Shown here in pieces: positions 1 through 64,000 of a DNA stretch of 64,000 bases (position 1 is the stretch's first letter; the number at the start of each line of letters is the position of its first letter). The stretch covers positions 1-64,000 of the forward strand of contig JAUWJD010000010.1 of assembly GCA_030607875.1 (NCBI GenBank). The letters are read 5' to 3'. The DNA comes from Chloroflexota bacterium (lineage in GTDB: Bacteria > Chloroflexota > Anaerolineae > UBA2200). The notes below the pieces were generated by a model. It was given only the letters and a program-made list of their open reading frames with translations. It was not told the origin of the DNA and did no database searches. A program made the translations under genes and the position numbers.

Positions 1-151
1 GATTCGGTTCCGGATTGTGTTGGTCGGCTATGCGGCAGTTTAGCGGTACCAGGGATAGTATGCGAGCAACGTCGACTATAACTACCGATAGTAGGTTATC
101 CTGCCACAAGAACTGACCAACACACTTTGAAACCGAGCCCGAGTTTGGCAA

Positions 152-169
152 TTGACGCAGTACCCTGTA
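152..169 (-). repeat. end fragment of the dispersed hairpin repeat
   Basis: These 18 bases are identical to the terminal bases of the full repeat copy that ends near 47148, in the same minus orientation. Only the terminus is present here. It abuts a stop codon that truncates the reading frame ending at 299. This may be a deletion scar of the element, or a chance match to a short sequence. Confidence 0.35.
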
Positions 170-299
170 TGTCTATGAACCGGTAGGGCCTTCGACCTTG
201 AGAGTGCGTCTCCACTTCAGGGAAGGTGATGATTTTGAAATCTACCCTGTTCCTGGCACCAACCTGATAGTTTTTGACAGCTCTGGTGCGTTATACTAG
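156..299 (+). pseudogene. possible 3' remnant of an unidentified gene
   Basis: An open frame of 47 codons follows an in-frame TGA at 153-155 and ends in TAG at 297-299. The translation alternates hydrophobic and polar residues (for example LRVRLHFREGDDFEIYP), as in a beta-rich C-terminal domain. It has no start codon with a ribosome binding site, so it would be the tail of a broken upstream gene. I recognise no family. The rest of positions 1-381 shows no further gene. Confidence 0.2.
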
Positions 300-312
300 T
301 TGGCAAGAGATG

Positions 313-347
313 AACAAGCCTACACCGTAGGTGGTTGTAGGCTTGTT
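313..347 (+). terminator. 12-bp stem hairpin upstream of mvaA
   Basis: AACAAGCCTACA at 313-324 pairs perfectly with TGTAGGCTTGTT at 336-347 across an 11-base loop. No clean T run follows (TGCTTGTGCG), so this may be a terminator of whatever lay upstream or a structured leader of the mevalonate operon. Confidence 0.4.
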
Positions 348-381
348 TGCTTGTGCGTGACAGAAATGAGACAGAGGTGTA

Positions 382-1671
382 ATGCGACAATCATCGCGAC
401 TGACCGGGTTCTACAAGCTCAGCGCTCAAGAGCGCATTGATCTGCTGCAAGAGTTCGCCGACCTGACAGAGGAGCAAGCAAAAGCCCTTTCCGGGGCCGC
501 CGGCCTCGGCCTGACACAGGCCGAGCACATGATTGAGAACGTCGTCGGCGTGTTTGGCCTGCCATTGGGCATCGCCACCAACTTCCTGATCAACGGCCGG
601 GACTATTTGATCCCCATGGCTATTGAGGAACCATCTGTCGTGGCTGGGGCCAGTTTCGCGGCACGTCTGGTGCGCGATGGCGGCGGTTTCAAAACTTGCA
701 GTGACGAGCCACTGATGATCGGTCAAATCCAGGTTTTGGACGTCAGCGATCCGTGGGCCGCGCGCTTTGAGTTGCTGGCCGCCAAAGAACGTATCCTGGC
801 GCTGGCCAACGAGCAGGATCCGGTCATCGTCAAGCTGGGCGGCGGGGCGCGTGACCTTGAAGTACGCGTAGTAGAAAGCAGCCCAGTCGGTCCGATGCTG
901 ATAGTGCACCTGATCTACGATGCGCGTGATGCGATGGGCGCCAACACCGTGAACACGGCGGCGGAAGCCGTCGCTCCGCTGGTGGCGGAGATCAGCGGAG
1001 GCCGGACGCTGCTGCGCATCCTTTCCAACCTTGCCGACCGGCGCCTGGCGCGGGCCAAGGGCATCATCCCGGTTTCCTCGCTGGAACACGGCGAGTTCAG
1101 TGGCGAGGAGGTTGCACAAGGCATTGTCGAAGCCTGGGCTTTTGCGGTGGCGGATCGGTACCGGGCGGCTACGCACAACAAAGGCATCATGAATGGCATC
1201 GACGCGGTGGTCATCGCCACGGGCAACGACTGGCGTGCTATCGAAGCCGGAGCACACAGCTACGCCGCGCGCAGTGGCCGCTACACTTCACTGAGCACAT
1301 GGAACTTGGACAGGGAAGGCAATCTGGTGGGTACGCTGGAGCTGCCGCTGGCCGTGGGCATCATCGGTGGAGCGACCAGAGTGCATCCTGCCGCCAAAGC
1401 AGCGCTGAAGCTGCTCGGAGTGCAAACGGCCCGCGAACTGGCCGAGATCCTGGCCGCCGTTGGCCTGGCCCAGAACCTGGCCGCGCTGCGTGCGCTGGCC
1501 AGCGAGGGTATCCAACGCGGTCACATGAAGCTGCACGCCCGCCAGGTGGCCATCGCCGCAGGCGCAGAGGGCGAAATGATTGATCGCGTGGTTCGGGACA
1601 TGCTGGACGAGAAGGTGGTCCGCCTGGATCGGGCAGAGGCCATCTTGAACAAATCGAGAGACGCATCGTGA
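382..1671 (+). CDS. mvaA: hydroxymethylglutaryl-CoA reductase, class II
   Basis: Reduces HMG-CoA to mevalonate (or runs in reverse), in the cytoplasm. The protein is 429 aa, matching the length of the bacterial class II enzymes. The expected catalytic residues are visible: Glu83 in IEEPSVV, Lys268 in THNKGIMNG, Asp284 in [13 protein letters not shown] and His383 in RGHMKLHAR. The N-terminal ENVVG motif at 52-56 is also typical. The ATG is preceded by AGAGGTG. It overlaps the HMG-CoA synthase start by four bases (GTGA), so the two are translationally coupled. Class II enzymes can be degradative, but the neighbouring HMG-CoA synthase and the mevalonate kinase at 14.7 kb argue for isoprenoid synthesis. 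Cofactor preference cannot be read with confidence. Confidence 0.95.
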
Positions 1672-2714
1672 AGCCAGCAAGAGACGTTGGAATTGTAGGC
1701 TACGGCGCATACGTGCCGCGCTATCGCCTCCCGGCCTCTGAAGTACGGAGGGTGTGGCGGGGAGGGCACGGAGGCTTGCCGGTCGAGGAAAAGTCGGTAC
1801 CCGGCCTGGACGAAGACACCGCGACGATGGCCATCGAGGCTGCGCGCAATGCCCTGGCGCGTGGGTGCGTTTCTCCGGAAGCCCTCCGCGCGGTGTGGGT
1901 GGGCAGCGAGTCCCATCCCTATGCCGTGAAGCCAACTTCGACCATCGTCGCTGAAGCGATTGGCGCCACGCCGCAAGTCAGCGCGGCGGATTTGGAGTTC
2001 GCCTGCAAAGCGGGCACAGAAGCGCTGCAGGCAGCTATCGCCCTGGTAGGCTCGGAGATGGCCGACTATGCCCTGGCCATCGGCATGGATACTGCCCAGG
2101 CCCGTCCAGGAGATGCGCTGGAGTACACCGCAGCAGCAGGAGGTGCTGCTTACATTGTCGGCCCCCGCGAGCAGAGCCTGGCTTATCTCGAGGGCGCGTA
2201 TTCCTACGTGACCGATACGCCAGACTTTTTCCGGCGCGCTTATCAGCATTACCCGGAGCACGGCGGTCGTTTCACTGGCCAACCAGCCTACTTCAAGCAC
2301 ATCACCAACGCAGTCAAGGCCCTGCTCGCTGAGCTGGGCTGTACGCCTACTGATTTCACGGCGGCGGTTTTTCATCAACCCAATGTCAAGTTCCCGCAAC
2401 GAGCCGCCAGGATGTTGGGCTTTAGCAAGGAACAGACCGAAACCGGGCTGCTTTCACCCCAGGTGGGCAACACCTACGCCGGTTCATCCATGCTTGGGCT
2501 TGCGGCCATCCTGGATGAAGCCAAGCCTGGCGACCGCATCCTGCTGGCCTCATTTGGCTCTGGCGCTGGCAGCGACGCTTTCTCTTTTGTGGTGACCAAC
2601 CTGATTATGGAGCGACAGAAGTTGGCCCCTAGCACACAGGCGTACATCGCCCGCCGCAAGCCAATCGACTATGCGCTGTACGCCCGCTACCGCAGAAAAC
2701 TGCAAATGCACTAG
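1668..2714 (+). CDS. mvaS: hydroxymethylglutaryl-CoA synthase, archaeal type
   Basis: Condenses acetoacetyl-CoA with acetyl-CoA to HMG-CoA. The 348-aa length and the N-terminal [13 protein letters not shown] fit the archaeal/Chloroflexota type rather than the longer eukaryote-like enzymes. The nucleophile is Cys113 ([11 protein letters not shown]). His236 ([10 protein letters not shown]) and the acidic residue near position 49 ([10 protein letters not shown]) complete the active site. The GTG start overlaps the mvaA stop. In archaea this enzyme forms a channelling complex with a thiolase and a DUF35 OB-fold protein (Methanothermococcus work). The next two genes encode exactly those partners, although both look altered here. 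Confidence 0.93.
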
Positions 2715-2823
2715 TGACGGTCCGTTGTGACGACTCTGCTCGCATCTCGCGGGTTCTGTGGCGAGGCAGTCGCTCCTGACGCGGCCACTACGAGGCATAT
2801 ACGACCTAGAGGACAACCATCTC

Positions 2824-3972
2824 TTGCGTAAAGTCAGCATCGTAGGCATCGGACAAACCAAAGCCGGTGAGCACTGGCAGCGCTCACTGCGCGACCTGGC
2901 AGTGGACGCCATCAAAGCAGCACTGCAAGACGCCAACCTGGAGAGGGTGGACGCTCTGTACGTGGGCAACATGCTCTCGGGCGAGCTGACAGCGCAGCAG
3001 CACCTGGGCGCGTTGATCGCCGACTGGGCCGGCCTGGGCAACATCGAGGCCCTGAGGGTGGAGGCTGCCGACGCCTCCGGCGCTGCCGCCGTGCGCATGG
3101 GCTACCTGGCCGTCGCCAGCGGCGCACAGGATGTGGTGCTGGTGTGCGGCGTGGAGAAGATGACCGATGCCGATGCAGAGACGGCCAACGCCGCCTGGAG
3201 TTCAGGCATGGATGCCGAGAACGAGGCATTGCAGGGCCTATCGATGCCCGCGATTGCAGGGCTGATGATGCACCGCTACACGCACGAGTTTGGCGTGCAG
3301 CGCCAGGATTTCGCGCCCTTTGCAGTGAACGCGCACGCCAACGGGGCAAACAACCCGTATGCCATGTACCAAAGGCCGATCTCCGCCGAGGCGTATGCCA
3401 AGGCGGGAATGGTAGCGGATCCCGTGAGCATGTTCGATGCCGCGCCGTTATGCGATGGGGCAGCGGCGGTTGTATTGTGCCCCAGTGAGACGGCCAGCGA
3501 GTTCGGCAGCAAACCAGTTCGCATCCGGGCGGCTACTGTTGCGACGGATCGGCTGGCGGTGCACGACCGGAAGGATCCGTTGTTTTTGCAGGCGGCCTAT
3601 CTGTCAGCGCAAAGGGCGTACCAGCAAGCGGGGGTGGGGCCAGGTCACATAGACCTGTTCGAACTGCACGACGCATTCACCATCATGGCTGCACTGTCAT
3701 TGGAAGCCTGTGGTTTTGCTGAGCGGGGGAAAGGCACCCACCTGGCCCAGGAAGGGGAGATCGCGCTGCAAGGGCGCATTCCCATCAGCACCATGGGCGG
3801 CCTGAAAGCGCGGGGGAATCCCTTGGGCGCGAGCGGTGTTTATCAGATCGTTGAATTGGTGACGCAATTGAGGGGTGAGGCTGGCGCCAACCAGATTGGG
3901 TGCCATCTGGGCATGGCCCAGAGCCTTGGTGGCAGCGGCGCCACGGCCATCACCCATATTCTGGGAGTATAA
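2824..3972 (+). CDS. thiolase-like protein (SCP2-thiolase family), expected nucleophile missing
   Basis: By position and family this is the acetoacetyl-CoA thiolase partner of HMG-CoA synthase, 382 aa from a TTG at 2824 preceded by AGAGGA. An upstream GTG at 2758 would add 22 residues without a good ribosome binding site. The fold signatures are present: SIVGIGQTKAGEHW, VEKMTD, ELHDAFTIM with His282, GGLKARG and GGSGATAITHIL. Where family members carry the nucleophile in VEAACASG, this protein reads VEAADASG (Asp83). The GHP histidine of GGLKAKGHPVGATG is Asn332 (ARGNPLGASG). It may be a non-condensing scaffold or carry altered chemistry. Family assignment is firm; the enzymatic role is not. 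Confidence 0.85.
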   Translation: MRKVSIVGIGQTKAGEHWQRSLRDLAVDAIKAALQDANLERVDALYVGNMLSGELTAQQHLGALIADWAGLGNIEALRVEAADASGAAAVRMGYLAVASGAQDVVLVCGVEKMTDADAETANAAWSSGMDAENEALQGLSMPAIAGLMMHRYTHEFGVQRQDFAPFAVNAHANGANNPYAMYQRPISAEAYAKAGMVADPVSMFDAAPLCDGAAAVVLCPSETASEFGSKPVRIRAATVATDRLAVHDRKDPLFLQAAYLSAQRAYQQAGVGPGHIDLFELHDAFTIMAALSLEACGFAERGKGTHLAQEGEIALQGRIPISTMGGLKARGNPLGASGVYQIVELVTQLRGEAGANQIGCHLGMAQSLGGSGATAITHILGV

Positions 3973-4031
3973 GCGACCATGCAGACTTTGTCTAGTGCAG
4001 CATGGCAACCTGTGAGGAGGTTCGATAAGTC

Positions 4032-4435
4032 ATGAATGTACCAAGGTACTGGAGAACAGAGAAGACCCGCTACGGACTGATCGGCGAGACCTGCCGTGTC
4101 TGCGGCAAGGCCATCTTCCCGCCACGCGACGTCTGCCCGCACTGCACAGAAGCGGGCCAGGATGTGCACCCTTTCGCGGCACGGGCCAGGTGTATTCCTT
4201 CTCAACTGTCTACGACGCCCCAGCAGGCTACGTAGAATACCAACCCTACACCGTGGCCCTGATCAAGCTGGACGAAGGCCCGTTGGTGACAGCACAGCTC
4301 ACCGACGTAGACAACGAGGATGTGCACATCGGCATGCCGGTGGAGATGGTCACCCGCAAGATCAAAGAAGAGGGCGAGAACGGCCTGATCGTGTACGGCT
4401 ACAAGTTCCGCCCCGTTCTACAAGACGTCAGGTAG
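4032..4435 (+). pseudogene. DUF35 zinc-ribbon/OB-fold protein, frameshifted
   Basis: The acyl-CoA-binding bridge protein between thiolase and HMG-CoA synthase in the archaeal complex. The 5' part from ATG 4032 (good AGGAGG upstream) encodes the rubredoxin-like zinc ribbon CRVCGKAIFPPRDVCPHC. The OB-fold part (GTGQVYSFSTVYDAPAG, then AQLTDVDNEDVHIGMPVEM) lies in another frame. The shift falls at about 4163-4185 and equals a one-base loss or a two-base gain. Both halves are otherwise well conserved up to the TAG at 4433-4435, so this is a recent mutation, a sequencing error or, less likely, programmed frameshifting. A fragment of a second copy lies at 7802-7867. Confidence 0.85.
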
Positions 4436-4449
4436 AAAATCCACATCTT

Positions 4450-4542
4450 ACAGGGTACTGCGTTCAATCACTAAACTCAGACGCCCCTTTTCATGTGAGG
4501 ATTCGATAATCTGAGCTTAGCAATCCATGCACCGAGCAGTAG
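4450..4542 (+). repeat. dispersed hairpin repeat, short form (copy B)
   Basis: Starts with ACAGGGTACTGCG and ends with CACCGAGCAGTA, the termini shared with the copies at 26521, 29463 and 46941. The core folds as a hairpin (ACTAAACTCAGA against TCTGAGCTTAGC) around a loop containing TTTTCATGTGAGGATTCGA. It lies 14 bases after the DUF35 stop codon. Confidence 0.7.
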
Positions 4543-4675
4543 AAGCACCCAACACCTGGATTGTTCTTGCACCAACAACAGGCGCTCAAGCTCTTGCCTA
4601 CCTCCAGATCGTGCTGTTGGCAGCCTGTGTAGTCTGGGCGTTCATCGGCACCGCGCTGTTCTTCTCAAGGAAGGG

Positions 4676-5578
4676 ATGCACAACGTCCTGTGTTATACGC
4701 GACATCTGCTAATGGTACCGGATGATGGTTGCCAGTTTGGAGCGAAGAGGATGAACACTGCACAAAGCATCTCCGCCGATAGCGATTGCTCTGGTCTGGT
4801 TGACGTTGGTGGCCGCAGGCTCTACATTGAGTGTCGTGGAAATGGTGAACCGACGGTGGTGATGGAAGCAGGTTCTGGGGGAATAAACGATACGTGGTCA
4901 TCTGTACGCGACACCGTAGCCACATTCACCCATGCCTGTGCGTACGATCGGGCCAACCGAGGCCGTAGTGACCCGGCGCCAAAGCCGCGAACGGCAAACG
5001 ACATGGCTGCCGATTTGGCTGCACTTCTGGCTAATGCGCCGGTTGCAGGTCCGTATGTGCTTGTCGGCCACTCATTCGGTGGCCTCGTTGTGCGTCTTTT
5101 CGCTGCCCATCATCTCCACGATGTGGCCGGCATGGTTCTAATCGATTCGACACATCCCGACCAGATCGCCCGTTCCGCCAGCATCTTGCCGCCACCGGAT
5201 GAAGAAACTGACGCGGTGCGCCAGCTTCGAGAATGGCTGACGACGATTGATTCCGGGACGCATCCGGAAGGGATCAACTTCGAGGCGAGCCTCAGAGAAG
5301 TGAAAGAGGCGAGCGTGGTGAGGGGGTTGGGCAGCACGCCAGTGGTTGTATTGAGTCGAGGCACTTCTATACGGTGTGACTGTCCGGCGCTGCCCTCTGA
5401 TCTTGCCGCGAAACTTGATGCTGCGTGGCTTGATGTGCAGCGTGATTTGGCGCATCTTTCGACGAATGGTGTACATCAGATCGCGACGAAGAGCGGTCAC
5501 AACATCCCAGGTGATGAACCAGGGCTAGTCGTCGAGACCATTCGTCGCATCGTGAACACAGTGCGTGCACAGCTTTAG
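4676..5578 (+). CDS. alpha/beta hydrolase
   Basis: Serine hydrolase of unknown substrate, at most 300 aa. Homology to the family begins near LVDVGGRRLYIECRG. The nucleophile elbow is VGHSFGG and the His is in KSGHNIPGDEPG; an acidic residue in LIDSTHP may complete the triad. The start is uncertain. ATG 4676 follows AAGGAAGGG very closely, and ATG 4751 would remove 25 non-conserved residues. Many relatives carry an N-terminal membrane helix, and one (YLQIVLLAACVVWAFIGTAL) is encoded just upstream at about 4599-4658 in another frame, so a frameshift near 4670 is possible. The attC-like site at 5597-5696 follows it directly, so it may be an old cassette. Confidence 0.75.
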   Translation: MHNVLCYTRHLLMVPDDGCQFGAKRMNTAQSISADSDCSGLVDVGGRRLYIECRGNGEPTVVMEAGSGGINDTWSSVRDTVATFTHACAYDRANRGRSDPAPKPRTANDMAADLAALLANAPVAGPYVLVGHSFGGLVVRLFAAHHLHDVAGMVLIDSTHPDQIARSASILPPPDEETDAVRQLREWLTTIDSGTHPEGINFEASLREVKEASVVRGLGSTPVVVLSRGTSIRCDCPALPSDLAAKLDAAWLDVQRDLAHLSTNGVHQIATKSGHNIPGDEPGLVVETIRRIVNTVRAQL

Positions 5579-5596
5579 TGTAGCAACGGCGTTGCC

Positions 5597-5696
5597 GCCC
5601 AACCACTCGCGGCAGCCGACCAGGCAGCCCGGCGAAATCCTGACGAGGGTGGAGCCCTCACCGGGCTGCCCGGTGGCTGAGCTTTGTCCGTTAGGC
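5597..5696 (+). mobile_element. attC-like recombination site 1
   Basis: R'' box GCCCAAC (5597-5603, RYYYAAC) pairs with R' box GTTAGGC (5690-5696, GTTRRRY). Inside these, GGCAGCCGAC near 5611-5620 pairs with GTGGCTGAG near 5673-5681 with an offset base, as L''/L' boxes do. The centre is a further inverted repeat (GGCAGCCCGG against CCGGGCTGCC). The 100-base folded architecture is that of an integron cassette site. No integrase is present in the window. Confidence 0.7.
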
Positions 5697-5800
5697 AGCG
5701 ACCCATGCATACCCTTTATAGTGAACACTACACCAGCACGGATTGTGATATTCTAGGACTAGCAAGCAGGGAAGCTGCTCGTGTTCAAGGATGGTGCTCA

Positions 5801-6565
5801 ATGTCAGCCCACGTTACTCATCCTACGCCATACCCCGACGTCAACGCCTTGCTCCACGAGTTATTATCGAGCGTGCAGACCATTTTGGGAAATCACTTTG
5901 TCGGCATGTATCTGTATGGTTCACTTGCCATCGGTGATTTCGCTCCCCACAAGAGTGATATTGATTTTGTCGTTGTCACCGCCAATGAGCTTCCAGACGA
6001 GATGCTTCCGGCTTTGGAAGCGATGCATGCACGCACTGCTGCCAGCGGCTCGATGTGGGCGACGGAGTTAGAAGGCTCCTACATTCCGCAGCACGCCCTC
6101 CGCCGCTGCGACCCAACCCATGCCCTGCATCCGCACATTGATACGGGTGGTGGGACTCTTGGCGTCTAGCAGCACGATAGCGACTGGATTATTCAACGCC
6201 ACATTCTGCGAGAACATGGCGTGGTGCTGGCGGGACCGGCCCCACAAACGTTGATTGACCCAGTTCTTCCAAACGAATTACGTCGGGCTGTGCTGGAAGT
6301 TCTACACGGATGGTGGGCACCCATGCTCCACGATCCCGCTCGGTTGCACAGTCCCGGGTATCGTGCCTACGCTATCCTCACGATGTGTCGGATGCTCTAT
6401 ACTCTCCAGCATGGCACCGTCGCCTCGAAACCAGTCGCAGCACGGTGGGCGCAGGAGTTACTTGGTGAGCGGTGGGCAGCGTTGACAGAACGAGCCTTGG
6501 CATGGCCACACGACGCACAGTCGGGCAATCTGCACGAAACACTGGACTTTCCGCTACACGCTTGA
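5801..6565 (+). pseudogene. aminoglycoside nucleotidyltransferase-like (aadA-type), in-frame stop
   Basis: The N-terminal half carries the nucleotidyltransferase signature YGSLAIGDFAPHKSDIDFVV. The C-terminal half (LHGWWAPMLHDPARLHSPGY and CRMLYTLQHG) is the helical domain of streptomycin/spectinomycin-type adenylyltransferases. The frame is continuous except for one TAG at 6167-6169, between TLGV and QHDSDWIIQRH, where a sense codon such as GAG would give a normal protein. ATG 5801 is the likely start; ATG 5705 would add 32 residues. The gene lies alone between two attC-like sites, a classic cassette layout. The product may be truncated after about 122 residues. Substrate is inferred from family only. 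Confidence 0.8.
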
Positions 6566-6797
6566 ACGCAGTCAACAATTTGAAATACCTACCGATGAAA
6601 CATAAGATTCCTACTCTACGTATCAACATCCTAGATCGCACCGAACAAGACGGTCCAGCCAAGGCATAAGGCCAGACGACAAGTGGAAATGTCAGCATGA
6701 AATGGCACTGGTGAAACCGAAGCGCGAAGTTACTGACACTAATCCCGGCAAGCCGTATGCGGCTGGCAAACGCAAGTAGTATGACCGCGGCGACGCC
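6566..6797. other. 3' part of cassette, no clear gene
   Basis: The 230 bases between the nucleotidyltransferase stop and the second attC-like site contain only short unlikely frames on both strands. A minus-strand frame from 6812 is hydrophobic at its N-terminus but starts inside the attC-like site and runs antisense through the nucleotidyltransferase gene, so I do not call it. Confidence 0.4.
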
Positions 6798-6860
6798 GCC
6801 GAACAAGCGCATGCACCCGATTGCGCTAGCGCGCGGCCACTGGACTCTGGGCCGTTAGCC
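6798..6860 (+). mobile_element. attC-like recombination site 2 (degenerate)
   Basis: R''-like GCCGAAC (6798-6804) and R'-like GTTAGCC (6854-6860) bound a 63-base segment with an internal hairpin (TTGCGCTAGCGCG). The inner L boxes are poor. Its value lies in its position: it closes the cassette that begins after the first site at 5696. Confidence 0.45.
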
Positions 6861-6881
6861 GGGGCGAAGATCGAGGCTGGA

Positions 6882-7700
6882 ATGGATCACCAGGAAGTCA
6901 GACGCTACTGGAACGAGAATGCCGAAACATGGACCCAGCTTGCGAGAGCCGGGTACGATGTCTACCGCGATTACCTCAACACGCCAGCCTTCTTCAGGAT
7001 GCTGCCAGGTATAGATGGGCTTACCGGGCTGGATATCGGCTGTGGGGAGGGTCACAACACCAGGTTACTGGCCGAACGTGGAGCCCGAGTGACCGCCATC
7101 GACATCTCGGAGGTCTTTTGTCAGCACGCCAAACAATTGGAAGAACGGGAGCCGTTGGGCATACGCTACCTGGTGGCCAGCGCCGTGGAGTTGCCGTTTG
7201 CCAATTCAACCTTTGACTTCGCCACAGGGTTCATGAGCTTTATGGACATTGCGGAGACAGGTTGTGTTCTTGCCGAGGCGTACCGCGTCTTGAGGCCTGG
7301 AGGTTTTCTGCAGTTCTCGATAAGCCATCCGTGCTACGACACACCGCACCGCCGAAATCTGCGTGATGAGAAGGGGCTGACGTATGCCATAGAAGTTGGT
7401 GACTACTTCCGAAACCTTGAAGGGGATGTTATGGAGTGGCTCTTTGGCGCCACGCCGCCAGCGGTCAGGGAAGGCCTACCCAAGTTCAAAGTTCCACGGT
7501 TCACGCGAACGATCAGTCAATGGCTGAATCTGCTGATTGAGAAGGGTTTCCTGCTGGAGCGTGTTGAGGAACCACGCCCGAGCGATCAGACAGTAAGCGA
7601 GTGCCCTGATATCCAGGATGCCCAGGTGGTGGCCTACTTCCTGCACGTGCGTGCGCGAAAGCCGAGCGGCGGCACTGTGTCTCCACAAAGGCCCGGCTGA
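6882..7700 (+). CDS. class I SAM-dependent methyltransferase
   Basis: A 272-aa cytoplasmic methyltransferase of the methyltransferase-11 type. Motif I is GLDIGCGEGHN near residue 50, followed by the acidic residue of VTAIDISE and the post-motif VLRPGGFLQFSISHPC. The substrate is unknown. It starts 21 bases after the second attC-like site, so it could be the next cassette cargo, but no third site is visible after it. The start lacks a strong Shine-Dalgarno sequence. Confidence 0.88.
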   Translation: MDHQEVRRYWNENAETWTQLARAGYDVYRDYLNTPAFFRMLPGIDGLTGLDIGCGEGHNTRLLAERGARVTAIDISEVFCQHAKQLEEREPLGIRYLVASAVELPFANSTFDFATGFMSFMDIAETGCVLAEAYRVLRPGGFLQFSISHPCYDTPHRRNLRDEKGLTYAIEVGDYFRNLEGDVMEWLFGATPPAVREGLPKFKVPRFTRTISQWLNLLIEKGFLLERVEEPRPSDQTVSECPDIQDAQVVAYFLHVRARKPSGGTVSPQRPG

Positions 7701-7801
7701 CCTCTCGTTCGTGCAAACGCGGCTCAGCGCAGGGCTGTTCGGAGTTCTGGTGTGTGTGGTTGGTTGTGCGGGCGGAGTTGGTTGTGAGACCCACTCGGGC
7801 T

Positions 7802-7867
7802 GCCCAGCTCACTAATGTGGACAGCGACGACGTGCACATAGGCATGCCCGTGGAGATGGTCACCCGC
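7802..7867 (+). pseudogene. DUF35 OB-fold fragment (second copy)
   Basis: Twenty-two codons translate to AQLTNVDSDDVHIGMPVEMV plus two residues, nearly identical to the same segment of the DUF35 gene at 4290-4358. Nothing DUF35-like can be recognised immediately before or after. The surrounding 7701-8000 has no other gene. Confidence 0.75.
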
Positions 7868-8000
7868 GGGAGCTACACTGCTCGAGCACATCCCGGCACC
7901 CAGACGAATCGGATGCTTGCTACGTGGCCTCATGGTAGTTTCCAAGACCGGTCCCTTGCTTACAGGTGAGCGATAGCCATCACGGCACACCCCCACCGGT

Positions 8001-8246
8001 CTACGCAGCCAGCGAGAGGACTTTTACGACCGCTTGCGGTAACTCAATGGGAATGAAATACCTCGCTGGATACAGGTAGTCTTCACCTGACTCGTCAATC
8101 ACTCGGATCAGGCTACGTTCAGCAGCTCGAGCGTCAGGTATCAATCGGTAGACCTTTCGCACTTCCAGCGAGGCCGCATAGCCGTCGTTGCTCACGCAGA
8201 TGACAAATTGTGCTTCCAAGTTATTCGTTTCCATATAGTCACTCAT
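8001..8246 (-). CDS. small conserved protein, second of an overlapping pair
   Basis: An 81-aa protein of no known function. The segment VICVSNDGYAASLEVRKVYR and the later IDESGEDYLYPARYFIPIEL resemble small uncharacterised proteins widespread in cyanobacteria and Chloroflexota. The ATG overlaps the stop of the upstream 78-aa gene by eight bases (ATGAGTGA), indicating coupling. The two-gene, fully overlapping layout in an accessory region is reminiscent of toxin-antitoxin or regulatory pairs, but no motif confirms that. Confidence 0.7.
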   Translation of the reverse strand: MSDYMETNNLEAQFVICVSNDGYAASLEVRKVYRLIPDARAAERSLIRVIDESGEDYLYPARYFIPIELPQAVVKVLSLAA

Positions 8247-8475
8247 CCAGGATGCTCTTGAGCTTGAATTCTCTCCTGCCTACACCGTGCGCTTCATACC
8301 AATGCACTTCAGCCTTGCATGCTGTACCGTCGTGAAGACGTACCATAGCAACTCCCTTGCGCTTCCTCCAACGGCCAGCACCATACACCTTTCGCAAGCG
8401 AGCCAATTCGCGAATAGAGCCGCCTACTGCAATCGTTTCGACGTTGGTGATTTCGCCAATGACCTCAAAGTACAC
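8239..8475 (-). CDS. small conserved basic protein, first of an overlapping pair
   Basis: A 78-aa protein from a GTG start. It has a central basic stretch (LRKVYGAGRWRKRKGVA) and the C-terminal VHWYEAHGVGRREFKLK motif found in uncharacterised small proteins of cyanobacteria and Chloroflexota. It is transcribed ahead of, and overlaps, the 81-aa partner. The basic residues would permit nucleic-acid binding, which is inference only. Confidence 0.65.
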   Translation of the reverse strand: MYFEVIGEITNVETIAVGGSIRELARLRKVYGAGRWRKRKGVAMVRLHDGTACKAEVHWYEAHGVGRREFKLKSILDE

Positions 8476-8589
8476 AGAGTGCCCCAGCCAGGCAATGATG
8501 TCTCACTAATCAAGATTGTAAGGTGATCCGAGTGCGGAGTCAAACCGAGGAATTGGTTGGGCACGTTTGACAGGCGAGATCCCTAGACT

Positions 8590-9339
8590 TCACAAAGCAT
8601 CGATCTCTATCCTCCACGCAGCCACCCACTCCTCGTCCATCCGCACTAACCGTTTCTTCTTCAAGTTCTGCTCCATGATCCAGCGCACATCTCGGTCATC
8701 GCAGGCCAACCATTTCTCCATCATCTTCTTGCCTGTCTCTGGCAGAGCAGCGACGGCAACGCTCCAGCAATAGCCCAGGCCTTTTCGTAGGGCCTTGAAT
8801 GCGTCGCTCCCGCGGTCCTCAACACTCTGCAATGAGGCCGTTATGGAATCAAGGATCCTCAGCACCTGTCCTGCATGCTCTTCCTCACGCAGCAGGCTTG
8901 GCTCACACAGGGCAGCCGCTGCGGCCCGCTTCTCCAGCAGGTTCCCCTGGCTCCACCGCTCCATCTCTTGCAGCAATGTATCCATGTCCACCTGCCCAAG
9001 GCGCTGCAGGGCCATGACCACTGCCTCACGGATGCGCCAGCGTGGATCGGAGGCGTGACGGTGCAATATCGTCAGAACCTCTCTGTTGTCCTCAGCGAGC
9101 AGTCTGCCCAGGCCAAGCAGGCCACAGCAGGCCAGGAACTCCTCTGGCGAGTTGGTTGGAGCTCGCTGCGCATCAAACGAGAGGTAACGTCTGAAAAGCG
9201 CCTCATCACCTTCCTCAGCAACGGCGCGGGCCAGCTCGATGTTGGCTCTTGGGCCGGGCAGGCCGGATTCCTGCAGTAGGTAGGAATCCCAGTCCTCGAG
9301 CGTTCTCAGTGTCTCTCGGTAACGATCTACTCTTGCCAT
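8590..9339 (-). CDS. HEAT-repeat protein
   Basis: A 249-aa, mostly helical cytoplasmic protein. HEAT-like helices are clear at DPRWRIREAVVMALQRLG (about residues 92-109) and in the C-terminal CDDRDVRWIMEQNLKKKRL, a pattern seen in DNA alkylation-repair-like and other HEAT proteins. No catalytic motif is visible. A truncated copy of its middle third lies at 11604-11728. Upstream of the ATG only a weak AAGAGAA is seen. Confidence 0.75.
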   Translation of the reverse strand: MARVDRYRETLRTLEDWDSYLLQESGLPGPRANIELARAVAEEGDEALFRRYLSFDAQRAPTNSPEEFLACCGLLGLGRLLAEDNREVLTILHRHASDPRWRIREAVVMALQRLGQVDMDTLLQEMERWSQGNLLEKRAAAAALCEPSLLREEEHAGQVLRILDSITASLQSVEDRGSDAFKALRKGLGYCWSVAVAALPETGKKMMEKWLACDDRDVRWIMEQNLKKKRLVRMDEEWVAAWRIEIDAL

Positions 9340-9393
9340 TTCTCTTGTGCGACACCTCAGATCGGACAGTCCGAAGCGCCCGACAGGGGCACA

Positions 9394-10461
9394 CTACTTC
9401 CGCTGACCAGACGTCGGCTCGCCAGTGAGAATCCAGTGCGGGGTCTGTGAGCCCAGCAACACGCCCATATTCTCCTTCAACGCCCTCTCGAAGAGACGAC
9501 TGGCGACGGCGACATCCAACACTGGCAGCCCGACAGCGTTGAAGTAGATCAACTCATCGCCTTCCCGTCCGGGCTTGGCCCCGAGCAGGATGTCGCCCAA
9601 GTCACCGTAGAAGTCGTCCCGGCCAATGAGCCCATCGTGGTAGGCGTAAGCCACCGTCTGGGTGTTGCGATGTAGAACCATCTCGGTGTCGTCGCACACA
9701 ATCTTGTTGGAGGCACGTGCACACTCCACCACGTAGGCCTTTTCGTCCTCCCATCCTCCCAGGTGAATGTGGGTAGAGGCGGGGCGGACGTCGGCAAGCT
9801 TGATCAGTGGGGTCATTGCTGTGGTCGCCGAAACCGTGATCCCCGATTGCCGCACCATTTCCCCCAGGCTGTCGGCCGGCTCGACGTCGAGCCCTGTCAC
9901 CTCGCCCATCAGCCGGGCGAACTTTTCTCGGCTCTTGCGCGTGCGGGAGTGGACCAGCACCCGGTGGATGCGATCCCGCACCACAGCCGCCATACAGAGT
10001 AGCACGCAGCGGGATATCACCCCTGCGCCGAGGAAACCCACACAGGTCGGCTCTGCCGGCCCCAGCACTTCGGTGACCAGTGCGCCGTAGGCCCCGGTGC
10101 GCAGCGCAGAGATCAGCGTGCCATCCATCACGCAGAGCACCTTCCCCGTCTTGCGGTCATTGAGGGCGATGATCGAGCTGGAGCGCGGAAGCCCCAACGC
10201 CCGATTGTCCTCGTTGGCGCCCAGCCACTTGACCCCGGCGTAGGGCCCTACCACGCCGACCAGGGCACAGACCTTCCAATCCTTGTCTACATCAAAGTCG
10301 AGGGCTAGCTTGTTGCAGATCGTTTCCCTCCGAGCGTGCATACAGAGCCCTCGACGCACATCCTCCACTATGGCCGCATAGTCCAGCAAACCAACAGTGA
10401 CCAGATCGTTTCGGGAGAGGTAGAGAATGCGGTTGTCAAAAAGCAGATCCCGAACCTCCAT
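9394..10461 (-). CDS. ornithine cyclodeaminase/mu-crystallin family protein
   Basis: NAD-dependent enzyme family that includes ornithine cyclodeaminase, alanine dehydrogenase and the SbnB-type synthase. The 355-aa protein has a GFLGAGVISRC Rossmann motif near residue 142 and a family-typical SALRTGAYGALVTEVL just before it; VKWLGANEDN lies earlier. AGGAGGAACAAC precedes the ATG. The reaction cannot be decided: SbnB-like partners (a SbnA-type synthase) are absent. It is followed 18 bases downstream by the esterase stop, head to tail on the same strand in the order esterase, then this gene. Confidence 0.85.
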   Translation of the reverse strand: MEVRDLLFDNRILYLSRNDLVTVGLLDYAAIVEDVRRGLCMHARRETICNKLALDFDVDKDWKVCALVGVVGPYAGVKWLGANEDNRALGLPRSSSIIALNDRKTGKVLCVMDGTLISALRTGAYGALVTEVLGPAEPTCVGFLGAGVISRCVLLCMAAVVRDRIHRVLVHSRTRKSREKFARLMGEVTGLDVEPADSLGEMVRQSGITVSATTAMTPLIKLADVRPASTHIHLGGWEDEKAYVVECARASNKIVCDDTEMVLHRNTQTVAYAYHDGLIGRDDFYGDLGDILLGAKPGREGDELIYFNAVGLPVLDVAVASRLFERALKENMGVLLGSQTPHWILTGEPTSGQRK

Positions 10462-10479
10462 GTTGTTCCTCCTGTTCGT

Positions 10480-11142
10480 TCAGTCCCGCCTGTGCTGCAA
10501 GAACCACTCATACAGCTCTGGGTTGTCATAGGTCTGCGTCCAGGAGTCGTGCCCCACACCTGGATAGACGGTGAAGCGCACGTTGCCACCACAGGCTCTC
10601 AGCGCCTCAACCATCCGTTGGCTCTCTTCCAGCGGGACAACTGGATCATCGGCCCCGTGAAAGGTCCACACAGGCACATCCTTTATCGCTCGGACCCACT
10701 GAGGGAAGCCCATACCGCAAATGGGCGCGATGGCTGCGAAGAGCTCCGGAGAGTCCAAGGCCAGGCTCCAGGTCCCAGTGCCCCCCATGCTCAACCCGGT
10801 GAGGTAGATACGGTCCGCATCCACCGCATACTGCAACACAACCTGATCCAGCAGCGCTTTCAGTGTCAGGTGATGATTCAACCAGACTGTGCCGCTTGGA
10901 CACTGCGGAGACAGGGCGATGAACTGGAAGTCTGGCTGCCGTTCCACGATCTTGGAACTGTACCACTTGACTAGCTCCAGATCATCGCCTCGTGCCGCCG
11001 AGCCGTGCAGGAAGAGGATCAGCGGCCATCTCACACCGGGGTCTTTGCCATACTCCTGCGGCAAGAAGAGCAGGTAGTTCAGATGCACGGTGCGCTCGAA
11101 CACGTGCTCCTGTTGCGTTCCTCTGGCTTCCTCGTCGAGCAA
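10480..11142 (-). CDS. alpha/beta hydrolase, phospholipase/carboxylesterase type
   Basis: A serine esterase of the predicted-peptidase/dienelactone-hydrolase type, about 220 aa. The nucleophile is in TGLSMGGTGTW, the Asp in FHGADDPVVP and the His in YPGVGHDSW; LILFLHG is the oxyanion region. The TTG at 11142 has an AAGGAGG five bases upstream. A farther TTG at 11178 would add 12 unconserved residues. No signal peptide is visible. It probably shares a transcript with the cyclodeaminase-family gene downstream. Confidence 0.82.
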   Translation of the reverse strand: MLDEEARGTQQEHVFERTVHLNYLLFLPQEYGKDPGVRWPLILFLHGSAARGDDLELVKWYSSKIVERQPDFQFIALSPQCPSGTVWLNHHLTLKALLDQVVLQYAVDADRIYLTGLSMGGTGTWSLALDSPELFAAIAPICGMGFPQWVRAIKDVPVWTFHGADDPVVPLEESQRMVEALRACGGNVRFTVYPGVGHDSWTQTYDNPELYEWFLQHRRD

Positions 11143-11153
11143 TGTTGCCTCCT

Positions 11154-11485
11154 TCAGGCCCGCGTCAATTGAGGCCAATGTGCTGGCTGTTGTTCAAGGA
11201 CCAGAAACTCAGTCGATTGCGGGTCTGGTTGGGTGATCTGGTCAGTATTGGCGGAGCTGGGCTCGTAAACGGTCTTTCTCCCTTCGCGGATGAACTGCAC
11301 GATCTCATGTCAGTGATGCCCAAGTCCATGCCTTCAACGTCCAAAGGGGATGCCACCTTCTCTTCTGGCCTGATCACAGACGTTTGCCCGTCTTTGCGCT
11401 TGATCTTGACCCCTCCCTCTTTAGCTGCCTGTTCCAGCAGTGTTGCAAGCTTCTGCCCGGCTTCTGTATAAGTATACACTTCCAT
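11154..11485 (-). pseudogene. Phd-like antitoxin, copy 1, frameshifted
   Basis: The N-terminal region (MEVYTYTEAGQKLATLLEQA, then VKIKRKDGQTSVIRPEE) is nearly identical to the copy at 14216-14467. Near 11310 the frame shifts by one missing base. Beyond it the expected EIVQFIREGRKTVYEP lies in the next frame and runs on to a TGA at 11154-11156. This copy keeps its ATG and ribosome binding site (AGAGGTGG), whereas copy 2 has lost the ATG. Confidence 0.75.
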
Positions 11486-11487
11486 TT

Positions 11488-11571
11488 GACCACCTCTATG
11501 ACATTAGCCTTCATCTCCTTGGCTGCCGCGATCAGGTTTCGATCCAAAGAGATCCAAGGGGATTTGTACTT
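11488..11571 (-). pseudogene. possible PIN-type toxin C-terminal remnant, copy 1
   Basis: The frame reads SLDRNLIAAAKEMKANVIEV, resembling the last strand and helix of PIN-domain (VapC-like) toxins. It ends where the antitoxin frame starts. The corresponding stretch before antitoxin copy 2 (about 14474-14551) is recognisably the same sequence with indels. The family call is weak; the duplication is clear. Confidence 0.35.
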
Positions 11572-11603
11572 CTAAGGTACATCTGATGACATACACATTT
11601 CAA

Positions 11604-11728
11604 GCACAGGCCTTTTCGTAGGGCCTTGAATGCGTCGCTCCTGCGGCCCTCAACACTCTGCAGTGAGGCCGTTATGGAATCAAGGATCGTCAGCACTCGT
11701 TCTGCACGCTCTTCCTCACGCAGCAGGC
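11604..11728 (-). pseudogene. fragment of the HEAT-repeat gene at 8590-9339
   Basis: About 125 bases match 8773-8897 with few differences and encode RILDSITASLQSVEDRGSDA-like sequence (here TILDSITASLQSVEGRRSDA). Homology stops abruptly at both ends. The rest of 11486-11825 contains no other gene. Confidence 0.85.
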
Positions 11729-11825
11729 GGCTCGTTTGTTTTCTCCATTTCTCTCAATCTGTCAAGGTCTGCATTCTGCCGACCCATGCCATCTATGTCC
11801 AGCGTCCCGGGCTTGCGCTTCCTGC

Positions 11826-14102
11826 TCAATCCCCAACGGCACGATCACCAATATGGATGGGGCCTAGCAATACCCAATTCGCAGGAGGGTCAGCGCCGAT
11901 AACATCCAGACGCTCCCCCGTCTCAAGCCGATAGAAGCCAATCCTCAGTTGATACTTGCCCGCCGGCAGCTCCGACGGCAGTACCAGCAGATGGGCATCC
12001 TTAACCAGGTCTTGCGCGCCCCATAAATGCGTCGGATACTCCCCACTCAGCGGTGGCTCATCCAACTGCGCCACCCGCTCCCCCGCCTGATCAAGTAGGT
12101 GCATGAAGATGGTGTAATCCTCCTCCATGCGAGACAAAGCATCCCAATACAGCGTGATTTCCCAGATATCTCCCGGCACGGGTGACGCGGGAGAGAAATC
12201 ATAGCCGGTGAGCGAAATCTTGTGCCCAAAGTTGACCTGCATTGGGTATTGCGGCTGGTAGTGGGGAACCTGGGCCGGAGCGATGCGCAAGCGAGCAATC
12301 TCGGGACCGGCGTCGATCTGGCGACCCTGGCCATCGAGAACAGGGAGTTGCTTGAACCCCGGCATCTGGTATACCCCCACACGCACAATGCCCGGCCCAG
12401 GCCCTTCGGCATCTGACAGGACGTCGATGTCATAATCCTCAACCACAACCTCGCCCGGCACCCACAACCGGGTGGGATAAAGGCCGCCACCAGGGTAGGT
12501 ATCCACGCCTCCCAGGCGCACACCGTCACGTCCCAGCAGATGCACGTAGAAGGTATAATCCTCGCACATCCTTTGGCGAGCCAGCCAAAAGAGCCGCAGA
12601 TGTAGTTGTTCGCCGGCGCGTGCGCCGTCCTGAGGTAGAGCATAGCTCAACAGGAGCAATTCATCCCCAAAATGGACATCCAGGCTTCCAAGACCCTGCG
12701 GAACCTCCTCCAGGGCAATGCGTTCAGGTAGTGCGTATGTGGGCACGATATAGCGGAAAGGCACGCTGAGCGCGACAACGAACAACCCCGCCATCATCCC
12801 GCCCGCCAGCCAGCGTACCAAACGGCGCGGCAGCCAGCCCGACAATCCAACGAACAAAAAAAGAGACAACGCCGAGATTGCCGGGAACATTAGCCGTCCC
12901 TGCGTCCTGGTGATCGTCCGCGACCACTGGAACAACAGCCCCAGCAGAATCAGCGTCCATACCCACAGAATCACCACCGCCTCCCAACGCTCGTGGAGAA
13001 GCCGCTGGCCTTTTCTGCGTGCGCGAATTATCTGCAACCCCAGGCCAGTGAGCGCCAAGGCGAAAAGGACACGATAAAACGTGTAGAACCCCTCATCAGC
13101 GACAATGTTCATCCAACCAAAGACGCCCCAGTAGGAAGGGAACGATTCCAGCAACACCTGGAGTGACTGGCCCAGGGACAGCGGGTCCCCATGAACGCTG
13201 AAAATGTCATGGTACGAGGTCATGCCCAAGGGGTCTTGGTAGATCAAGGCATTGCGCCCATACCACCAACCAGCAACCAGCAGCGAGACGCCAGCGACAA
13301 CCAGTATGGGGCGCACAAAATCCTCCCACAGCTTCCCCGTCCCGAACCTGCGGGCGTAGAGCCAATACGCACAGGGAACCAGGAGCGCTAGCGCCAGTCC
13401 GCTGAGCTTCGACAAGACTGCGAGACCTAGGACGATACCCAGGGCGACTGGCGTCATCTGACGCCTCCCTCTGCCCCGGGACACGTCGAGACAGAGATAG
13501 ACCACCAATGTAGCCAGCAAAGTGGCCAGAGAGTCATTATTGGCTGCCGCGCTGATGAAAATGAACTGAGGGTTAAACGCTGCCAGAGCCGCCGCCCCCA
13601 CAGCAAGCGCCCTGTGCTGCGGGAATATCTCTAGAGCGATGCGATAGGTGAGGTAAACAGTCCCCATCGCACAAAGGACCCCAAACCAGCGCAGAAAATG
13701 TACAGCGCGACTGACGCCCGTATAAGGGAAGTGGTCCTCCTCCAGATGCAGCACCGCATTCTTGTTGCCTGATGAGTGCGGCGCCCCCAAAGCGGCATAG
13801 GGGTTACGCTCGCAGACATCTTCCGCCGCCCCCGTGTCAACGTGAAAAGTGAGCAGCGCCCCCGCCACGTAGTAAAGGGGAGGTTGATGGAACTCGCCCT
13901 GCTCCCACTGATCCTCCGACACCAACAGCGGCGGCAGGCCTTTGCCATCCGCTATCCATTTGACATACCGATAGTGCGCAGGCTCGTCTGGTGTCTCGAA
14001 GAGCGGCGTGGTGATGCTATAGACCATGCCCAGGGCAACAAACAGCAACAAGAGCAGCGCAATCGCGCCGTTGCGCCGCGGAGCAAAAGCTCCTCCGGTC
14101 AC
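11826..14102 (-). CDS. GT-C membrane glycosyltransferase-like protein with beta-sandwich C-terminus
   Basis: A 758-aa polytopic membrane protein. An N-terminal helix is followed by TPLFETPDEPAHYRYVKWIA, the acidic-loop signature of DUF2142/dolichyl-phosphate-mannose mannosyltransferase-like GT-C proteins. About ten more membrane segments extend to near residue 450. The C-terminal 300 residues hold two related beta domains (compare YTFYVHLLGRDGVRLGG with YTIFMHLLDQAGERVAQ), likely extracytoplasmic. GTG start preceded by GGAGGA. It is the only intact gene between the two decayed toxin/antitoxin copies, which suggests it arrived or was duplicated with them. Sugar substrate unknown. Confidence 0.82.
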   Translation of the reverse strand: MTGGAFAPRRNGAIALLLLLFVALGMVYSITTPLFETPDEPAHYRYVKWIADGKGLPPLLVSEDQWEQGEFHQPPLYYVAGALLTFHVDTGAAEDVCERNPYAALGAPHSSGNKNAVLHLEEDHFPYTGVSRAVHFLRWFGVLCAMGTVYLTYRIALEIFPQHRALAVGAAALAAFNPQFIFISAAANNDSLATLLATLVVYLCLDVSRGRGRRQMTPVALGIVLGLAVLSKLSGLALALLVPCAYWLYARRFGTGKLWEDFVRPILVVAGVSLLVAGWWYGRNALIYQDPLGMTSYHDIFSVHGDPLSLGQSLQVLLESFPSYWGVFGWMNIVADEGFYTFYRVLFALALTGLGLQIIRARRKGQRLLHERWEAVVILWVWTLILLGLLFQWSRTITRTQGRLMFPAISALSLFLFVGLSGWLPRRLVRWLAGGMMAGLFVVALSVPFRYIVPTYALPERIALEEVPQGLGSLDVHFGDELLLLSYALPQDGARAGEQLHLRLFWLARQRMCEDYTFYVHLLGRDGVRLGGVDTYPGGGLYPTRLWVPGEVVVEDYDIDVLSDAEGPGPGIVRVGVYQMPGFKQLPVLDGQGRQIDAGPEIARLRIAPAQVPHYQPQYPMQVNFGHKISLTGYDFSPASPVPGDIWEITLYWDALSRMEEDYTIFMHLLDQAGERVAQLDEPPLSGEYPTHLWGAQDLVKDAHLLVLPSELPAGKYQLRIGFYRLETGERLDVIGADPPANWVLLGPIHIGDRAVGD

Positions 14103-14215
14103 TGAAATCCTCCTGCCTGCGAAGTTTGGCGTGAGAGCCTTGGCTGAAGGAGAGCACCGCTGACCAAAGCGCGCTGATTTGCCGCGCGCGATAGCCGTGT
14201 CGGCTCCATGAGTTG

Positions 14216-14467
14216 TTAGGCGGCGGCCGAGTCAGCTTTGTCGCTGAATCCATAAACGGTTCTTCTTGCCTCACGGACAAGCTGCACGATTTCAGCCATA
14301 GTGATGCTTAGGTCTATGCCTTCGTTATCTAAAGGAGAGGCCACCTCCTTTTCCGGTCTGATCACGAAGGTTCGACCATCCTTGCGCTTTATCTTGACCT
14401 CTCCCTCTTGGGCTGCCTGTTCCAGCAGCGTTGCGAACTCTTGCCTGGCTTCTGAATAGGTATACAC
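14216..14467 (-). CDS. Phd-like antitoxin, copy 2, original start codon lost
   Basis: An 83-aa frame with a complete C-terminus (SITMAEIVQLVREARRTVYG) and the antitoxin-like YSEARQEFATLLEQA and VKIKRKDGRTFVIRPE. Where copy 1 begins ATG-GAA-GTG, this copy reads ATA-GAA-GTG, so translation would need the GTG at 14467 or an upstream ATG (14551) that would fuse it to the toxin remnant. No intact toxin accompanies it, so it may be non-functional. Confidence 0.6.
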   Translation of the reverse strand: MYTYSEARQEFATLLEQAAQEGEVKIKRKDGRTFVIRPEKEVASPLDNEGIDLSITMAEIVQLVREARRTVYGFSDKADSAAA

Positions 14468-14690
14468 TTCTATCTGACCACCTCTATGACGCTGGGCTTC
14501 ATCTCCCTGGGCTGTATTGATCAGGTTCCGATCCAGAACAATCAAAGACATCTGTGCTTCGTGACACATCTTACCATATGCGCACCTGATGGGCAATATT
14601 CTGCGTTGCTGTAGCAGAGGCATGACTTTGACGCGGCTACAGTCATGAGGTATCATCATGTGGCCATCCCAACCTTAGAAAGGGGACGCC

Positions 14691-15692
14691 TTGACCACTG
14701 CCTACGCTCCAGGGAAAGCCATCCTGTTCGGCGAACACGCCGTAGTCTACGGCCGGCCCGCGATTGCCGTGCCTGTGACCCAGGTGCGCGCCTGCGCGGT
14801 TGTACAGGACGCGCCCAGCGGCCACGGCTTGCTCATCCGCGCCCAGGATCTGAACCTAGAGCACGGCATCGGCACAGCAGTCTCAACCGACGACCCGGCC
14901 TACCCGCTGGAGGCCACCGTACGGCACACCCTGGAGTGGCTTGGAATCGAGACCATCCCGGACCTCACGCTGACGGTGTCCTCTACAGTGCCCATCGCCC
15001 GCGGCCTGGGCAGCGGAGCAGCGATCGCCACGGCCATCGTCCGTGCCCTGGCGCAGCACCTCGGACGCGCACCTACCCCCCGCGAGGTTTCCGACCTGGT
15101 GTACCCAACCGAGATCATCCACCACGGCACGCCGAGCGGCATCGACAACACAGTGGTGGCATTTGAACAGCCGGTCTACTTCGTCAAAGGAAAGCCAATC
15201 GAAACACTGCACGTGGGGCAGCCATTCTGGCTGGTGATCGGCGACACGGGGATCGCCAGCCCCACCAAAATCGCGGTGGGCGATGTCCGCCGTGGATGGG
15301 AGCAGCACCCGGACCAGTACGAAGCCTGGTTCGACCACATCGGCGCCATTGTCGAGTGCGCCCGAGAAGCGATTGCTGCCGGGGAAATCGCCGCGCTGGG
15401 CAAACTCATGGACGAAAACCAGGAATTGCTGGAGGCCATTGAGGTCTCATCACGTGAGCTAGAGGAGCTGATCGGTGCGGCACGCGGGGCCGGAGCGACG
15501 GGGGCCAAACTGTGCGGGGCCGGGCGCGGGGGCAACATGATCGCCCTGGTGGCTCCAAAGGAGGCGCAGGCCGTCGCCGACGCCGTCCGCGGGGCCGGCG
15601 CGACAAACGCCATTGTCACCACTGTAGGGGCAATTCATGTAGTAGTAGGGGCGACTCATGAATTGCCCCGACGGGATGCGGCGAGATGTTGA
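14691..15692 (+). CDS. mvk: mevalonate kinase
   Basis: Phosphorylates mevalonate in the isoprenoid pathway started by the HMG-CoA genes at 0.4-4.4 kb. GHMP-kinase signatures are present: APGKAILFGEHAVVYGRPA, the ATP loop PIARGLGSGAA and the C-terminal GAKLCGAGRGGNMIAL. The TTG start follows AAAGGGG. The last 22 or so residues (from AIHVVVGATHEL) are encoded by an inverted repeat, so the normal C-terminus has been replaced or extended. The stop overlaps the glycosyltransferase start by seven bases. No phosphomevalonate kinase or decarboxylase lies nearby. Confidence 0.93.
   Translation: MTTAYAPGKAILFGEHAVVYGRPAIAVPVTQVRACAVVQDAPSGHGLLIRAQDLNLEHGIGTAVSTDDPAYPLEATVRHTLEWLGIETIPDLTLTVSSTVPIARGLGSGAAIATAIVRALAQHLGRAPTPREVSDLVYPTEIIHHGTPSGIDNTVVAFEQPVYFVKGKPIETLHVGQPFWLVIGDTGIASPTKIAVGDVRRGWEQHPDQYEAWFDHIGAIVECAREAIAAGEIAALGKLMDENQELLEAIEVSSRELEELIGAARGAGATGAKLCGAGRGGNMIALVAPKEAQAVADAVRGAGATNAIVTTVGAIHVVVGATHELPRRDAARC
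15627..15669. repeat. inverted repeat inside the 3' end of mvk
   Basis: GGGGCAATTCATG (15627-15639) and CATGAATTGCCCC (15657-15669) are perfect 13-base inverted repeats; the direct motif GTAGGGGC also occurs twice. This looks like a small palindromic intergenic element that has become coding. Confidence 0.75.
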
Positions 15693-16798
15693 TCGGCATT
15701 GACGCCAGCCGGGCGGCCTACCCCCAGCGGACTGGGACAGAGAACTATTCGCTGTATCTCATCCGCAGTCTGTTGGCACTGGACCGAGAGAACCCATACC
15801 GCCTCTATTTCAGCATTCCACCTGCGCCAGACCTGTTCCCCCTGGCGACGAATGTGCAAATCAGGGCGATGCCCTTCCCACGGCTGTGGACGCACATCAG
15901 GCTGTCCTGGGAAATGGCGACCCGCCCACCGGGCGTGCTCTTTGTTCCGGCCCACGTGCTGCCGCTGGTGCATCCCCGGCGCAGTGTGGTCACAGTGCAC
16001 GACCTCGGTTACCTGCATTATCCCCAGGCGCACACGCGCTGGGCCAGGTGGTATCTGCAGTGGTCCACATCCCACAACGCCCGTACCGCTGCGCACATCA
16101 TTGCCGATTCCCAAGCGACCAAACGTGACCTGATCCAGCACTGCCAGGTAGCATCCGCAAAAATCAGCGTCGTCTACCCCGGATATGATCCCAGCTTTGC
16201 CGCGCTGCGCGAGGGTGGCCGCCTGGCTGCCGTTCAGGAACGTTATCCAATCCCTGGCACGTACGTCATATACGTTGGGACCTTGCACCCACGGAAGAAC
16301 CTGGCCAGGCTTTTGGATGCTTTCGCTGCCGTGGTGAAACAGGGCCATGACCTGCACCTGGTGATCGCCGGCAAGAAGGGTTGGCTGTACGAGCCACTGT
16401 TCGCGCAAGTACACCAACTGGGATTGGAAGGGCGAGTGTATTTCACCGGCTACGTGCCCCAGGAAGACCTGCCAGCACTGATCAGCGGAGCGCGCGTTTT
16501 CGTTCTGCCCAGCCTCTACGAAGGCTTTGGATTCCCTGTGCTCGAGGCCATGGCCTGCCGCACACCCGTGGTCTGCTCGAACGTCAGCTCCCTGCCCGAA
16601 GTGGCTGGGGACGCTGCCATCCTGGTGAACCCGCATGATACAGCGCAGCTCGTCCAGGCCCTGTGTCGTCTCCTGGACGACGATGAACTCTGCGGGGAGT
16701 TGGTACAAAGGGGGCTGCAGCAAGTCACCCGCTTCTCGTGGGGAAAATGCGCTGGCGAGACGTTGGAAATCCTAGAGACGGTGGGCAAAACACACTGA
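15686..16798 (+). CDS. GT4-family glycosyltransferase
   Basis: A 370-aa GT-B fold transferase. The N-terminus is MLIGIDASRAAYPQRTGTEN. The C-terminal nucleotide-sugar domain shows YVGTLHPRKN and the EX7E region SLYEGFGFPVLEAMACRTPV. Usual role: adding a sugar to a polysaccharide or glycolipid at the inner membrane face. It overlaps mvk by seven bases, so it is co-translated, but a functional link (for example a polyprenyl carrier) is only a guess. Confidence 0.9.
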   Translation: MLIGIDASRAAYPQRTGTENYSLYLIRSLLALDRENPYRLYFSIPPAPDLFPLATNVQIRAMPFPRLWTHIRLSWEMATRPPGVLFVPAHVLPLVHPRRSVVTVHDLGYLHYPQAHTRWARWYLQWSTSHNARTAAHIIADSQATKRDLIQHCQVASAKISVVYPGYDPSFAALREGGRLAAVQERYPIPGTYVIYVGTLHPRKNLARLLDAFAAVVKQGHDLHLVIAGKKGWLYEPLFAQVHQLGLEGRVYFTGYVPQEDLPALISGARVFVLPSLYEGFGFPVLEAMACRTPVVCSNVSSLPEVAGDAAILVNPHDTAQLVQALCRLLDDDELCGELVQRGLQQVTRFSWGKCAGETLEILETVGKTH

Positions 16799-16889
16799 AC
16801 GACGCCAACTGCCCACCCCAAACTGTCTACTGCCCGCTGCATACCGCCAACTGAAAATTGGCAACCGGTAACTGTCAACTGCCACCCGT

Positions 16890-16918
16890 TTGTAAACCAG
16901 GGCGGGATATGGTATATT
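16890..16918 (+). promoter_or_regulatory. sigma70-type promoter for the DUF2207/radical SAM operon
   Basis: TTGTAA at 16890-16895, a 17-base spacer, and TATATT at 16913-16918 preceded by TGG (extended -10). It lies 32 bases before the DUF2207 start. The flanking 16799-16889 contains repeated AACTGCC words but no gene. Confidence 0.55.
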
Positions 16919-16950
16919 GATAACCGAGGATGGCCCAGGAGGGGTAGTTT

Positions 16951-18681
16951 ATGAAGAGATGGTTTCTTTTGCTGGGAGCGTTTCTCGTCCTGCTCTGCAC
17001 CTGCGTCACACCCGCGCTAGGGCAGGCCCCAGTCACCCTGAACAAGTCGGAGTACTACATCAATGTCCTTCAGGATGGCCGGCTCCAGGTAACCTATGAA
17101 CTGACCTTCATCGAGCGCGAGGATAGCCGCGATCGCATTCGCGAACTCCCGCCATTGGAATCTCCCCACACGCTGGTGGAAGCCTTCGGCGAAGGTCCAG
17201 ATGGTCGCTTCCAGGTAACCCTGCAGCCCACCGGCAGGGCCAACGAGTATTCCGCCATCTTCGCCCGCCCGACCAAGCTCGGTGGGCAATACTTCATCAC
17301 CATCCGCTACGAAGTGGATCGCTCCGTTTTCGATCCGACAACGATAGATGGCGAGGAGTATCGCGCGATTGGCTGGGCGTCCGGGGAATGGTCGCTGCCC
17401 ATCGAAGTGCTGGCGGCCACCTTCGTCTTGCCTATCGGGTTACCGGCTGACGTCACGAGGCCAGAACAAGTCACGGACAGCCTGGTGAACCAAGCTGGCG
17501 TGAAGGTTGGCGACCTCAGCGCCTTTAACCGTTGGATCTACTTCCCCACGCCGGATTCAACCACGGGCAACAACTGGCTCTCCATCTACATTGAGCAGCG
17601 CAACATTCCGCCTGGTGGTAAGATACAGCCACCCTTCTTCCTGCGGGCCTCCGCCATTGCAGTTACCAGGGACACGCCCATCCCCATCCGAGCCACACCG
17701 ACACCAGAAGCCCCGCCAGTGGCGGCTGGCTGGTCCGCGGCGGCCAAGGCTCTGCTCCTCTGTGTGGCTTTGGGCGTCATCCTGATGGTCGCGCTTGTGA
17801 GCGCACTTGCCCTGCGGCGGCGCAAGAAGGAATCGGTGTATGAACCCCCCGAAATCGAGATCGAAACATTCGAGACCCCCGGTGTTGTCCCGGACCTGAA
17901 CGCCATTGAAACAGCGTTCTACATGGGCAATTCGGCACGTACCATCGCGCTCATCGTCCTCTCGCTGGAGAACCGTGGCGTGCTAACGGTCATCAATCGC
18001 AACCCTCTGCAATTGGAGGTCACCAATCCCGATGAGGGACTGAACGCCTACGAAAAAGCCCTGGTAGACGCTCTCCTCGACGACGGCACCATTGACCAGA
18101 GCAAGATACCTGCCATCCTCAATGCCGTAGCCGCCACGCTGCAGCCCAAGATCTGGAACGCAGATCCCCAGGCCACGAAAGACACTTACGAGCGCAAGAT
18201 TCGCCGGGCCTGGGAGGAATTCGAGCGTGAGCCACGCCCCGCCACTTGGGGCCCAACGATCTGGAACCGACCCCATATCCCCTGGATCCTGATCCATGAT
18301 CGTTACCGGCCACGCAGGACGCTGCTGGAACCTGAGGTCGAGAGAGGGCCATCGCCGTTGGCCCAGGCTGCAGAGGAGCTCGTTACACCCATCGAGAGAA
18401 TGGCTTCAGACATGAGCAGCAGCATTGAGACAACGATCTCACAGGTAGCCACCGGGCTCGAAGCCGGCTGGGCGCGTTTGACCGGTCAGGAGCCGGCCGG
18501 GGCCCCCGGTTACGATGCCTGTCACAGTGCTTGCCACAGCGCCTGCCACAGCGCTTGCGTGCACGATGCTTGCCACAGCGCTTGCGTGCACGATGCCTGC
18601 CACAGCGCCTGCCACAGCGCCTGTGTCTGCCACAGCGCCTGCCACAGCGCCTGCCACAGCGCCTGCGTAGGCCGCTTCTAG
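16951..18681 (+). CDS. DUF2207 membrane protein with CHSA-repeat Cys-rich tail
   Basis: A 576-aa protein. It has a signal peptide (cleavage near ALG, residue 24), an extracytoplasmic beta-rich DUF2207-like domain, a Pro/Thr-rich linker and one membrane helix at about 266-287 followed by RRRKK. A cytoplasmic helical region follows. From residue 524 a tail contains nine CHSA units interrupted by two CVHDA and one CV, with 13 Cys in 49 residues, ending VGRF. The spacing is mostly Cys every fourth residue. Such a tail could bind metal, be crosslinked, or be a substrate for the radical SAM enzyme encoded next. AGGAGGGGTAGTTT precedes the ATG. Nothing visible suggests enzymatic activity. Confidence 0.88.
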   Translation: MKRWFLLLGAFLVLLCTCVTPALGQAPVTLNKSEYYINVLQDGRLQVTYELTFIEREDSRDRIRELPPLESPHTLVEAFGEGPDGRFQVTLQPTGRANEYSAIFARPTKLGGQYFITIRYEVDRSVFDPTTIDGEEYRAIGWASGEWSLPIEVLAATFVLPIGLPADVTRPEQVTDSLVNQAGVKVGDLSAFNRWIYFPTPDSTTGNNWLSIYIEQRNIPPGGKIQPPFFLRASAIAVTRDTPIPIRATPTPEAPPVAAGWSAAAKALLLCVALGVILMVALVSALALRRRKKESVYEPPEIEIETFETPGVVPDLNAIETAFYMGNSARTIALIVLSLENRGVLTVINRNPLQLEVTNPDEGLNAYEKALVDALLDDGTIDQSKIPAILNAVAATLQPKIWNADPQATKDTYERKIRRAWEEFEREPRPATWGPTIWNRPHIPWILIHDRYRPRRTLLEPEVERGPSPLAQAAEELVTPIERMASDMSSSIETTISQVATGLEAGWARLTGQEPAGAPGYDACHSACHSACHSACVHDACHSACVHDACHSACHSACVCHSACHSACHSACVGRF

Positions 18682-18744
18682 ATAGTCGAGTAGTCAGATA
18701 GTCGGATGGTCGAATGGCCAAGGGACTATCGGATCGACAGACCA

Positions 18745-20190
18745 ATGACCGACCTGCAAGCTTTCGCCACTGAACTGGTGGCACAAACCAAAAGCTACAT
18801 TTACATCCGTCCTGAGGACGGGCTGTTCATCCTGCGCCCCAACCGCGTGCACCACCTCAACAAAACCGCCGTGGCCATCCTTTCCAGGCTGTACAACAAT
18901 GGCACGCCTCCAGACGTGGACGTCGTGGTCCGAGAGGTGGCGGCAGAGTACGGCGTGGACCAGGAACGCGTGCGGGGTGACTTGTACAAGCTGCTGGTGA
19001 GCATCGCTGCTCTGCTGCGCAACGACGTCTGCGGTGCGCCGTTGGTCAGGGAGACCCCCTTCGGCACGCACAAACGAGATTTGCCGGTGCTCTCTGAGAT
19101 TGCTGTGACCTATCGCTGCCAGAACAAGTGTGTGTTCTGCTACGCAGAGTCACCTACGCGCGGCCGGCAGGTTCCAGAAATGACCACTGCAGAGGTCAAG
19201 ACGATCATTGACCGCATATTCGACGAAGCACACTGCCCCACTGTCTCCTTCACCGGCGGTGAGCCGACACTGCGCCAAGACCTGCCAGACCTGGTCGCGT
19301 ACGCCAAAGGCAAAGGGATGCGCGTCAACCTGATCACCAATGGACTGCGCTGCGCCGATCCAGAGTACGTCATGGCCCTGAAAGCAGCCGGATTGGACTC
19401 GGCACAGGTCAGCCTCGAAGGACCTAGTCCCGAGCTCCATGATGCGATCGTGCGCCACCCAGGCGCGTTCGCCAAAACCACCCAGGCTGTGCATGTGCTG
19501 AGAGAAGCAAAAATCCACACCCATACCAACACTACCATCTGCCGCAGCAACCGCGACCACCTGCTCGAACTGGTGGACTATATCGCTGATGAGCTGCACT
19601 CGGAATACTTCTCGATGAACGTCATCATCAGCACAGGCACGGCCCTACACCACGACGAAGAGGACGTGACCTACACTGAGGTCGGGCCGCTGATCGAGCA
19701 GGTTCAGCAGAGGGCGAAGGAAAGGGGCACCGAATTGGTGTGGTATTCGCCGGTACCCTATTGCCTCTTCAACCCCGTTGCGCACGGGCTGGGTTCCAAA
19801 TCGTGTGCTTGTGTTGACGGCCTGCTGTCCGTCGCACCTGATGGTGAGCTCCTGCCATGCTCCAGCTACGAGCGTGGCATCGGCAACCTGCTGCACCATC
19901 CTTTCGCCGACCTGTGGTACACCAGACAGGCACACTACTGGCGTGACAAACAGTTCATGCCACCGGTGTGCCGTGACTGCGAAATGAGCCACATCTGTTG
20001 TGGCGCTTGTCCGCTCTATTGGGACTCGCACGGTGGATTCGATGAGCTATCCGCCACTGCGCCAGGCGCTAGCTGGCTGGATACCCTGGTCTGGAAAGCA
20101 AAACGCCGCCTGTGGGGCCAAGCCCACGGTGTTGGATTGAGGCGAGGCGTACAAAGGAGAGCAAATGGCCACAAGAATGAAACTGGCTGA
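18745..20190 (+). CDS. radical SAM/SPASM enzyme with N-terminal PqqD-like domain
   Basis: A 481-aa candidate peptide- or protein-modifying enzyme. The N-terminal ~100 residues (IYIRPEDGLFILRPNRVHHL, then AVAILSRLYNNG) resemble PqqD-type RiPP recognition domains. The radical SAM cluster motif is CQNKCVFC at about 125-132, followed by FTGGEPTL. The C-terminus has SPASM-type Cys groups (SCACVDG, LLPCSSYERG, CRDCEMSHICCGACPLYW) for auxiliary Fe-S clusters. ATG 18745 is preferred; ATG 18706 would add 13 residues encoded by short repeats. It starts 64 bases after the CHSA-tail gene and overlaps the next gene by 26 bases. The nearest plausible substrate is the CHSA tail; that link is inference. Confidence 0.9.
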   Translation: MTDLQAFATELVAQTKSYIYIRPEDGLFILRPNRVHHLNKTAVAILSRLYNNGTPPDVDVVVREVAAEYGVDQERVRGDLYKLLVSIAALLRNDVCGAPLVRETPFGTHKRDLPVLSEIAVTYRCQNKCVFCYAESPTRGRQVPEMTTAEVKTIIDRIFDEAHCPTVSFTGGEPTLRQDLPDLVAYAKGKGMRVNLITNGLRCADPEYVMALKAAGLDSAQVSLEGPSPELHDAIVRHPGAFAKTTQAVHVLREAKIHTHTNTTICRSNRDHLLELVDYIADELHSEYFSMNVIISTGTALHHDEEDVTYTEVGPLIEQVQQRAKERGTELVWYSPVPYCLFNPVAHGLGSKSCACVDGLLSVAPDGELLPCSSYERGIGNLLHHPFADLWYTRQAHYWRDKQFMPPVCRDCEMSHICCGACPLYWDSHGGFDELSATAPGASWLDTLVWKAKRRLWGQAHGVGLRRGVQRRANGHKNETG

Positions 20191-21334
20191 CTTTTACAAA
20201 TACGTTCGCCAGAATCGCAAACGCATCAGCGACATCTACCGCGAGATAGAAGAGATCCAGTATCAGTTCAACGAACTGTACACACGACAGCAGGAAGAGC
20301 GCAACAAGCTCATTGCCGCCTACGCCCCCCAACTGTTGCCCGAAGCGGCCGAGGACTTGCCACCGCAACTGAGGCAGCTTCTCCAAGCCCAGGCGCAAAC
20401 TGAACGCCAAGCGCTCAAGGAAGAAATCGCGACATTGGAAAGTGACATCGCCGACAAGCGACAAAAGGCAGACAAGCTGATCATGGAGGCGCAACGCCAG
20501 GTGGCTTACTTGCGCGAGCAGAATCCCATACTCGATCAGCAAGAGGAAGAGTTAAAAGCTCGCCGCGCATTAATGGAGAGAGAAATTGAGCACTTGGACG
20601 CAGAGCTCAAGCACCTGAGTTGGTTCCCCATCGGTTGGCTGACCAACTTCTTCAAGCGCCGCCGCCTGCGCCGACAGTGCGACCAGTTGGCAGAGAACCT
20701 GGGGTCGATGAACAGCGGCATCCGAAAGGTGCGCGAGACGTGGCAAGCTGAAAAGACGAGGTTGCAGGAGGCCCAGATTGACCTTCAGGGCCAGTGGCAG
20801 GTCGTCAGCGTGGAAACCTCCCAACTCCAGGCCAGGCTGGACTATCTGGTCACCAATATTGATGAGCAGAGCATGCAGAACGCGACATTCAACCTGTTGA
20901 GCAACATGCAGGAATTGCCGGTCGGCGAGGGAGCGTGGAGAGATCACTTGCAGCCCCTGGTCGAGCTCACGCTCAGCCAGGCCCAATACGAGACAAGCCT
21001 GAGGTCAGTGGCCGAAATCCTGGGGCTGCTCAAAGGCCTGGCAGAGGGCATGGACCGCTTTATCCGCAGCGTCAGCACTGTGTATGAGGAACAGCGCAGG
21101 TACAAGCTGCCGTCGCTCACCGTAAACCTGTCCGCCGCGGTTACCTCTTTCCACGCCGTTTGGCCCGAGTTCCAGGCCAAGGTTAAGGACGAGAAGTATC
21201 TGGGCACACAACCCGTGGAGTTTGAGCGGCGCATCAGGGACATTGTGTCGCAGCGACTGGGCGAGGCAGCGATACAGAGGATGTTCAACCACATGGGTGA
21301 TGCGCTAACCAGGGCGACCGAGGCTTGGCAGTAG
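20165..21334 (+). CDS. coiled-coil protein of unknown function
   Basis: A 389-aa protein, predominantly coiled coil at about 20-135 and 150-240 (for example LKEEIATLESDIADKRQKAD). Between them lies a short hydrophobic/basic patch (WFPIGWLTNFFKRRRLRRQ) that could touch the membrane. The C-terminal 130 residues are helical and non-repetitive. It overlaps the radical SAM gene by 26 bases, with AAAGGAG before the ATG, so it belongs to the same operon. I know no family for it. It might scaffold the DUF2207 protein or the maturase. Confidence 0.8.
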   Translation: MATRMKLADFYKYVRQNRKRISDIYREIEEIQYQFNELYTRQQEERNKLIAAYAPQLLPEAAEDLPPQLRQLLQAQAQTERQALKEEIATLESDIADKRQKADKLIMEAQRQVAYLREQNPILDQQEEELKARRALMEREIEHLDAELKHLSWFPIGWLTNFFKRRRLRRQCDQLAENLGSMNSGIRKVRETWQAEKTRLQEAQIDLQGQWQVVSVETSQLQARLDYLVTNIDEQSMQNATFNLLSNMQELPVGEGAWRDHLQPLVELTLSQAQYETSLRSVAEILGLLKGLAEGMDRFIRSVSTVYEEQRRYKLPSLTVNLSAAVTSFHAVWPEFQAKVKDEKYLGTQPVEFERRIRDIVSQRLGEAAIQRMFNHMGDALTRATEAWQ

Positions 21335-21355
21335 CACGGTACAGAAGGGAGAATC

Positions 21356-21847
21356 ATGAAGAGATCTGGGGCCATCATAGCAGTCATCGCTTCCGTGCCC
21401 CTGCTGGTGTTGGGCATCGTTTTTCTCATCGCTGCAATGACCAATCCTGGGCGTATTCTCGTAGCAGCCGCATTCCTGGTACTGGGAGGCGGGCTGCTGA
21501 TCTGGGGGGCCCTGACCTTGCGTCGCCTGGCAGAGATCAGCCCTGAAGCTTTGGCCACCGGCATCGTCGATCTGGCCAGGCGACTGGGTGGCGAGGTCAC
21601 CGTCGCGCAGGTACAGGCTGAATTCCGCATCCCCCAGCACATGGCGCTTGGTACGCTGGAAAAGCTGCGTGGGCATGGGGACACCCAGCGAGAACGCCGC
21701 GGTGACCACTGGGTGTACATCTTCAGAAGTGTCATGCCGGCTAAGGCGATCAAGCGCTGCCCCTACTGCGGCAGCGAATTCGCGATAAAAAGCGCTATGC
21801 GCGAGTGCCCCAATTGCGGCGGCGCTTTGGAGATTGTTAAGGAATAG
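21356..21847 (+). CDS. membrane protein with C-terminal zinc ribbon
   Basis: A 163-aa protein with two N-terminal membrane helices (about residues 5-27 and 33-52), a winged-helix-like middle (EVTVAQVQAEFRIPQHMALG) and a zinc ribbon KRCPYCGSEF and CPNCGG at the C-terminus. The topology would place the ribbon in the cytoplasm. It sits 21 bases after the coiled-coil gene and eight before the peptidase gene. It may sense or bind nucleic acid or protein; nothing more specific is visible. Confidence 0.8.
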   Translation: MKRSGAIIAVIASVPLLVLGIVFLIAAMTNPGRILVAAAFLVLGGGLLIWGALTLRRLAEISPEALATGIVDLARRLGGEVTVAQVQAEFRIPQHMALGTLEKLRGHGDTQRERRGDHWVYIFRSVMPAKAIKRCPYCGSEFAIKSAMRECPNCGGALEIVKE

Positions 21848-21855
21848 CCAAACCC

Positions 21856-23928
21856 ATGTCCTCACGCTCTTCAGGCAGGATCTGGTTCGCTTTTCTGCTT
21901 TTTGCTCTACTTGTCCTTTTCCTCTGTGCAGCATTTGCACTGTGCAGCACCTCGACCCTGCTCTGGCTGCGCCGTGCCAGATCCACGCCTACGCCAACGG
22001 CAGAAGCTGCCCCCACATCTACGGGACTCGACACAGAGACATTGCTGGCCAACACGCACATTCCGCCTCTCGAGCCCTATGACCTGGCTAGACGTCTCAA
22101 GCACACTGCAGAACCATTCCCCACAGCCCTGTTCCGCCACCCTGTAAGCCGGGTGACGCCTGCCTCACCCCTCCAGTACTCCTTAGGAGACCAGGAAAGC
22201 TTCTGGGTCTTGAACCTGGACACCATCGAAGCTTTTCGGGTCCAGGCCACACTTCGTCACATCAGCCCCCACCTGTATATCTGGGTGCAAGATGACATCA
22301 ACGTGCAGCAGGACGCCCTGGAACGTTCTGCAAAGGCTTTTGAGGAACAGTCATACCCAACCGTACGGCATTACTTCGGATCGGAATGGCGCCCCGGCAT
22401 AGACAACGATCCACGGCTGGCAATCCTCAACGCACGCTTTTCAGGAGCCCTGGGCTACTTCTCCAGCGGCGACGAATTCCCCACGGCCGTGATGCCTTAC
22501 AGCAACCAACGAGAGATGTTTTACATCAACCCAGATCACGCACCACCGGGCAGCGCCTCGTACGATGGCACCCTGGCGCACGAGTTTCAGCACATGGTAC
22601 ACTGGTATGCCGATAGCAACGAGGACACCTGGGTCAACGAAGGCGCATCGGAACTGGCCATGCATCTGTGCGGGTACCCCAGAGAGGCCAGGATCAACCT
22701 GTTCGCCCACAATCCCGATACGCAATTGACCACCTGGGACTCGTACAGCACAACGGAACATTACGGCGCGTCTTTCCTCTTCCTGGCCTACTTTGCTGAA
22801 CGCTTCGGGCCGGAGATGACCCGCGAGTTGGTGGCCAATGAGCTGAATGGTATTGCCGGTTTCGAGTCAGTGCTGCAGGCGCACCAGAGCAACCTGTCTT
22901 TCCAGGACCTGTTTGCGGACTGGGTGATTGCCAACTACCTGGATGGGGAAAGCAATGTTGACCACATCACCTATGCGTATGAGGGGCTAGATGTGCAAGT
23001 CCAGGTCGAACGCACCGTATCCAGCTACCCAACGCAAGGCGACGGCACAGTGCACCAATACGCGGCAGACTACATTGAGCTGCAACCGGCCGGCCAAGAC
23101 GTGCGCCTGGATTTCAGCAGCCCTGCAACCACCCGACTGATCCGCAATGAGGCGCACAGTGGGCAGTATCAATGGTGGTCAAACCGCGGTGACAACAGCA
23201 ACATGACTCTGACTCGCTCCTTCGACTTGAGCGGCTTGAGCAAAGCTTCGTTGGACGTCTGGCTGTGGCACGACATCGAGGAAGGGTGGGACTATGCCTA
23301 CGTCGAAGCTTCCACCGATGGCGGTGAGACCTGGAACATACTGCCCGGCAAGTATACCACTATGAAAAACCCGAGCGGCAACAGCTACGGACCAGGATAC
23401 ACCGGCAAGTCGGTCGCAGACCACTCCTCTTCCGGCCAGGGCGATGACACCGCAGGGGATGCCGAGTGGATCCACGAGACGTTCGACCTCTCCTCATTCA
23501 CCGGGCAGCCGGTGTGGATCCGCTTCGAGTACCTGACGGACGACGCCGTCAATCACCCAGGCCTGTGCATCGACGATATCGCCATCCCTGAACTGGGCTA
23601 CTTCTATAACGCCGAGGAAGGGGATGGAGGTTGGCTGGCAGAAGGGTTCATCCGTTCTGACAACACATTGCCACAGCGATACATCATCCAGTTAATTCGC
23701 ATCGCCTCAACCCAAGGAGCACGGGAGGCCGCAGGCAAGGTCACCATCGAACGGCTGTCCTTGCACAGTGATCTGGCACCTTCCGGGCAGGGTGAAGAAC
23801 AAACCGGAAGTTGGACCCTGGGCGGATTCGACGATGGTTTGAAGAAAGCGATACTGGTCATCACCGCAGTGGCACCAAGCACTACCGAGCCAGCCAGTTA
23901 TCACTACGAGATACACCCTGTGGACTAG
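21856..23928 (+). CDS. secreted zinc metallopeptidase (M6/immune-inhibitor-A-like)
   Basis: A 690-aa protein with an N-terminal hydrophobic anchor or signal (residues 9-37), a Pro/Thr linker and a gluzincin-type active site HEFQH at 242-246 with NEGASELAM about 18 residues later. The C-terminal half has beta-sandwich domains with MAM/immune-inhibitor-like motifs (VEASTDGGETWNIL, IDDIAIPEL). It should act outside the membrane, on the same side as the DUF2207 ectodomain. As last gene of the operon it could process the exported products of the locus, or simply be a digestive protease. Confidence 0.87.
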   Translation: MSSRSSGRIWFAFLLFALLVLFLCAAFALCSTSTLLWLRRARSTPTPTAEAAPTSTGLDTETLLANTHIPPLEPYDLARRLKHTAEPFPTALFRHPVSRVTPASPLQYSLGDQESFWVLNLDTIEAFRVQATLRHISPHLYIWVQDDINVQQDALERSAKAFEEQSYPTVRHYFGSEWRPGIDNDPRLAILNARFSGALGYFSSGDEFPTAVMPYSNQREMFYINPDHAPPGSASYDGTLAHEFQHMVHWYADSNEDTWVNEGASELAMHLCGYPREARINLFAHNPDTQLTTWDSYSTTEHYGASFLFLAYFAERFGPEMTRELVANELNGIAGFESVLQAHQSNLSFQDLFADWVIANYLDGESNVDHITYAYEGLDVQVQVERTVSSYPTQGDGTVHQYAADYIELQPAGQDVRLDFSSPATTRLIRNEAHSGQYQWWSNRGDNSNMTLTRSFDLSGLSKASLDVWLWHDIEEGWDYAYVEASTDGGETWNILPGKYTTMKNPSGNSYGPGYTGKSVADHSSSGQGDDTAGDAEWIHETFDLSSFTGQPVWIRFEYLTDDAVNHPGLCIDDIAIPELGYFYNAEEGDGGWLAEGFIRSDNTLPQRYIIQLIRIASTQGAREAAGKVTIERLSLHSDLAPSGQGEEQTGSWTLGGFDDGLKKAILVITAVAPSTTEPASYHYEIHPVD

Positions 23929-23929
23929 A

Positions 23930-23955
23930 AAGCCCCACGGACGTCCGTGGGGCTT
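23930..23955. terminator. bidirectional terminator, perfect 26-bp palindrome
   Basis: AAGCCCCACGGAC and its exact reverse complement are adjacent (23930-23942, 23943-23955). The palindrome lies between the peptidase gene and the convergent DUF2207 gene, one base after the peptidase stop. Confidence 0.8.
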
Positions 23956-24081
23956 GGAGATTATGATCAAAGGCAACTCGGACTGTCGCCTGAATCGACT
24001 ATACCAACTGTGCAGTCCGTTTGTCATCGCGAAGCATTGTAGCCCCAGTTCCCCGACCAGGCCGGGCATTTCCGCCTGGCT

Positions 24082-25953
24082 CTAGCCAGCACCTCCACCG
24101 CCCCCGCCTCCACCACCGCCTCCGCCGCCTCCCCCACCGCTAAAGCCTCCGCTAGAACTGCCCGGCGAACTGGACAACGTACTCGAAGTGGAATTCAGCA
24201 TGCTAAAAAGCCCGTCACTCATGCTTTGCAGCGAACCCATCATGCTGTCGCTGGCGCCCTGCAGGGATGGTAGCTCCGCTCCACCTTGACCGGCGCCTGG
24301 TATTCCACGGTCCACACCGGAGCGTCGCCCGGACCCGCCGCCTCCATAGACGATCACCGGCGGATAAGGATGGTACCATGTCGGGCCTGGCGCGTCTACG
24401 CGGGCGAACTTGGACACCCACTCGCGTTCCAAGCCCAAAGCAATTGCATAGGGCAGGTACTGGTCAAAGATCTCTGCCGCACGTTCAAGGTCGGTGTACT
24501 TCTCGATATCCCTCAGATAGCGCTCAAAGGCACGCCATTGGGCCGCCGCAAGCGCGCCTTCCCTGGTCTTGCGCGGCATCACCTGACCCACGATTGTCAG
24601 TAGCGCACCCACGAGGAAGATGCCTGCGGCAGGACAGAAGGCGGTGTCGACATATACGAGCAGAAACACCATCGAACAGATCGCCAGAACGAACCCGCCC
24701 ACCAACACGCTGATACCCAGGGCCAGGTACCTGTTGCGCGTCGAGTCCGGCCTGCGAGGGAAATAGCCCGCCCGGACAACCTCTTGGTACATCTGATCTT
24801 TGAGTGTGGGAATGGTCTTGTAGAACTTTTCTTTGAGATCCGAGAGACGGATTGTGGTGCGACGCCCGCGGAAGAAACGCTTGAGCAATGTCCGTTCATA
24901 GGAGCGCAGCTTTGTCCCAGTTCCCTGCGACTCGAAGATAAAGTCCCGACGCTTGCCGATCCCCAGAAAGCCTGGTTCTTGCTCTTCCGTGATACTGATA
25001 AGGCCCCGTCGTGCCAGATCCACAATCGTAGCCACGATGTCCTTCATGTCTGCTTTCTCATCCAACAGCGTGCCGACCAGACCAGGCGGGAGGTCAGATG
25101 GCGGTTCCGCGAGATAGTCCGCCACCACTCCAACCGGAACATCGCGGCCCCGTGTGTACCATAACAAGTACGCACCGACAAAGCCAGCGATGAGGATCAA
25201 GAGCCCCAACGCGCCGAGCCCAAGGTTCGCCAGACCACGGTAACGCGCGTTATAGTCAGCCAGCCGATCCTCCCTCACCTGCCAAGCTGGAGCCTGTCCC
25301 TGAACAATGCCGTGCGGGAACTGTACACGAACCTCCAGTTCCTGGCCGGCCGGGATGTTTCCAGCGGTAAAGACCACCGTGCTCCCATCCACAATCTCCA
25401 CGTCAGCATCCGTGAAATAGGCAGCTACCTTGAGGTCCTCGCGCCAGATTCCAGGCGGCAGATGCACCGTCACCCGTGAGGAGCGCACCGGAAAGCTCCT
25501 ATCCGCGAACACAGCCTTCCACCACAACTGATCGCCACCCTCGTAAGAGCGCAAACCTCCCTTGACGGTATAGGCGATGGTGAAGGTGCGCGAATCATCG
25601 CTGGTGTAGGGATAGTACCAGGTGATGCGAAAATCCCCATCCTCTCGCAAAGTGGTAAAGGCGCCGGGATCCTTGCTGCCACGGCGATATTCCATGCCCC
25701 CTTCACTCACACTCACGTCTGTAACCGAATCAAGGCGAGCCATGGGAATGTCACGATAGGCAAAGTGGAAGCTGCCCCAGGTGAACACGAACTTTTGTGT
25801 TTCTACAATACGGATGTCCGAGTTCTCCAGCACCGTGATATCTACATCGATAAACTCCCAGTAGTACTGCTTGTCCTGTGCCCAAACCGTCTGCCCTACG
25901 GCGGCACAAAAAACAAGGGCGAGCAGCAAGCTGAGTATTTTGCGCCTATCCAT
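24082..25953 (-). CDS. DUF2207 membrane protein with poly-Gly tail
   Basis: A 623-aa protein from ATG 25953 (AAAGGACTGAGG upstream; ATG 25971 would add six residues). It has a signal peptide (ending near VWAQ), a DUF2207 ectodomain with VFTWGSFHFAYRDIPM, a membrane helix (LGLGALGLLILIAGFVGAYL) and a cytoplasmic region with a winged-helix-like segment (IVATIVDLARRGLISI). Two further helices follow, and a tail with a long uninterrupted Gly run ending AG. Gly-rich tails are common in this family. It is a paralogue of the CHSA-tail protein and convergent to its operon. Confidence 0.88.
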   Translation of the reverse strand: MDRRKILSLLLALVFCAAVGQTVWAQDKQYYWEFIDVDITVLENSDIRIVETQKFVFTWGSFHFAYRDIPMARLDSVTDVSVSEGGMEYRRGSKDPGAFTTLREDGDFRITWYYPYTSDDSRTFTIAYTVKGGLRSYEGGDQLWWKAVFADRSFPVRSSRVTVHLPPGIWREDLKVAAYFTDADVEIVDGSTVVFTAGNIPAGQELEVRVQFPHGIVQGQAPAWQVREDRLADYNARYRGLANLGLGALGLLILIAGFVGAYLLWYTRGRDVPVGVVADYLAEPPSDLPPGLVGTLLDEKADMKDIVATIVDLARRGLISITEEQEPGFLGIGKRRDFIFESQGTGTKLRSYERTLLKRFFRGRRTTIRLSDLKEKFYKTIPTLKDQMYQEVVRAGYFPRRPDSTRNRYLALGISVLVGGFVLAICSMVFLLVYVDTAFCPAAGIFLVGALLTIVGQVMPRKTREGALAAAQWRAFERYLRDIEKYTDLERAAEIFDQYLPYAIALGLEREWVSKFARVDAPGPTWYHPYPPVIVYGGGGSGRRSGVDRGIPGAGQGGAELPSLQGASDSMMGSLQSMSDGLFSMLNSTSSTLSSSPGSSSGGFSGGGGGGGGGGGGGGGGAG

Positions 25954-26051
25954 CCTCAGTCCTTTCTCCACGCACTACCAAGACACACCGGCATCGCCTG
26001 AATGTAGCTCGATGACAGTCTACCTCACTACGAAACAACAGAAGCGAGCCA

Positions 26052-26453
26052 TCACTGACGAGAGCTCTTGGCTTCTGCACGCTCCTTGAATTTGGCGAGG
26101 TCGATGATCGCGCGTTGGTGAATGCCCTCGCCAACCTTCTCCATCTCGTCAGAAGCTTCCACACGAAAAGTAAGCTTACGGCCATTCACTTCCAGCAACT
26201 CTGCCCGCGCACGCACCGTCAGGCCTAAAGGAGTGGCTGCCAGATGGCGTACGTCCACGCCGATGCCCACCGTGCGGTATCCTTCGGGCAACAGGTGATC
26301 CACGGCACGAACTGCGGCCCGTTCCATCAAGCGAATCATCTCCGTCGTGGCAAAAACCGACCCACTGCCACAGCCCAGGTGCTGGGCACTGTTCTCCATC
26401 ACTACCTCGGTCTCGTACTCACCAACCAGACCTGGTAAAAGTCCATCAAACAC
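26052..26453 (-). CDS. thioesterase, fluoroacetyl-CoA thioesterase-like hotdog fold
   Basis: A 133-aa hotdog-fold protein. The GTG at 26453 is preceded by GGGAGG, and family similarity starts right there (FDGLLPGLVGEYETEVVMEN). The open frame continues upstream only through the dispersed repeat. Motifs VFATTEMIRLMERAA and HLAATPLGLTVRARAELLEV match FlK-type thioesterases, which hydrolyse small acyl-CoAs. The ATTEM segment carries the family's Thr and the RHLAAT segment the His. The substrate here is unknown. Confidence 0.85.
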   Translation of the reverse strand: MFDGLLPGLVGEYETEVVMENSAQHLGCGSGSVFATTEMIRLMERAAVRAVDHLLPEGYRTVGIGVDVRHLAATPLGLTVRARAELLEVNGRKLTFRVEASDEMEKVGEGIHQRAIIDLAKFKERAEAKSSRQ

Positions 26454-26520
26454 CGGCCCTCCCAATAAAGATGCCGGATACTGAGACGTTCCCCAGCACC
26501 CGGCATATAGAACACAAGCT

Positions 26521-26736
26521 ACAGGGCACTGCGTCAACAGTTCGTGCTCTGCATGCCCTTCTCGCCGCAGGTCTTGGCGAAGACAAGGTCGTAGATCTTG
26601 GCGAAGACAAGGCCGCAGGCAACAGCCGGAGGGTCCCGCACCGACGGGATGGCTCGACGGGATTGCTAAACTCAGGCAGTCGTTCTCATGTGACAATCGA
26701 GCCACAGGGGTTCAGCAATTGTGCACGAAGCAGTGT
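26521..26736 (+). repeat. dispersed hairpin repeat, long form (copy C)
   Basis: Begins ACAGGGCACTGCGTCAACAG and ends GTGCACGAAGCAGTG. The 3' half folds as ATTGCTAAACTC against GGGGTTCAGCAAT around a loop with CATGTGACAATCGAGCC. The 5' half holds GTTCGTGCTCTGCATGCCC and a direct repeat (GTAGATCTTGGCGAAGACAAG-like units, 26573-26612). It ends one base before the ftsH stop codon and fills the gap to the thioesterase gene. Confidence 0.8.
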
Positions 26737-26737
26737 T

Positions 26738-28555
<1,818 letters not shown>

Positions 28556-28653
28556 AGTTCCCTCCAAAAGTTTATCGCCAAGGGGACAATACCCCTCAAC
28601 TTGGCTAGATGGTCGTCCAATTGGCCAACGCCCATCTGTTGGCCGTACCCCAT

Positions 28654-28682
28654 ATTATACCGCAAACGAGTGCAGGACAGAA
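28654..28682 (-). promoter_or_regulatory. candidate promoter for ftsH
   Basis: On the minus strand, TATAAT (28659-28654) is preceded at 17 bases by TTCTGT, a weak -35. It lies about 100 bases upstream of the ftsH start and between ftsH and the tRNA genes. Confidence 0.45.
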
Positions 28683-28795
28683 ATTGTTCCTGCTATCGGC
28701 AAGCCGATGCCCACCACAGCCAAGGGCAACAGCAAAAAAGCCGCCTGAAGCGGCGACTACAAAGAAAGGCTTTGATTCAGGCAAGAACCGGCTAG

Positions 28796-28868
28796 TGGGC
28801 CCACCTGGATTCGAACCAGGGACAACCCGGTTATGAGCCGGGGGCTCTAACCGCTGAGCTATGGGCCC
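28796..28868 (-). tRNA. tRNA-Met (or tRNA-Ile2), anticodon CAU
   Basis: The 73-base cloverleaf has acceptor GGGCCCA paired with TGGGCCC, D arm TAGCTCAGCGGTTAGAGC, anticodon stem CCCGG/CCGGG with CTCATAA loop (CAT) and T arm ending GGTTCGAATCC. No CCA is encoded. Sequence alone does not separate elongator Met from lysidine-modified Ile. Confidence 0.93.
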
Positions 28869-28875
28869 CTCAAGG

Positions 28876-28948
28876 AGCGGGCGACGGGACTCGAACCCGT
28901 GACAACCTGCTTGGAAGGCAGGGGCTCTGCCAACTGAGCTACACCCGC
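28876..28948 (-). tRNA. tRNA-Gly, anticodon UCC
   Basis: Acceptor GCGGGTG pairs with CGCCCGC; the anticodon stem CTGCC/GGCAG closes a TTCCAA-containing loop with anticodon TCC; the T arm holds GGTTCGAGTCC. CCA is not encoded. It is seven bases from the tRNA-Met gene. Confidence 0.93.
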
Positions 28949-28981
28949 ATACACCCACGGTCTACGTCCGACCGCGGGTCG

Positions 28982-29058
<77 letters not shown>

Positions 29059-29230
29059 TCATCACTAAGTATACTCAATTCAGTAGGGTTCGTCAATTCA
29101 GCGCATTGTTGCATTCTTGCACAGGGCACCTTCGGGTGAGTGTTTGCTTGTGTGGATGTCATAGACTCGGGAGTGCTTTCTCATCTGGGTTCTAGCGAGC
29201 AGTGACGTTGCAGACAGGCAAGTTGTAGCT

Positions 29231-29371
29231 CTGAGCTGGACTTTGTCCATTTGTCTCAAGCCGTTACATGTAGTAGCATATCATTAAGCGCACCACAATA
29301 CATGGAACCAAAACGGCCAGAAATGGCTTCTGCCTTGACCATAATCTCGAAATGGATAAAGTCCAGCTGAG
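29231..29371. repeat. 141-bp element with 22-bp inverted ends
   Basis: Arms 29231-29252 and 29350-29371 are inverted copies with two mismatches (core AGCTGGACTTTGTCCATTT against AAATGGATAAAGTCCAGCT). The interior is AT-rich and non-coding. It resembles a miniature element without its transposase. No gene is visible in 29059-29621; a TATAAT at 29411-29416 may serve the gene at 29622. Confidence 0.6.
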
Positions 29372-29462
29372 GCATATGGGTAAGCCTTCTCCAACACTTG
29401 AAAAACAGTGTATAATGTCAGGGATACCATGAGCGTTCGACGCTCGAGATGTCGTGACGTCT

Positions 29463-29560
29463 GCAGAGTACTGCGCCGAAGGTTCCCAAACTCAGGCCGT
29501 CGTTTTCATGTGACAATCGAGCCAAAGAGGTTTAGCAACCTTCGGTGCACGAAGCAGTAG
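29463..29560 (+). repeat. dispersed hairpin repeat, short form (copy D)
   Basis: Starts GCAGAGTACTGCG and ends GTGCACGAAGCAGTA. It forms the clearest hairpin of the family: CCGAAGGTT pairs with AACCTTCGG, with AAACTCAGGC facing GCCAAAGAGGTTT, around the CGTTTTCATGTGACAATCGA loop. It ends 61 bases before the lipase-like gene start. Confidence 0.8.
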
Positions 29561-29621
29561 TCCTGGCACGAGTACTGGACTGGTGATTCATCCACAGTGG
29601 CCTGTCCAGGGAGGTGACAGC

Positions 29622-31175
29622 ATGGCACGAAAGACGAAGAAACATGGGATCATCATCATCCACGGTGTTGGCCAGCACGAAAAGTTGGACGTGCTCACCC
29701 GCTTTTCTACAGGTCTGATAGAGACCATGCAGGCCAGGGCAAACAAGCCGGGCGTGGCGATAGCTTCGCCCAAGGAACTCACCTGCCGCGCTGACCTTGA
29801 CGTGGGACGTGGAGACAACTACGTTGAGGTCTCCTGGAGGAACGATAAAGCCGTGTTTCGGATCAGGGAGGCGTACTGGCAAAAGGCTTTTCAGCCTCAA
29901 CCCCCCTTGCAGGTATGGCGTTGGCTGTGGCAGACGATCACAAGGCTGATGGCCTGGAAAAACAAGGCATGGCTGCGCGCCTTGGGAGCCTTTGCCTTGC
30001 TGCTGCACACTGGGCAGCTTCTCCTGGGCCTCATCGTGCTGCGGCCGCTGCTGAGGTGGCTGGGTCGGCTGTTCTCCTTGCCACCTGCATGGGTTGAGCA
30101 AGCCCCAGGAAGGCTGCGAAGCGCAGCTGAGTTTCTGTTCGCTGCCCAATACCCGATATGGGTTCGACTTCTGGCCGCGCTGCCCGTGGCGTTTCTAGCG
30201 TTGGCGCTGGTGGTTCTTGTAGTGTCCATCCGAGCCATATGGCAGGAACGCGCAATGCCTGCGGGCTGGACGCGGCGTGTCCCCTGGCCCGTAGGGATCG
30301 TCGCCGTAGGGGTGGCTAGCTGGGTATTCCTGGTCTTGCGTCTGGAAACGCTGCTGCGAGGGTGCCCGCTGGGTTTTCCGGGGAGAGACGCGATCGCCGG
30401 CTTGCTTGGCGCGATCAGCAGGTATTTCCAGCAAGATGCCGTGGGCGACGCTGGCGTCTTTGCATCCGATTTGGTGCGAGCTGCCAGCATCAGACGGAAG
30501 CTGGAGGGCCAAGTTCAGTGCTTCTGCGAGGAGGGGTTTGAGAACATCCACATTGTAGGCCACTCTCTAGGGAGCATCGTCACTTTCGAGGTTCTCGCTC
30601 GTACACTGCCCAAGAAGCACAGGAAGAGTATCAAGACATTCTTCTCTGTTGGGAGTCCACTCAAAAAGTTCATGTTTCTCCTTGATGATCCCCAGGCGGT
30701 CGAGGATCTGCGCCACAGGTTTGCAGAACAGACCAAGTCCAGAGGATTGTCCCCGCTGGCTGGTAGTTTGGGCAAGCTGTGGGATTCGCTGACAACCGGA
30801 CTGATAGGTCGCACAGTGCGCCGTCCTGGCCATCGCTTTGAGGGACTGCAGATCAACGACATCACGTGGCACAACATCGTTGCTGACTGGGATCTGGCTC
30901 CTGACACGCTAGAGGATAAGGAGGACATTGACCTGGGCACGGTCGTGGATGTCCCCGTCAGAAGCACTCGAAAACTCGGGGCGCACAGCGGCTATTGGGA
31001 CAGGGACTGTGAGACTATGAGATACATACTTGAGGAGATCGACCCAAAGATCTTTGGACAGAAGCTGCACGTCGAGATTCACGGAGAGGCAGAGATAGGG
31101 CGCGGGATAGCCAGAAAGAGGAAGCCCAGCAGGAAAGAGCTGATCCGCTCCTTCGTAGACCAATGGTCTCGCTGA
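29622..31175 (+). CDS. lipase-fold (alpha/beta hydrolase) membrane protein
   Basis: A 517-aa protein from ATG 29622 (GGGAGGTGACAGC upstream). An N-terminal GIIIIHGVGQHEKLD and the nucleophile motif VGHSLGSIVTFEVL (Ser near 314) mark a lipase-like fold. Between them lie three or four membrane helices (for example LAALPVAFLALALVVLVVSI), an insertion that would bring the hydrolase to the membrane. No signal peptide is seen. It heads the run of genes to 35975 on one strand. Substrate unknown; a lipid or lipid-linked ester is plausible. Confidence 0.78.
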   Translation: MARKTKKHGIIIIHGVGQHEKLDVLTRFSTGLIETMQARANKPGVAIASPKELTCRADLDVGRGDNYVEVSWRNDKAVFRIREAYWQKAFQPQPPLQVWRWLWQTITRLMAWKNKAWLRALGAFALLLHTGQLLLGLIVLRPLLRWLGRLFSLPPAWVEQAPGRLRSAAEFLFAAQYPIWVRLLAALPVAFLALALVVLVVSIRAIWQERAMPAGWTRRVPWPVGIVAVGVASWVFLVLRLETLLRGCPLGFPGRDAIAGLLGAISRYFQQDAVGDAGVFASDLVRAASIRRKLEGQVQCFCEEGFENIHIVGHSLGSIVTFEVLARTLPKKHRKSIKTFFSVGSPLKKFMFLLDDPQAVEDLRHRFAEQTKSRGLSPLAGSLGKLWDSLTTGLIGRTVRRPGHRFEGLQINDITWHNIVADWDLAPDTLEDKEDIDLGTVVDVPVRSTRKLGAHSGYWDRDCETMRYILEEIDPKIFGQKLHVEIHGEAEIGRGIARKRKPSRKELIRSFVDQWSR

Positions 31176-31349
31176 TTGCCACACATCTGATGGTGACAAC
31201 CAGCCAACTGTGCGACTGCCGCCAGTGGCTCACTCCTGAGCACGAGGTTTCTGCTTCCTGTTGCTAGACCTGCACAGAAGTGAAGGGGTCCAATATGACC
31301 CGGACACCATCACCACAAGCTCAATCGCCATAGACAGAAGGTGCGCTTC

Positions 31350-31520
31350 ATGAACACCAGACTTCCGCTGATGGTTCAGGATCCGGCCATCGCCCGGCAC
31401 ACTTTCGAAGAGGGCAAGCGGGTCACGGAGAGCTTTGCGTCGACCCGCAGAAGGAAGAGTTCCCTCGCCATGGCGCGTTCCTCGATGGGCCAGTGCCCAG
31501 GCGCGTGGCCGGCCGGATAG
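31350..31520 (+). pseudogene. 5' fragment of the M4-type peptidase gene
   Basis: From ATG 31350 the sequence matches the start of the gene at 32968: RLPLMVQDPAIAR, then HTFEEGKRVTESF. It then shifts frame (VDPQKEEFPRHGAFLDGP lies in another frame) and fades by about 31520. It is a truncated second copy. No other gene is visible in 31176-31653. Confidence 0.85.
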
Positions 31521-31653
31521 GTGCTTCGGTATGGACAAGAGTTGACTTGCGAAACATGGCCAGGTGGACATGCCTCTGGCCGCTTGGCGCATTCGCTGAG
31601 CGTGGGGGATGAGCGTGTGAACAACCTGGCGTCCGAGGGACTTGGGGGACAAC

Positions 31654-32922
31654 ATGAGCGATGACCAGCATCTGAAGCTCGTGAAGACGTACGAGCCCGT
31701 GCTACTGTTCAGCAAGGATGGGAAAGGTCGAGCAGAGAACTTTTATCCGATGGCAGTAGAGCACTTTGTGCAGGAGTGCGGCCTGTATCGGCGAGGCCGG
31801 GGGTGGCTGCAGCCTCCCGACACAGCTCGACTGGACTACCTCAAGGCATTGAAGGATTCCGAGCAGTGCTTCCTGGCATGCGTGGCTGGGGAGGCAAACG
31901 GTACCCAGGTGCTGATGCAAGTGTTCGATCAGGGCTATGAGCCCGAGCTTGTCTACCATGGCGACGAGGTGATGCTGCGCCTTACGCTAGGCCTGGACGA
32001 CGCACCAAAGGTAGAAAGCCAGTTCTCCGGGCTGGGTGCCGAGCGGCGGCCGGTTGACATGGACACGCTCGGGAACTGGCTAGGTGCCATCGACGACCAA
32101 GACTTGCAGGCAGAGCTGGAGACCGGTTGGGGTCTGTCCGTCCCCATCACCCGGCTTCAGCGTGACCTGGCCTCTCTCAAGGTCTACCCACGGATGGAGG
32201 ATGCCCTGAGGAGGACCGTTGGGTTGGAGCACGTATACTTGTCGGGGCTCAGGGGCGTGGGTGCTTCGCTGCACGAGATGGCCATCAATGAATACAGAGT
32301 CTACAAGAAGATCAACCCCGTCTACTACTACCACGTAAACACGAGCCAGAGCACAGGGCTCCTGATCCTTCAGTACTGGTTCCTGTACGCCTACAACGAC
32401 TGGGGATGGCACGGTGGCCTGAACGACCACGAAGGCGACTGGGAGATGATTGCGGTGCTCCTCAAGGATAAAGACCATCCCGCCTGGGTCGTGTACTCGC
32501 AGCATCTGTCGAAAGACAGGAAGCACTGGACCGAGCTCAAAGATGCAGCCACAGTGGAGGACTTACGAGAGAGCAAGGGGCCCGTGCGTTGGCAAGAGTC
32601 TCACCCAGTGGTCTATGTGGGTTGTGGTTCTCATGCGAGCTACTTCCACCGTCGCTCATACCCACACGCCTTGTTCTGGAAAGACCACGCCAAGGGAAAC
32701 GATCGCATCGTGGGCCCGGGGACTGGCCAACCCTGGGGTGAGCCGATCAATATCAGGGATGTGTTATGGAATACACAGTTCGGGGGGAGATGGGGTGCGC
32801 CATTCAAACGCCACCTGTGGGTACCTCCCGCGCCTGGCCGGACGGGGCCGAAGGGGCCTGCGCATCAGAGGCGCAAGTGGTCGGACACGGCAGCGTGGGC
32901 CAAGATTTCCTCAGCAGCTTGA
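31654..32922 (+). CDS. Vps62/NPP1-fold-like protein with HEGDWE motif
   Basis: A 422-aa protein from ATG 31654 (GGGGGA upstream; TTG 31642 is an alternative). The central YWFLYAYND and NDHEGDWEMIAVL (HEGDWE at 259-264), with the later VYVGCGSHASYF, resemble Vps62-related proteins and the metal-binding HDWE loop of NPP1/necrosis-inducing-type folds. There is no signal peptide. The N-terminal VKTYEPVLLFSKDGKGRAEN matches the opening seen in Vps62-like proteins. Biochemical role unknown. It lies between the lipase-like gene and the peptidase gene. Confidence 0.68.
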   Translation: MSDDQHLKLVKTYEPVLLFSKDGKGRAENFYPMAVEHFVQECGLYRRGRGWLQPPDTARLDYLKALKDSEQCFLACVAGEANGTQVLMQVFDQGYEPELVYHGDEVMLRLTLGLDDAPKVESQFSGLGAERRPVDMDTLGNWLGAIDDQDLQAELETGWGLSVPITRLQRDLASLKVYPRMEDALRRTVGLEHVYLSGLRGVGASLHEMAINEYRVYKKINPVYYYHVNTSQSTGLLILQYWFLYAYNDWGWHGGLNDHEGDWEMIAVLLKDKDHPAWVVYSQHLSKDRKHWTELKDAATVEDLRESKGPVRWQESHPVVYVGCGSHASYFHRRSYPHALFWKDHAKGNDRIVGPGTGQPWGEPINIRDVLWNTQFGGRWGAPFKRHLWVPPAPGRTGPKGPAHQRRKWSDTAAWAKISSAA

Positions 32923-32967
32923 ACAGGTACACGGTTGGTAGGGCAGTGCCAACAAGAGGAGGGCGCG

Positions 32968-34707
32968 ATGAAAATCAGACTTCCGCTGATGGTTCAGGAC
33001 CCGGCCATCGCCAGGTACAGTTTGAAGGAGGGCCAGCGGGTCACCGAGAATTTCTACATTGATCCGCAGAAGGGCGAGTTTGCTCGCGATGGCCCGTTCC
33101 TCGACGGCCCGGTGGCCAAGCGGGTGGCTGTGCTCGACTTTGACCCCGACAGCGGCGATCTGTCGTCTGGCGTTCGCTTCCGGCCCGCCAGCGAATGCCG
33201 CAGGTACCGCGAATACGCCATCGCAGACGAGGAGGACGTGCACGCCGCCGACTTTATCGCCGTAAACGCCTTTGGCACCGTACTCCGCACCATGTACATG
33301 TTCGAAGAGGACGACACCCTGGCCCGGCCGGTAACCTGGGCCTTTGACGCGCCGCAGTTGCTGGTCGTGCCCCGCGCTGGCGAATGGGCCAACGCCTTCT
33401 ACGAGCGCGATTCCCACAGCCTGCAGCTCTTCTACTTCCCCAACCCGGAGAAGCCCAAGGAGAAGATCTATACCAGCCTCTCCCGCGACATCGTGGCCCA
33501 TGAGACGGGCCATGCTATCCTGGACGGCATCGTACCCCGCCTTTACGACGCCATCACACCCCAATCCCTGGGCTTGCACGAGGCCATCGCCGACCTGACT
33601 GCGGTGCTGATGGCCTTCCCCAGCCGCGACCTGGCACGGGGCATCCTGCGGCATACTCGAGGCTCCATCCAGGACTCTACCGCCTTCAGCTCGGTCGCCG
33701 AGCAGTTCGGAATGGCCCGCTACAAGGGCGGCTCCCTGCGCAACCTGTTCAATGAGAAGACCCTGGACGACGCGGATCACAGCGAGCCCTACAGCCTCAG
33801 CGAGGTGCTGAGCGGTGCGCTGTACAAAGTGATGACCCAGATTCACGAGGAGCTCAAAGCCAGGTACGCCCACAAACCCAACTACGCGGACAAGCCCGAT
33901 CCGCTTTTCTCCGCTTCGGGCGAGGCTCTGGCTGTGGGGAGCAAGTGGTTCAAACGCTTGATCTTCCGCGCTCTGGACTACCTTCCGCCCGCCGAGGTCT
34001 CTTTCAGCGACTATGGACGGGCCATCATCGCCGCCGATCAAGCCGCCTACCCCGACGACACCCAGGAGCGCGAGTGGATCCGCGAAGAGTTCCTGCGCCG
34101 CAAAATGGTCCCCAATCGGCAAGCGCTGGAGGTACGGACGAACTACGAGCACCAGGCACTACAGGACATCGACCTCGAGACCCTGATCCACAGCGACTGG
34201 GCGGCCTACGAATTCGCCAACCGCCATCGCGAGTTCCTGCGCATTCCGCTCAACCCCGAAGTGACTTTCCACATCAAACCCCGCCTGGTGGTCAAGAGGT
34301 TCTACTATCACCGCGATAGGGGCAAGGTGCCGGTGGAGGAGTGCCTGTTCAAGGTGTGGTGGGATGCTGCAGAAGCTAATGAGGTTGGCTCCGGGCTGCC
34401 TCGCCGGCGGCAGATCAGCGTTGGCACCACGCTGGTTTTCGGCAAGGATGAAGATACGGGTACGATGCTGGTCCGCGCCCTGTTGACTACCGACCGCAGG
34501 GATCGGCCACAAGAGCAGGACGACCAGCAGAAGGACCGCGACGTGATGCTCCATCGCCTGGTCGACCAGGACCTGCTGCGGTTCGGCAATCTGGCGCTCG
34601 GCCCCGACGGCAAACCGCTGCGCTCGGTGATCGAGGCCAGGACAATGGGCGACCTGATGCGTCTCCACGGCACAGCCCGGATGCTGCACATCGTAGGGGA
34701 GGTGTGA
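32968..34707 (+). CDS. M4/thermolysin-type metallopeptidase, leaderless
   Basis: A 579-aa protein; AGGAGG precedes ATG 32968. The gluzincin site is VAHETGHAILDG (HETGH 178-182) with HEAIADLTA near 204-212 supplying the Glu ligand, as in thermolysin-like enzymes. There is no signal peptide or propeptide typical of M4 exoenzymes, so it may act inside the cell or be exported by another route. The C-terminal 350 residues are unfamiliar. Its N-terminal segment (RLPLMVQDPAIAR) is duplicated at 31350, suggesting a modular sequence. It ends two bases before the downstream ATG. Confidence 0.82.
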   Translation: MKIRLPLMVQDPAIARYSLKEGQRVTENFYIDPQKGEFARDGPFLDGPVAKRVAVLDFDPDSGDLSSGVRFRPASECRRYREYAIADEEDVHAADFIAVNAFGTVLRTMYMFEEDDTLARPVTWAFDAPQLLVVPRAGEWANAFYERDSHSLQLFYFPNPEKPKEKIYTSLSRDIVAHETGHAILDGIVPRLYDAITPQSLGLHEAIADLTAVLMAFPSRDLARGILRHTRGSIQDSTAFSSVAEQFGMARYKGGSLRNLFNEKTLDDADHSEPYSLSEVLSGALYKVMTQIHEELKARYAHKPNYADKPDPLFSASGEALAVGSKWFKRLIFRALDYLPPAEVSFSDYGRAIIAADQAAYPDDTQEREWIREEFLRRKMVPNRQALEVRTNYEHQALQDIDLETLIHSDWAAYEFANRHREFLRIPLNPEVTFHIKPRLVVKRFYYHRDRGKVPVEECLFKVWWDAAEANEVGSGLPRRRQISVGTTLVFGKDEDTGTMLVRALLTTDRRDRPQEQDDQQKDRDVMLHRLVDQDLLRFGNLALGPDGKPLRSVIEARTMGDLMRLHGTARMLHIVGEV

Positions 34708-34709
34708 TC

Positions 34710-35975
34710 ATGGATAAACTGAGCGTGCGCGTGTACAACGTCCGCTTCGGCGACGCGGTGCTCATCTCTGTGCCCGACAAGGCTGCCAATGGCAAGACGG
34801 TGACCCGTCACATCCTCATTGACGTTGGGAACGCCAAAAGCGACCAGGCCGGCGGGGATGAAGACGCCGTCTTTGCACCAGTGGTCAAGGACATCCTCAA
34901 GGTGCTGGATGGGCGCCCGCTGGACCTGTACGTGATGACCCACGAGCACTGGGATCACGTGCAGGGCCTGCCCTACGCAGACGAGAAAGTCTTTCCGGAC
35001 GCAGCGCTGAAGGACAAGCTCAAGGTGCGCCACGCCTGGCTCACAGGCTCATCCAAACCCAACTATTACAAGGCCCATCGCAAGGCCAAAAAGGCCCTGG
35101 ACCAAGCCACGAGCATCTATGACGCCATCGGGCGCTTCCTGGCGGCGGCCCCAGAGCAGCAGAATCCCTTCATCTATGCCCTGATGCTGAACAACAACCC
35201 CAACGCCACCGCTTACTACGTTGACCGCCTGCGACAACTCGCGCCGAAGAAGAACACCTGGTACGTCCATCGGCCCAGGCGCGGCCATCCCAAAGACTCC
35301 CTGAAAGGCAAGCATCCCTTCCGCGAGGCACGCTTCGAGATGTGGGCTCCAGAGGAGGACACCGCGGATTACTATCCCCGGTTCCGGCCCATGGCGCTGG
35401 GCGTGATGACCGCCACGGGACCTGGTGAGGCAGCCAGCGCGCAGCCCAGCCTGCTGGCCAATACGCCGCCGGGCGGTGTGGACGCTGGCGTTTTCTACAA
35501 CCTGGTTGAAATGCGCCGCTCAGGGTATCTGGACAACCTGCTGGCCATCGACAAGGCCAAGAACAACACCAGCATCGTCTTCCTTCTGGAGTGGCGCGGC
35601 TGGAAACTGCTCTTCACAGGCGACGCGGAGAAGAAAAGCTGGCAGATGATGAACAAGTACAGGCAGCTCGAGGAGGTGCATTTCCTCAAGACCAGCCACC
35701 ACGGCAGCCATACCGGAATGCCGCCAGCCAAACTGCTGGACAAGATCCTGCCAGGGAAGAGATCACAGCGGGCGTCGGATGGCAAGCTCCGCCACGCCGT
35801 TGTCTCCACCTACAAAGGCACCTACCCCGGCGTCCCAGACCGGAAGACGCTGCGGGAGCTGAGAAAACGGGGTCGGGTGCATTCCACCGAAGAGCTGAAG
35901 GACGGCGGCTATTTTGAGTTCTCCTTCGCGGGATGGGGCAAGAGGGTTACGGTGCGCAGAGTACGAAAACGTTGA
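34710..35975 (+). CDS. metallo-beta-lactamase-fold hydrolase, ComEC-like
   Basis: A 421-aa protein. The metal site HEHWDH is at 78-83, with a second His cluster in KTSHHGSHTGMP and the Asp in LLFTGDAEKKSW. This is the arrangement of ComEC/Rec2-like MBL proteins that act on nucleic acids or nucleotides. No membrane helices are present. GGGGAGG precedes the ATG, which is two bases from the peptidase stop, so the two are co-translated. MBL proteins of this type occur beside proteases and effectors in accessory loci; the substrate is not evident. Confidence 0.83.
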   Translation: MDKLSVRVYNVRFGDAVLISVPDKAANGKTVTRHILIDVGNAKSDQAGGDEDAVFAPVVKDILKVLDGRPLDLYVMTHEHWDHVQGLPYADEKVFPDAALKDKLKVRHAWLTGSSKPNYYKAHRKAKKALDQATSIYDAIGRFLAAAPEQQNPFIYALMLNNNPNATAYYVDRLRQLAPKKNTWYVHRPRRGHPKDSLKGKHPFREARFEMWAPEEDTADYYPRFRPMALGVMTATGPGEAASAQPSLLANTPPGGVDAGVFYNLVEMRRSGYLDNLLAIDKAKNNTSIVFLLEWRGWKLLFTGDAEKKSWQMMNKYRQLEEVHFLKTSHHGSHTGMPPAKLLDKILPGKRSQRASDGKLRHAVVSTYKGTYPGVPDRKTLRELRKRGRVHSTEELKDGGYFEFSFAGWGKRVTVRRVRKR

Positions 35976-36020
35976 TACTGCGCACTCAACGGCATCCTCT
36001 CCGCAGTTGACGCAAACACG

Positions 36021-36051
36021 ATGGTCAAGGCAGTCCAAATGCCTTGGCCAT
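36021..36051 (+). terminator. hairpin downstream of the MBL gene
   Basis: ATGGTCAAGGCA (36021-36032) pairs with TGCCTTGGCCAT (36040-36051) with one G-T pair. No T run follows, so termination is only likely. It marks the end of the 29.6-36 kb gene set. Confidence 0.4.
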
Positions 36052-36106
36052 TGCCGTCGAACTACAATGCCCCCATCAAGGGCTAGAAACCAGTGCCTGA
36101 GGGCCG

Positions 36107-36206
36107 TGTCTCGCGACGCAGGAGTGAGGCGTGTCTCGCGACGCAGGAGTGAGGCCTGTCTCGCGACGCAGGAGTGAGGCCTGTCTCGCGACGCAGGAGT
36201 GAGGCA
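36107..36206 (+). repeat. four tandem copies of a 25-bp unit
   Basis: Units at 36107, 36132, 36157 and 36182, each beginning TGTCTCGCGACGCAGGAG, differ only in their last base or so. They have no spacers and lie in the leader region of the membrane HEAT protein. No gene is visible in 35976-36349. Confidence 0.9.
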
Positions 36207-36349
36207 CTTCTCAGCATCAGCGAGGGATTTCAATCCTTCGCCTACTTCGCCCACTTGCCCCTGGAAAGGAGGTGCTCTTCGAAAAAGTGAAAACCGCGTC
36301 ATAGAGTTATCTGATAACAACCGAACACGTCACTTGAAGGAGGATGATC

Positions 36350-37327
36350 ATGAAACGGCTGATATGGGTCACAATTTGGGTGCTCGTCCTGTCGCTCGCT
36401 GTGGTTGGCATAGCCTACGCCCAAGATGGTGAGACCACCGTGAGCAGCAGCGCAACGAATGTCTCCATCGCAGTGCTTCTAGCGCCCCTCGTGGCTGCAG
36501 CGACGGCCATTGAGCGCTGCATAGAGGGCATCTTTAACCTGATCGAGGGTGCTATACTCAGTCTCGGCAGCTTTGCCAACCTTGGCGGTGAATACGTCAA
36601 GTGGGCCAAGGAGCAGGCAAAGCGCTATCGCGAGCAGCTCCTCAAGATGAAAGGAGACCCGGTTCAGATCCGCGCCGTGGAGAAGCTGCTCCACGATGCC
36701 CAGCAGCGCCTGCAGGACTGGCTGAAATCGGAACCCTACGTAAGCACAAAGCGAGCTTCTACCCTGGCGCTTGGCATTGTGATGGGGCTGCTCCTGGCAT
36801 TTGCGACCAAGTTGAAGATGTTCGCGCTGCTGAACATCGATCTCGTCCCCCCGGGCATGGACATCATCGTCACGGGACTGGTGATCGGAACGGGCTCGGC
36901 GCCCGTCCACTCCCTGATCGGCATTCTGCAGAATACCAAAGACGCAATTGACGAGGCACGAGCCCTGGCCCGAAGCAAGTCCATCGAAGCGATCAAGGAT
37001 GTCCTCTATCCCAGCCTGGCCCCGGCTCCAGTTCCTGTTGCAGCACCGGCACCTGCTCCCGCACCTGAGGAGCGAGCGGCCCGGCCAACCATCAGGGGTC
37101 TGGCGCCCACGGAAAGCATCGAGCGCCGGCGGCTGACTGTCGATGCCCTGGGCAAGCTCGAAGACGAGCGGGCAGTAGAGCCGCTTGTTCATGCTCTGGC
37201 AGACGAGGACGAAGTGGTGCGCACGGAAGCGACCAAGGCCCTCAAGCGGACCAGGAAAAAGCTGGAAATGGAAGGGAGAGCGAGGGAAGTCGAGGCCATG
37301 CGCCTCACCCGGCAGATGCTGGGCTAG
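36350..37327 (+). CDS. membrane protein with C-terminal HEAT/PBS-lyase repeat
   Basis: A 325-aa protein from ATG 36350, six bases after AAGGAGGA. It has a signal peptide or helix (residues 2-24, ending AYAQD), a hydrophobic segment (VSIAVLLAPLVAAATAIERC), an amphipathic helix pair and two further hydrophobic segments around TLALGIVMGLLLAFATKL. An Ala/Pro linker follows. The C-terminus is a single HEAT-like unit: RLTVDALGKLEDERAVEPLV and ADEDEVVRTEATKAL. The function is unknown; the HEAT unit suggests protein contact in the cytoplasm. Confidence 0.78.
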   Translation: MKRLIWVTIWVLVLSLAVVGIAYAQDGETTVSSSATNVSIAVLLAPLVAAATAIERCIEGIFNLIEGAILSLGSFANLGGEYVKWAKEQAKRYREQLLKMKGDPVQIRAVEKLLHDAQQRLQDWLKSEPYVSTKRASTLALGIVMGLLLAFATKLKMFALLNIDLVPPGMDIIVTGLVIGTGSAPVHSLIGILQNTKDAIDEARALARSKSIEAIKDVLYPSLAPAPVPVAAPAPAPAPEERAARPTIRGLAPTESIERRRLTVDALGKLEDERAVEPLVHALADEDEVVRTEATKALKRTRKKLEMEGRAREVEAMRLTRQMLG

Positions 37328-37403
37328 TGGTGCAACCTGGAAGAGCGGCTGCAGAGTATACCTGACAGCTCTCCAGCAAAGAGCCTGTCGCACGACGGGC
37401 TCT

Positions 37404-37709
37404 CTGACAACGGACACTGGATCGGACAAACGGACAAGTGCAGCGGGCGTGTGCCAGGTCCGCCGTTCGCCATCGCGTAGCATCTCCGGAGCTACGCCCT
37501 GCCTCGGGACGACAGGGGAGGCACATCCGGAGGCGGCCAATCCCCGCCCAAGTGACGGCGGCAGTTCGTGCTCTGCATGTGCTCTGCATGTGCTCTGCAT
37601 GCCCCGTGGGCACCCGTGGGCACCTGCGGGCGACCGCTCCGACGGGGGCCCTACGGCGGACAAACGGATGCCATGCTTATCCGTTTATCCGATTCACATC
37701 CGTTGACAG
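37404..37709. repeat. inverted repeat pair, left border of formyltransferase island
   Basis: The motif at 37404-37438 (CTGACAACGGAC, then ATCGGACAAACGG) reappears inverted at 37676-37709 (CCGTTTATCCGATT, then ATCCGTTGACAG), each about 34 bases with several mismatches. The same motif occurs as another inverted pair at 39376-39468. The enclosed sequence carries part of the dispersed hairpin repeat. Confidence 0.7.
37562..37647 (+). repeat. partial dispersed repeat (copy F) with 11-bp triplication
   Basis: Matches the inner part of the long repeat form (CAGTTCGTGCTCTGCATG, then GCCCCGTGGGCACC and CACCTGCGGGCGAC). GTGCTCTGCAT is repeated three times at 37568, 37579 and 37590. The repeat termini are absent. 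Confidence 0.65.
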
Positions 37710-37751
37710 ACTGTTGCCTCCACCACCCCAATCTCTTCTTCCGTCAGCCCA
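37694..37751 (-). pseudogene. C-terminal remnant of an Eco57I-type methyltransferase
   Basis: Translates as GLTEEEIGVVEATV, then runs into the inverted-repeat motif and stops at TGA 37696-37694. The same ending occurs in the intact enzyme whose gene stops at 41016 (GLTEEEIEIIEAST) and in the remnant at 39465. Confidence 0.6.
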
Positions 37752-37808
37752 CCTCCCGCCCCGCTGGCCCTTTGTGAGGCACTTTCGGCTCACTTCCGCA
37801 GAGCCGCA

Positions 37809-38042
37809 TTAGTTGCACAAGTCTCTTATGAAAGCAATGTCATGTATCTCTGTGTCAAGCAGGGCGTTCTCGTTCCGCCTGATCTGGTTGAGTATGGAGC
37901 ACATGTCCTTTTCCACAATTGCTATGCAACAGTAGGGAATCGATCCGATGTGGTGAAGATCCTCGAAATCCGACGATTTAGGCTCTCGTTCCTGAAAGTA
38001 CCCCTTGATCCTCCGTTGGTCTGCTTTCTTGAGTGCGCTCAT
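37809..38042 (-). CDS. small hypothetical protein
   Basis: A 77-aa frame starting 24 bases after the formyltransferase stop on the same strand, with similar lower-GC composition. It opens MSALKKADQRRIKGYFQERE and contains three Cys (YCCIAIVEKDMC). No strong ribosome binding site or known family. It could be a co-transcribed accessory gene or a chance frame. Confidence 0.45.
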   Translation of the reverse strand: MSALKKADQRRIKGYFQEREPKSSDFEDLHHIGSIPYCCIAIVEKDMCSILNQIRRNENALLDTEIHDIAFIRDLCN

Positions 38043-38066
38043 AAAAACTCTTGCTCATTGCTGGTA

Positions 38067-38987
38067 TCATTTATCGAACACGTCTCCGGCGCTCAGCCCC
38101 TGTTCAGCCGCAAATTCGGCCGCAGGTACTTTTCTACCTTTAGCCGGCCTGATTTTGCCTACCACGAGCTTTGCTCCTGAAACGGCTACGTGAATCCCTT
38201 TATCGTCAATGGCAAGAATCGTTCCTGGAGCTTTAGCGGTACTCTCCTCGATCAGCTTTGCTCCATAGAAACGAACCTTTTTACCTTTCAATAAAGCAAA
38301 TGCGCCGGGTTGAGGGTCACAGCCGCGCACCAAATTGTAGAGTTCCCTAACCGGCTTGTCCCAATCAATGCCTGCAACTCGGTCATCGCAGGGAGGTTCA
38401 TAGGTGGCACCTGCTTCATCCTGGGGTATTTTTGGAGCCTTGTCTGCTTTGATAAGGTCGATCGATTCGAGAATTGCATCAACCCCCATGGGAAAAAGGT
38501 AGTTATAATAGAGGGAAGCGGTGGTGTCATCCGGACCGATGTCGATCTCTTTCTGAAGGAGAATAGGCCCGGTATCTATACCAGCGTCCGGCCAGAAAAT
38601 AGTGAGTCCGGTTCGGGTATCTCCCATGATTACAGCCCAGTTAATGGCACTGGCGCCACGATGGCGAGGAAGAATGGAGGGATGATAATTGATTGTCCCG
38701 AGAGTAGGGACTCTAAAAAAGCGCGCCGGAATAATATCAGTGACAAACGCCATTACGGTCAGATCAGGCTGGAGCGCCTTGTACTCGGCAAAAACACGAT
38801 CATCTTTGTATGTTACTGGTTGAAAAACCTTAATCTCTTTGGATACCGCCATATCCTTGAGCGGATCAGTCCAGCCCCCCGGTCTATCCGGCGGAGCATA
38901 AACTGCCACTACGTTTTTTTCCCTTTCCAACAGACGCTCTAAAACCTTTGCCCCAAATGCCGCTTGGCCAATCAGTAGGATACGCAT
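38067..38987 (-). CDS. formyltetrahydrofolate-dependent formyltransferase/hydrolase
   Basis: A 306-aa enzyme of the methionyl-tRNA formyltransferase fold. The catalytic Asn and His are in INYHPSILPRHRGASAINW and the Asp in DAGIDTGPILLQK. The wording of these motifs and EGATYEP-like DEAGATYEPP is closer to the hydrolase domain of 10-formyl-THF dehydrogenase than to housekeeping Fmt. It therefore probably transfers or hydrolyses formyl groups on another substrate. AAAGGAGGTGAAGT precedes the ATG. Base composition is visibly less GC-rich than the neighbours, and inverted repeats bracket the region, both signs of transfer. Confidence 0.85.
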   Translation of the reverse strand: MRILLIGQAAFGAKVLERLLEREKNVVAVYAPPDRPGGWTDPLKDMAVSKEIKVFQPVTYKDDRVFAEYKALQPDLTVMAFVTDIIPARFFRVPTLGTINYHPSILPRHRGASAINWAVIMGDTRTGLTIFWPDAGIDTGPILLQKEIDIGPDDTTASLYYNYLFPMGVDAILESIDLIKADKAPKIPQDEAGATYEPPCDDRVAGIDWDKPVRELYNLVRGCDPQPGAFALLKGKKVRFYGAKLIEESTAKAPGTILAIDDKGIHVAVSGAKLVVGKIRPAKGRKVPAAEFAAEQGLSAGDVFDK

Positions 38988-39069
38988 ACTTCACCTCCTT
39001 TAATGCTTAGTTCCGTTCTTTGAAACAAATCGATTTCAAACCTACCCACAACCTGCGGGAGGGTCTACT

Positions 39070-39168
39070 CTAGGCGTAGATGACGTACTCCGCGGGCGGG
39101 ATGCGTGGATGGGTGTGGAACTTGAGCACAGTGGCCTCACCTTGTTGGGCTTTGCTGGCAACGAGTCC
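39070..39168 (-). pseudogene. C-terminal remnant of a larger gene
   Basis: Thirty-odd codons end KFHTHPRIPPAEYVIYA then TAG. This ending resembles C-termini of large DNA-methylase/helicase-like proteins, but the match is from memory and short. The frame has no start and is broken upstream. Confidence 0.35.
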
Positions 39169-39375
39169 ACTCAACTTGCACTGGCTGCTTGACGGCGACA
39201 AGCTGAACCAGATAGTTAGACGGCGCCAATCTTCACGAGGTCACTCACCGATGATCTTGACCAGGGCACGCGCATGCGGAGATCGCCCGTTGGTCGCAAC
39301 TCATACACTAGCCCATCAATCTGCGCGCTCGCTGAATCACTGAGGACACTGAAGCCCCTTCGCAGCCGTGAGCAA

Positions 39376-39468
39376 CTGTCAACGGATGCCTCCGGCCAAT
39401 CGGATAAGCGGATAAGCACGCGACGGCGCGTACTGTCATCCGTTTGTCCGATTCCCATCCGTTGTCAG
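39376..39468. repeat. inverted repeat pair, right border of formyltransferase island
   Basis: CTGTCAACGGATG, then AATCGGATAAGCGGATAAGCA (39376-39418 overall), faces the inverted motif at 39434-39468 (CATCCGTTTGTCCGATTCCC, then ATCCGTTGTCAG). It is the same motif family as at 37404-37709. Confidence 0.7.
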
Positions 39469-39527
39469 ACCGTTGCCTCCACCGCCGCAATCTTCTCCTC
39501 CGTCAGCCTATGCAACTCGTACATGTT
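39465..39527 (-). pseudogene. second C-terminal remnant of an Eco57I-type methyltransferase
   Basis: Reads MYELHRLTEEKIAAVEATV, with its TGA supplied by the inverted repeat. A further scrap nearby on the same strand (AQIDGLVYEL, about 39310-39340) matches DALVYELYGLTEEE of the intact enzyme. No other gene is visible in 39000-39564. Confidence 0.6.
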
Positions 39528-39564
39528 GAAGCTTGAGGTGGGTTGCAGGTTGCGGGCTGTGGGG

Positions 39565-40971
39565 TCATAGCTCAATGTGTACATCCTCAGCCAAGCGGTG
39601 TAGGACTTTCAGCAGGCTTCTAGCCTCCTTGGCCGTAAACTCCTCGCTCATTGGGATCCGGGCGCCCGACTTGTGAACACTAAACCCAGGAATCTGTGCG
39701 ACGGTCTGTTCGTAGCGGCGCCGGGCTTCAAGGTGAGCATCGAAGTAGTAGGTCAGAGGATAAAAGAGTTCAATCCGCGCCCTACGTTTCTTCTGGGGAC
39801 CGTAGAGAGTGCAAAGCGCGAAGGTGTGACCGCCAACCGTCAGTCGGAGATAGACACGATCTGGCTTGTTGGTATAGAACTTCTGCCCTGCGTCGTACCA
39901 GGCCTGGATGAGCTTGATGTAAACCTCCTGCACGGCCGGTGGACACGCTGTGAGCAGGGCATGGATGTTGCGTTGTGTCGCTTTGCCTACTTTGAGCTTA
40001 AGGCCCCATGTCTCCTTCAGATCCGGCAGCGGTTCTGGCTTCGGCGGGACCGCGCGCTGCAGGGCCTTTTCCAGGCACACCAGCGCATCCAGTAGTTGGT
40101 CGGCCATCGTCTCCGTGAAGCTCTCATCCACGGGCAAGTGCGCAGAGCTTTCGGTCGTCTTGAAGCGCTTGGGACGGGGTATCGCTTGCTTGAACCCTGC
40201 CGCATCCTCCGACCGTACGCCCCACTTGCGCTCCAAGGAGTCCCAGCCGACAGTGACTAGCGGGCCGGCGGAAGCATACCCGATCAGCGCGGCCAGCGTT
40301 TCCTCCCCTGCCGATTTGCTCCGCAGGCCCATATTACCTTTGCCGGTGTCCACGATACCCTTCCGCGCCACCCATCCTTCCATCAAACACTTGAAAATGG
40401 CCTGAGTGTGCGTATCACATAAGCGGAGCACGTCCAGAACGCCCAGCCAGGTTGCATTGTCCATCTTGATCTGGGGCATAGCGATCTCAAATGCGCTTTG
40501 CAGGTGCTCATCCAGGGTATCCGCGGCCATCATCACCATTCGGATAGCGTCGAGCACCTCCTCCAGATCCAAGCCATGGATGGGACGCACGAATGAGAGG
40601 ATGACCAGATCATCCTCAAGCGAGTACCGCGCCATACCTGTCTCATGATGGTTAAGCTGCAGCAAGGTCTCGAACAACTGTGCTCGTAGCCGTGGGTCTT
40701 CTGGTGCCCGCAAGATGGGCGACCACACCGCCAGGAAGTGGAGGCCCGGTCCCCACTCAATAACGTTAATCAGGCCATGTGCAGTCCCTAACCTCAGATG
40801 GCGCCACCCTTCCGGGTCGGTAGTCTCTTGAGGATCAACTCCGAGATTCGAAAGGGCCTGGTTGACCATTGCCTGGGCCTCGGACGGCGAAGGGTAACTG
40901 GGATGAACAGGCGGTTTTCGACTGTAGGCGTTATCGAACCAATGTGCTCTGCGATTCTTGTCGGCAGACAT
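39565..40971 (-). CDS. YbjN-like domain protein linked to the type IIG enzyme
   Basis: A 468-aa protein. Residues about 25-150 (ALSNLGVDPQETTDPEGWRH, then LLQLNHHETGMARYSLEDDL and LSFVRPIHGLDLEEVLDAI) resemble the YbjN/type III chaperone-like fold. The C-terminal 300 residues are unfamiliar. AAAGGAGAGTGCT precedes the ATG. It begins 44 bases after the restriction-modification gene on the same strand, so both are likely one transcript. It may modulate or protect against the RM enzyme, or be an independent defence component; that is inference. Confidence 0.7.
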   Translation of the reverse strand: MSADKNRRAHWFDNAYSRKPPVHPSYPSPSEAQAMVNQALSNLGVDPQETTDPEGWRHLRLGTAHGLINVIEWGPGLHFLAVWSPILRAPEDPRLRAQLFETLLQLNHHETGMARYSLEDDLVILSFVRPIHGLDLEEVLDAIRMVMMAADTLDEHLQSAFEIAMPQIKMDNATWLGVLDVLRLCDTHTQAIFKCLMEGWVARKGIVDTGKGNMGLRSKSAGEETLAALIGYASAGPLVTVGWDSLERKWGVRSEDAAGFKQAIPRPKRFKTTESSAHLPVDESFTETMADQLLDALVCLEKALQRAVPPKPEPLPDLKETWGLKLKVGKATQRNIHALLTACPPAVQEVYIKLIQAWYDAGQKFYTNKPDRVYLRLTVGGHTFALCTLYGPQKKRRARIELFYPLTYYFDAHLEARRRYEQTVAQIPGFSVHKSGARIPMSEEFTAKEARSLLKVLHRLAEDVHIEL

Positions 40972-41015
40972 AGCACTCTCCTTTCATTCAATAGTTCGGA
41001 CGGTTTGCGAGATCG

Positions 41016-43820
41016 TTATGTGCTTGCCTCAATAATCTCGATTTCTTCCTCCGTCAACCCATACAACTCATACACGAGCGCATCAATCTCGGCGTCGAGC
41101 CGCTCAATGCGGCGGGCCAGGTCGTGGCGGCGGTCCTCTTTGAGCGCCTCGGCCTCAGCGTGCTCCTTTTGCAGGCGCAGCATCTCCTCCACCATCTCCA
41201 CCATCCTGTCATGCCACGCCACGTCCGCCGGGTCGTCGAAATTGATGCGACGGATAGGGAGATGGCGTATCAGGCTTGGATACACGTGCAGGCCTCCGCC
41301 CATCATGATCCAGAAGCAGAAGTTGGCCAGACGGCCATTCAGAACACCGAGCAAGTATCGCAGGTCATAGCGCTCTGCGTGCTCAGGAACCTCAGGGCGT
41401 TTGACATTCAGACGCGCTTTCACACCCTCCAACTTCTCCCATTTCACGCACAGACTCACGGTATCGTTTGTGAAAAATCCCTGTTCATCATACACTGCCA
41501 TCAAGCCTTCCACACCAGAAATGTTGCGGACGATAAGCTTGGGGCGCTCAAATAGTTCGGGGAACTTCGGCCGGTGCATTTCCTCTGGCTGATAAGAGAG
41601 GTATCTTCCCCGCCACGTCAGCAAGTATCTGTCGATCTCTTTGCCCTCGATATACTTCTGGCAACGACTATCCAGTTTGTGGCTGTGTATCAAGGCGTCC
41701 TTTGAGCGCCCCGTATCAGGATGGTGCGGCACAGCACCTATAACGGCATAGCACAGCTCACCCAGGCGTAGGCTTGCTTGCTCAACCTTGTGCATGATAT
41801 CAAGATTGGCTCTACGCAACCCCAAGCGATACATATTGTTCGGAGTCGTTTCAAACGCGGCTTGTGGAATGACGTATCCCTGTGAATTATCCATGGGCTC
41901 ATCAAGGTCATCAGGTCTCAAAACAAGAATGTCATTGTCTTGGCGCCTCTTGCTGTCTGCTTCCTTCCGGACAACGATGATGCAAGTTGAGACCGTAGCC
42001 TCTTGGAAGACCCTGAAATCCGATAGGTCAACAATGCATTCAATAGCGGTCGACTTGAGCAGAAACTGGCGGAGTCTCATAGCATAATTCTGGCTCAGTA
42101 GAGCGTCAGGAACAATAAAGCCCAGCCGTCCTCCCTGTCTCAAGAGCTTAACTGCCCGCTCAACGAACATGATGAAGATGTCAAAGCGCCCGTATATGAC
42201 ATCGAATTGGTCCGATTTCTGCCAGTAGACTCGCTCATCCTTGGCCATTCGTTCGGCACGCACATAGGGCGGATTGCCCACAATCACATCAAACCCGCCC
42301 CGCTCCATGATTGTGGGGAAACGTTCCTCCCAGTTGAAGGGGCGCTTGTCGCGCCAATCGGGGCCCAAGGCGGCCTCCAGCTCCTGCGGTGTGCCGCTGA
42401 TCAGGCTGTTGCCCTGGCGGACATTGGCCAGCTCCGGCAGCCGCTCTCGCTGGTTCACTGCCTTCAACAGCAGATTCAGCCGTGCTATCTGCACCGCCTG
42501 GGCGTCCAGGTCGACACCGTACAGGTTGCCGGTCAGGATCTCCATGCGCCGGGCAAAGTCGTGCGTATCCCCGGCGGCACTGGCGGCATTTTGCCCGCGC
42601 ACACCCGCCAGGTAGCGGTCCAGCACGTCAAAGGCCTCGATGAGGAAGGAGCCGGAGCCGCAGGCCATGTCCAGCACCTTTACCTGGCGGGCCTGCTGGT
42701 AGTCCGTCTCCTCCAGAAAGCGGCCCAGCGTCTGCTCGACGATGTAGCGCACCACGAACTGGGGCGTGTAGTAGATGCCATGCGCCTTGCGCTTGGCCCG
42801 CTTGCTGACCACCACCTTGCCTTCGGGGTCCTGCGCCACGTAGCCCAGGTATTGCTCGTAGATGGCGCCCAGGACATCCGCATCGATGGCGTTAAAGTCG
42901 TAAAAGCCGTAGCCGCCTGGCACGTCGTACAGCCCGTCGATCACCGCCTCGAACGGGGTCGGCTCGCTCTCCAAGTCCTCGCACAGATGCGGGGCGAAGA
43001 GGCGGGTGTCGTAGGCCGCGTCGAACTCGCGGAAGAGCGCGTTCAGTTCGGCTGCCAGGTCGCGTTTGCGTCCCCCGTCGCGCCACTCCCGCACCAGCGA
43101 CTGCAGGCGATTGGGCTCGATCTCACGATCCTCTACCGTGCGCATAAAGATCAGGCGGTCGAGGATGCGCTGCACCGCCTGATCAATCTGCTCGATGGGC
43201 CGCTGGGGGTTGTATGCCCGCAGCGTCCGGAACAGCTCGCGACGCCATTGAGTGAGGTCGGCAAGCAGCAGCCGGTTGACCACGGTCCGTTTGACCTTCT
43301 TGCCCACCGCCTCGGCGGCCCGGTCCAGCGCCCCCTCCTCCATCGCCGGGCGGGAGAGCAGCCACAAGTCGTCGAAGCGGTCCAGATACTGCTCCCAGGC
43401 GAGGTCCTTGAAGATGGCGCGGGCGGGCATGGCCTCCTGCCACTCGGCGTTAAAGATCTTGAGTCCCTCAAAGTCGGAGAGGACGGCCCAGGTGACGCCT
43501 TTGAGCCAGGCGTAGTTGATGGCCTGCCGTGCCCAGCGGGGATCTTCCAGGTCAGCCGGGATCCTCTTGGTCTCCAGGAAAAAGCGGGGGATGCCCCGGA
43601 TGCGAAAGCAGAAGTCCACGAAACCGCGCGATACCTTCTCCTCGGGACTGACCTCGCGGGTGTCCTCAGTATTCCAGCCCAAAGCACGAAAAAGGGGCAG
43701 TATGAACCCCTGCCGGGTGGCGGCCTCGTTATAGCGCTTGCGGTTGCGAGCGCTGAGACGGGAGAACTTGGCTACCAGTTGCTCGACCTCAGCTTTGGCC
43801 TTGGCATAGGATACAGCCAC
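41016..43820 (-). CDS. type IIG restriction-modification enzyme (Eco57I-like)
   Basis: A single-chain endonuclease/methyltransferase of about 934 aa. The N-terminal domain has a PD-(D/E)XK-like FVDFCFRIRG...FFLETKRI (Asp, then Glu-x-Lys). The N6-adenine methyltransferase has motif I VLDMACGSGSF near residue 385 and motif IV FDVIVGNPPYVRAE near 515. The C-terminal part is the target-recognition domain (TaqI-like specificity), ending GLTEEEIEIIEAST. GTG 43820 follows AGGAGGAAAGC; the upstream GTG 43853 would add 11 residues. It would methylate and cut the same asymmetric site; the site cannot be read from sequence. Confidence 0.88.
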   Translation of the reverse strand: MAVSYAKAKAEVEQLVAKFSRLSARNRKRYNEAATRQGFILPLFRALGWNTEDTREVSPEEKVSRGFVDFCFRIRGIPRFFLETKRIPADLEDPRWARQAINYAWLKGVTWAVLSDFEGLKIFNAEWQEAMPARAIFKDLAWEQYLDRFDDLWLLSRPAMEEGALDRAAEAVGKKVKRTVVNRLLLADLTQWRRELFRTLRAYNPQRPIEQIDQAVQRILDRLIFMRTVEDREIEPNRLQSLVREWRDGGRKRDLAAELNALFREFDAAYDTRLFAPHLCEDLESEPTPFEAVIDGLYDVPGGYGFYDFNAIDADVLGAIYEQYLGYVAQDPEGKVVVSKRAKRKAHGIYYTPQFVVRYIVEQTLGRFLEETDYQQARQVKVLDMACGSGSFLIEAFDVLDRYLAGVRGQNAASAAGDTHDFARRMEILTGNLYGVDLDAQAVQIARLNLLLKAVNQRERLPELANVRQGNSLISGTPQELEAALGPDWRDKRPFNWEERFPTIMERGGFDVIVGNPPYVRAERMAKDERVYWQKSDQFDVIYGRFDIFIMFVERAVKLLRQGGRLGFIVPDALLSQNYAMRLRQFLLKSTAIECIVDLSDFRVFQEATVSTCIIVVRKEADSKRRQDNDILVLRPDDLDEPMDNSQGYVIPQAAFETTPNNMYRLGLRRANLDIMHKVEQASLRLGELCYAVIGAVPHHPDTGRSKDALIHSHKLDSRCQKYIEGKEIDRYLLTWRGRYLSYQPEEMHRPKFPELFERPKLIVRNISGVEGLMAVYDEQGFFTNDTVSLCVKWEKLEGVKARLNVKRPEVPEHAERYDLRYLLGVLNGRLANFCFWIMMGGGLHVYPSLIRHLPIRRINFDDPADVAWHDRMVEMVEEMLRLQKEHAEAEALKEDRRHDLARRIERLDAEIDALVYELYGLTEEEIEIIEAST

Positions 43821-43853
43821 AATGCTTTCCTCCTGTTCATCCTGGCTCTCCAC

Positions 43854-44590
43854 TCATTATACTGCTTGGTGTGCCAATTGCTAAACCGGTTCGGCTCGAC
43901 GGTCACACGACAATGACTGCGTGAGTTCAACAATGGGCGCAGCACCCTGTAATGGCGAGAAACAGACAACGCAAGTGGATGGAGCCTGCTGTCTGACGGC
44001 CGGGGAGATTCTTTGTTGCACTGGGAGCGACAATAGTCGGACTCTGCAACAACCCTGCATCTTGCACCCGTGATTTGACGAAATAGAACATTTGTGCTAC
44101 ACTCCGACCTATGACAACTTGCAGCAAACCAACCACAATCCCATTCGCCGCCACCACCCACTACCCGCCATCCGCAATCCCTTGGCTTTTTTTCGGCAAA
44201 CGAACCCATTTTTCACAAGTGTGCATCGTCCCCAATCACCCAGCTACCCACTACCCATGCCCCATCCCAAGACCGTTACTGCGAAGCGTCTCGCCGCGGT
44301 CTGGCGAGGCTGCGAAGCGTCTCGCCCGGCAGGTTGGCGAGGCCAGTAAACAGCTTGCCGCCAACCGCCGCAGCGCCCCTGGCTTGGGCCTGGCAGGTCG
44401 AGAACTGCCCTGGAGACTCTGGAGTTGACCCACAAGTCGCAAATCGAGCATATTGGCGGCTTTTCTTCCACCCCAGAGAGCACAGCGCACAGAGCACACT
44501 GAGCACACTGAGCGCACAGAGAAGGCCTTGGGATGGTCAAGCCTTCTCCACTTCCTGAATGAAGGATACACTACCCAAGGTCGCGTTGGC
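43854..44590. other. intergenic region with short repeats, no gene
   Basis: About 740 bases without a convincing gene. It holds two tandem hairpin units at 44281-44344 (GCGAAGCGTCTCGCC, then GGCGAGG) and a low-complexity CACAGAGCACACTGAG tract near 44484-44520. The open frames are Pro/His-rich and lack start signals. Confidence 0.6.
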
Positions 44591-44619
44591 TTCCGCTTAC
44601 CGTGATTGTGTGGTATAAT
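44591..44619 (+). promoter_or_regulatory. extended -10 promoter for the beta-propeller gene
   Basis: TATAAT at 44614-44619 preceded by TGG (extended -10). The -35 position (TTCCGC, 17-base spacer) is weak. It lies 40 bases before the start codon and is the same TGG-TATA arrangement as the promoter at 16913. Confidence 0.55.
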
Positions 44620-44659
44620 TGACAGTAAGCAGTCATCTTACCCCACGAGGTGATCCACT

Positions 44660-46717
44660 ATGGGTACGAGCTTTGCTGCAGATCCAATGGGCTGGTTGCA
44701 GAAGAGAGCGGTGCTGATCATCGCCGCCTTGGCGCTGATCGTGCTGGCAGCGGTGGTCTGGAAAGAGCGCTCCACCGCTACGCCCCCTGCCCCGTCGCCG
44801 GCTACGGTGGCCGGGACTGCTGTGCCAAAGCAGTGGGCCCAGGTGCCCGGCCTTTTCGATGGCCGCATCAATGCCCTGGCCATAGAAGACCCCGGTGGCA
44901 TGGTAATACTCTACGCTGGCACCGAAGGCGGCGTGTTCAAGAGCTGGGATCGTGGCACGACCTGGATTCCCTGCAACAACGGCCTCAGCAACCGCCTGGT
45001 GCGTGCTCTGGCCCTGGATCCGGACGATCCTAACGTGCTGTATGCCGGCACCTGGAATGGCAAAGTGCACCTGAGCACCGATGCCGCAGCAAGCTGGCAG
45101 GAGCGCAGTGTGGGCCTGCCGCCATTCGAAATCCGGGCGCTGGCGGTGCATACCCACGATCCGCACAAGCTGTACGCTGGCACTCCTGCCGGGATCTATA
45201 CCACCACCGACCGGGGGCTGAACTGGCATGCAGCGGCTTTCCTCACCGGCACCGTGCAGTGTATGGCCATGAACCCTGACCACCCCGATAGGCTCTACGT
45301 TGGAACAGCCGAAAACGGCATCTACAAGACCCTCGACGGCGGCGCTACCTGGTTCCAGTTGCCCGCCACCTTTGCCGACGTGACATCCCTGGTGATCCCT
45401 CCTCGCGCAACTCGTACCGTCTATGCCCTATCGGGGGGCAAAGTTTACAAGACCGAGAATGCCGGGATTTATTGGGAATACGCGGACTCGTACCGCGATC
45501 GCGCAGTGGCAACGTGCCTGGCAGTGGATCCCAAGAATGCGCAGGTAGTTTACGTCGGACTGCAGGACGGCCTGCACAAGAGCAAAGATGCTCGCCAAAG
45601 CTGGGCTCAAAGCGATGCGGGGCTAAAAAAGGAAGACAGGAAGACTGAGGTGCGGGTTATCGCTGTGGATCCGATCGACAGCGACATCCTATTTACATAC
45701 GCGGTCACCCATACGCTCGCCACCGCAGAGACAGGCCAAACCGCCGCGGGTGGGCACAGAGGCAATGGAGAGTTCTTCATCAGCACAAATGCCGGAGAGA
45801 CCTGGCAGCAACGCTCGATGGTTCCGGCACAGGACGAAGCCAACATCCTGGCTTTGGAGTTGGATCCCAAGGATGGCAGAACGTTCTATGCCAGTGTAGC
45901 CGGCGGGGGCCTGTACAAGACCACCGACAAAGGCGACAACTGGGAACACGTGGGAGAGCCACTGCCGGCCGCCTGGATCACCGCCGTCGCAGTGGATGCA
46001 GTGAACACACGGCGAGTGTATGTGGGCATTTGGGAAGGCTTTGTTTTCAAGAGCAGCGATGGCGGAGAGACCTGGGCTCCAGCAGGCAGCGTCTCCGAAG
46101 CGCAGATCAGTGACTTGGCTGTCGATCCAGAGCAGCCGGAGCGCATCTATGCCGGCACCCTGGGAGAAGGGCTTTTCCGCTCCGATGATGAAGGCTGGCA
46201 ATGGACCTACAAAGGGGATGACATTGGCAAAAAAGTGCAGCGCATCGTAGTTGATCCGCGAGGGCCGCAAACTACCGTTTATGTGCTCACTGAGAATGGG
46301 GTGTTCAGGAGTCACGATGCTGGAGAGAGCTGGGAATCCTACCTGTTCTCGGTGGCCGATATCGCTCCTTCCATCAAAGGCGGGTTGTTCCAGCCGGTTG
46401 TGGTGCCACGCGCTGATCCTGGCTATGTAACAGGAATGGGTCTGGAGGGAGCTATTGTGGTGCGGCCGCAGCAGATGGTTCCTGGGGTTGAACTGAAGGG
46501 GCTGATGGTAAGCCCGGCAATCCCTACAGACTTTTACGTGCTGGCTGAGGGCCAAGGCGTAATCCGGTTTACGAACTCGGGTACACGTCAGACACCGTTA
46601 GGGCCCGGCCTGGAGGGGCTGGAACTGCGGGCGCTGGCACTCAGTCCAGACGATTCCAACCTGATCCTGGTTGGGACGGACCGGGGCATCTACCGCTATC
46701 AACCAAGTGACGAATAG
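44660..46717 (+). CDS. membrane-anchored BNR/sialidase-like beta-propeller protein
   Basis: A 685-aa protein with an N-terminal membrane helix (VLIIAALALIVLAAVVWKE) and a Pro/Thr linker. About eleven BNR/Asp-box repeats follow (FKSWDRGTTW, YTTTDRGLNW, YKTLDGGATW, FKSSDGGETW and others), each with an AGT-like strand before it. This is the VPS10/YCF48-type photosystem-assembly or exo-sialidase-like propeller, outside the membrane. No sialidase catalytic set is evident, so a binding or structural role is likelier. GAGGTGATC precedes the ATG; a strong hairpin terminator follows. Confidence 0.85.
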   Translation: MGTSFAADPMGWLQKRAVLIIAALALIVLAAVVWKERSTATPPAPSPATVAGTAVPKQWAQVPGLFDGRINALAIEDPGGMVILYAGTEGGVFKSWDRGTTWIPCNNGLSNRLVRALALDPDDPNVLYAGTWNGKVHLSTDAAASWQERSVGLPPFEIRALAVHTHDPHKLYAGTPAGIYTTTDRGLNWHAAAFLTGTVQCMAMNPDHPDRLYVGTAENGIYKTLDGGATWFQLPATFADVTSLVIPPRATRTVYALSGGKVYKTENAGIYWEYADSYRDRAVATCLAVDPKNAQVVYVGLQDGLHKSKDARQSWAQSDAGLKKEDRKTEVRVIAVDPIDSDILFTYAVTHTLATAETGQTAAGGHRGNGEFFISTNAGETWQQRSMVPAQDEANILALELDPKDGRTFYASVAGGGLYKTTDKGDNWEHVGEPLPAAWITAVAVDAVNTRRVYVGIWEGFVFKSSDGGETWAPAGSVSEAQISDLAVDPEQPERIYAGTLGEGLFRSDDEGWQWTYKGDDIGKKVQRIVVDPRGPQTTVYVLTENGVFRSHDAGESWESYLFSVADIAPSIKGGLFQPVVVPRADPGYVTGMGLEGAIVVRPQQMVPGVELKGLMVSPAIPTDFYVLAEGQGVIRFTNSGTRQTPLGPGLEGLELRALALSPDDSNLILVGTDRGIYRYQPSDE

Positions 46718-46835
46718 AAAATGATAAATGACAGTAGCTACGCACTTGAGGACTGGCAGTCCCGGCTGATTTACGAGTTAGCTCTGTCGAGTCTCGAGGC
46801 TGTGTGCAATGATTCAGGACTGCCAGTCCGAAATT

Positions 46836-46876
46836 GAGGCGTTCGCGACTTGATAGGTCGCGAACGCCTCTTGTTC
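46836..46876 (+). terminator. Rho-independent terminator
   Basis: GAGGCGTTCGCGAC (46836-46849) pairs perfectly with GTCGCGAACGCCTC (46857-46870) and is followed by TTGTTC. It ends the beta-propeller transcript. Upstream, AGGACTGGCAGTCC and AGGACTGCCAGTCC (46750 and 46816) form another inverted pair. Confidence 0.75.
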
Positions 46877-46940
46877 AACAGGCTGGTCTCGTCTGCGTGG
46901 GACGAATGGCAATTGGTGCATCACCAACAGCCGGACGATT

Positions 46941-47148
46941 CACTGCTTCGTGCACCGAGGGTTGTCAAGAAACCCCTTGGCTCGATTATCGCATGGAAAC
47001 GACTGCCTGAGTTCAGCAATCCCGTCGAGCCATTCCGTCGGTGCCATCGCCTGCGGCGAGACCTTCGGCGGGACCCTTCGGCCGTCGCCCGTCGCCCGCA
47101 GGTGCCCACGGGGCATGCAGAGCACGAACTGTTGACGCAGTACCCTGT
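46941..47148 (-). repeat. dispersed hairpin repeat, long form (copy E)
   Basis: On the minus strand it begins ACAGGGTACTGCGTCAACAG and ends GTGCACGAAGCAGTG, like copy C, and includes GTTCGTGCTCTGCATGCCCC and GGGATTGCTGAACTCAGGC. It lies between the beta-propeller gene and the acyl-CoA synthetase gene, 18 bases beyond the latter's stop codon. Confidence 0.82.
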
Positions 47149-47166
47149 AGTCATTGGGATTTGAGG

Positions 47167-48858
47167 CTACTTGCCTTTTTCCGCCTCCATCTTCTTCACT
47201 TCCTCTGCGACCAGCATACGGCGCAAGATCTTGCCGACGATGGTCTTGGGCAGTTCCGTGCGGAACTCGACGGCGGTGGGCACCTTGTACTTGGCTATCT
47301 TGTCCTTGCAGAAGGCGATAATCTCCTCCTCCGTGGCTGTCTGGCCCTCTTTGAGGATGATGTAGGCCTTGACCGTCTCGCCGCGATAGGGGTCGGGAAT
47401 GCCCGCAACCACTGCCTCCATGACTTTGGGATGCTCGTAGAGCACTTCTTCCACGTCACGCGGGTAGATGTTGAAACCACCGGCGATGATCATGTCCTTC
47501 TTGCGGTCCACAATCTGGAAGTAGCCGTCTTCGTCCATCTTGGCAATGTCGCCGGTGTACAGCCAGCCCTTCCGCAGGGCGATGGCTGTCTCTTCGGGCA
47601 TGTTCCAGTAGCCCTTCATCACCTGCGGCCCACGGATGATCAGCTCGCCGATCTCCCCAACGCCCAGTTCTTTCTCACCCGTTTCCAGGTCCACAATCTT
47701 GGCCTCGGTATCCGGCCAGGGCAGACCAATGGTACCGATCCTATTGTCGCCATAGACCGGATTGGCGTGGGTGACCGGCGAAGCCTCGCTCAAACCATAG
47801 CCTTCCACCAGCCGTGCGCCAGTCAACTCCTGGAATCTCTTCTGCACTTGGACCGGCAGGCCAGACGCGCCACTCATGCAGGCGCGGATTGAGCTGACGT
47901 CGTACTTCTCGATCCCCGGGAAGTTGTTAAAAGCCACGTACTGCGTGGGCACGCCAGGGAAGAGGGTCGGGTGGTGCTTGTTGATGTTCTTCATGATGTC
48001 AGCATAGTCGCGCGGGTTGGGAATGAGCAGCATGGCCGCCGCAGAATACACCGCCAGGTTCATGCAGGTGGTCATGCCGTAACTGTGGTACAGCGGCAGG
48101 GCTGTGAGCACAACCTCTTTGGTTTCCTGGATGTCATGCATCCAGTGCCGACAGGCCACGCAGTTGGCCATCAGGTTGGAGTGGGTGAGTTCGGCCCCTT
48201 TCGGTACACCGGTGGTGCCACCCGTGTACAGGAAGCAGGCCGTGTCGCTGGGCTTTACTTCCACCGGCTTGGGTTTGGCTGGGGCCTTGTCCAACAAATC
48301 CTGGAACCAGTAGGTGTTGGCGTCGCCGGAGATGTCCTGTCGGTGCCCGCCCTTCTTCTCCTTGGCAAGGGTGAAGAGCAGCTTGATCAACGGTGGGAAA
48401 TACTCCTTGATGTTGGTCACAATCGCATGCTTGAGCGGCGTGTTGGCACGCACCTGCTTGAGGATGGGATAGAAACCACTCATTACTACCATGGTCTCTG
48501 CTCCCGAATCCTTGAGCTGATGCTCCACCTCGCGTGCTGCGTAGAGAGGATTAAAAGTCACCACAATGGCCCCCGCTTTGAGTGCGCCATAGTAGCTGAT
48601 GATGAACTGGGGACAGTTGGCCGTGTAGATGGCCACACGGTCACCCTTCTTGACACCCAGTTGCTGTAGGGCTGCAGCAAAGCGGTCGACCCGCTCGTTC
48701 AACTGCCCATAGGTCATCTTGGCATTCATAAGGATCGTTGCCGTGGCGTCGGGGTACTTGCGCGCCGTTTCTTCAAGGTTGGTGTGCAGAGGACGGTCGG
48801 GGTACTCAATCGTGGGCGGAACTTGGGGCTCGTAATTCTTCAGCCAGGGCTTTTCCAT
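47167..48858 (-). CDS. fadD: long-chain fatty acid-CoA ligase
   Basis: Activates carboxylic acids to acyl-CoA with ATP. The AMP-binding P-loop is YTGGTTGVPKGAELTH, with YGLSEASPVT and the hinge/C-terminal VDRKKDMIIAGGFNIYPRDV; the C-terminal catalytic Lys is in PKTIVGKILRR. The likely start is ATG 48858, preceded by AAGGAGGGAGGAG; an upstream frame to 48900 lacks a binding site. The protein is 563 aa. It has its own promoter, separate from the dehydratase genes upstream. A second, shorter ligase is at 60751. Chain-length preference is not evident. Confidence 0.92.
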   Translation of the reverse strand: MEKPWLKNYEPQVPPTIEYPDRPLHTNLEETARKYPDATATILMNAKMTYGQLNERVDRFAAALQQLGVKKGDRVAIYTANCPQFIISYYGALKAGAIVVTFNPLYAAREVEHQLKDSGAETMVVMSGFYPILKQVRANTPLKHAIVTNIKEYFPPLIKLLFTLAKEKKGGHRQDISGDANTYWFQDLLDKAPAKPKPVEVKPSDTACFLYTGGTTGVPKGAELTHSNLMANCVACRHWMHDIQETKEVVLTALPLYHSYGMTTCMNLAVYSAAAMLLIPNPRDYADIMKNINKHHPTLFPGVPTQYVAFNNFPGIEKYDVSSIRACMSGASGLPVQVQKRFQELTGARLVEGYGLSEASPVTHANPVYGDNRIGTIGLPWPDTEAKIVDLETGEKELGVGEIGELIIRGPQVMKGYWNMPEETAIALRKGWLYTGDIAKMDEDGYFQIVDRKKDMIIAGGFNIYPRDVEEVLYEHPKVMEAVVAGIPDPYRGETVKAYIILKEGQTATEEEIIAFCKDKIAKYKVPTAVEFRTELPKTIVGKILRRMLVAEEVKKMEAEKGK

Positions 48859-48913
48859 GGTCTCCTCCCTCCTTGGGGTAATCATGTGCGACATCGACAC
48901 GAGTGACGTGCAT

Positions 48914-48941
48914 ACTATACCACGACTTTGTAACTTGTCAA
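48914..48941 (-). promoter_or_regulatory. sigma70 promoter for fadD
   Basis: On the minus strand, TTGACA (48941-48936), a 16-base spacer and TATAGT (48919-48914) preceded by TGG. It begins 26 bases after the dehydratase activator stop. Confidence 0.65.
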
Positions 48942-48966
48942 AGAATCAACAGGTTCCTGGCAAGGC

Positions 48967-49755
48967 TCACCTCCTCCCCTTCTGCACCGCGTAAAGCGCA
49001 GCTCCCAAGGCTCCCACAGTCTGGGGGTCGGAAGGCACCGTGATCTGCTCGGCGCTTACCTTCTCCAGCGCAGTGATGACCCCCACGTTGAGCGCAACGC
49101 CACCAGTGAGCATCACCTCTGGCTCCAGGCTAACGCGCGTCGCCAGTCCCAAGACACGACTGGCGATCGCCTGGTGCAGTCCAGCAGCAACGTCTGGCTT
49201 CAGCGCCCCGCGAGCGATGTGCGAAATCGCCTCTGACTCGGCGAAAACGGTGCAGGTGCTGCTGATCGAAACGGCATGCTCCGATTGGCAAGCCAGAGCT
49301 CCCAGCTCTGCGATGGGCACATCCAGTGCAGCAGCCATTACCTCCAGAAAACGTCCAGTGCCTGCTGCGCACTTGTCGTTCATAGCAAAATCGAGCACCC
49401 GCCCGTTCGAATCCAGGCGGATGGCTTTGCTGTCCTGCCCGCCGATGTCAATCACCGTCCGTACAGCTGGACACAGGTGGAACGCCCCACGGGCATGGCA
49501 GGAGATCTCGGAGATCTCTTCGTCGGCGGCGTCGAAACGCACACGCCCGTACCCGGTTACCACCGTATAGGCTACCTCGGCCACGGTGAGCTGGCACCCG
49601 CCCAACAGACGAGTCACCAGGGCCTCTGCTGCTTCCTGCCCACCATAGCCAGAGGGCACCACGCCCCTTGCCAACCGGTTCAGATCGACATCCACCAGCA
49701 TCGCTTTGACAGTGAGCGATCCTATGTCTATTCCCAGGAAATACGATCCTGACAC
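48967..49755 (-). CDS. 2-hydroxyacyl-CoA dehydratase activator (BadF/BcrA-type ATPase)
   Basis: Homodimeric [4Fe-4S] ATPase that injects a high-energy electron into the dehydratase. The 262-aa length is typical of HgdC/FldI. ATPase motifs are FLGIDIGSLTVKAM and VIDIGGQDSKAI. The cluster ligands are Cys in NDKCAAGTGRFLE and Cys in SISSTCTVFAESE, and the late motif is MLTGGVALNVGV. The ATG lies 28 bases inside the end of the upstream dehydratase subunit gene, so expression is coupled. The alternative, a benzoyl-CoA reductase ATPase subunit, is less likely because only one such subunit is present. Confidence 0.93.
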   Translation of the reverse strand: MSGSYFLGIDIGSLTVKAMLVDVDLNRLARGVVPSGYGGQEAAEALVTRLLGGCQLTVAEVAYTVVTGYGRVRFDAADEEISEISCHARGAFHLCPAVRTVIDIGGQDSKAIRLDSNGRVLDFAMNDKCAAGTGRFLEVMAAALDVPIAELGALACQSEHAVSISSTCTVFAESEAISHIARGALKPDVAAGLHQAIASRVLGLATRVSLEPEVMLTGGVALNVGVITALEKVSAEQITVPSDPQTVGALGAALYAVQKGRR

Positions 49756-50981
49756 CCTGCCGCCAGTGTTTCCATAAAGGCCTGAATGCGAGTCCTTACT
49801 GCTTCACGGGCAAAGCTGCGTGCATCACACATGTCTGACTCGATGATCAGACCCGGCACGCCCGTGCGCTCTGTGACGGCGCGCTTGATCACATACTGTC
49901 CCAAGGAGTAGGGTTTGCAACTGCGATTGTTGTGCATCACAAAACCATCTACATTATACTCCGAAACCAGGCCAGCCGTCATGTCAACCCGGTACTCCAG
50001 ACTCTGGTTGAGGAAAACAGTAGCGTATGCCGTCGCCAGCCCTTCCAGCGGTTCGCCAAGAGGAACGGCTTGCGACCAGCCGCCGGTGTACGTATCAACG
50101 ACAAAGCAGGCGCCATAATCCACAAAGTAGCTGTAGAAACGATAGAGGTGATGCCAGATGGCGATATTGTCCCACAGCAGGCGGTACCTTTCCTCCGGGA
50201 TTGCCCCTACGCCGTTCCGCACACGCTCCTCTACCTCCGCCTTCAAGTGCCGGTAGAAGCGTACCGCGCCTCGCTCGCCACGCAGCACAACAATCGGCGC
50301 CATGTTCACGAACAGGTCCGGGACATTCAGCGGCGACGGCCGCGCCTTGCACAGTGCCCGGATCTCACCCCACAGTTCCACAGCCTGGTTTGCCAGATGG
50401 ATGACTTGCTCGAGGCGCTTGAGCTTCAAGCGGCGGCCTGTCGTGGTCTCCAAGAAATCAATCATCTCGGCCAACTGCGCCTTGACGTACACCTGCATCT
50501 GCGGTGAGAAGCCATTGTGGATAAAGGGCGCATCCAGTACAAAGAGAGGTAGATCATAGTGCTGGGCTACCGCTTCGTACCACTTTACGACGGTGCCACA
50601 GATGTTGTTGCAGCAAATGAGCAGGTCTGGCTTGGGCAGGCCACCCATCGGTGCGCTTTGGCTGTCAAACATTGAGCCCAGGTGGCTGCGAGCGTAAGAG
50701 CAGAGGTCAGGCGAATAGCCCCGCGCTTCCGCCGCCTGGCAGAGGGGCACGGCCTGTTTCCGCGCGCCGCACAGAGCGCCATAGTTCTCCGGGTACACGG
50801 CAAAGATGCCCATGGCGCGCAGTATCTCCACTGGCGCGCCGCTAGTCACCCAGGCCAGTGGCCGCCCCAGGCGCAGGTAGCGCGCACTGGTGTAGTGCGC
50901 CTGCATCAGCCGCTGCAATTCGACAGCCGTTCTGAGTTTCTTGTAGCGCTTCCTAGCCACTTTGCTGTTCCAGCATCTCAA
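49728..50981 (-). CDS. 2-hydroxyacyl-CoA dehydratase subunit (HgdA/HgdB family), first of pair
   Basis: A 417-aa Fe-S subunit. Conserved Cys positions lie in ENYGALCGARK, PDLCSYARSHLG, CCNNICGTVVKW and HNNRSCKPYSLGQ. Together with the adjacent subunit it removes water from a (R)-2-hydroxyacyl-CoA to give the enoyl-CoA by a ketyl-radical mechanism. Start uncertain: ATG 50981 overlaps the upstream gene by 29 bases, while GTG 50960 would give an overlap of eight. The acyl substrate (glutaryl, lactyl, phenyllactyl or other) cannot be told from motifs. Confidence 0.9.
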   Translation of the reverse strand: MRCWNSKVARKRYKKLRTAVELQRLMQAHYTSARYLRLGRPLAWVTSGAPVEILRAMGIFAVYPENYGALCGARKQAVPLCQAAEARGYSPDLCSYARSHLGSMFDSQSAPMGGLPKPDLLICCNNICGTVVKWYEAVAQHYDLPLFVLDAPFIHNGFSPQMQVYVKAQLAEMIDFLETTTGRRLKLKRLEQVIHLANQAVELWGEIRALCKARPSPLNVPDLFVNMAPIVVLRGERGAVRFYRHLKAEVEERVRNGVGAIPEERYRLLWDNIAIWHHLYRFYSYFVDYGACFVVDTYTGGWSQAVPLGEPLEGLATAYATVFLNQSLEYRVDMTAGLVSEYNVDGFVMHNNRSCKPYSLGQYVIKRAVTERTGVPGLIIESDMCDARSFAREAVRTRIQAFMETLAAGCQDRISWE

Positions 50982-52083
50982 TGAACGCCTGCAAGCGGGT
51001 GCGCAATTGGCCCGTGGGGGTTGAAACCTCCGTCTCGATCATCAGGTGTGGCATTGCGGCGCGGTCAAGCGTTTTGGCCAGCGCCACGTAATCGAAAGCA
51101 TGGGGATCGCAGAACTTGGGCATTACAAAGATCACGCCGTGCGCCTCTGTGTCGTCCAGCAGCCGGAGCAGGCGTTGAGCACGTGGCTGCGCTGCACCAT
51201 GCTTCACCGGGCAGGGAGCGCGCTGCAAGTAACGCTCCGCCAGTGCCGCAAATGGCTCCATCGTCTCATCCACCAGCACATCGAAATAGCGACTGCCAGT
51301 GCACAGATCATCCCCAACCACCTGGCCGCCCAGCTCGTCAATCAACCGCAGTAGCACAGGGTCATCGAGAAGCGCACCGACCAGGATCAGTGCCGGCCCT
51401 CGGCCTTGGGCTTCCGCTGCGTCCTCGATATCACGCAGGGCCGACTGCAGCAAAGCGCTGTGCTCCTCCACCGGCATCAACATGCCGGCAATGGTCAGCG
51501 ACCACAATTGCTCGGCAGTGAAGCGCGTGCGCTGTTCGTAGAGCTGGGACAACAGCCGCCGCTGCTCGTTGTAGAGCGCAATGCTCGCACGCAGCGATTC
51601 CTCAGCCACCGTGGAGCCAAAATCGGACTGCAGAACCACTGCCAGTTGGCGCAGCTCGGCCACCCAATAGCTGCGTACACTCGGACCGCTCAGCACCGTG
51701 GGCAGCGAGAAAGGGACAACCTCGAACCGCGTCTCGGCCATGCGCCACACGTCAGCCAGACATTGCATCGTGTCGCAGGTGTGGGCAAACAGCACACCCT
51801 CGAGAAAATCAAGCTCACCACACAGCATCCGCTCGGTGACGGCCCGGGCCAGAGCACAAGCAAAGGTAGGCAGGTGGGCATTTGCCAGGCTGACCGGTCC
51901 CGACAACTGCATCAGCCGAACCGGGGTGAAACCCGCTGCGTGCAGCACCTCCAGTGGTGTGTACGTACACAGGTAGCCAAAAGCGCGGCGACCAGGGTAG
52001 CGTGTCTCCCAGTCACGATAGGGGTTGGTGAAAAAATCCATAAGATGCTGAACGCTCCGCTCTCGAGCCCTCGTCAATGTCAC
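50953..52083 (-). CDS. 2-hydroxyacyl-CoA dehydratase subunit (HgdA/HgdB family), second of pair
   Basis: A 376-aa paralogous subunit with Cys in LCTYTPLEVLHAAGF, FAHTCDTMQCLADVW and VMPKFCDPHAFDY, the positions used for [4Fe-4S] binding in this family. A GTG start at 52083 is used; ATG 52041 (MDFFTNPYRDW) is possible and close to where family similarity begins. It is the first of three overlapping genes (this, second subunit, activator), an arrangement typical of dehydratase operons. Confidence 0.9.
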   Translation of the reverse strand: MTLTRARERSVQHLMDFFTNPYRDWETRYPGRRAFGYLCTYTPLEVLHAAGFTPVRLMQLSGPVSLANAHLPTFACALARAVTERMLCGELDFLEGVLFAHTCDTMQCLADVWRMAETRFEVVPFSLPTVLSGPSVRSYWVAELRQLAVVLQSDFGSTVAEESLRASIALYNEQRRLLSQLYEQRTRFTAEQLWSLTIAGMLMPVEEHSALLQSALRDIEDAAEAQGRGPALILVGALLDDPVLLRLIDELGGQVVGDDLCTGSRYFDVLVDETMEPFAALAERYLQRAPCPVKHGAAQPRAQRLLRLLDDTEAHGVIFVMPKFCDPHAFDYVALAKTLDRAAMPHLMIETEVSTPTGQLRTRLQAFIEMLEQQSG

Positions 52084-52147
52084 CCATCTACGCCATCAAG
52101 TGTACTGCGTACCACACCAACTGCCATGCAAGCCTTCTCCGTGCCCT

Positions 52148-52951
52148 TTAGGCTGCTCGCAGGTAGGACTTGATGAGATGACTCCCCCGAAAGTGCCCCA
52201 GCGTCAGGTAGGTGATGAATGGCTCCCGCCCCAGAACTTGGCGCTTGATTGCTGGAACATCCAAACCCTCGGCGTGCAAACGGCGCACCTCTGCCCCAAG
52301 TGCTTCCAGGTGTTCGATCTTGCGTTGAATACCCGCTACAGGGTTGCTGCGTACCGTGCCGCTTCCAGGGAACAGCCGGCTCAAAGGAAGAGCTGCCAGC
52401 TTCTTCAGCGAGTCGATTATGGCACAGATGTCATAGTCAGGCCTCGCCGCACGGTCCCTGCCACCAATATACGCATCCCCAGAGAAGAGCCAACCCTGCT
52501 GCGGTTCGTAGAGACAAACGTGGTCTGCGCTGTGTCCCGGAGTGTGGATGACTCGGAAACGGTAGTGAGCCGTCTCTACCCACTTACCTACAGGGTTCGC
52601 ATGCGAGGGATCAGGCCATCCCCAAAAGAACCGACGATAGAGCTGCAGATGCTGCAGCCTGGGATTGGCCAGAATCGGCACGGCCAGAGCGTGGGCGCGG
52701 ACCACAACCCCTCTTGTCCGCTGCAGCAGGCCATTGGCACCAACGTGGTCCTCGTGACTGTGGGTATTGACGACCTGTTCCAGCGGCAACGAGGCCAGTG
52801 CTCTGCCCAGCTCCTCCGCGGTGAAGGCGCATCCCGTGTCAACCAGCAGGCCTTCCACCCAATACGCCGCCGCGTGGTATACCGTTCGCCCAAGGATCGA
52901 ACGGGCGCAAAGGAACTTGACCACGGGACCATGTTGCGCAATTCTCAGCAT
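52148..52951 (-). CDS. metallo-beta-lactamase-fold hydrolase
   Basis: A 267-aa cytoplasmic MBL protein with the metal motif NTHSHEDHVGANG, a second His in HTPGHSADHV and Asp in FSGDAYIGG. This spacing is like glyoxalase II-type and other thioester hydrolases of the superfamily. Its position between an acyl-CoA thioesterase (21 bases upstream) and the dehydratase subunits (64 bases downstream) suggests it acts on a thioester or a related intermediate. That is inference. Confidence 0.82.
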   Translation of the reverse strand: MLRIAQHGPVVKFLCARSILGRTVYHAAAYWVEGLLVDTGCAFTAEELGRALASLPLEQVVNTHSHEDHVGANGLLQRTRGVVVRAHALAVPILANPRLQHLQLYRRFFWGWPDPSHANPVGKWVETAHYRFRVIHTPGHSADHVCLYEPQQGWLFSGDAYIGGRDRAARPDYDICAIIDSLKKLAALPLSRLFPGSGTVRSNPVAGIQRKIEHLEALGAEVRRLHAEGLDVPAIKRQVLGREPFITYLTLGHFRGSHLIKSYLRAA

Positions 52952-52972
52952 GGAGTTACTCGGACACAGGAG

Positions 52973-53410
52973 TCATAGACTGGATGGAGCAGCCGCCGCA
53001 GACAGCGTCTCTCGTATCTCTGGCGGCAAACGGATTGGGCGCATGGTATCAAGGTCCACAGCAACCTGAACAGTGCGACCGTCAGCAATCAAACGTCCAT
53101 CTTTCCCACGCACAATCTGGTAGGCAAAAGCAAAGCTCGTGCGACGGACGTCCTCCGGCCAGGTGCGGATCACAAGCAGGTCATCGAAGCGCGCCGGCGA
53201 ACGGTAGCGGCACGAGGCCTCGACGACTACTATGCCCCAATCGGAATGATTCCAATGGCTGGGATCAAAGCCCAAGGCACGAAGATAGTTCACCCGTCCC
53301 ACTTCCATGTACACAAAATGATTGGCATAGTAGACTACGCCCTCAGCATCGGGCTCGGCGTAGCGCACGCGGATCTCGGATTCGACCACACGCGCCTGAC
53401 TCACGTCCAC
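52973..53410 (-). CDS. acyl-CoA thioesterase (4HBT family)
   Basis: A 145-aa hotdog thioesterase. The signature VRYAEPDAEGVVYYANHFVYM contains the catalytic Asp-region of 4-hydroxybenzoyl-CoA/YbgC-type enzymes. Upstream of codon 57 the open frame is the transcription terminator of the preceding gene, so the start must lie after it; GTG 53410 (EVDVSQARVV follows) or GTG 53404 are candidates. It begins the operon thioesterase, MBL, dehydratase subunits, activator. Confidence 0.85.
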   Translation of the reverse strand: MDVSQARVVESEIRVRYAEPDAEGVVYYANHFVYMEVGRVNYLRALGFDPSHWNHSDWGIVVVEASCRYRSPARFDDLLVIRTWPEDVRRTSFAFAYQIVRGKDGRLIADGRTVQVAVDLDTMRPIRLPPEIRETLSAAAAPSSL

Positions 53411-53440
53411 CTCGTCCAGCTCTCCTGTCCCCGTCTCATA

Positions 53441-53476
53441 AAGCCCCCAAAGGTTTTCGAAAACCTTTGGGGGCTT
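53441..53476 (-). terminator. Rho-independent terminator after etfA
   Basis: A perfect 36-base palindrome: AAGCCCCCAAAGGTTTTC and its reverse complement (53441-53458, 53459-53476). It begins 10 bases after the etfA stop and separates the etf operon from the thioesterase-dehydratase operon. Confidence 0.85.
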
Positions 53477-53486
53477 GGTCAAAGCG

Positions 53487-54689
53487 CTATATCTTGCTGC
53501 CTGCACCAACTGCTTTGAGTTGCTTGATGATCTCTGGGATGACCTTGTACAGGTCACCGACGATGCCCACGTCTGCAACTTGAAAGATCGGTGCCCCAGG
53601 GTCCTTGTTGATGGCCACGATGAACTTGGACTCTTTCATACCTGCCTGGTGCTGAATGGCCCCCGAGATGCCGCAGGCCACATATAGCTCGGGCCGCACA
53701 GTCTTGCCGGTCTGTCCCACCTGGTGATCATGATCGATCCAGCCAGCGTCTACCGCGGCACGAGAAGATCCAACCTCACCGCCCAGGGCTCCTGCCAGTT
53801 GCTCAATCACTTCGAAGCCATCGGGGCCACCTAGACCACGGCCGCCAGAGACAATGATCTTGGCATCCTCCAGGTTGACGCGACGCCGTGCCTCCTTGAC
53901 CACCTGCAGAATCTTGACCTGCAGGTCCCCCTCGCTGAGGTTCACCGGGACGCGTTCGACCGTTCCTTGACGGCCTGGATCTGGTTTCGGCGCAGACATT
54001 ACACCTGGACGCACTGTAGACATCTGGGGCCGGTGATGCGGGCAGATGATGGTGGCCATGATATTGCCGCCAAACGCCGGTCGAGTCTGCAGCAGCAAGC
54101 GCTCGCTCTCATCAATGTCCAGCCCGGTGCAGTCCGCAGTCAGGCCGGTGTAGATGCGCTGCGAAATGCGGGGCGCTAGATCCCGGCCCACAGTCGTTGC
54201 CCCATAGAGCACGATCTCTGGCTTCTTGCTCTCGATCAGCTCAGAGAGCACCTTGGCATAAGCATCGGTGCGATAATGCTCCAGCACGGGATCCTCAGCC
54301 AGATAGACGACGTCTGCACCATCGGCAATCAGCTCCTGGGCCAGCGCGTCCACGCCGTGACCGAGCAGCACAGCCTGCGCCTGGGAACCCAGCGTGTCAG
54401 CTAACTGACGAGCCTTGCCCATCAACTGATGAGAGACTTTGGTCAGCACACCGTCCCGCTGTTCAGCAAAGACCCAGACGTTACGATAGTCCTGAACCCT
54501 GACGCCTCCCACCACCCGTTCGCCGATGAACAGCGCATTCTCAGGACACTGATCCACGCAGGCACCGCAGTCCACGCAGCTCTCGTAGATCTTGGCTTTC
54601 CCATCGACAACCTCGATGGCGCCAAAGGGACAGGCAAAAACGCAATCGCCGCACCCTGTACACTTATCCAGATCAACCTTCAATTCCAT
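53487..54689 (-). CDS. etfA: electron transfer flavoprotein alpha subunit with ferredoxin domain
   Basis: A 400-aa protein. Residues 1-65 form a 2[4Fe-4S] ferredoxin (CTGCGDCVFACP and CVDCGACVDQCP). The rest is EtfA, with the C-terminal FAD-binding SGGRGLGGPDGF, GSSRAAVDAGW, QVGQTGKTV and AINKDPGAPIF. Ferredoxin-fused EtfA is known from CarE of Acetobacterium caffeyl-CoA reductase and other bifurcating complexes. ATG 54689 follows GGAGGGCACGAT. The beta subunit gene is 3.8 kb upstream in the same direction, with four unrelated genes between. The fusion suggests ferredoxin-linked electron bifurcation with the acyl-CoA dehydrogenase at 59325. Confidence 0.93.
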   Translation of the reverse strand: MELKVDLDKCTGCGDCVFACPFGAIEVVDGKAKIYESCVDCGACVDQCPENALFIGERVVGGVRVQDYRNVWVFAEQRDGVLTKVSHQLMGKARQLADTLGSQAQAVLLGHGVDALAQELIADGADVVYLAEDPVLEHYRTDAYAKVLSELIESKKPEIVLYGATTVGRDLAPRISQRIYTGLTADCTGLDIDESERLLLQTRPAFGGNIMATIICPHHRPQMSTVRPGVMSAPKPDPGRQGTVERVPVNLSEGDLQVKILQVVKEARRRVNLEDAKIIVSGGRGLGGPDGFEVIEQLAGALGGEVGSSRAAVDAGWIDHDHQVGQTGKTVRPELYVACGISGAIQHQAGMKESKFIVAINKDPGAPIFQVADVGIVGDLYKVIPEIIKQLKAVGAGSKI

Positions 54690-54721
54690 ATCGTGCCCTC
54701 CTTGCAATGTATGTCTTACTA

Positions 54722-55954
54722 TTAGGTCCTGGCGAGCTGTCTTTCGATGGCTTTACCCAATCGCCGGATGCCCTCCTCAATCATTTCCGGACCGGCCGTA
54801 GCGAAAGTTAGACGGAACGCATTCCGTCCACTCTCGCCGTCCGAGTAAAAGGCCGTACCCGGTATGAAGGCAACCTTTTCTTCCACGGCAACCTTCAGCA
54901 GGGCTACCGAGTCTGTGCCTTCAGGCAATGTCACCCATAGGAAAAGTCCACCTTGGGGTCGCGTCCACTGCAAGCCCGATGGGAAGTACTTGTCCATTGC
55001 TGACAGCATGACCGTACAACGCTCGCTGTACGTTTCACGGATGCGCTTGACGTGCTGCCGCAAGAAACCGCGCTGGCAAATGTCATGGGCGATCATCTGT
55101 ACAAATGTGCTGGTATGCAGATCAGCGCCCTGCTTGGCTTGCACGAACTTGGCAACGATCTTGGCTGGCGCAACAATCCAACCCAGGCGGATACCCGGGG
55201 CCAGGGTTTTGGAGAAGGTACTCAGATAGATGGTATTCTCCTTGTGCAGGACGACGATCGGTGTGATGTCCTCGCCCACGAAGCGCAGCTCCCCGTACGG
55301 GTCATCTTCAATGATGAATACCCCATACCGCACTGCCAGGTCTACCAGTTTCTGCCGGCGCTCCAATGACAAGGTCACGCCAGCGGGATTGTGGAAATTC
55401 GGCAAGCAGTAGATGAACTTGACCGGTTCACGCTTCAGGATATCCTCGATCAGGTCAACCCGCGTGCCATCCTCATCCAGCGGGACAGTGACAAAGCGTG
55501 CCTCGTACGCGGTCCACGCCTGGATCGCTCCCAGATAAGTGGGTCGATCGGTGAGCACAGTATCGCCGGGGTTGATAAAGATCTTGCCGATCAAGTCCAG
55601 TGCCTGCTGCGAACCGTTTACAATCAACATATTCTCTTCTTTTGCAGGAACGCCGTATTTGTGCACCTTGGACAGCAGAAACTGCTTCAGGGGTGGATAC
55701 CCTTCGGTCACACCATACTGCAGCGCCTTTGCTCCTGCATGTTCGAGAACGTACTGACTTGCCTCTTGGAACTCGCGAATAGGAAACAGCTCGGGGGCAG
55801 GATTAGCTCCGCCCAGAGAGATCATCCCCGGCGTGGCCATCAGTTTGAGCGTTTCGCGGATTACCGAGCTGGTCATGCGCTGTGCGCGCTTGGCCAGAGC
55901 CACATCCCAATCTGTGGTTACTCTGCCATCCCAAGTGACGCCGTTGTCACGCAT
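54722..55954 (-). CDS. PLP-dependent aminotransferase, class I (LysN/2-aminoadipate type)
   Basis: A 410-aa aminotransferase. The PLP Lys is in LSTFSKTLAPGIRLGW, with upstream VNGSQQALDLIGK, DRPTYLGAIQ and NFHNPAGVTLS. This subgroup (2-aminoadipate, aromatic and branched-chain transaminases) interconverts amino acids and 2-oxoacids. Next to a 2-hydroxyacyl-CoA dehydratase system this would be the first step of amino-acid fermentation, the oxoacid then being reduced and activated. GGAGGGAGATAG precedes the ATG, and only five bases separate it from the HAD gene. Confidence 0.9.
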   Translation of the reverse strand: MRDNGVTWDGRVTTDWDVALAKRAQRMTSSVIRETLKLMATPGMISLGGANPAPELFPIREFQEASQYVLEHAGAKALQYGVTEGYPPLKQFLLSKVHKYGVPAKEENMLIVNGSQQALDLIGKIFINPGDTVLTDRPTYLGAIQAWTAYEARFVTVPLDEDGTRVDLIEDILKREPVKFIYCLPNFHNPAGVTLSLERRQKLVDLAVRYGVFIIEDDPYGELRFVGEDITPIVVLHKENTIYLSTFSKTLAPGIRLGWIVAPAKIVAKFVQAKQGADLHTSTFVQMIAHDICQRGFLRQHVKRIRETYSERCTVMLSAMDKYFPSGLQWTRPQGGLFLWVTLPEGTDSVALLKVAVEEKVAFIPGTAFYSDGESGRNAFRLTFATAGPEMIEEGIRRLGKAIERQLART

Positions 55955-55959
55955 GGTTT

Positions 55960-56688
55960 CTATCTCCCTCCTCCATGCTTTGTGGACACGATCTCAGACA
56001 CCTCTTCGCCTGCAGCACCAGGACCCTGAGAGTCCGCTTTCAGTCGCACAACCTCCCTCGCCACCTCGGCGACTTTTTCGATCCTGGCGATGGAAAAATC
56101 CACACCATCAACCCGCTCCACAGAGCCCACCCACACAGTGGTCATGCCCAGTTTGCGTGCGGTGCGCAAGTTCGGCAGATGGTCGTCAAGTGCTATGCAA
56201 TCCTTTGCTGTGACGCTTAGAGAATCCAGTACGTGATGGTAGGCAGCAGGATCCGGCTTGCCCACATACCCGGTAGCTTCTATGTCAAAGATGCGCTCGA
56301 AAAAGCGGCTCACACCTAGTGCTGTCAACACCTGCCGCGCATGCCGCTCGGACGAATTGGTGAAAATGACCTTGCGCCACGGCAGAGTGGCCAGAACGCG
56401 GCTCAATTCCTCATTAGGAGACAGCCTTTCTGCTGCCGGGAAGTCGTGGACGTACGACAGATAGTCGTCGGGATTGATCCCGAACTCGAGCAAGAGGCCG
56501 CGCATCGTTGTACCGTACTGTTTCCAATATCGTGGGCGCAGCTCCTGGATCGTCGCCTCATCCATGCCCAGGCGCAAGGCCATAAACTCATCGATACGCT
56601 GGCTGACGATACTCATCACCCCCGCGCTCTTGGAATACATCGTGTCATCCAGATCAAAGAGCCCATAGTGTGGCCCCCGTCGCTTCAC
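55960..56688 (-). CDS. HAD-family hydrolase, pyrimidine 5'-nucleotidase type
   Basis: A 242-aa HAD phosphatase. Motif I is LFDLDDTMYSKSAGVM, motif II VIFTNSSERHA, motif III GYVGKPDPAAYH and motif IV CIALDDHLPNL. The DLDDTLY form is typical of the SDT1/pyrimidine-nucleotidase subgroup. GTG 56688 overlaps the EamA stop by four bases (GTGA), so it is translated in tandem. The upstream open frame is antisense to nothing but overlaps the transporter coding region. Confidence 0.88.
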   Translation of the reverse strand: MKRRGPHYGLFDLDDTMYSKSAGVMSIVSQRIDEFMALRLGMDEATIQELRPRYWKQYGTTMRGLLLEFGINPDDYLSYVHDFPAAERLSPNEELSRVLATLPWRKVIFTNSSERHARQVLTALGVSRFFERIFDIEATGYVGKPDPAAYHHVLDSLSVTAKDCIALDDHLPNLRTARKLGMTTVWVGSVERVDGVDFSIARIEKVAEVAREVVRLKADSQGPGAAGEEVSEIVSTKHGGGR

Positions 56689-57560
56689 AGCAAGCCTCCG
56701 GCCATTTCCGCGCGGCCGCAGACATAAATGCCTGCCAGGATGCCGGCGCCTCCCAGAAGCTCCAGCGTCGTCGGGCTCTCGCGCAACACCCAATAAGCCA
56801 GGATGGTAGAGCCAATGGGCTCACCCAACACCGAGACGGCGACAAAGGTCGGCGACAGATAGCCCAACGCCCAGTTGAGCGACGAATGACCCACTACCTG
56901 CGGACCAATGGCCAGCAGCAGAAACATCCAATAGGAACGCGCTGGATAGCCCACCAAGCTCTGTCCGCTCAACAGCACGGCGACAACCAGCACCACAGCC
57001 GCCGTCCAATAGGTCGGTGTTACGTACGCCAACAACGACAAGCGTCGCCTCAGATTCCGACCGATCAGAAAGTAGGCCGAAGCCATGATTGCCCCAACAG
57101 TGGCTAGCAAGTCACCCCACAGCGCCAAGCCGGATGCCCGAAAATCGCCCCAGCCGATGATGGCTCCCCCTAAGGCTGCCAGAGCAATGCCCACAAACAT
57201 AGACGAAGGCACCTTTTCTTTGAGCAGGAAGCGGGACGCCAACCCCACAAAGACTGGAGCTGTGGTCACCAGGACAACAGAACTGGTCACCGACGTGTAG
57301 GCCAACGAACCGATCCAGGTGGCGAAATGCAAGCCCAGAAACACCCCCGACACGACCATCAACCCCAAGTCTTGGCGGCTGAGACGCTGCAACTCAGCAC
57401 TGTTACGCCACAGGGCAAGCGGCGTCAGTATCAGGGAAGCCAGGGTAAGCCTGTATGCCCCCGTGACCAACGCCGGAGCGGCACCGATACGGATAAAGAT
57501 CGCTGCCCAGGAAACGGTGAATACTCCCAGCGCCAGCACCCAATATGGCTTCTGCGCCAT
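56685..57560 (-). CDS. EamA/DMT-family transporter
   Basis: A 291-aa inner-membrane protein with ten predicted helices in two EamA repeats. The first begins at residue 5 (YWVLALGVFTVSWAAIFIRI); the second includes GDLLATVGAIMASAYFLIGR. The family exports amino acids or metabolites. ATG 57560 is preferred since the upstream frame is Trp/Arg-rich and overlaps the M55 gene. It lies 10 bases after the D-aminopeptidase stop. Export of an amino acid or by-product of peptide metabolism is plausible. Confidence 0.9.
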   Translation of the reverse strand: MAQKPYWVLALGVFTVSWAAIFIRIGAAPALVTGAYRLTLASLILTPLALWRNSAELQRLSRQDLGLMVVSGVFLGLHFATWIGSLAYTSVTSSVVLVTTAPVFVGLASRFLLKEKVPSSMFVGIALAALGGAIIGWGDFRASGLALWGDLLATVGAIMASAYFLIGRNLRRRLSLLAYVTPTYWTAAVVLVVAVLLSGQSLVGYPARSYWMFLLLAIGPQVVGHSSLNWALGYLSPTFVAVSVLGEPIGSTILAYWVLRESPTTLELLGGAGILAGIYVCGRAEMAGGLL

Positions 57561-57570
57561 CGTGACAAGC

Positions 57571-58389
57571 CTATGCGGCCAGTAGGGCCAGCCCAACCAT
57601 GGCTCGCCAGGCTCGATACGCAGTCGGCATGTCCTCATGTACGAACTCAACCGTCCGACCGTCCAGCCGCCGGCTACCGGGCACCAGTTCGGCCATCTCG
57701 GCATGCAGGCTATGCTGAAAACCTACCGTGAACGTGATCGGTGACGACAAGGCAAAAGGAGTGCCACCCTTCTGCACGGCCCTGGTTGCCGCCTGCTTGA
57801 TCAACGCCTGAGCCTTGCTCGGAGCGAGGCAGCGTGCAGCGCGCATACCATATGCGTGCTTGACCACTACTGTTTCGATATCTCCCAGTATCGACCGCGC
57901 CTCTTCCACCAGGGTCTGATCGCCGCTCACGAGAACCACCGGAACTCCAAAGTGCCCCGCCAGCGCAGCATTCAGTCCTAGCTCACCAACAGGCCGGCCA
58001 TTCAACACTACGCTGTGCACTCGCCCGCTCCAGGTGTGGTTCAATGTGCCGTAAGCCGATCCGGCCTGGGTGTGGTAGCCGATAAAGAAGGCTGCATCAA
58101 AACCTTCTTCAATCCCCTGCATCATCGACAGGGCCTTGGGCGATCCGGTGATCAACTGCGCAACCGGGAGCAGTTCTTCGAGCAAGATGTTGCGCATGGT
58201 TCCATGCGCGTCGTTCACCACGATCTCAGTAGCTCCGCCAGCCAGAGCACCCTCGATCGCCGCGTTTACCTCACCTGTCATCCACTTGCGTGCCCGGTCG
58301 TATTCCTTCGCCTCCTCTTTGATGCTGGTCTGGGCAAAATGCACGACACCTGACACACCTTCCATGTCAGCCGATATGTATACCCTCAT
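57571..58389 (-). CDS. dppA: M55 family D-aminopeptidase (DppA-like)
   Basis: A 272-aa zinc aminopeptidase that forms self-compartmentalised rings and cleaves D-amino-acid peptides, such as those from peptidoglycan. The metal ligands are recognisable: Asp8 and Glu10 in SADMEGVSG, Asp and His in VVNDAHGTM, and His in FIGYHTQAG; EARSILGDIETVVVKHAYG is also family-typical. The start ATG 58389 follows the tandem repeat array. Together with EamA and the aminotransferase it suggests use of peptides or cell-wall fragments. Confidence 0.92.
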   Translation of the reverse strand: MRVYISADMEGVSGVVHFAQTSIKEEAKEYDRARKWMTGEVNAAIEGALAGGATEIVVNDAHGTMRNILLEELLPVAQLITGSPKALSMMQGIEEGFDAAFFIGYHTQAGSAYGTLNHTWSGRVHSVVLNGRPVGELGLNAALAGHFGVPVVLVSGDQTLVEEARSILGDIETVVVKHAYGMRAARCLAPSKAQALIKQAATRAVQKGGTPFALSSPITFTVGFQHSLHAEMAELVPGSRRLDGRTVEFVHEDMPTAYRAWRAMVGLALLAA

Positions 58390-58411
58390 GTCACCTCATA
58401 ATGCGCTGTGT

Positions 58412-58491
58412 CCCTGTCCCAAGGATGACAGGACATGGCCCTGTCCCAAAGATGACAGGACATGGCCCCGCCCAGACGATGGCGGGACATG
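58412..58491 (-). repeat. three tandem 27-bp hairpin units
   Basis: Units at 58412, 58439 and 58466. The first two read CCCTGTCCCAA, then GATGACAGGACATGG; the third has compensating changes (CCCGCC against GGCGGG), so each unit keeps its own small hairpin. They fill the gap between etfB and the M55 gene. Confidence 0.85.
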
Positions 58492-59277
58492 CTAGATGAT
58501 GTTCTTCTGGCGCAGGATGGCCACAACGTCCCTGGCTGCTTCGGAGGGTGCGCTTTTGATTACCTGGCCTGGCTCCTTTGGCGGTGGCGTAAAGCTGCGC
58601 TTCACCTGCGTAGGCGAGCCCTTTAGACCCACCGACTCTGGGTCCGCATTTATGTCCTCCGCGCCCCAGAGTGCCACCTCTTGTTCGCGGTAGGCAGTCA
58701 TGATGGCGGCCGCGTGCGGATAGCGCGGTACGTTGGCCTCCTTGGTGATGGTCAGCAGCGCGGGCAGCTCGGCTTCGATCTCCTCATAGCCATCTTCCAG
58801 CGCCCTCGTGGCTTTCACCTTGCCATCGTCAACGATCAACTCGCGCACATAGGTGACCTGCGGGATCTTTAGATACTCGGCCAACTGTGGGCCGACCTGG
58901 GCCGTGTCTCCGTCAATGGCTTGACGGCCGGCGAGCACCAGGTCGAAATCACCAATCTTCTTCAAGGCATGGCCCAGAGTGGTGGCCGTGGCCCAGGTAT
59001 CCGCGCCGGCAAAGGCCCGGTCTGTGAGCAGGATGGCCTCATCTGCGCCCATTGCCAACGCTTCCCGCAAGGCATCTTCAGCCTGCGGCGGACCCATAGA
59101 GACAACGACAACTGAGGCTCCCGTTTTCTCCTTGAGCTTCAATGCCTCTTCGAGGGCATTCTTGTCCTCGGGATTGATGATGCTGGGTACGCCTTTTCGA
59201 ATGAGTGTCCCTGTTCTTTTGTCGAGCCTGACTTTATTGGTGTCGGGAACCTGCTTGATCATTACTACGACCTTCAT
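58492..59277 (-). CDS. etfB: electron transfer flavoprotein beta subunit
   Basis: A 261-aa EtfB. The N-terminus is MKVVVMIKQVPDTNKVRLD, and the AMP/FAD-binding loop is AGRQAIDGDTAQVGPQLAEY, a form seen in bifurcating ETFs where beta holds FAD. ATG 59277 follows GAGGGAGGAGAG; the upstream 10 codons are non-homologous. It lies 47 bases after the acyl-CoA dehydrogenase stop, so it belongs with that gene. Its alpha partner is at 53487. Confidence 0.94.
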   Translation of the reverse strand: MKVVVMIKQVPDTNKVRLDKRTGTLIRKGVPSIINPEDKNALEEALKLKEKTGASVVVVSMGPPQAEDALREALAMGADEAILLTDRAFAGADTWATATTLGHALKKIGDFDLVLAGRQAIDGDTAQVGPQLAEYLKIPQVTYVRELIVDDGKVKATRALEDGYEEIEAELPALLTITKEANVPRYPHAAAIMTAYREQEVALWGAEDINADPESVGLKGSPTQVKRSFTPPPKEPGQVIKSAPSEAARDVVAILRQKNII

Positions 59278-59324
59278 GGGCGGTCTCTCCTCCCTCTTCT
59301 CAGTCATTCACCCTCATGAGGCAA

Positions 59325-60497
59325 CTACCTGAGCCTCAGCCCGACCCTGCGGAACAGGTTCCGGGCGATGATCTCACGCTGAATCTCGTTGGTGCCCTCA
59401 AAAATGCGCGTGATGCGTGCATCACGATACATGCGCTCAATGGGATATTTCTTCATGTAGCCCATGCCGCCGTGAATCTGCAGCGCCGCATCCGCCGCGC
59501 GACAGGCCACCTCAGAGCCCAAGACCTTGCACATGGCAGCCATGGTGCTGAACTCACGCCCGGTCTGTCCTGCGTCCAGCATCCACGCGGTGCGATAGAC
59601 CAACGAACGCAGCGCCTCGATCTCTATCGCCATGTCAGCGATCATCCACTGAATGGCTTGCTTGGCAGCGATCGGTGCGCCAAACTGATAGCGGCTCTTG
59701 GCGAATTCCATGCTCATCTCCAGCGCCTTGTCAGACGCCCCCAGGCAGCCCGCGCCAAGGCTGATGCGCCCGACATCGAGCGTCTTCATGAAGGTGAGAA
59801 AACCAGCGCCAAACATGCCGAGAACGTTCTCCACCGGAACGCGGCAGTCCTCGAAGAACAGTTCTGCAGTGGAAGAACCGCGGATGCCCATTTTCTCTTC
59901 TTTGTGGCCCACCTTGAAGCCGGGGAACTCTTTCTCCACGATAAAGGCCGTCACGCCACCTCGTGCTCCAAGAGCCGGGTCCGTCACTGCCAGCACGCTG
60001 ATCACATCGGCGATATCGCCATTGGTGATCCACAGCTTGGAGCCATTTAGGATAAAGTAGTCGCCCTCGCGCACAGCTCTGGTCTGTATGGCAGCAGCGT
60101 CCGACCCTGCGTTGGGTTCCGTCAGAGCGAAGGCGGCGATCTTCTCGCCACGGGCCAGCGGCACCAAGTACTTCTGCTTCTGTTCCTCGGTGCCGTCCAG
60201 GTAGATGGCCATGGCACCAATGCCCGTGTGGGCACCGATGATCGTGGCAGTGGAACCACAGATCTTGTTCAGTTCCTCCATGAGAATGCAGTACCCAACC
60301 TCACCCGCACCAGCCCCGCCGTACTTCTGCGGGAACGGTATGCCCATCAATCCAAGCTTGCCTGCCTTTTTGAGCACTCCGAAAGGTACCTTTTCGTCCC
60401 GGTCTATCTCCTCGGCTACTGGGGCGACTTCTTTCTCCGCAAACTCCCGGATCATGCGCCGAAGCAGTTGGTGTTCTTTGGAGAACGTAAAGTCCAT
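59325..60497 (-). CDS. acyl-CoA dehydrogenase
   Basis: A 390-aa flavoenzyme of the short-chain/butyryl-CoA dehydrogenase type. Signatures: FALTEPNAGSDA, WITNGDIAD, GIRGSSTAELFFEDCRVP, the second signature AALQIHGGMGYMKKYPIERM and the catalytic-Glu segment RIFEGTNEIQREIIARNL. ATG 60497 follows GAAGGAGGAAGC. It links to EtfB immediately downstream. It could oxidise acyl-CoA, or, with a bifurcating ETF, reduce the enoyl-CoA produced by the 2-hydroxyacyl-CoA dehydratase. Direction is not decidable from sequence. Confidence 0.94.
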   Translation of the reverse strand: MDFTFSKEHQLLRRMIREFAEKEVAPVAEEIDRDEKVPFGVLKKAGKLGLMGIPFPQKYGGAGAGEVGYCILMEELNKICGSTATIIGAHTGIGAMAIYLDGTEEQKQKYLVPLARGEKIAAFALTEPNAGSDAAAIQTRAVREGDYFILNGSKLWITNGDIADVISVLAVTDPALGARGGVTAFIVEKEFPGFKVGHKEEKMGIRGSSTAELFFEDCRVPVENVLGMFGAGFLTFMKTLDVGRISLGAGCLGASDKALEMSMEFAKSRYQFGAPIAAKQAIQWMIADMAIEIEALRSLVYRTAWMLDAGQTGREFSTMAAMCKVLGSEVACRAADAALQIHGGMGYMKKYPIERMYRDARITRIFEGTNEIQREIIARNLFRRVGLRLR

Positions 60498-60530
60498 TGC
60501 TTCCTCCTTCAACAAGATTCATCAACACGA

Positions 60531-60691
60531 TAGTTCATCCCGCTGCGACGGGACAGTTCGTCCCGCATTGACGGGGCAGTTCGTCCCGCATTGACGGGGC
60601 AGTTCGTCCCGCTGTGACGGGGCAGTTCGTCCCGCTGCGACGGGATCGTTCACCCCGCACTGACGGGGCCGTTCGTCCCGCATTGACGGGA
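60531..60691 (-). repeat. seven tandem 23-bp hairpin units
   Basis: Units start at 60531, 60554, 60577, 60600, 60623, 60646 and 60669 with no spacers. Each reads like CAGTTCGTCCCGCATTGACG with CCCG and CGGG arms that can pair. Variation is mostly in the loop (ATT, TGT, TGC) while the arms are kept. The array lies between the acyl-CoA dehydrogenase and ligase genes. Confidence 0.9.
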
Positions 60692-60750
60692 AACGATTCA
60701 CAACCTAAACGCAAATGGAAAACGCAATAGGGTGCAAACAGGCCAGCCGC

Positions 60751-62277
60751 CTATTCTTTCAGCAGTCTTTTGATCACCCTACCAGTAGCATCCTTGGGCA
60801 GTTCCGTGCGGAACTCGATGTACCGTGGGTACTTGTAGGCCGCCATCCGCTTGCGAGCGTACTCGATCAGATCCTCGGGGCCGATAGCCTCTTCCTGCTC
60901 AAGAACGACGAAGGCTTTGATTTCCTCGCCCATGACTTCATCAGGGATGCCCACTACGGCTGCTTCAGACACTGCGGGGTGAGCCAGCAACACACTTTCT
61001 ACCTCACGGGCGTAGATGTTGAGCCCGCCGCGAATGATAAAGTCCTTCGTGCGACCGACGATGTAGAAGTAACCATCCTCATCCACTCGCCCCAGGTCAC
61101 CCGTGTGGAACCAGCCGCCGCGCATCGCTTCCGCGGTCGGGCCTGGGCGCTTGTAGTAGCCCTTCATGACATTGTGCCCACGGATGACAATTTCCCCCAC
61201 CTCGCCAGGCAGCAACTCACCATCTTCCTGGTCAAAGATCTTCATCTGTACGCCATAGATGGGTTGCCCTATAGAGCCAGGGCGAGGAGGCTGGCCCCGC
61301 GTGATAGACGGCGGGACATTGAACGAAGCCACCGGCGAGGTTTCCGACAAACCGTACCCTTCGAGAATCGACAAGCCGTAGCGCTCTTCGAACTGCTTCA
61401 TCAAGTCTACCGACAGCGCTGCTCCACCCGAGCAACAGAGGCGCAAAGAACTCCAATCGTATTTCTCAGCCCCTGGATAATGCTGTAGATACCAGTACAT
61501 TGTTGGCACACCCAGCAGCACGGTGACTCGGTTGCGCTGTATGGCTTGTAGCACCTTGTCTGGCTCAAAGCGGGACAACAGGACAAGCGTACCGCCTGCG
61601 TATAGGGTAGCGTTCATCACACAGGTCTGCCCAAAGGCATGAAACAGGGGCAAGACAGCCAGCGACACGTCGGTTTCAGTCAGCCTGCAGAGATGGTCTG
61701 CCGTGAGTGCAGCGTTGTAGAACATATTGAAGTGGGTAAGCTCCGCACCCTTGGGGCGTCCACTGACACCAGCAGTGTACAGGATGACGGCAGAGTCGTG
61801 CGGTGTGGTCTGCGCCGTATCGAACTCGGCTGTACCCCTATCCAACAGCTCGCTGAAGAGGTGACAGCCGGGCGGCGACCTCTTCCCCAAGACAATCCCA
61901 CGGTGGCAGACCTCCGCTCCCACCAGCGCTTGCTGAGCCTCCGACAGCAGCGGCTCGTCCACGACCAGGGCCGAAGCATCCGAGTCCTCCAGTTGGTAGG
62001 CAATTTCGTTTACCTTCAACAACGTGTTTATAGGGACAACACACCCCCCGAGTTTCAGGATGCCAAAGTAGGCAACAACGAACTCGGGCACGTTGGGCAA
62101 CATCACTGCGACCTTGTCGCCAGCACGCACCCCCAGACCCGCCAACCCAGCAGCAAAACGATTGGCTGCTTCATTGAGTTGTGCATAGGTCATTGTGCGG
62201 CCATTGTGGATGACCGCTAAACGCTGGGGCTGACTAGCTGCACCAGTCTCAAGCAGAATGGCCAGGTTCAGACTCAT
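60751..62277 (-). CDS. AMP-dependent acyl-CoA synthetase
   Basis: A 508-aa ANL-superfamily ligase. P-loop ILYTAGVSGRPKGAELTH, YGLSETSPVASFN, TGDLGRVDEDGYFYIVGR and the hinge RTKDFIIRGGLNIYAREV are clear; the C-terminal Lys lies in PKDATGRVIKRL. The P-loop has AGVSGRPKG where TGGTTGxPKG is usual, a mild change. ATG 62277 (MSLNLAILL) is preferred over 62292; neither has a strong binding site. It shares its wording with the ligase at 47167 but is a distinct paralogue. Substrate likely a short- to medium-chain or aromatic acid. Confidence 0.92.
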   Translation of the reverse strand: MSLNLAILLETGAASQPQRLAVIHNGRTMTYAQLNEAANRFAAGLAGLGVRAGDKVAVMLPNVPEFVVAYFGILKLGGCVVPINTLLKVNEIAYQLEDSDASALVVDEPLLSEAQQALVGAEVCHRGIVLGKRSPPGCHLFSELLDRGTAEFDTAQTTPHDSAVILYTAGVSGRPKGAELTHFNMFYNAALTADHLCRLTETDVSLAVLPLFHAFGQTCVMNATLYAGGTLVLLSRFEPDKVLQAIQRNRVTVLLGVPTMYWYLQHYPGAEKYDWSSLRLCCSGGAALSVDLMKQFEERYGLSILEGYGLSETSPVASFNVPPSITRGQPPRPGSIGQPIYGVQMKIFDQEDGELLPGEVGEIVIRGHNVMKGYYKRPGPTAEAMRGGWFHTGDLGRVDEDGYFYIVGRTKDFIIRGGLNIYAREVESVLLAHPAVSEAAVVGIPDEVMGEEIKAFVVLEQEEAIGPEDLIEYARKRMAAYKYPRYIEFRTELPKDATGRVIKRLLKE

Positions 62278-62372
62278 AATCCATGTACCCATGAGTCATG
62301 AGCAGTGAGTCGCTGCCATTGATCAGGCGGCAATGGTTATGATGACCCACCACTCATGACTGGTGACTCTCG

Positions 62373-63173
62373 CTACTTGTCCTTAAACTTGGGCTGACGC
62401 TTCTGCAAGAACGCACTGACACCCTCAAAGCCGTCCTCGGTAGTGCACAGGTATACGAACTTGTCCGTTTCCAGATCGAGGGCCTCCTGCAAAGTGGACT
62501 CCATGCCGTGGGTGATCGCTTCCAGAATCGCTGCCGCGGTCAGGGCGCTCTTGGAGGTGATCTTCCGGGCCAGGTCTCGTGCCGCCTTGATCACCTGGCC
62601 AGGCGGCACCACCTTATTCACCAGACCCAGACGAGCTGCTTCATGTGCCGGGATCATGTCTCCGGTGAGGATCAGCTCGATAGCCTTTCCTCTGCCAACC
62701 AGACGGGGCAGGCGGGCTGTCCCTCCCCAGCCCGGGAGGAGACCGAGATTGACTTCCGGCTGTCCAAAGCGCGTCGTATCTGAAGCGATTCGCATGTGAC
62801 AAGCCATTGCCAACTCCATACCGCCACCGAGGCAAATAGCGTTGATGGCAGCGATGACCGGCTTGGTGCTCTTCTCAATGCGGTTAAAGAGCTGCTGGCC
62901 TTTAACAATCAGGTCCCTCTTCACTTCCTTGCCCGCCCTGCCGAGGTCGATCTGAGCCTTGATCTCGTTGATATCCGCCCCAGCCACGAAGGCGAACTGT
63001 CCAGCACCGGTGATGATGATCGCCTTTACCTCTGGGTTGGCCGAGACCTCGTCAAAAGCACTGGCCAAATCACTCACGGTCTGGTCGTTGAAGGCATTGA
63101 CCGGAGGATGATCAATGGTTAGAGTAGCAATGCGGTCCTCTACCGAAACTTTCACGTACTGAAGATCTGCCAT
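62373..63173 (-). CDS. enoyl-CoA hydratase/isomerase
   Basis: A 266-aa crotonase-fold enzyme. The oxyanion-hole segments are FVAGADINEIK and ICLGGGMELAMACHMRIA; the catalytic Glu residues fall in QPEVNLGLLPGWGGTARLPR. ATG 63173 follows AAAGGAGTTCC; the open frame beyond it runs into non-coding sequence. It hydrates enoyl-CoA to 3-hydroxyacyl-CoA for the dehydrogenase encoded upstream. The 62278-62372 gap contains imperfect inverted copies of an ACTCATGA motif. Confidence 0.93.
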   Translation of the reverse strand: MADLQYVKVSVEDRIATLTIDHPPVNAFNDQTVSDLASAFDEVSANPEVKAIIITGAGQFAFVAGADINEIKAQIDLGRAGKEVKRDLIVKGQQLFNRIEKSTKPVIAAINAICLGGGMELAMACHMRIASDTTRFGQPEVNLGLLPGWGGTARLPRLVGRGKAIELILTGDMIPAHEAARLGLVNKVVPPGQVIKAARDLARKITSKSALTAAAILEAITHGMESTLQEALDLETDKFVYLCTTEDGFEGVSAFLQKRQPKFKDK

Positions 63174-63300
63174 CGTTTGGAACTCCTTTCTTGAGCTATC
63201 ATGGGGTACTTGGAAGCGTTTCGTAGTGGCGACTTGGTCGCTCTTGACGAAATCAGTTCCATTACGATTAAAGTCGTAACTACGAACGGATAGTCCTACG

Positions 63301-64000
63301 TTACGTCGTGTATTCGAAAAAGCCCTTGCCAACCTTCTTGCCGAGATGTTTGGCGCGCACCTTGGTCCTAAGCAAACGCGCCGGACGGAATCGTTCGCCG
63401 TACTGGGCCTGGAACTTTTCCAGGTTCTCCAGCACCAAATCCAGCCCCAGCACATCCGCCAACTGCAGGGGCCCCATGCGCTCATCGCCATACTTCATGC
63501 CGATACCGGCAATTGCGGCCATATCGATCTTGTCTGGCGGAGCAATGTTCTCCATCACGCAGAGCACTGCCTCGTTGATCACAGGCATCATCAGGCGCTG
63601 CCAGCTAAACTTGGTGCCCTTCTGCGCCTTGCCCTCATCCTGCAACTGCTTGATCATGGCCTGCACAGGCTCATCCGTCTGATCGCCGTACCCGTAAAAG
63701 CCCGCGCCAGCCTTTTCGCCCAGGCGGCCGCCATCGAACAACAGCTTGAACAATGCCGGGTTCTGCCCACCATACTCCCTGGCCATGTACACACCGGTGT
63801 GATAGATCACGTCAAGACCGAGCATATCCATCAGTGTGAAGGGGCCCATCGGCCAGCCAAAGCTGGTCATCGCCTCATCGATCTCGCGAGCAGTCGCAGC
63901 ACCCTCTTGCAATGCCAAGGTTGCCTCGTTGAGGTAGGGCATCAGCAAACGGTTTACCAGGAAGCCCGGGCATTCCTGCACCACCACGGGGATCTTGCGC
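63301..64000 (-). CDS. 3-hydroxyacyl-CoA dehydrogenase, C-terminal part (cut by window edge)
   Basis: Only the last 233 or so codons are inside the window; the frame is open through base 64000. The segment VVVQECPGFLVNRLLMPYLN opens the first C-terminal 3HCDH domain, with the GPFTLMDMLGLDVIYHTG motif. A second related domain (MMPVINEAVLCVME, then GIGMKYGDERMGPLQLADVL) follows. Two such domains are typical of the dehydrogenase half of FadB/FadJ-like proteins. The NAD-binding domain must lie beyond the edge. It heads the block that continues with enoyl-CoA hydratase. Confidence 0.92.
   Translation of the reverse strand, partial: RKIPVVVQECPGFLVNRLLMPYLNEATLALQEGAATAREIDEAMTSFGWPMGPFTLMDMLGLDVIYHTGVYMAREYGGQNPALFKLLFDGGRLGEKAGAGFYGYGDQTDEPVQAMIKQLQDEGKAQKGTKFSWQRLMMPVINEAVLCVMENIAPPDKIDMAAIAGIGMKYGDERMGPLQLADVLGLDLVLENLEKFQAQYGERFRPARLLRTKVRAKHLGKKVGKGFFEYTT

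Follow-up and report, generated by a model that had tools for sequence, protein, structure and literature searches.

A near-invariant CHSA-repeat tail of a membrane protein as the candidate substrate of an adjacent PqqD-radical SAM-SPASM enzyme

The window analysed here, a stretch of 64,000 nucleotides from a Chloroflexota bacterium, contains a five-gene set (Table 1) in which a membrane protein ending in CHSA repeats is followed, 24 bp downstream, by a gene for a PqqD-radical SAM-SPASM enzyme. This arrangement raises the question of whether the repeat tail is the substrate of the enzyme, as an earlier note on this DNA had proposed, and, if so, what the modified tail might be for.

The tail protein and its neighbouring genes

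The 576-aa protein terminates in YDACHSACHSACHSACVHDACHSACVHDACHSACHSACVCHSACHSACHSACVGRF, and our recount in its reading frame agrees with the nine CHSA units and 13 Cys residues that had been reported for the 49 residues (C524 to C572) ahead of VGRF. Both the membrane anchoring and the cytoplasmic side assigned to the tail in the earlier note are borne out by prediction: there is one transmembrane helix, and since the RRRKKE stretch that follows it is of the positive-inside type, the tail is predicted to lie in the cytoplasm. In its predicted structure, the ectodomain is a look-alike of the N-domain of M1 aminopeptidases, while the AlphaFold pLDDT of the tail is below 50 and the model is unreliable there. 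The tail matched no PDB sequence, and the CHSA repeat does not occur a second time in the window's own genome. Attachment of c-type haem (a CX3CH motif read from CHSACH) was set aside, as the tail is predicted to be cytoplasmic and adjacent sites would share Cys residues.

The DUF2207 label given earlier to this protein proved too strong. Its DUF2207 (PF09972) score of 22.2 bits remains below the gathering score of 24.4, and TIGR04222 (near_uncomplex, NCBIfam) reaches 33.1 bits against a cut-off of 43, with no match in the other tail carriers in the NCBIfam profile scan; hence, we assign the protein to neither family. Nevertheless, a distant relation to DUF2207 is likely on profile scores, because a Caldisericota homologue passes the cut-off with 33.3 bits. 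The only over-threshold DUF2207 protein in the genome is the neighbour encoded on the minus strand (24082-25971).

The coiled-coil, zinc-ribbon and metallopeptidase genes follow the enzyme gene closely, as described before: neighbouring ORFs overlap by 26 bp or lie 8-21 bp apart. The claim of a promoter ahead of the set was dropped for want of evidence, since the promoter-like site at 16890-16918 (9/12) is one of four in the region, where 2.4 are expected by shuffling.

Table 1. Coordinates of the features of the locus, in window positions
Feature	Position	Strand	Remarks
Tail-bearing membrane protein, 576 aa	16951..18681	+	Signal peptide, ectodomain, one TM, cytoplasmic TIGR04222/DUF2207-like domain, helix, Cys tail
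Ectodomain, aa 28-232	17032..17646	+	Beta-rich; AlphaFold pLDDT mostly >90
Single transmembrane helix, aa 263-289, then RRRKKE	17737..17817	+	Hydropathy 2.89
Helix upstream of tail, aa 469-511	18355..18483	+	Candidate recognition (leader-like) segment; putative function
CHSA tail, aa 522-576, proposed substrate	18514..18678	+	9 CHSA units, 13 Cys, 11 His, VGRF end
PqqD-radical SAM-SPASM enzyme, 494 aa	18706..20190	+	Pfam PqqD, Radical_SAM and SPASM matches
PqqD-like (RRE) domain, aa 32-104	18799..19017	+	PF05402, 32.8 bits (cut-off 23.4)
Radical SAM cluster motif CQNKCVFC (C138, C142, C145)	19117..19140	+	Invariant in 77 aligned enzymes
SPASM region	19762..20010	+	Auxiliary C353, C367, C385, C422, C425, C431, C435 invariant or near-invariant
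Coiled-coil protein, 389 aa	20165..21334	+	Operon-conserved in Chloroflexota, Caldisericota, Spirochaetota; beside Armatimonadota enzyme
TM + winged-helix + Zn-ribbon protein, 163 aa	21356..21847	+	Distant homologue near Asgard pair (hhalign 95.8%)
HExxH metallopeptidase, InhA-like MAM domain, membrane-anchored/secreted, 690 aa	21856..23928	+	Seen in Chloroflexota operons only

Occurrence and conservation of tail and enzyme

Across 84,980 scanned species, 49 genomes were found to encode the tail, every time as the C-terminal end of a related membrane protein; the tail-bearing lineages are Chloroflexota, Caldisericota, Spirochaetota, Armatimonadota and Asgard archaea. Of these 49 genomes, 47 also contain the enzyme, and the remaining two are accounted for by assembly breaks. 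Among 298 genomes of the window's class, the Cys tail occurs in 48, all of them within the 76 that carry the enzyme family, and in none of the 222 that lack it (hypergeometric p 6e-36 by genome and 1e-25 by genus, statistics that ignore phylogeny). Where the enzyme is a close one, the tail was found in 31 of 34 genomes, the other three being interrupted by contig ends. The co-occurrence on which the earlier proposal depended is thus strongly positive, and its absence across genomes is decisively contradicted by both samples. Tail and enzyme are encoded on the same strand in bacteria and head-to-head in Asgard archaea, and they also occur together though unlinked in four genomes (G066, G083, G142 and G211), which argues for more than hitch-hiking. 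On the 21.7-kb contig that carries the enzyme in one Asgard genome (G348), no tail is encoded.

In 67 distinct proteins the tail is conserved position for position, and it is under strong purifying selection: its identity is 82-100%, against 23-72% for the body, with synonymous sites saturated, and 36 of the 57 invariant columns of the protein fall within it. Since the tail is near-identical across phyla while identity elsewhere in the protein drops to about a quarter (24%), its constancy points, as far as sequence comparison goes, to a shared structure or cofactor rather than to an antibiotic.

A related enzyme (sister group, or group B) pairs with a second Cys tail, CACACACAGCACACAGGGR, carried by homologous proteins whose cytoplasmic domains align with those of the CHSA-tail proteins (hhalign 99.6%). 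The sister pre-tail segment, together with its tail, has also been transplanted onto a Ser/Thr kinase adjoining the enzyme. The sister group possesses a conserved pre-tail motif, and the helix at aa 469-511 occupies the equivalent place. In group A, the sequence of the pre-tail segment is not kept between bacteria and Asgard archaea; hence, a shared recognition motif there is a candidate only. Four sister-group genomes (G011, G236, G272 and G292) contain the enzyme with no tail within the stretch read.

The enzyme, its possible chemistry and other explanations

PqqD-like domains are peptide-recognition modules. The fusion of such a domain to a radical SAM core with the CQNKCVFC motif and to SPASM-type Cys groups, described in the earlier note, is supported by Pfam matches for all three domains (Radical_SAM PF04055, 97.9 bits; SPASM PF13186, 30.6 bits against a cut-off of 21.5). 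In the structural model, the PqqD-like domain consists of three strands followed by three helices, and it is present likewise in the Asgard and group B enzymes. Of the seven conserved auxiliary Cys residues, C353 lies upstream, and group A lacks the last Cys of the canonical SPASM order. The closest folds are SkfB, SuiB with SuiA, CteB, anSME, TigE and PqqE, with EpeE also among the matches, suggesting an enzyme of the peptide-maturase type. We rejected its assignment to any named NCBIfam maturase equivalog (SkfB, PqqE, AhbD, ACGX, HxsC and PapB among them), as no curated cut-off was reached (AhbD, the best, 136.5 of 500 bits; PqqE 112/381; ACGX 99/400; HxsC 79/268).

Given the near-complete co-occurrence, the strict conservation of the tail, its predicted cytoplasmic topology and the maturase-type enzyme, as well as the second Cys tail on homologous domains and its transfer to a kinase, we regard the tail as the probable substrate of the enzyme. 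The co-occurrence and the folds are consistent with what the earlier note had proposed, and the modification itself is our reading of sequence data. Tail and enzyme could instead be two parts of one complex, with no modification. The locus may be the equivalent, for a membrane protein, of a RiPP system, in which the PqqD-like domain of the enzyme would dock onto the tail-bearing protein, most likely on the segment directly before the tail; the radical SAM cluster and the auxiliary clusters of the SPASM domain would then serve to modify the tail on the cytoplasmic face, unit by unit. A precedent is TvgA/TvgB, in which a radical SAM enzyme modifies each tetrapeptide repeat (PMC9062424). The likeliest chemistry would be a thioether (Cys sulphur to carbon) or another Cys-based crosslink; for thioethers specifically, our confidence stays somewhat short of even. 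The product would be a rigid, conserved Cys/His module, i.e., a membrane-anchored metal or redox site and not a secreted antibiotic. Still more tentatively, the enzyme might convert the CHSA (or CACA-G) tail into a redox or metal centre derived from peptide and facing the cytoplasm, a genetically encoded cofactor with a housekeeping role that Asgard archaea would have in common with several phyla of anaerobic bacteria.

There is a substantial chance, if a little under one half, that the enzyme modifies the tail without Cys crosslinks, for instance by EpeE-like epimerisation, by an anSME-like oxidation that turns Ser or Cys into formylglycine, by a Cys-His link or by a TvgB-type C-C bond. All of these chemistries are within the established repertoire of SPASM enzymes, anSME, EpeE and TigE are among the fold matches, and in the 67 tails H and S vary no more than C does. 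However, Cys is the residue common to the CHSA and CACA tails, and the sactisynthase SkfB together with SuiB are the best PDB matches by both sequence and fold. Ovothiol-type Cys-His chemistry, considered because of a DUF2207 gene in the vicinity of ovoA, was dropped, as the paper concerned finds the two not linked.

It is rather unlikely that the tail stays unmodified and that its residues bind metal or iron-sulphur clusters directly, as a metallothionein-like or cluster store with the enzyme as a client or partner (e.g., receiving clusters). The 13 Cys and 11 His, the predicted reducing cytoplasmic location and the His found within every inter-Cys segment of at least three residues in 67 of 67 tails, as one would expect of metal ligands, are what such a store should look like; yet other radical SAM enzymes do not require a partner of this kind, the association is restricted to one PqqD-fused subfamily, whose PqqD-like domain belongs to a peptide-recognising type, and the sister tail lacks His and is nevertheless paired with the sister enzyme. 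Metal binding that follows modification is compatible with the tail being a substrate.

The remaining explanations fare worse. The five-gene order is conserved across many Chloroflexota families, and a Streptococcus mutans DUF2207 protein influences stress tolerance and biofilm (PMC10457818), as might be expected if the operon were a Chloroflexota cell-envelope or proteolysis system with the metallopeptidase as effector and the tail as a protein-protein interaction tag. We regard this as quite improbable, given that tail and enzyme persist at the Caldisericota, Spirochaetota and Asgard loci, where the metallopeptidase is absent. Of the five genes, bacteria and Asgard archaea have just two in common, those for the tail protein and the enzyme, with the TM-winged-helix-Zn-ribbon protein as a looser third. 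The coiled-coil gene is confined to bacteria and the metallopeptidase is predicted to be extracytoplasmic, across the membrane from the tail. The earlier suggestion that the other genes take part in displaying or processing the product lacks support in that form. Finally, the 12-bp repeat, which in the window copy contains long stretches of identity, might suggest a fast-evolving in-frame DNA minisatellite, with the enzyme acting elsewhere, but codon analysis refutes this and leaves it virtually no credence, as 25 identical tails keep their residues though codons differ at 16.6 of 30 positions on average, with AGY/TCN serine switches, and the blocks and V interruptions stand in fixed order in Bacteria and Archaea alike.

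Relation to known systems and significance

The nearest parallels each differ in some respect. Membrane proteins of the TIGR04222 type whose C-terminal tails are rich in Cys adjoin MNIO (DUF692) enzymes (PMC12452194) and, as here, combine a large membrane protein and a low-complexity, Cys-containing C-terminus with an adjacent peptide-modifying metalloenzyme. However, the present enzyme is a radical SAM-SPASM protein, no MNIO enzyme was detected among the operon and flanking proteins scanned, the cytoplasmic domain of the protein matches TIGR04222 below the cut-off, and the tail is predicted to be cytoplasmic instead of periplasmic, is near-invariant instead of a variable Gly/Ser/Cys sequence and reaches Asgard archaea. 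DUF2207 proteins (PF09972/PF20990; S. mutans SMU.243, PMC10457818; the 24082-25971 neighbour) share the large extracellular N-domain, the transmembrane anchoring, the intracellular C-part and a low-complexity C-terminal tail, but ours scores below threshold and has a Cys/His instead of a Gly/Ser tail, one transmembrane helix with a signal peptide and a radical SAM partner. SkfB, SuiB and CteB (a sactisynthase, a lysine-tryptophan cyclase and the SCIFF thioether enzyme) have the same architecture of RRE, radical SAM and SPASM domains and the best-matching folds; here, in contrast, the partner is a membrane protein of 560-1023 aa and not a short precursor peptide, the last SPASM Cys is missing and no equivalog cut-off is reached. 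That size also departs from the strict RiPP precursor (short, with leader and core and a released product). In the ACGX (TIGR04340), CXXX-repeat and His-Xaa-Ser (Hxs) systems of Haft and Basu, short Cys/His repeats accompany radical SAM/SPASM enzymes; the present enzyme attains only the low ACGX and HxsC scores given above, and precursor architecture and taxonomic range differ. The TVGG-repeat system TvgA/TvgB (PMC9062424) resembles this locus in having a C-terminal tetrapeptide repeat as the radical SAM target (here a putative one) and differs in its repeat (TVGG, not CHSA), its small soluble precursor and its cyclopropylglycine product. Among 5.39 million open papers none contains the exact tail strings, and the open literature yielded neither 'radical SAM' together with 'DUF2207' nor 'ACGX' or 'CXXX repeat' together with radical SAM.

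RiPP-type radical SAM systems usually convert short, variable peptides into natural products, whereas here a large integral membrane protein supplies the apparent substrate, its C-terminus. If confirmed, this would bring membrane-anchored modules within the range of radical SAM protein modification, add a conserved peptide-maturation system to Asgard archaea and offer a simple repeat substrate for working out the chemistry. The combination of a pre-tail segment and a Cys tail also serves as a search rule, one that already locates the module on a protein kinase.

Co-occurrence and constancy of the tail

A degenerate DNA pattern for ACHxACHxACVCHxAC, scanned against one genome per species (84,980 species), matched 49 loci, of which 26 are archaeal (24 Thorarchaeota, 2 Lokiarchaeota) and the others belong to 15 Chloroflexota, 4 Caldisericota, 2 Spirochaetota and 2 Armatimonadota MAGs. 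At all 49 loci the pattern forms the C-terminus of the protein, none of them holds it in an unrelated protein, and the carriers with enough sequence are 570-1023-aa relatives of the window protein. The earlier note had taken the CHSA tail for the substrate of the adjacent PqqD-radical SAM-SPASM enzyme and had named co-occurrence as a check; our results bear this co-occurrence out, as the enzyme is found in 47 of the 49 tail genomes (44-82% identity). In one of the two others (G091), a 100-N scaffold join breaks the tail gene exactly where the enzyme is expected, and in the second (G086, a 2.2-Mb genome) the tail gene reaches to about 1 kb from the contig end. Joins of 100 N are present in the Thorarchaeota 'chromosome' CP070658.1 (L215), which is called complete; one of them lies within the tail gene, joining it to an unrelated membrane-protein ORF.

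In a survey of 298 genomes of the window's class, the enzyme family (called at E <= 1e-45) was present in 76, the exact CHSA pattern in 22 and a second type of tail in 27; all 48 tail genomes fall within the 76, and the other 222 hold no tail (hypergeometric p of 6e-36 counting genomes and 1e-25 counting genera, uncorrected for phylogeny). Among the 34 genomes with a close enzyme (54-100% identity), 31 possess the CHSA tail, nine of them as variants escaping the exact pattern, and contig ends cut the locus in the remaining three. The enzyme is encoded in 28 of the 47 genomes of the Asgard class, and in five newly met enzyme genomes the tail was found in four (three nearby, one about 6 kb off), the fifth being undecided. 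The two genes are same-strand neighbours in bacteria, lie head-to-head in Asgard archaea and are both present yet unlinked in four genomes (G066, G083, G142, G211); hence, their co-occurrence does not hinge on one inherited gene order.

Measured against the window protein, identity is 98-100% in the tail and 33-72% in the rest of the protein for other Chloroflexota, Armatimonadota and Caldisericota, and 82-83% in the aligned tail, with whole blocks gained or lost, and 23-30% in the body for Spirochaetota and Asgard archaea. In a 16-sequence alignment the tail holds 36 of the 57 invariant columns. Synonymous differences are saturated (pS 0.56-1.16), the apparent pN comes partly from AGY/TCN serine codon switching, and 25 tails sharing 30 identical residues differ on average in 16.6 codons. 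In 67 distinct tails, the segments between Cys residues are almost only HSA (526), V (58), VHDA (57), VSHDA (51) and VHSA (20), and the tails end in VSGG[FY]R in Asgard archaea and in V[SG]x[FV] in bacteria. Five loci of one family (f37; L148, L149, L151-L153) carry 11-12 Cys instead of 13, as either the Cys at the VCH junction or the first block is gone; these natural variants are useful for asking which Cys matter.

The window locus and its proteins

The window protein closes as the earlier note described, with nine CHSA units that bring 13 Cys into 49 residues, and then VGRF. In the enzyme, the PqqD, radical SAM and SPASM domains all score above the Pfam cut-off. The DUF2207 match of the window protein stays below threshold (22.2 vs 24.4 bits, Pfam), as does its TIGR04222 match (33.1 vs 43 bits, NCBIfam), and the promoter proposed before the gene set lacks statistical support. 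Only one protein of the genome passes the DUF2207 threshold, the operon's convergent neighbour, which has a poly-Gly tail free of Cys and keeps its position in related families.

Features of the window and of related loci (L, locus handle)
Feature	Locus	Position	Strand	Remark
Tail protein	window	16951-18681	+	576 aa
Enzyme	window	18706-20190	+	PqqD-radical SAM-SPASM
Coiled-coil ORF	window	start 20165		downstream of enzyme
TM/Zn-ribbon ORF	window	start 21356		downstream of enzyme
Metallopeptidase ORF	window	start 21856		downstream of enzyme
DUF2207 protein	window	24082-25971	-	neighbour of operon
Ser/Thr kinase-AAA protein	L064	990-4409		genome G053
Small TM/Zn-ribbon protein	L157	7245-7604		family f36
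Small TM/Zn-ribbon protein	L158	7349-7693		family f36
HEYEHH protein	L196	4079-5317		Asgard
HEYEHH protein	L202	6588-7808		Asgard
TM-double-winged-helix-Zn-ribbon protein	L195	10387-11226		Asgard
TM-double-winged-helix-Zn-ribbon protein	L196	11080-11793		Asgard

Most carriers examined are predicted to consist, from N to C, of a signal peptide or N-terminal TM, an ectodomain, one to a few TM, a cytoplasmic part and the tail, and in the window protein RRRKK follows the TM. DUF2207 proteins are described as oriented likewise, their large N-part outside the cell and their C-part inside (PMC10457818). AlphaFold gives the window protein a confident ectodomain resembling the N-domain of M1 aminopeptidases and a long helix (aa 469-511), and models the tail without confidence. 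The N-domain of the modelled enzyme is RRE-like; the nearest solved folds are SkfB (also the top match by sequence), SuiB, CteB, anSME, TigE and PqqE. Three radical SAM cluster Cys and seven auxiliary Cys are invariant or nearly so. The CHSA-group enzymes lack the last canonical SPASM Cys, thus an auxiliary cluster could have an open site.

A second tail and the core of the system

Proteins tailed by CACACACAGCACACAGGGR or CACACAGCACACACAGGGR are paired with a sister enzyme (30-37% identity), and their cytoplasmic domain is homologous to that of the CHSA proteins (hhalign 99.6%); an Armatimonadetes MAG (G077; L193, L214) contains both CHSA-tail and CACA-tail systems. Amid otherwise variable linkers, the stretch LPxLPGxxFA...FTxxVTxxTNPxP is conserved before the CACACACAGCACACAGGGR-type tail. 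The same stretch and CACACACAGCACACAGGGR tail end a 1139-aa Ser/Thr kinase-AAA protein, whose gene immediately precedes that of a PqqD-radical SAM enzyme; hence, we read the pre-tail segment and the tail as a portable unit, a recognition segment plus a modified tail. At seven sister-group loci (L159, L161, L165-L167, L169, L214), two successive radical SAM/SPASM genes lie before or beside the protein with the CACAGCACACACAGGGR-type tail, the second of which may encode another maturase. At two f36 loci (L157, L158), a small TM/Zn-ribbon protein is encoded directly upstream of a related radical SAM enzyme, with no Cys-tail protein in the stretch read.

The other operon genes, which the earlier note had helping to display or process the product, vary by lineage. 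A distant homologue of the TM-winged-helix-Zn-ribbon protein lies near most Asgard pairs (hhalign 95.8%), Caldisericota and Spirochaetota retain the coiled-coil protein, which is also seen in Armatimonadota, and the InhA-like metallopeptidase is seen only in Chloroflexota. Downstream of their tail gene, Asgard loci encode an HExxH-type protein of their own (HEYEHH) that matches no Pfam family. Hence, the core of the system is the tail protein and the enzyme, and the other genes are lineage-specific or loosely attached. The HEYEHH protein is conserved and adjoined by a calcineurin-like phosphoesterase, and, in Pfam, the Asgard TM-double-winged-helix-Zn-ribbon protein near the pair weakly resembles DDRGK and UFM1 E3 ligase domains.

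Origin and proposed modification of the tail

In the maximum-likelihood tree of the enzyme, the Asgard sequences form a well-supported clade, set apart by a long stem from a bacterial one of Spirochaetota, Caldisericota, Armatimonadota and Chloroflexota; this topology fits both an early origin and an ancient transfer. Neither the CHSA nor the second tail is described by an NCBIfam or Pfam family, and the tail strings occur in no paper of the open PMC library; since this search covered open papers, priority is not certain. The nearest described idea is that TIGR04222 proteins, whose Cys tails are periplasmic, may be substrates of MNIO enzymes (PMC12452194); the system presented here has another enzyme, topology, degree of conservation and range.

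We consider it likely that the enzyme modifies the CHSA tail in the cytoplasm. The main rival is that the unmodified tail binds metal directly; the PqqD fusion of the enzyme and the sister tail, which has no His, both argue against this, though not decisively. Modification at the cytoplasmic side could, more tentatively, consist of Cys-based thioether or related crosslinks. The extreme constancy of the tail suggests that, once modified, it would form a fixed three-dimensional module or a cofactor, e.g., a metal or redox site.
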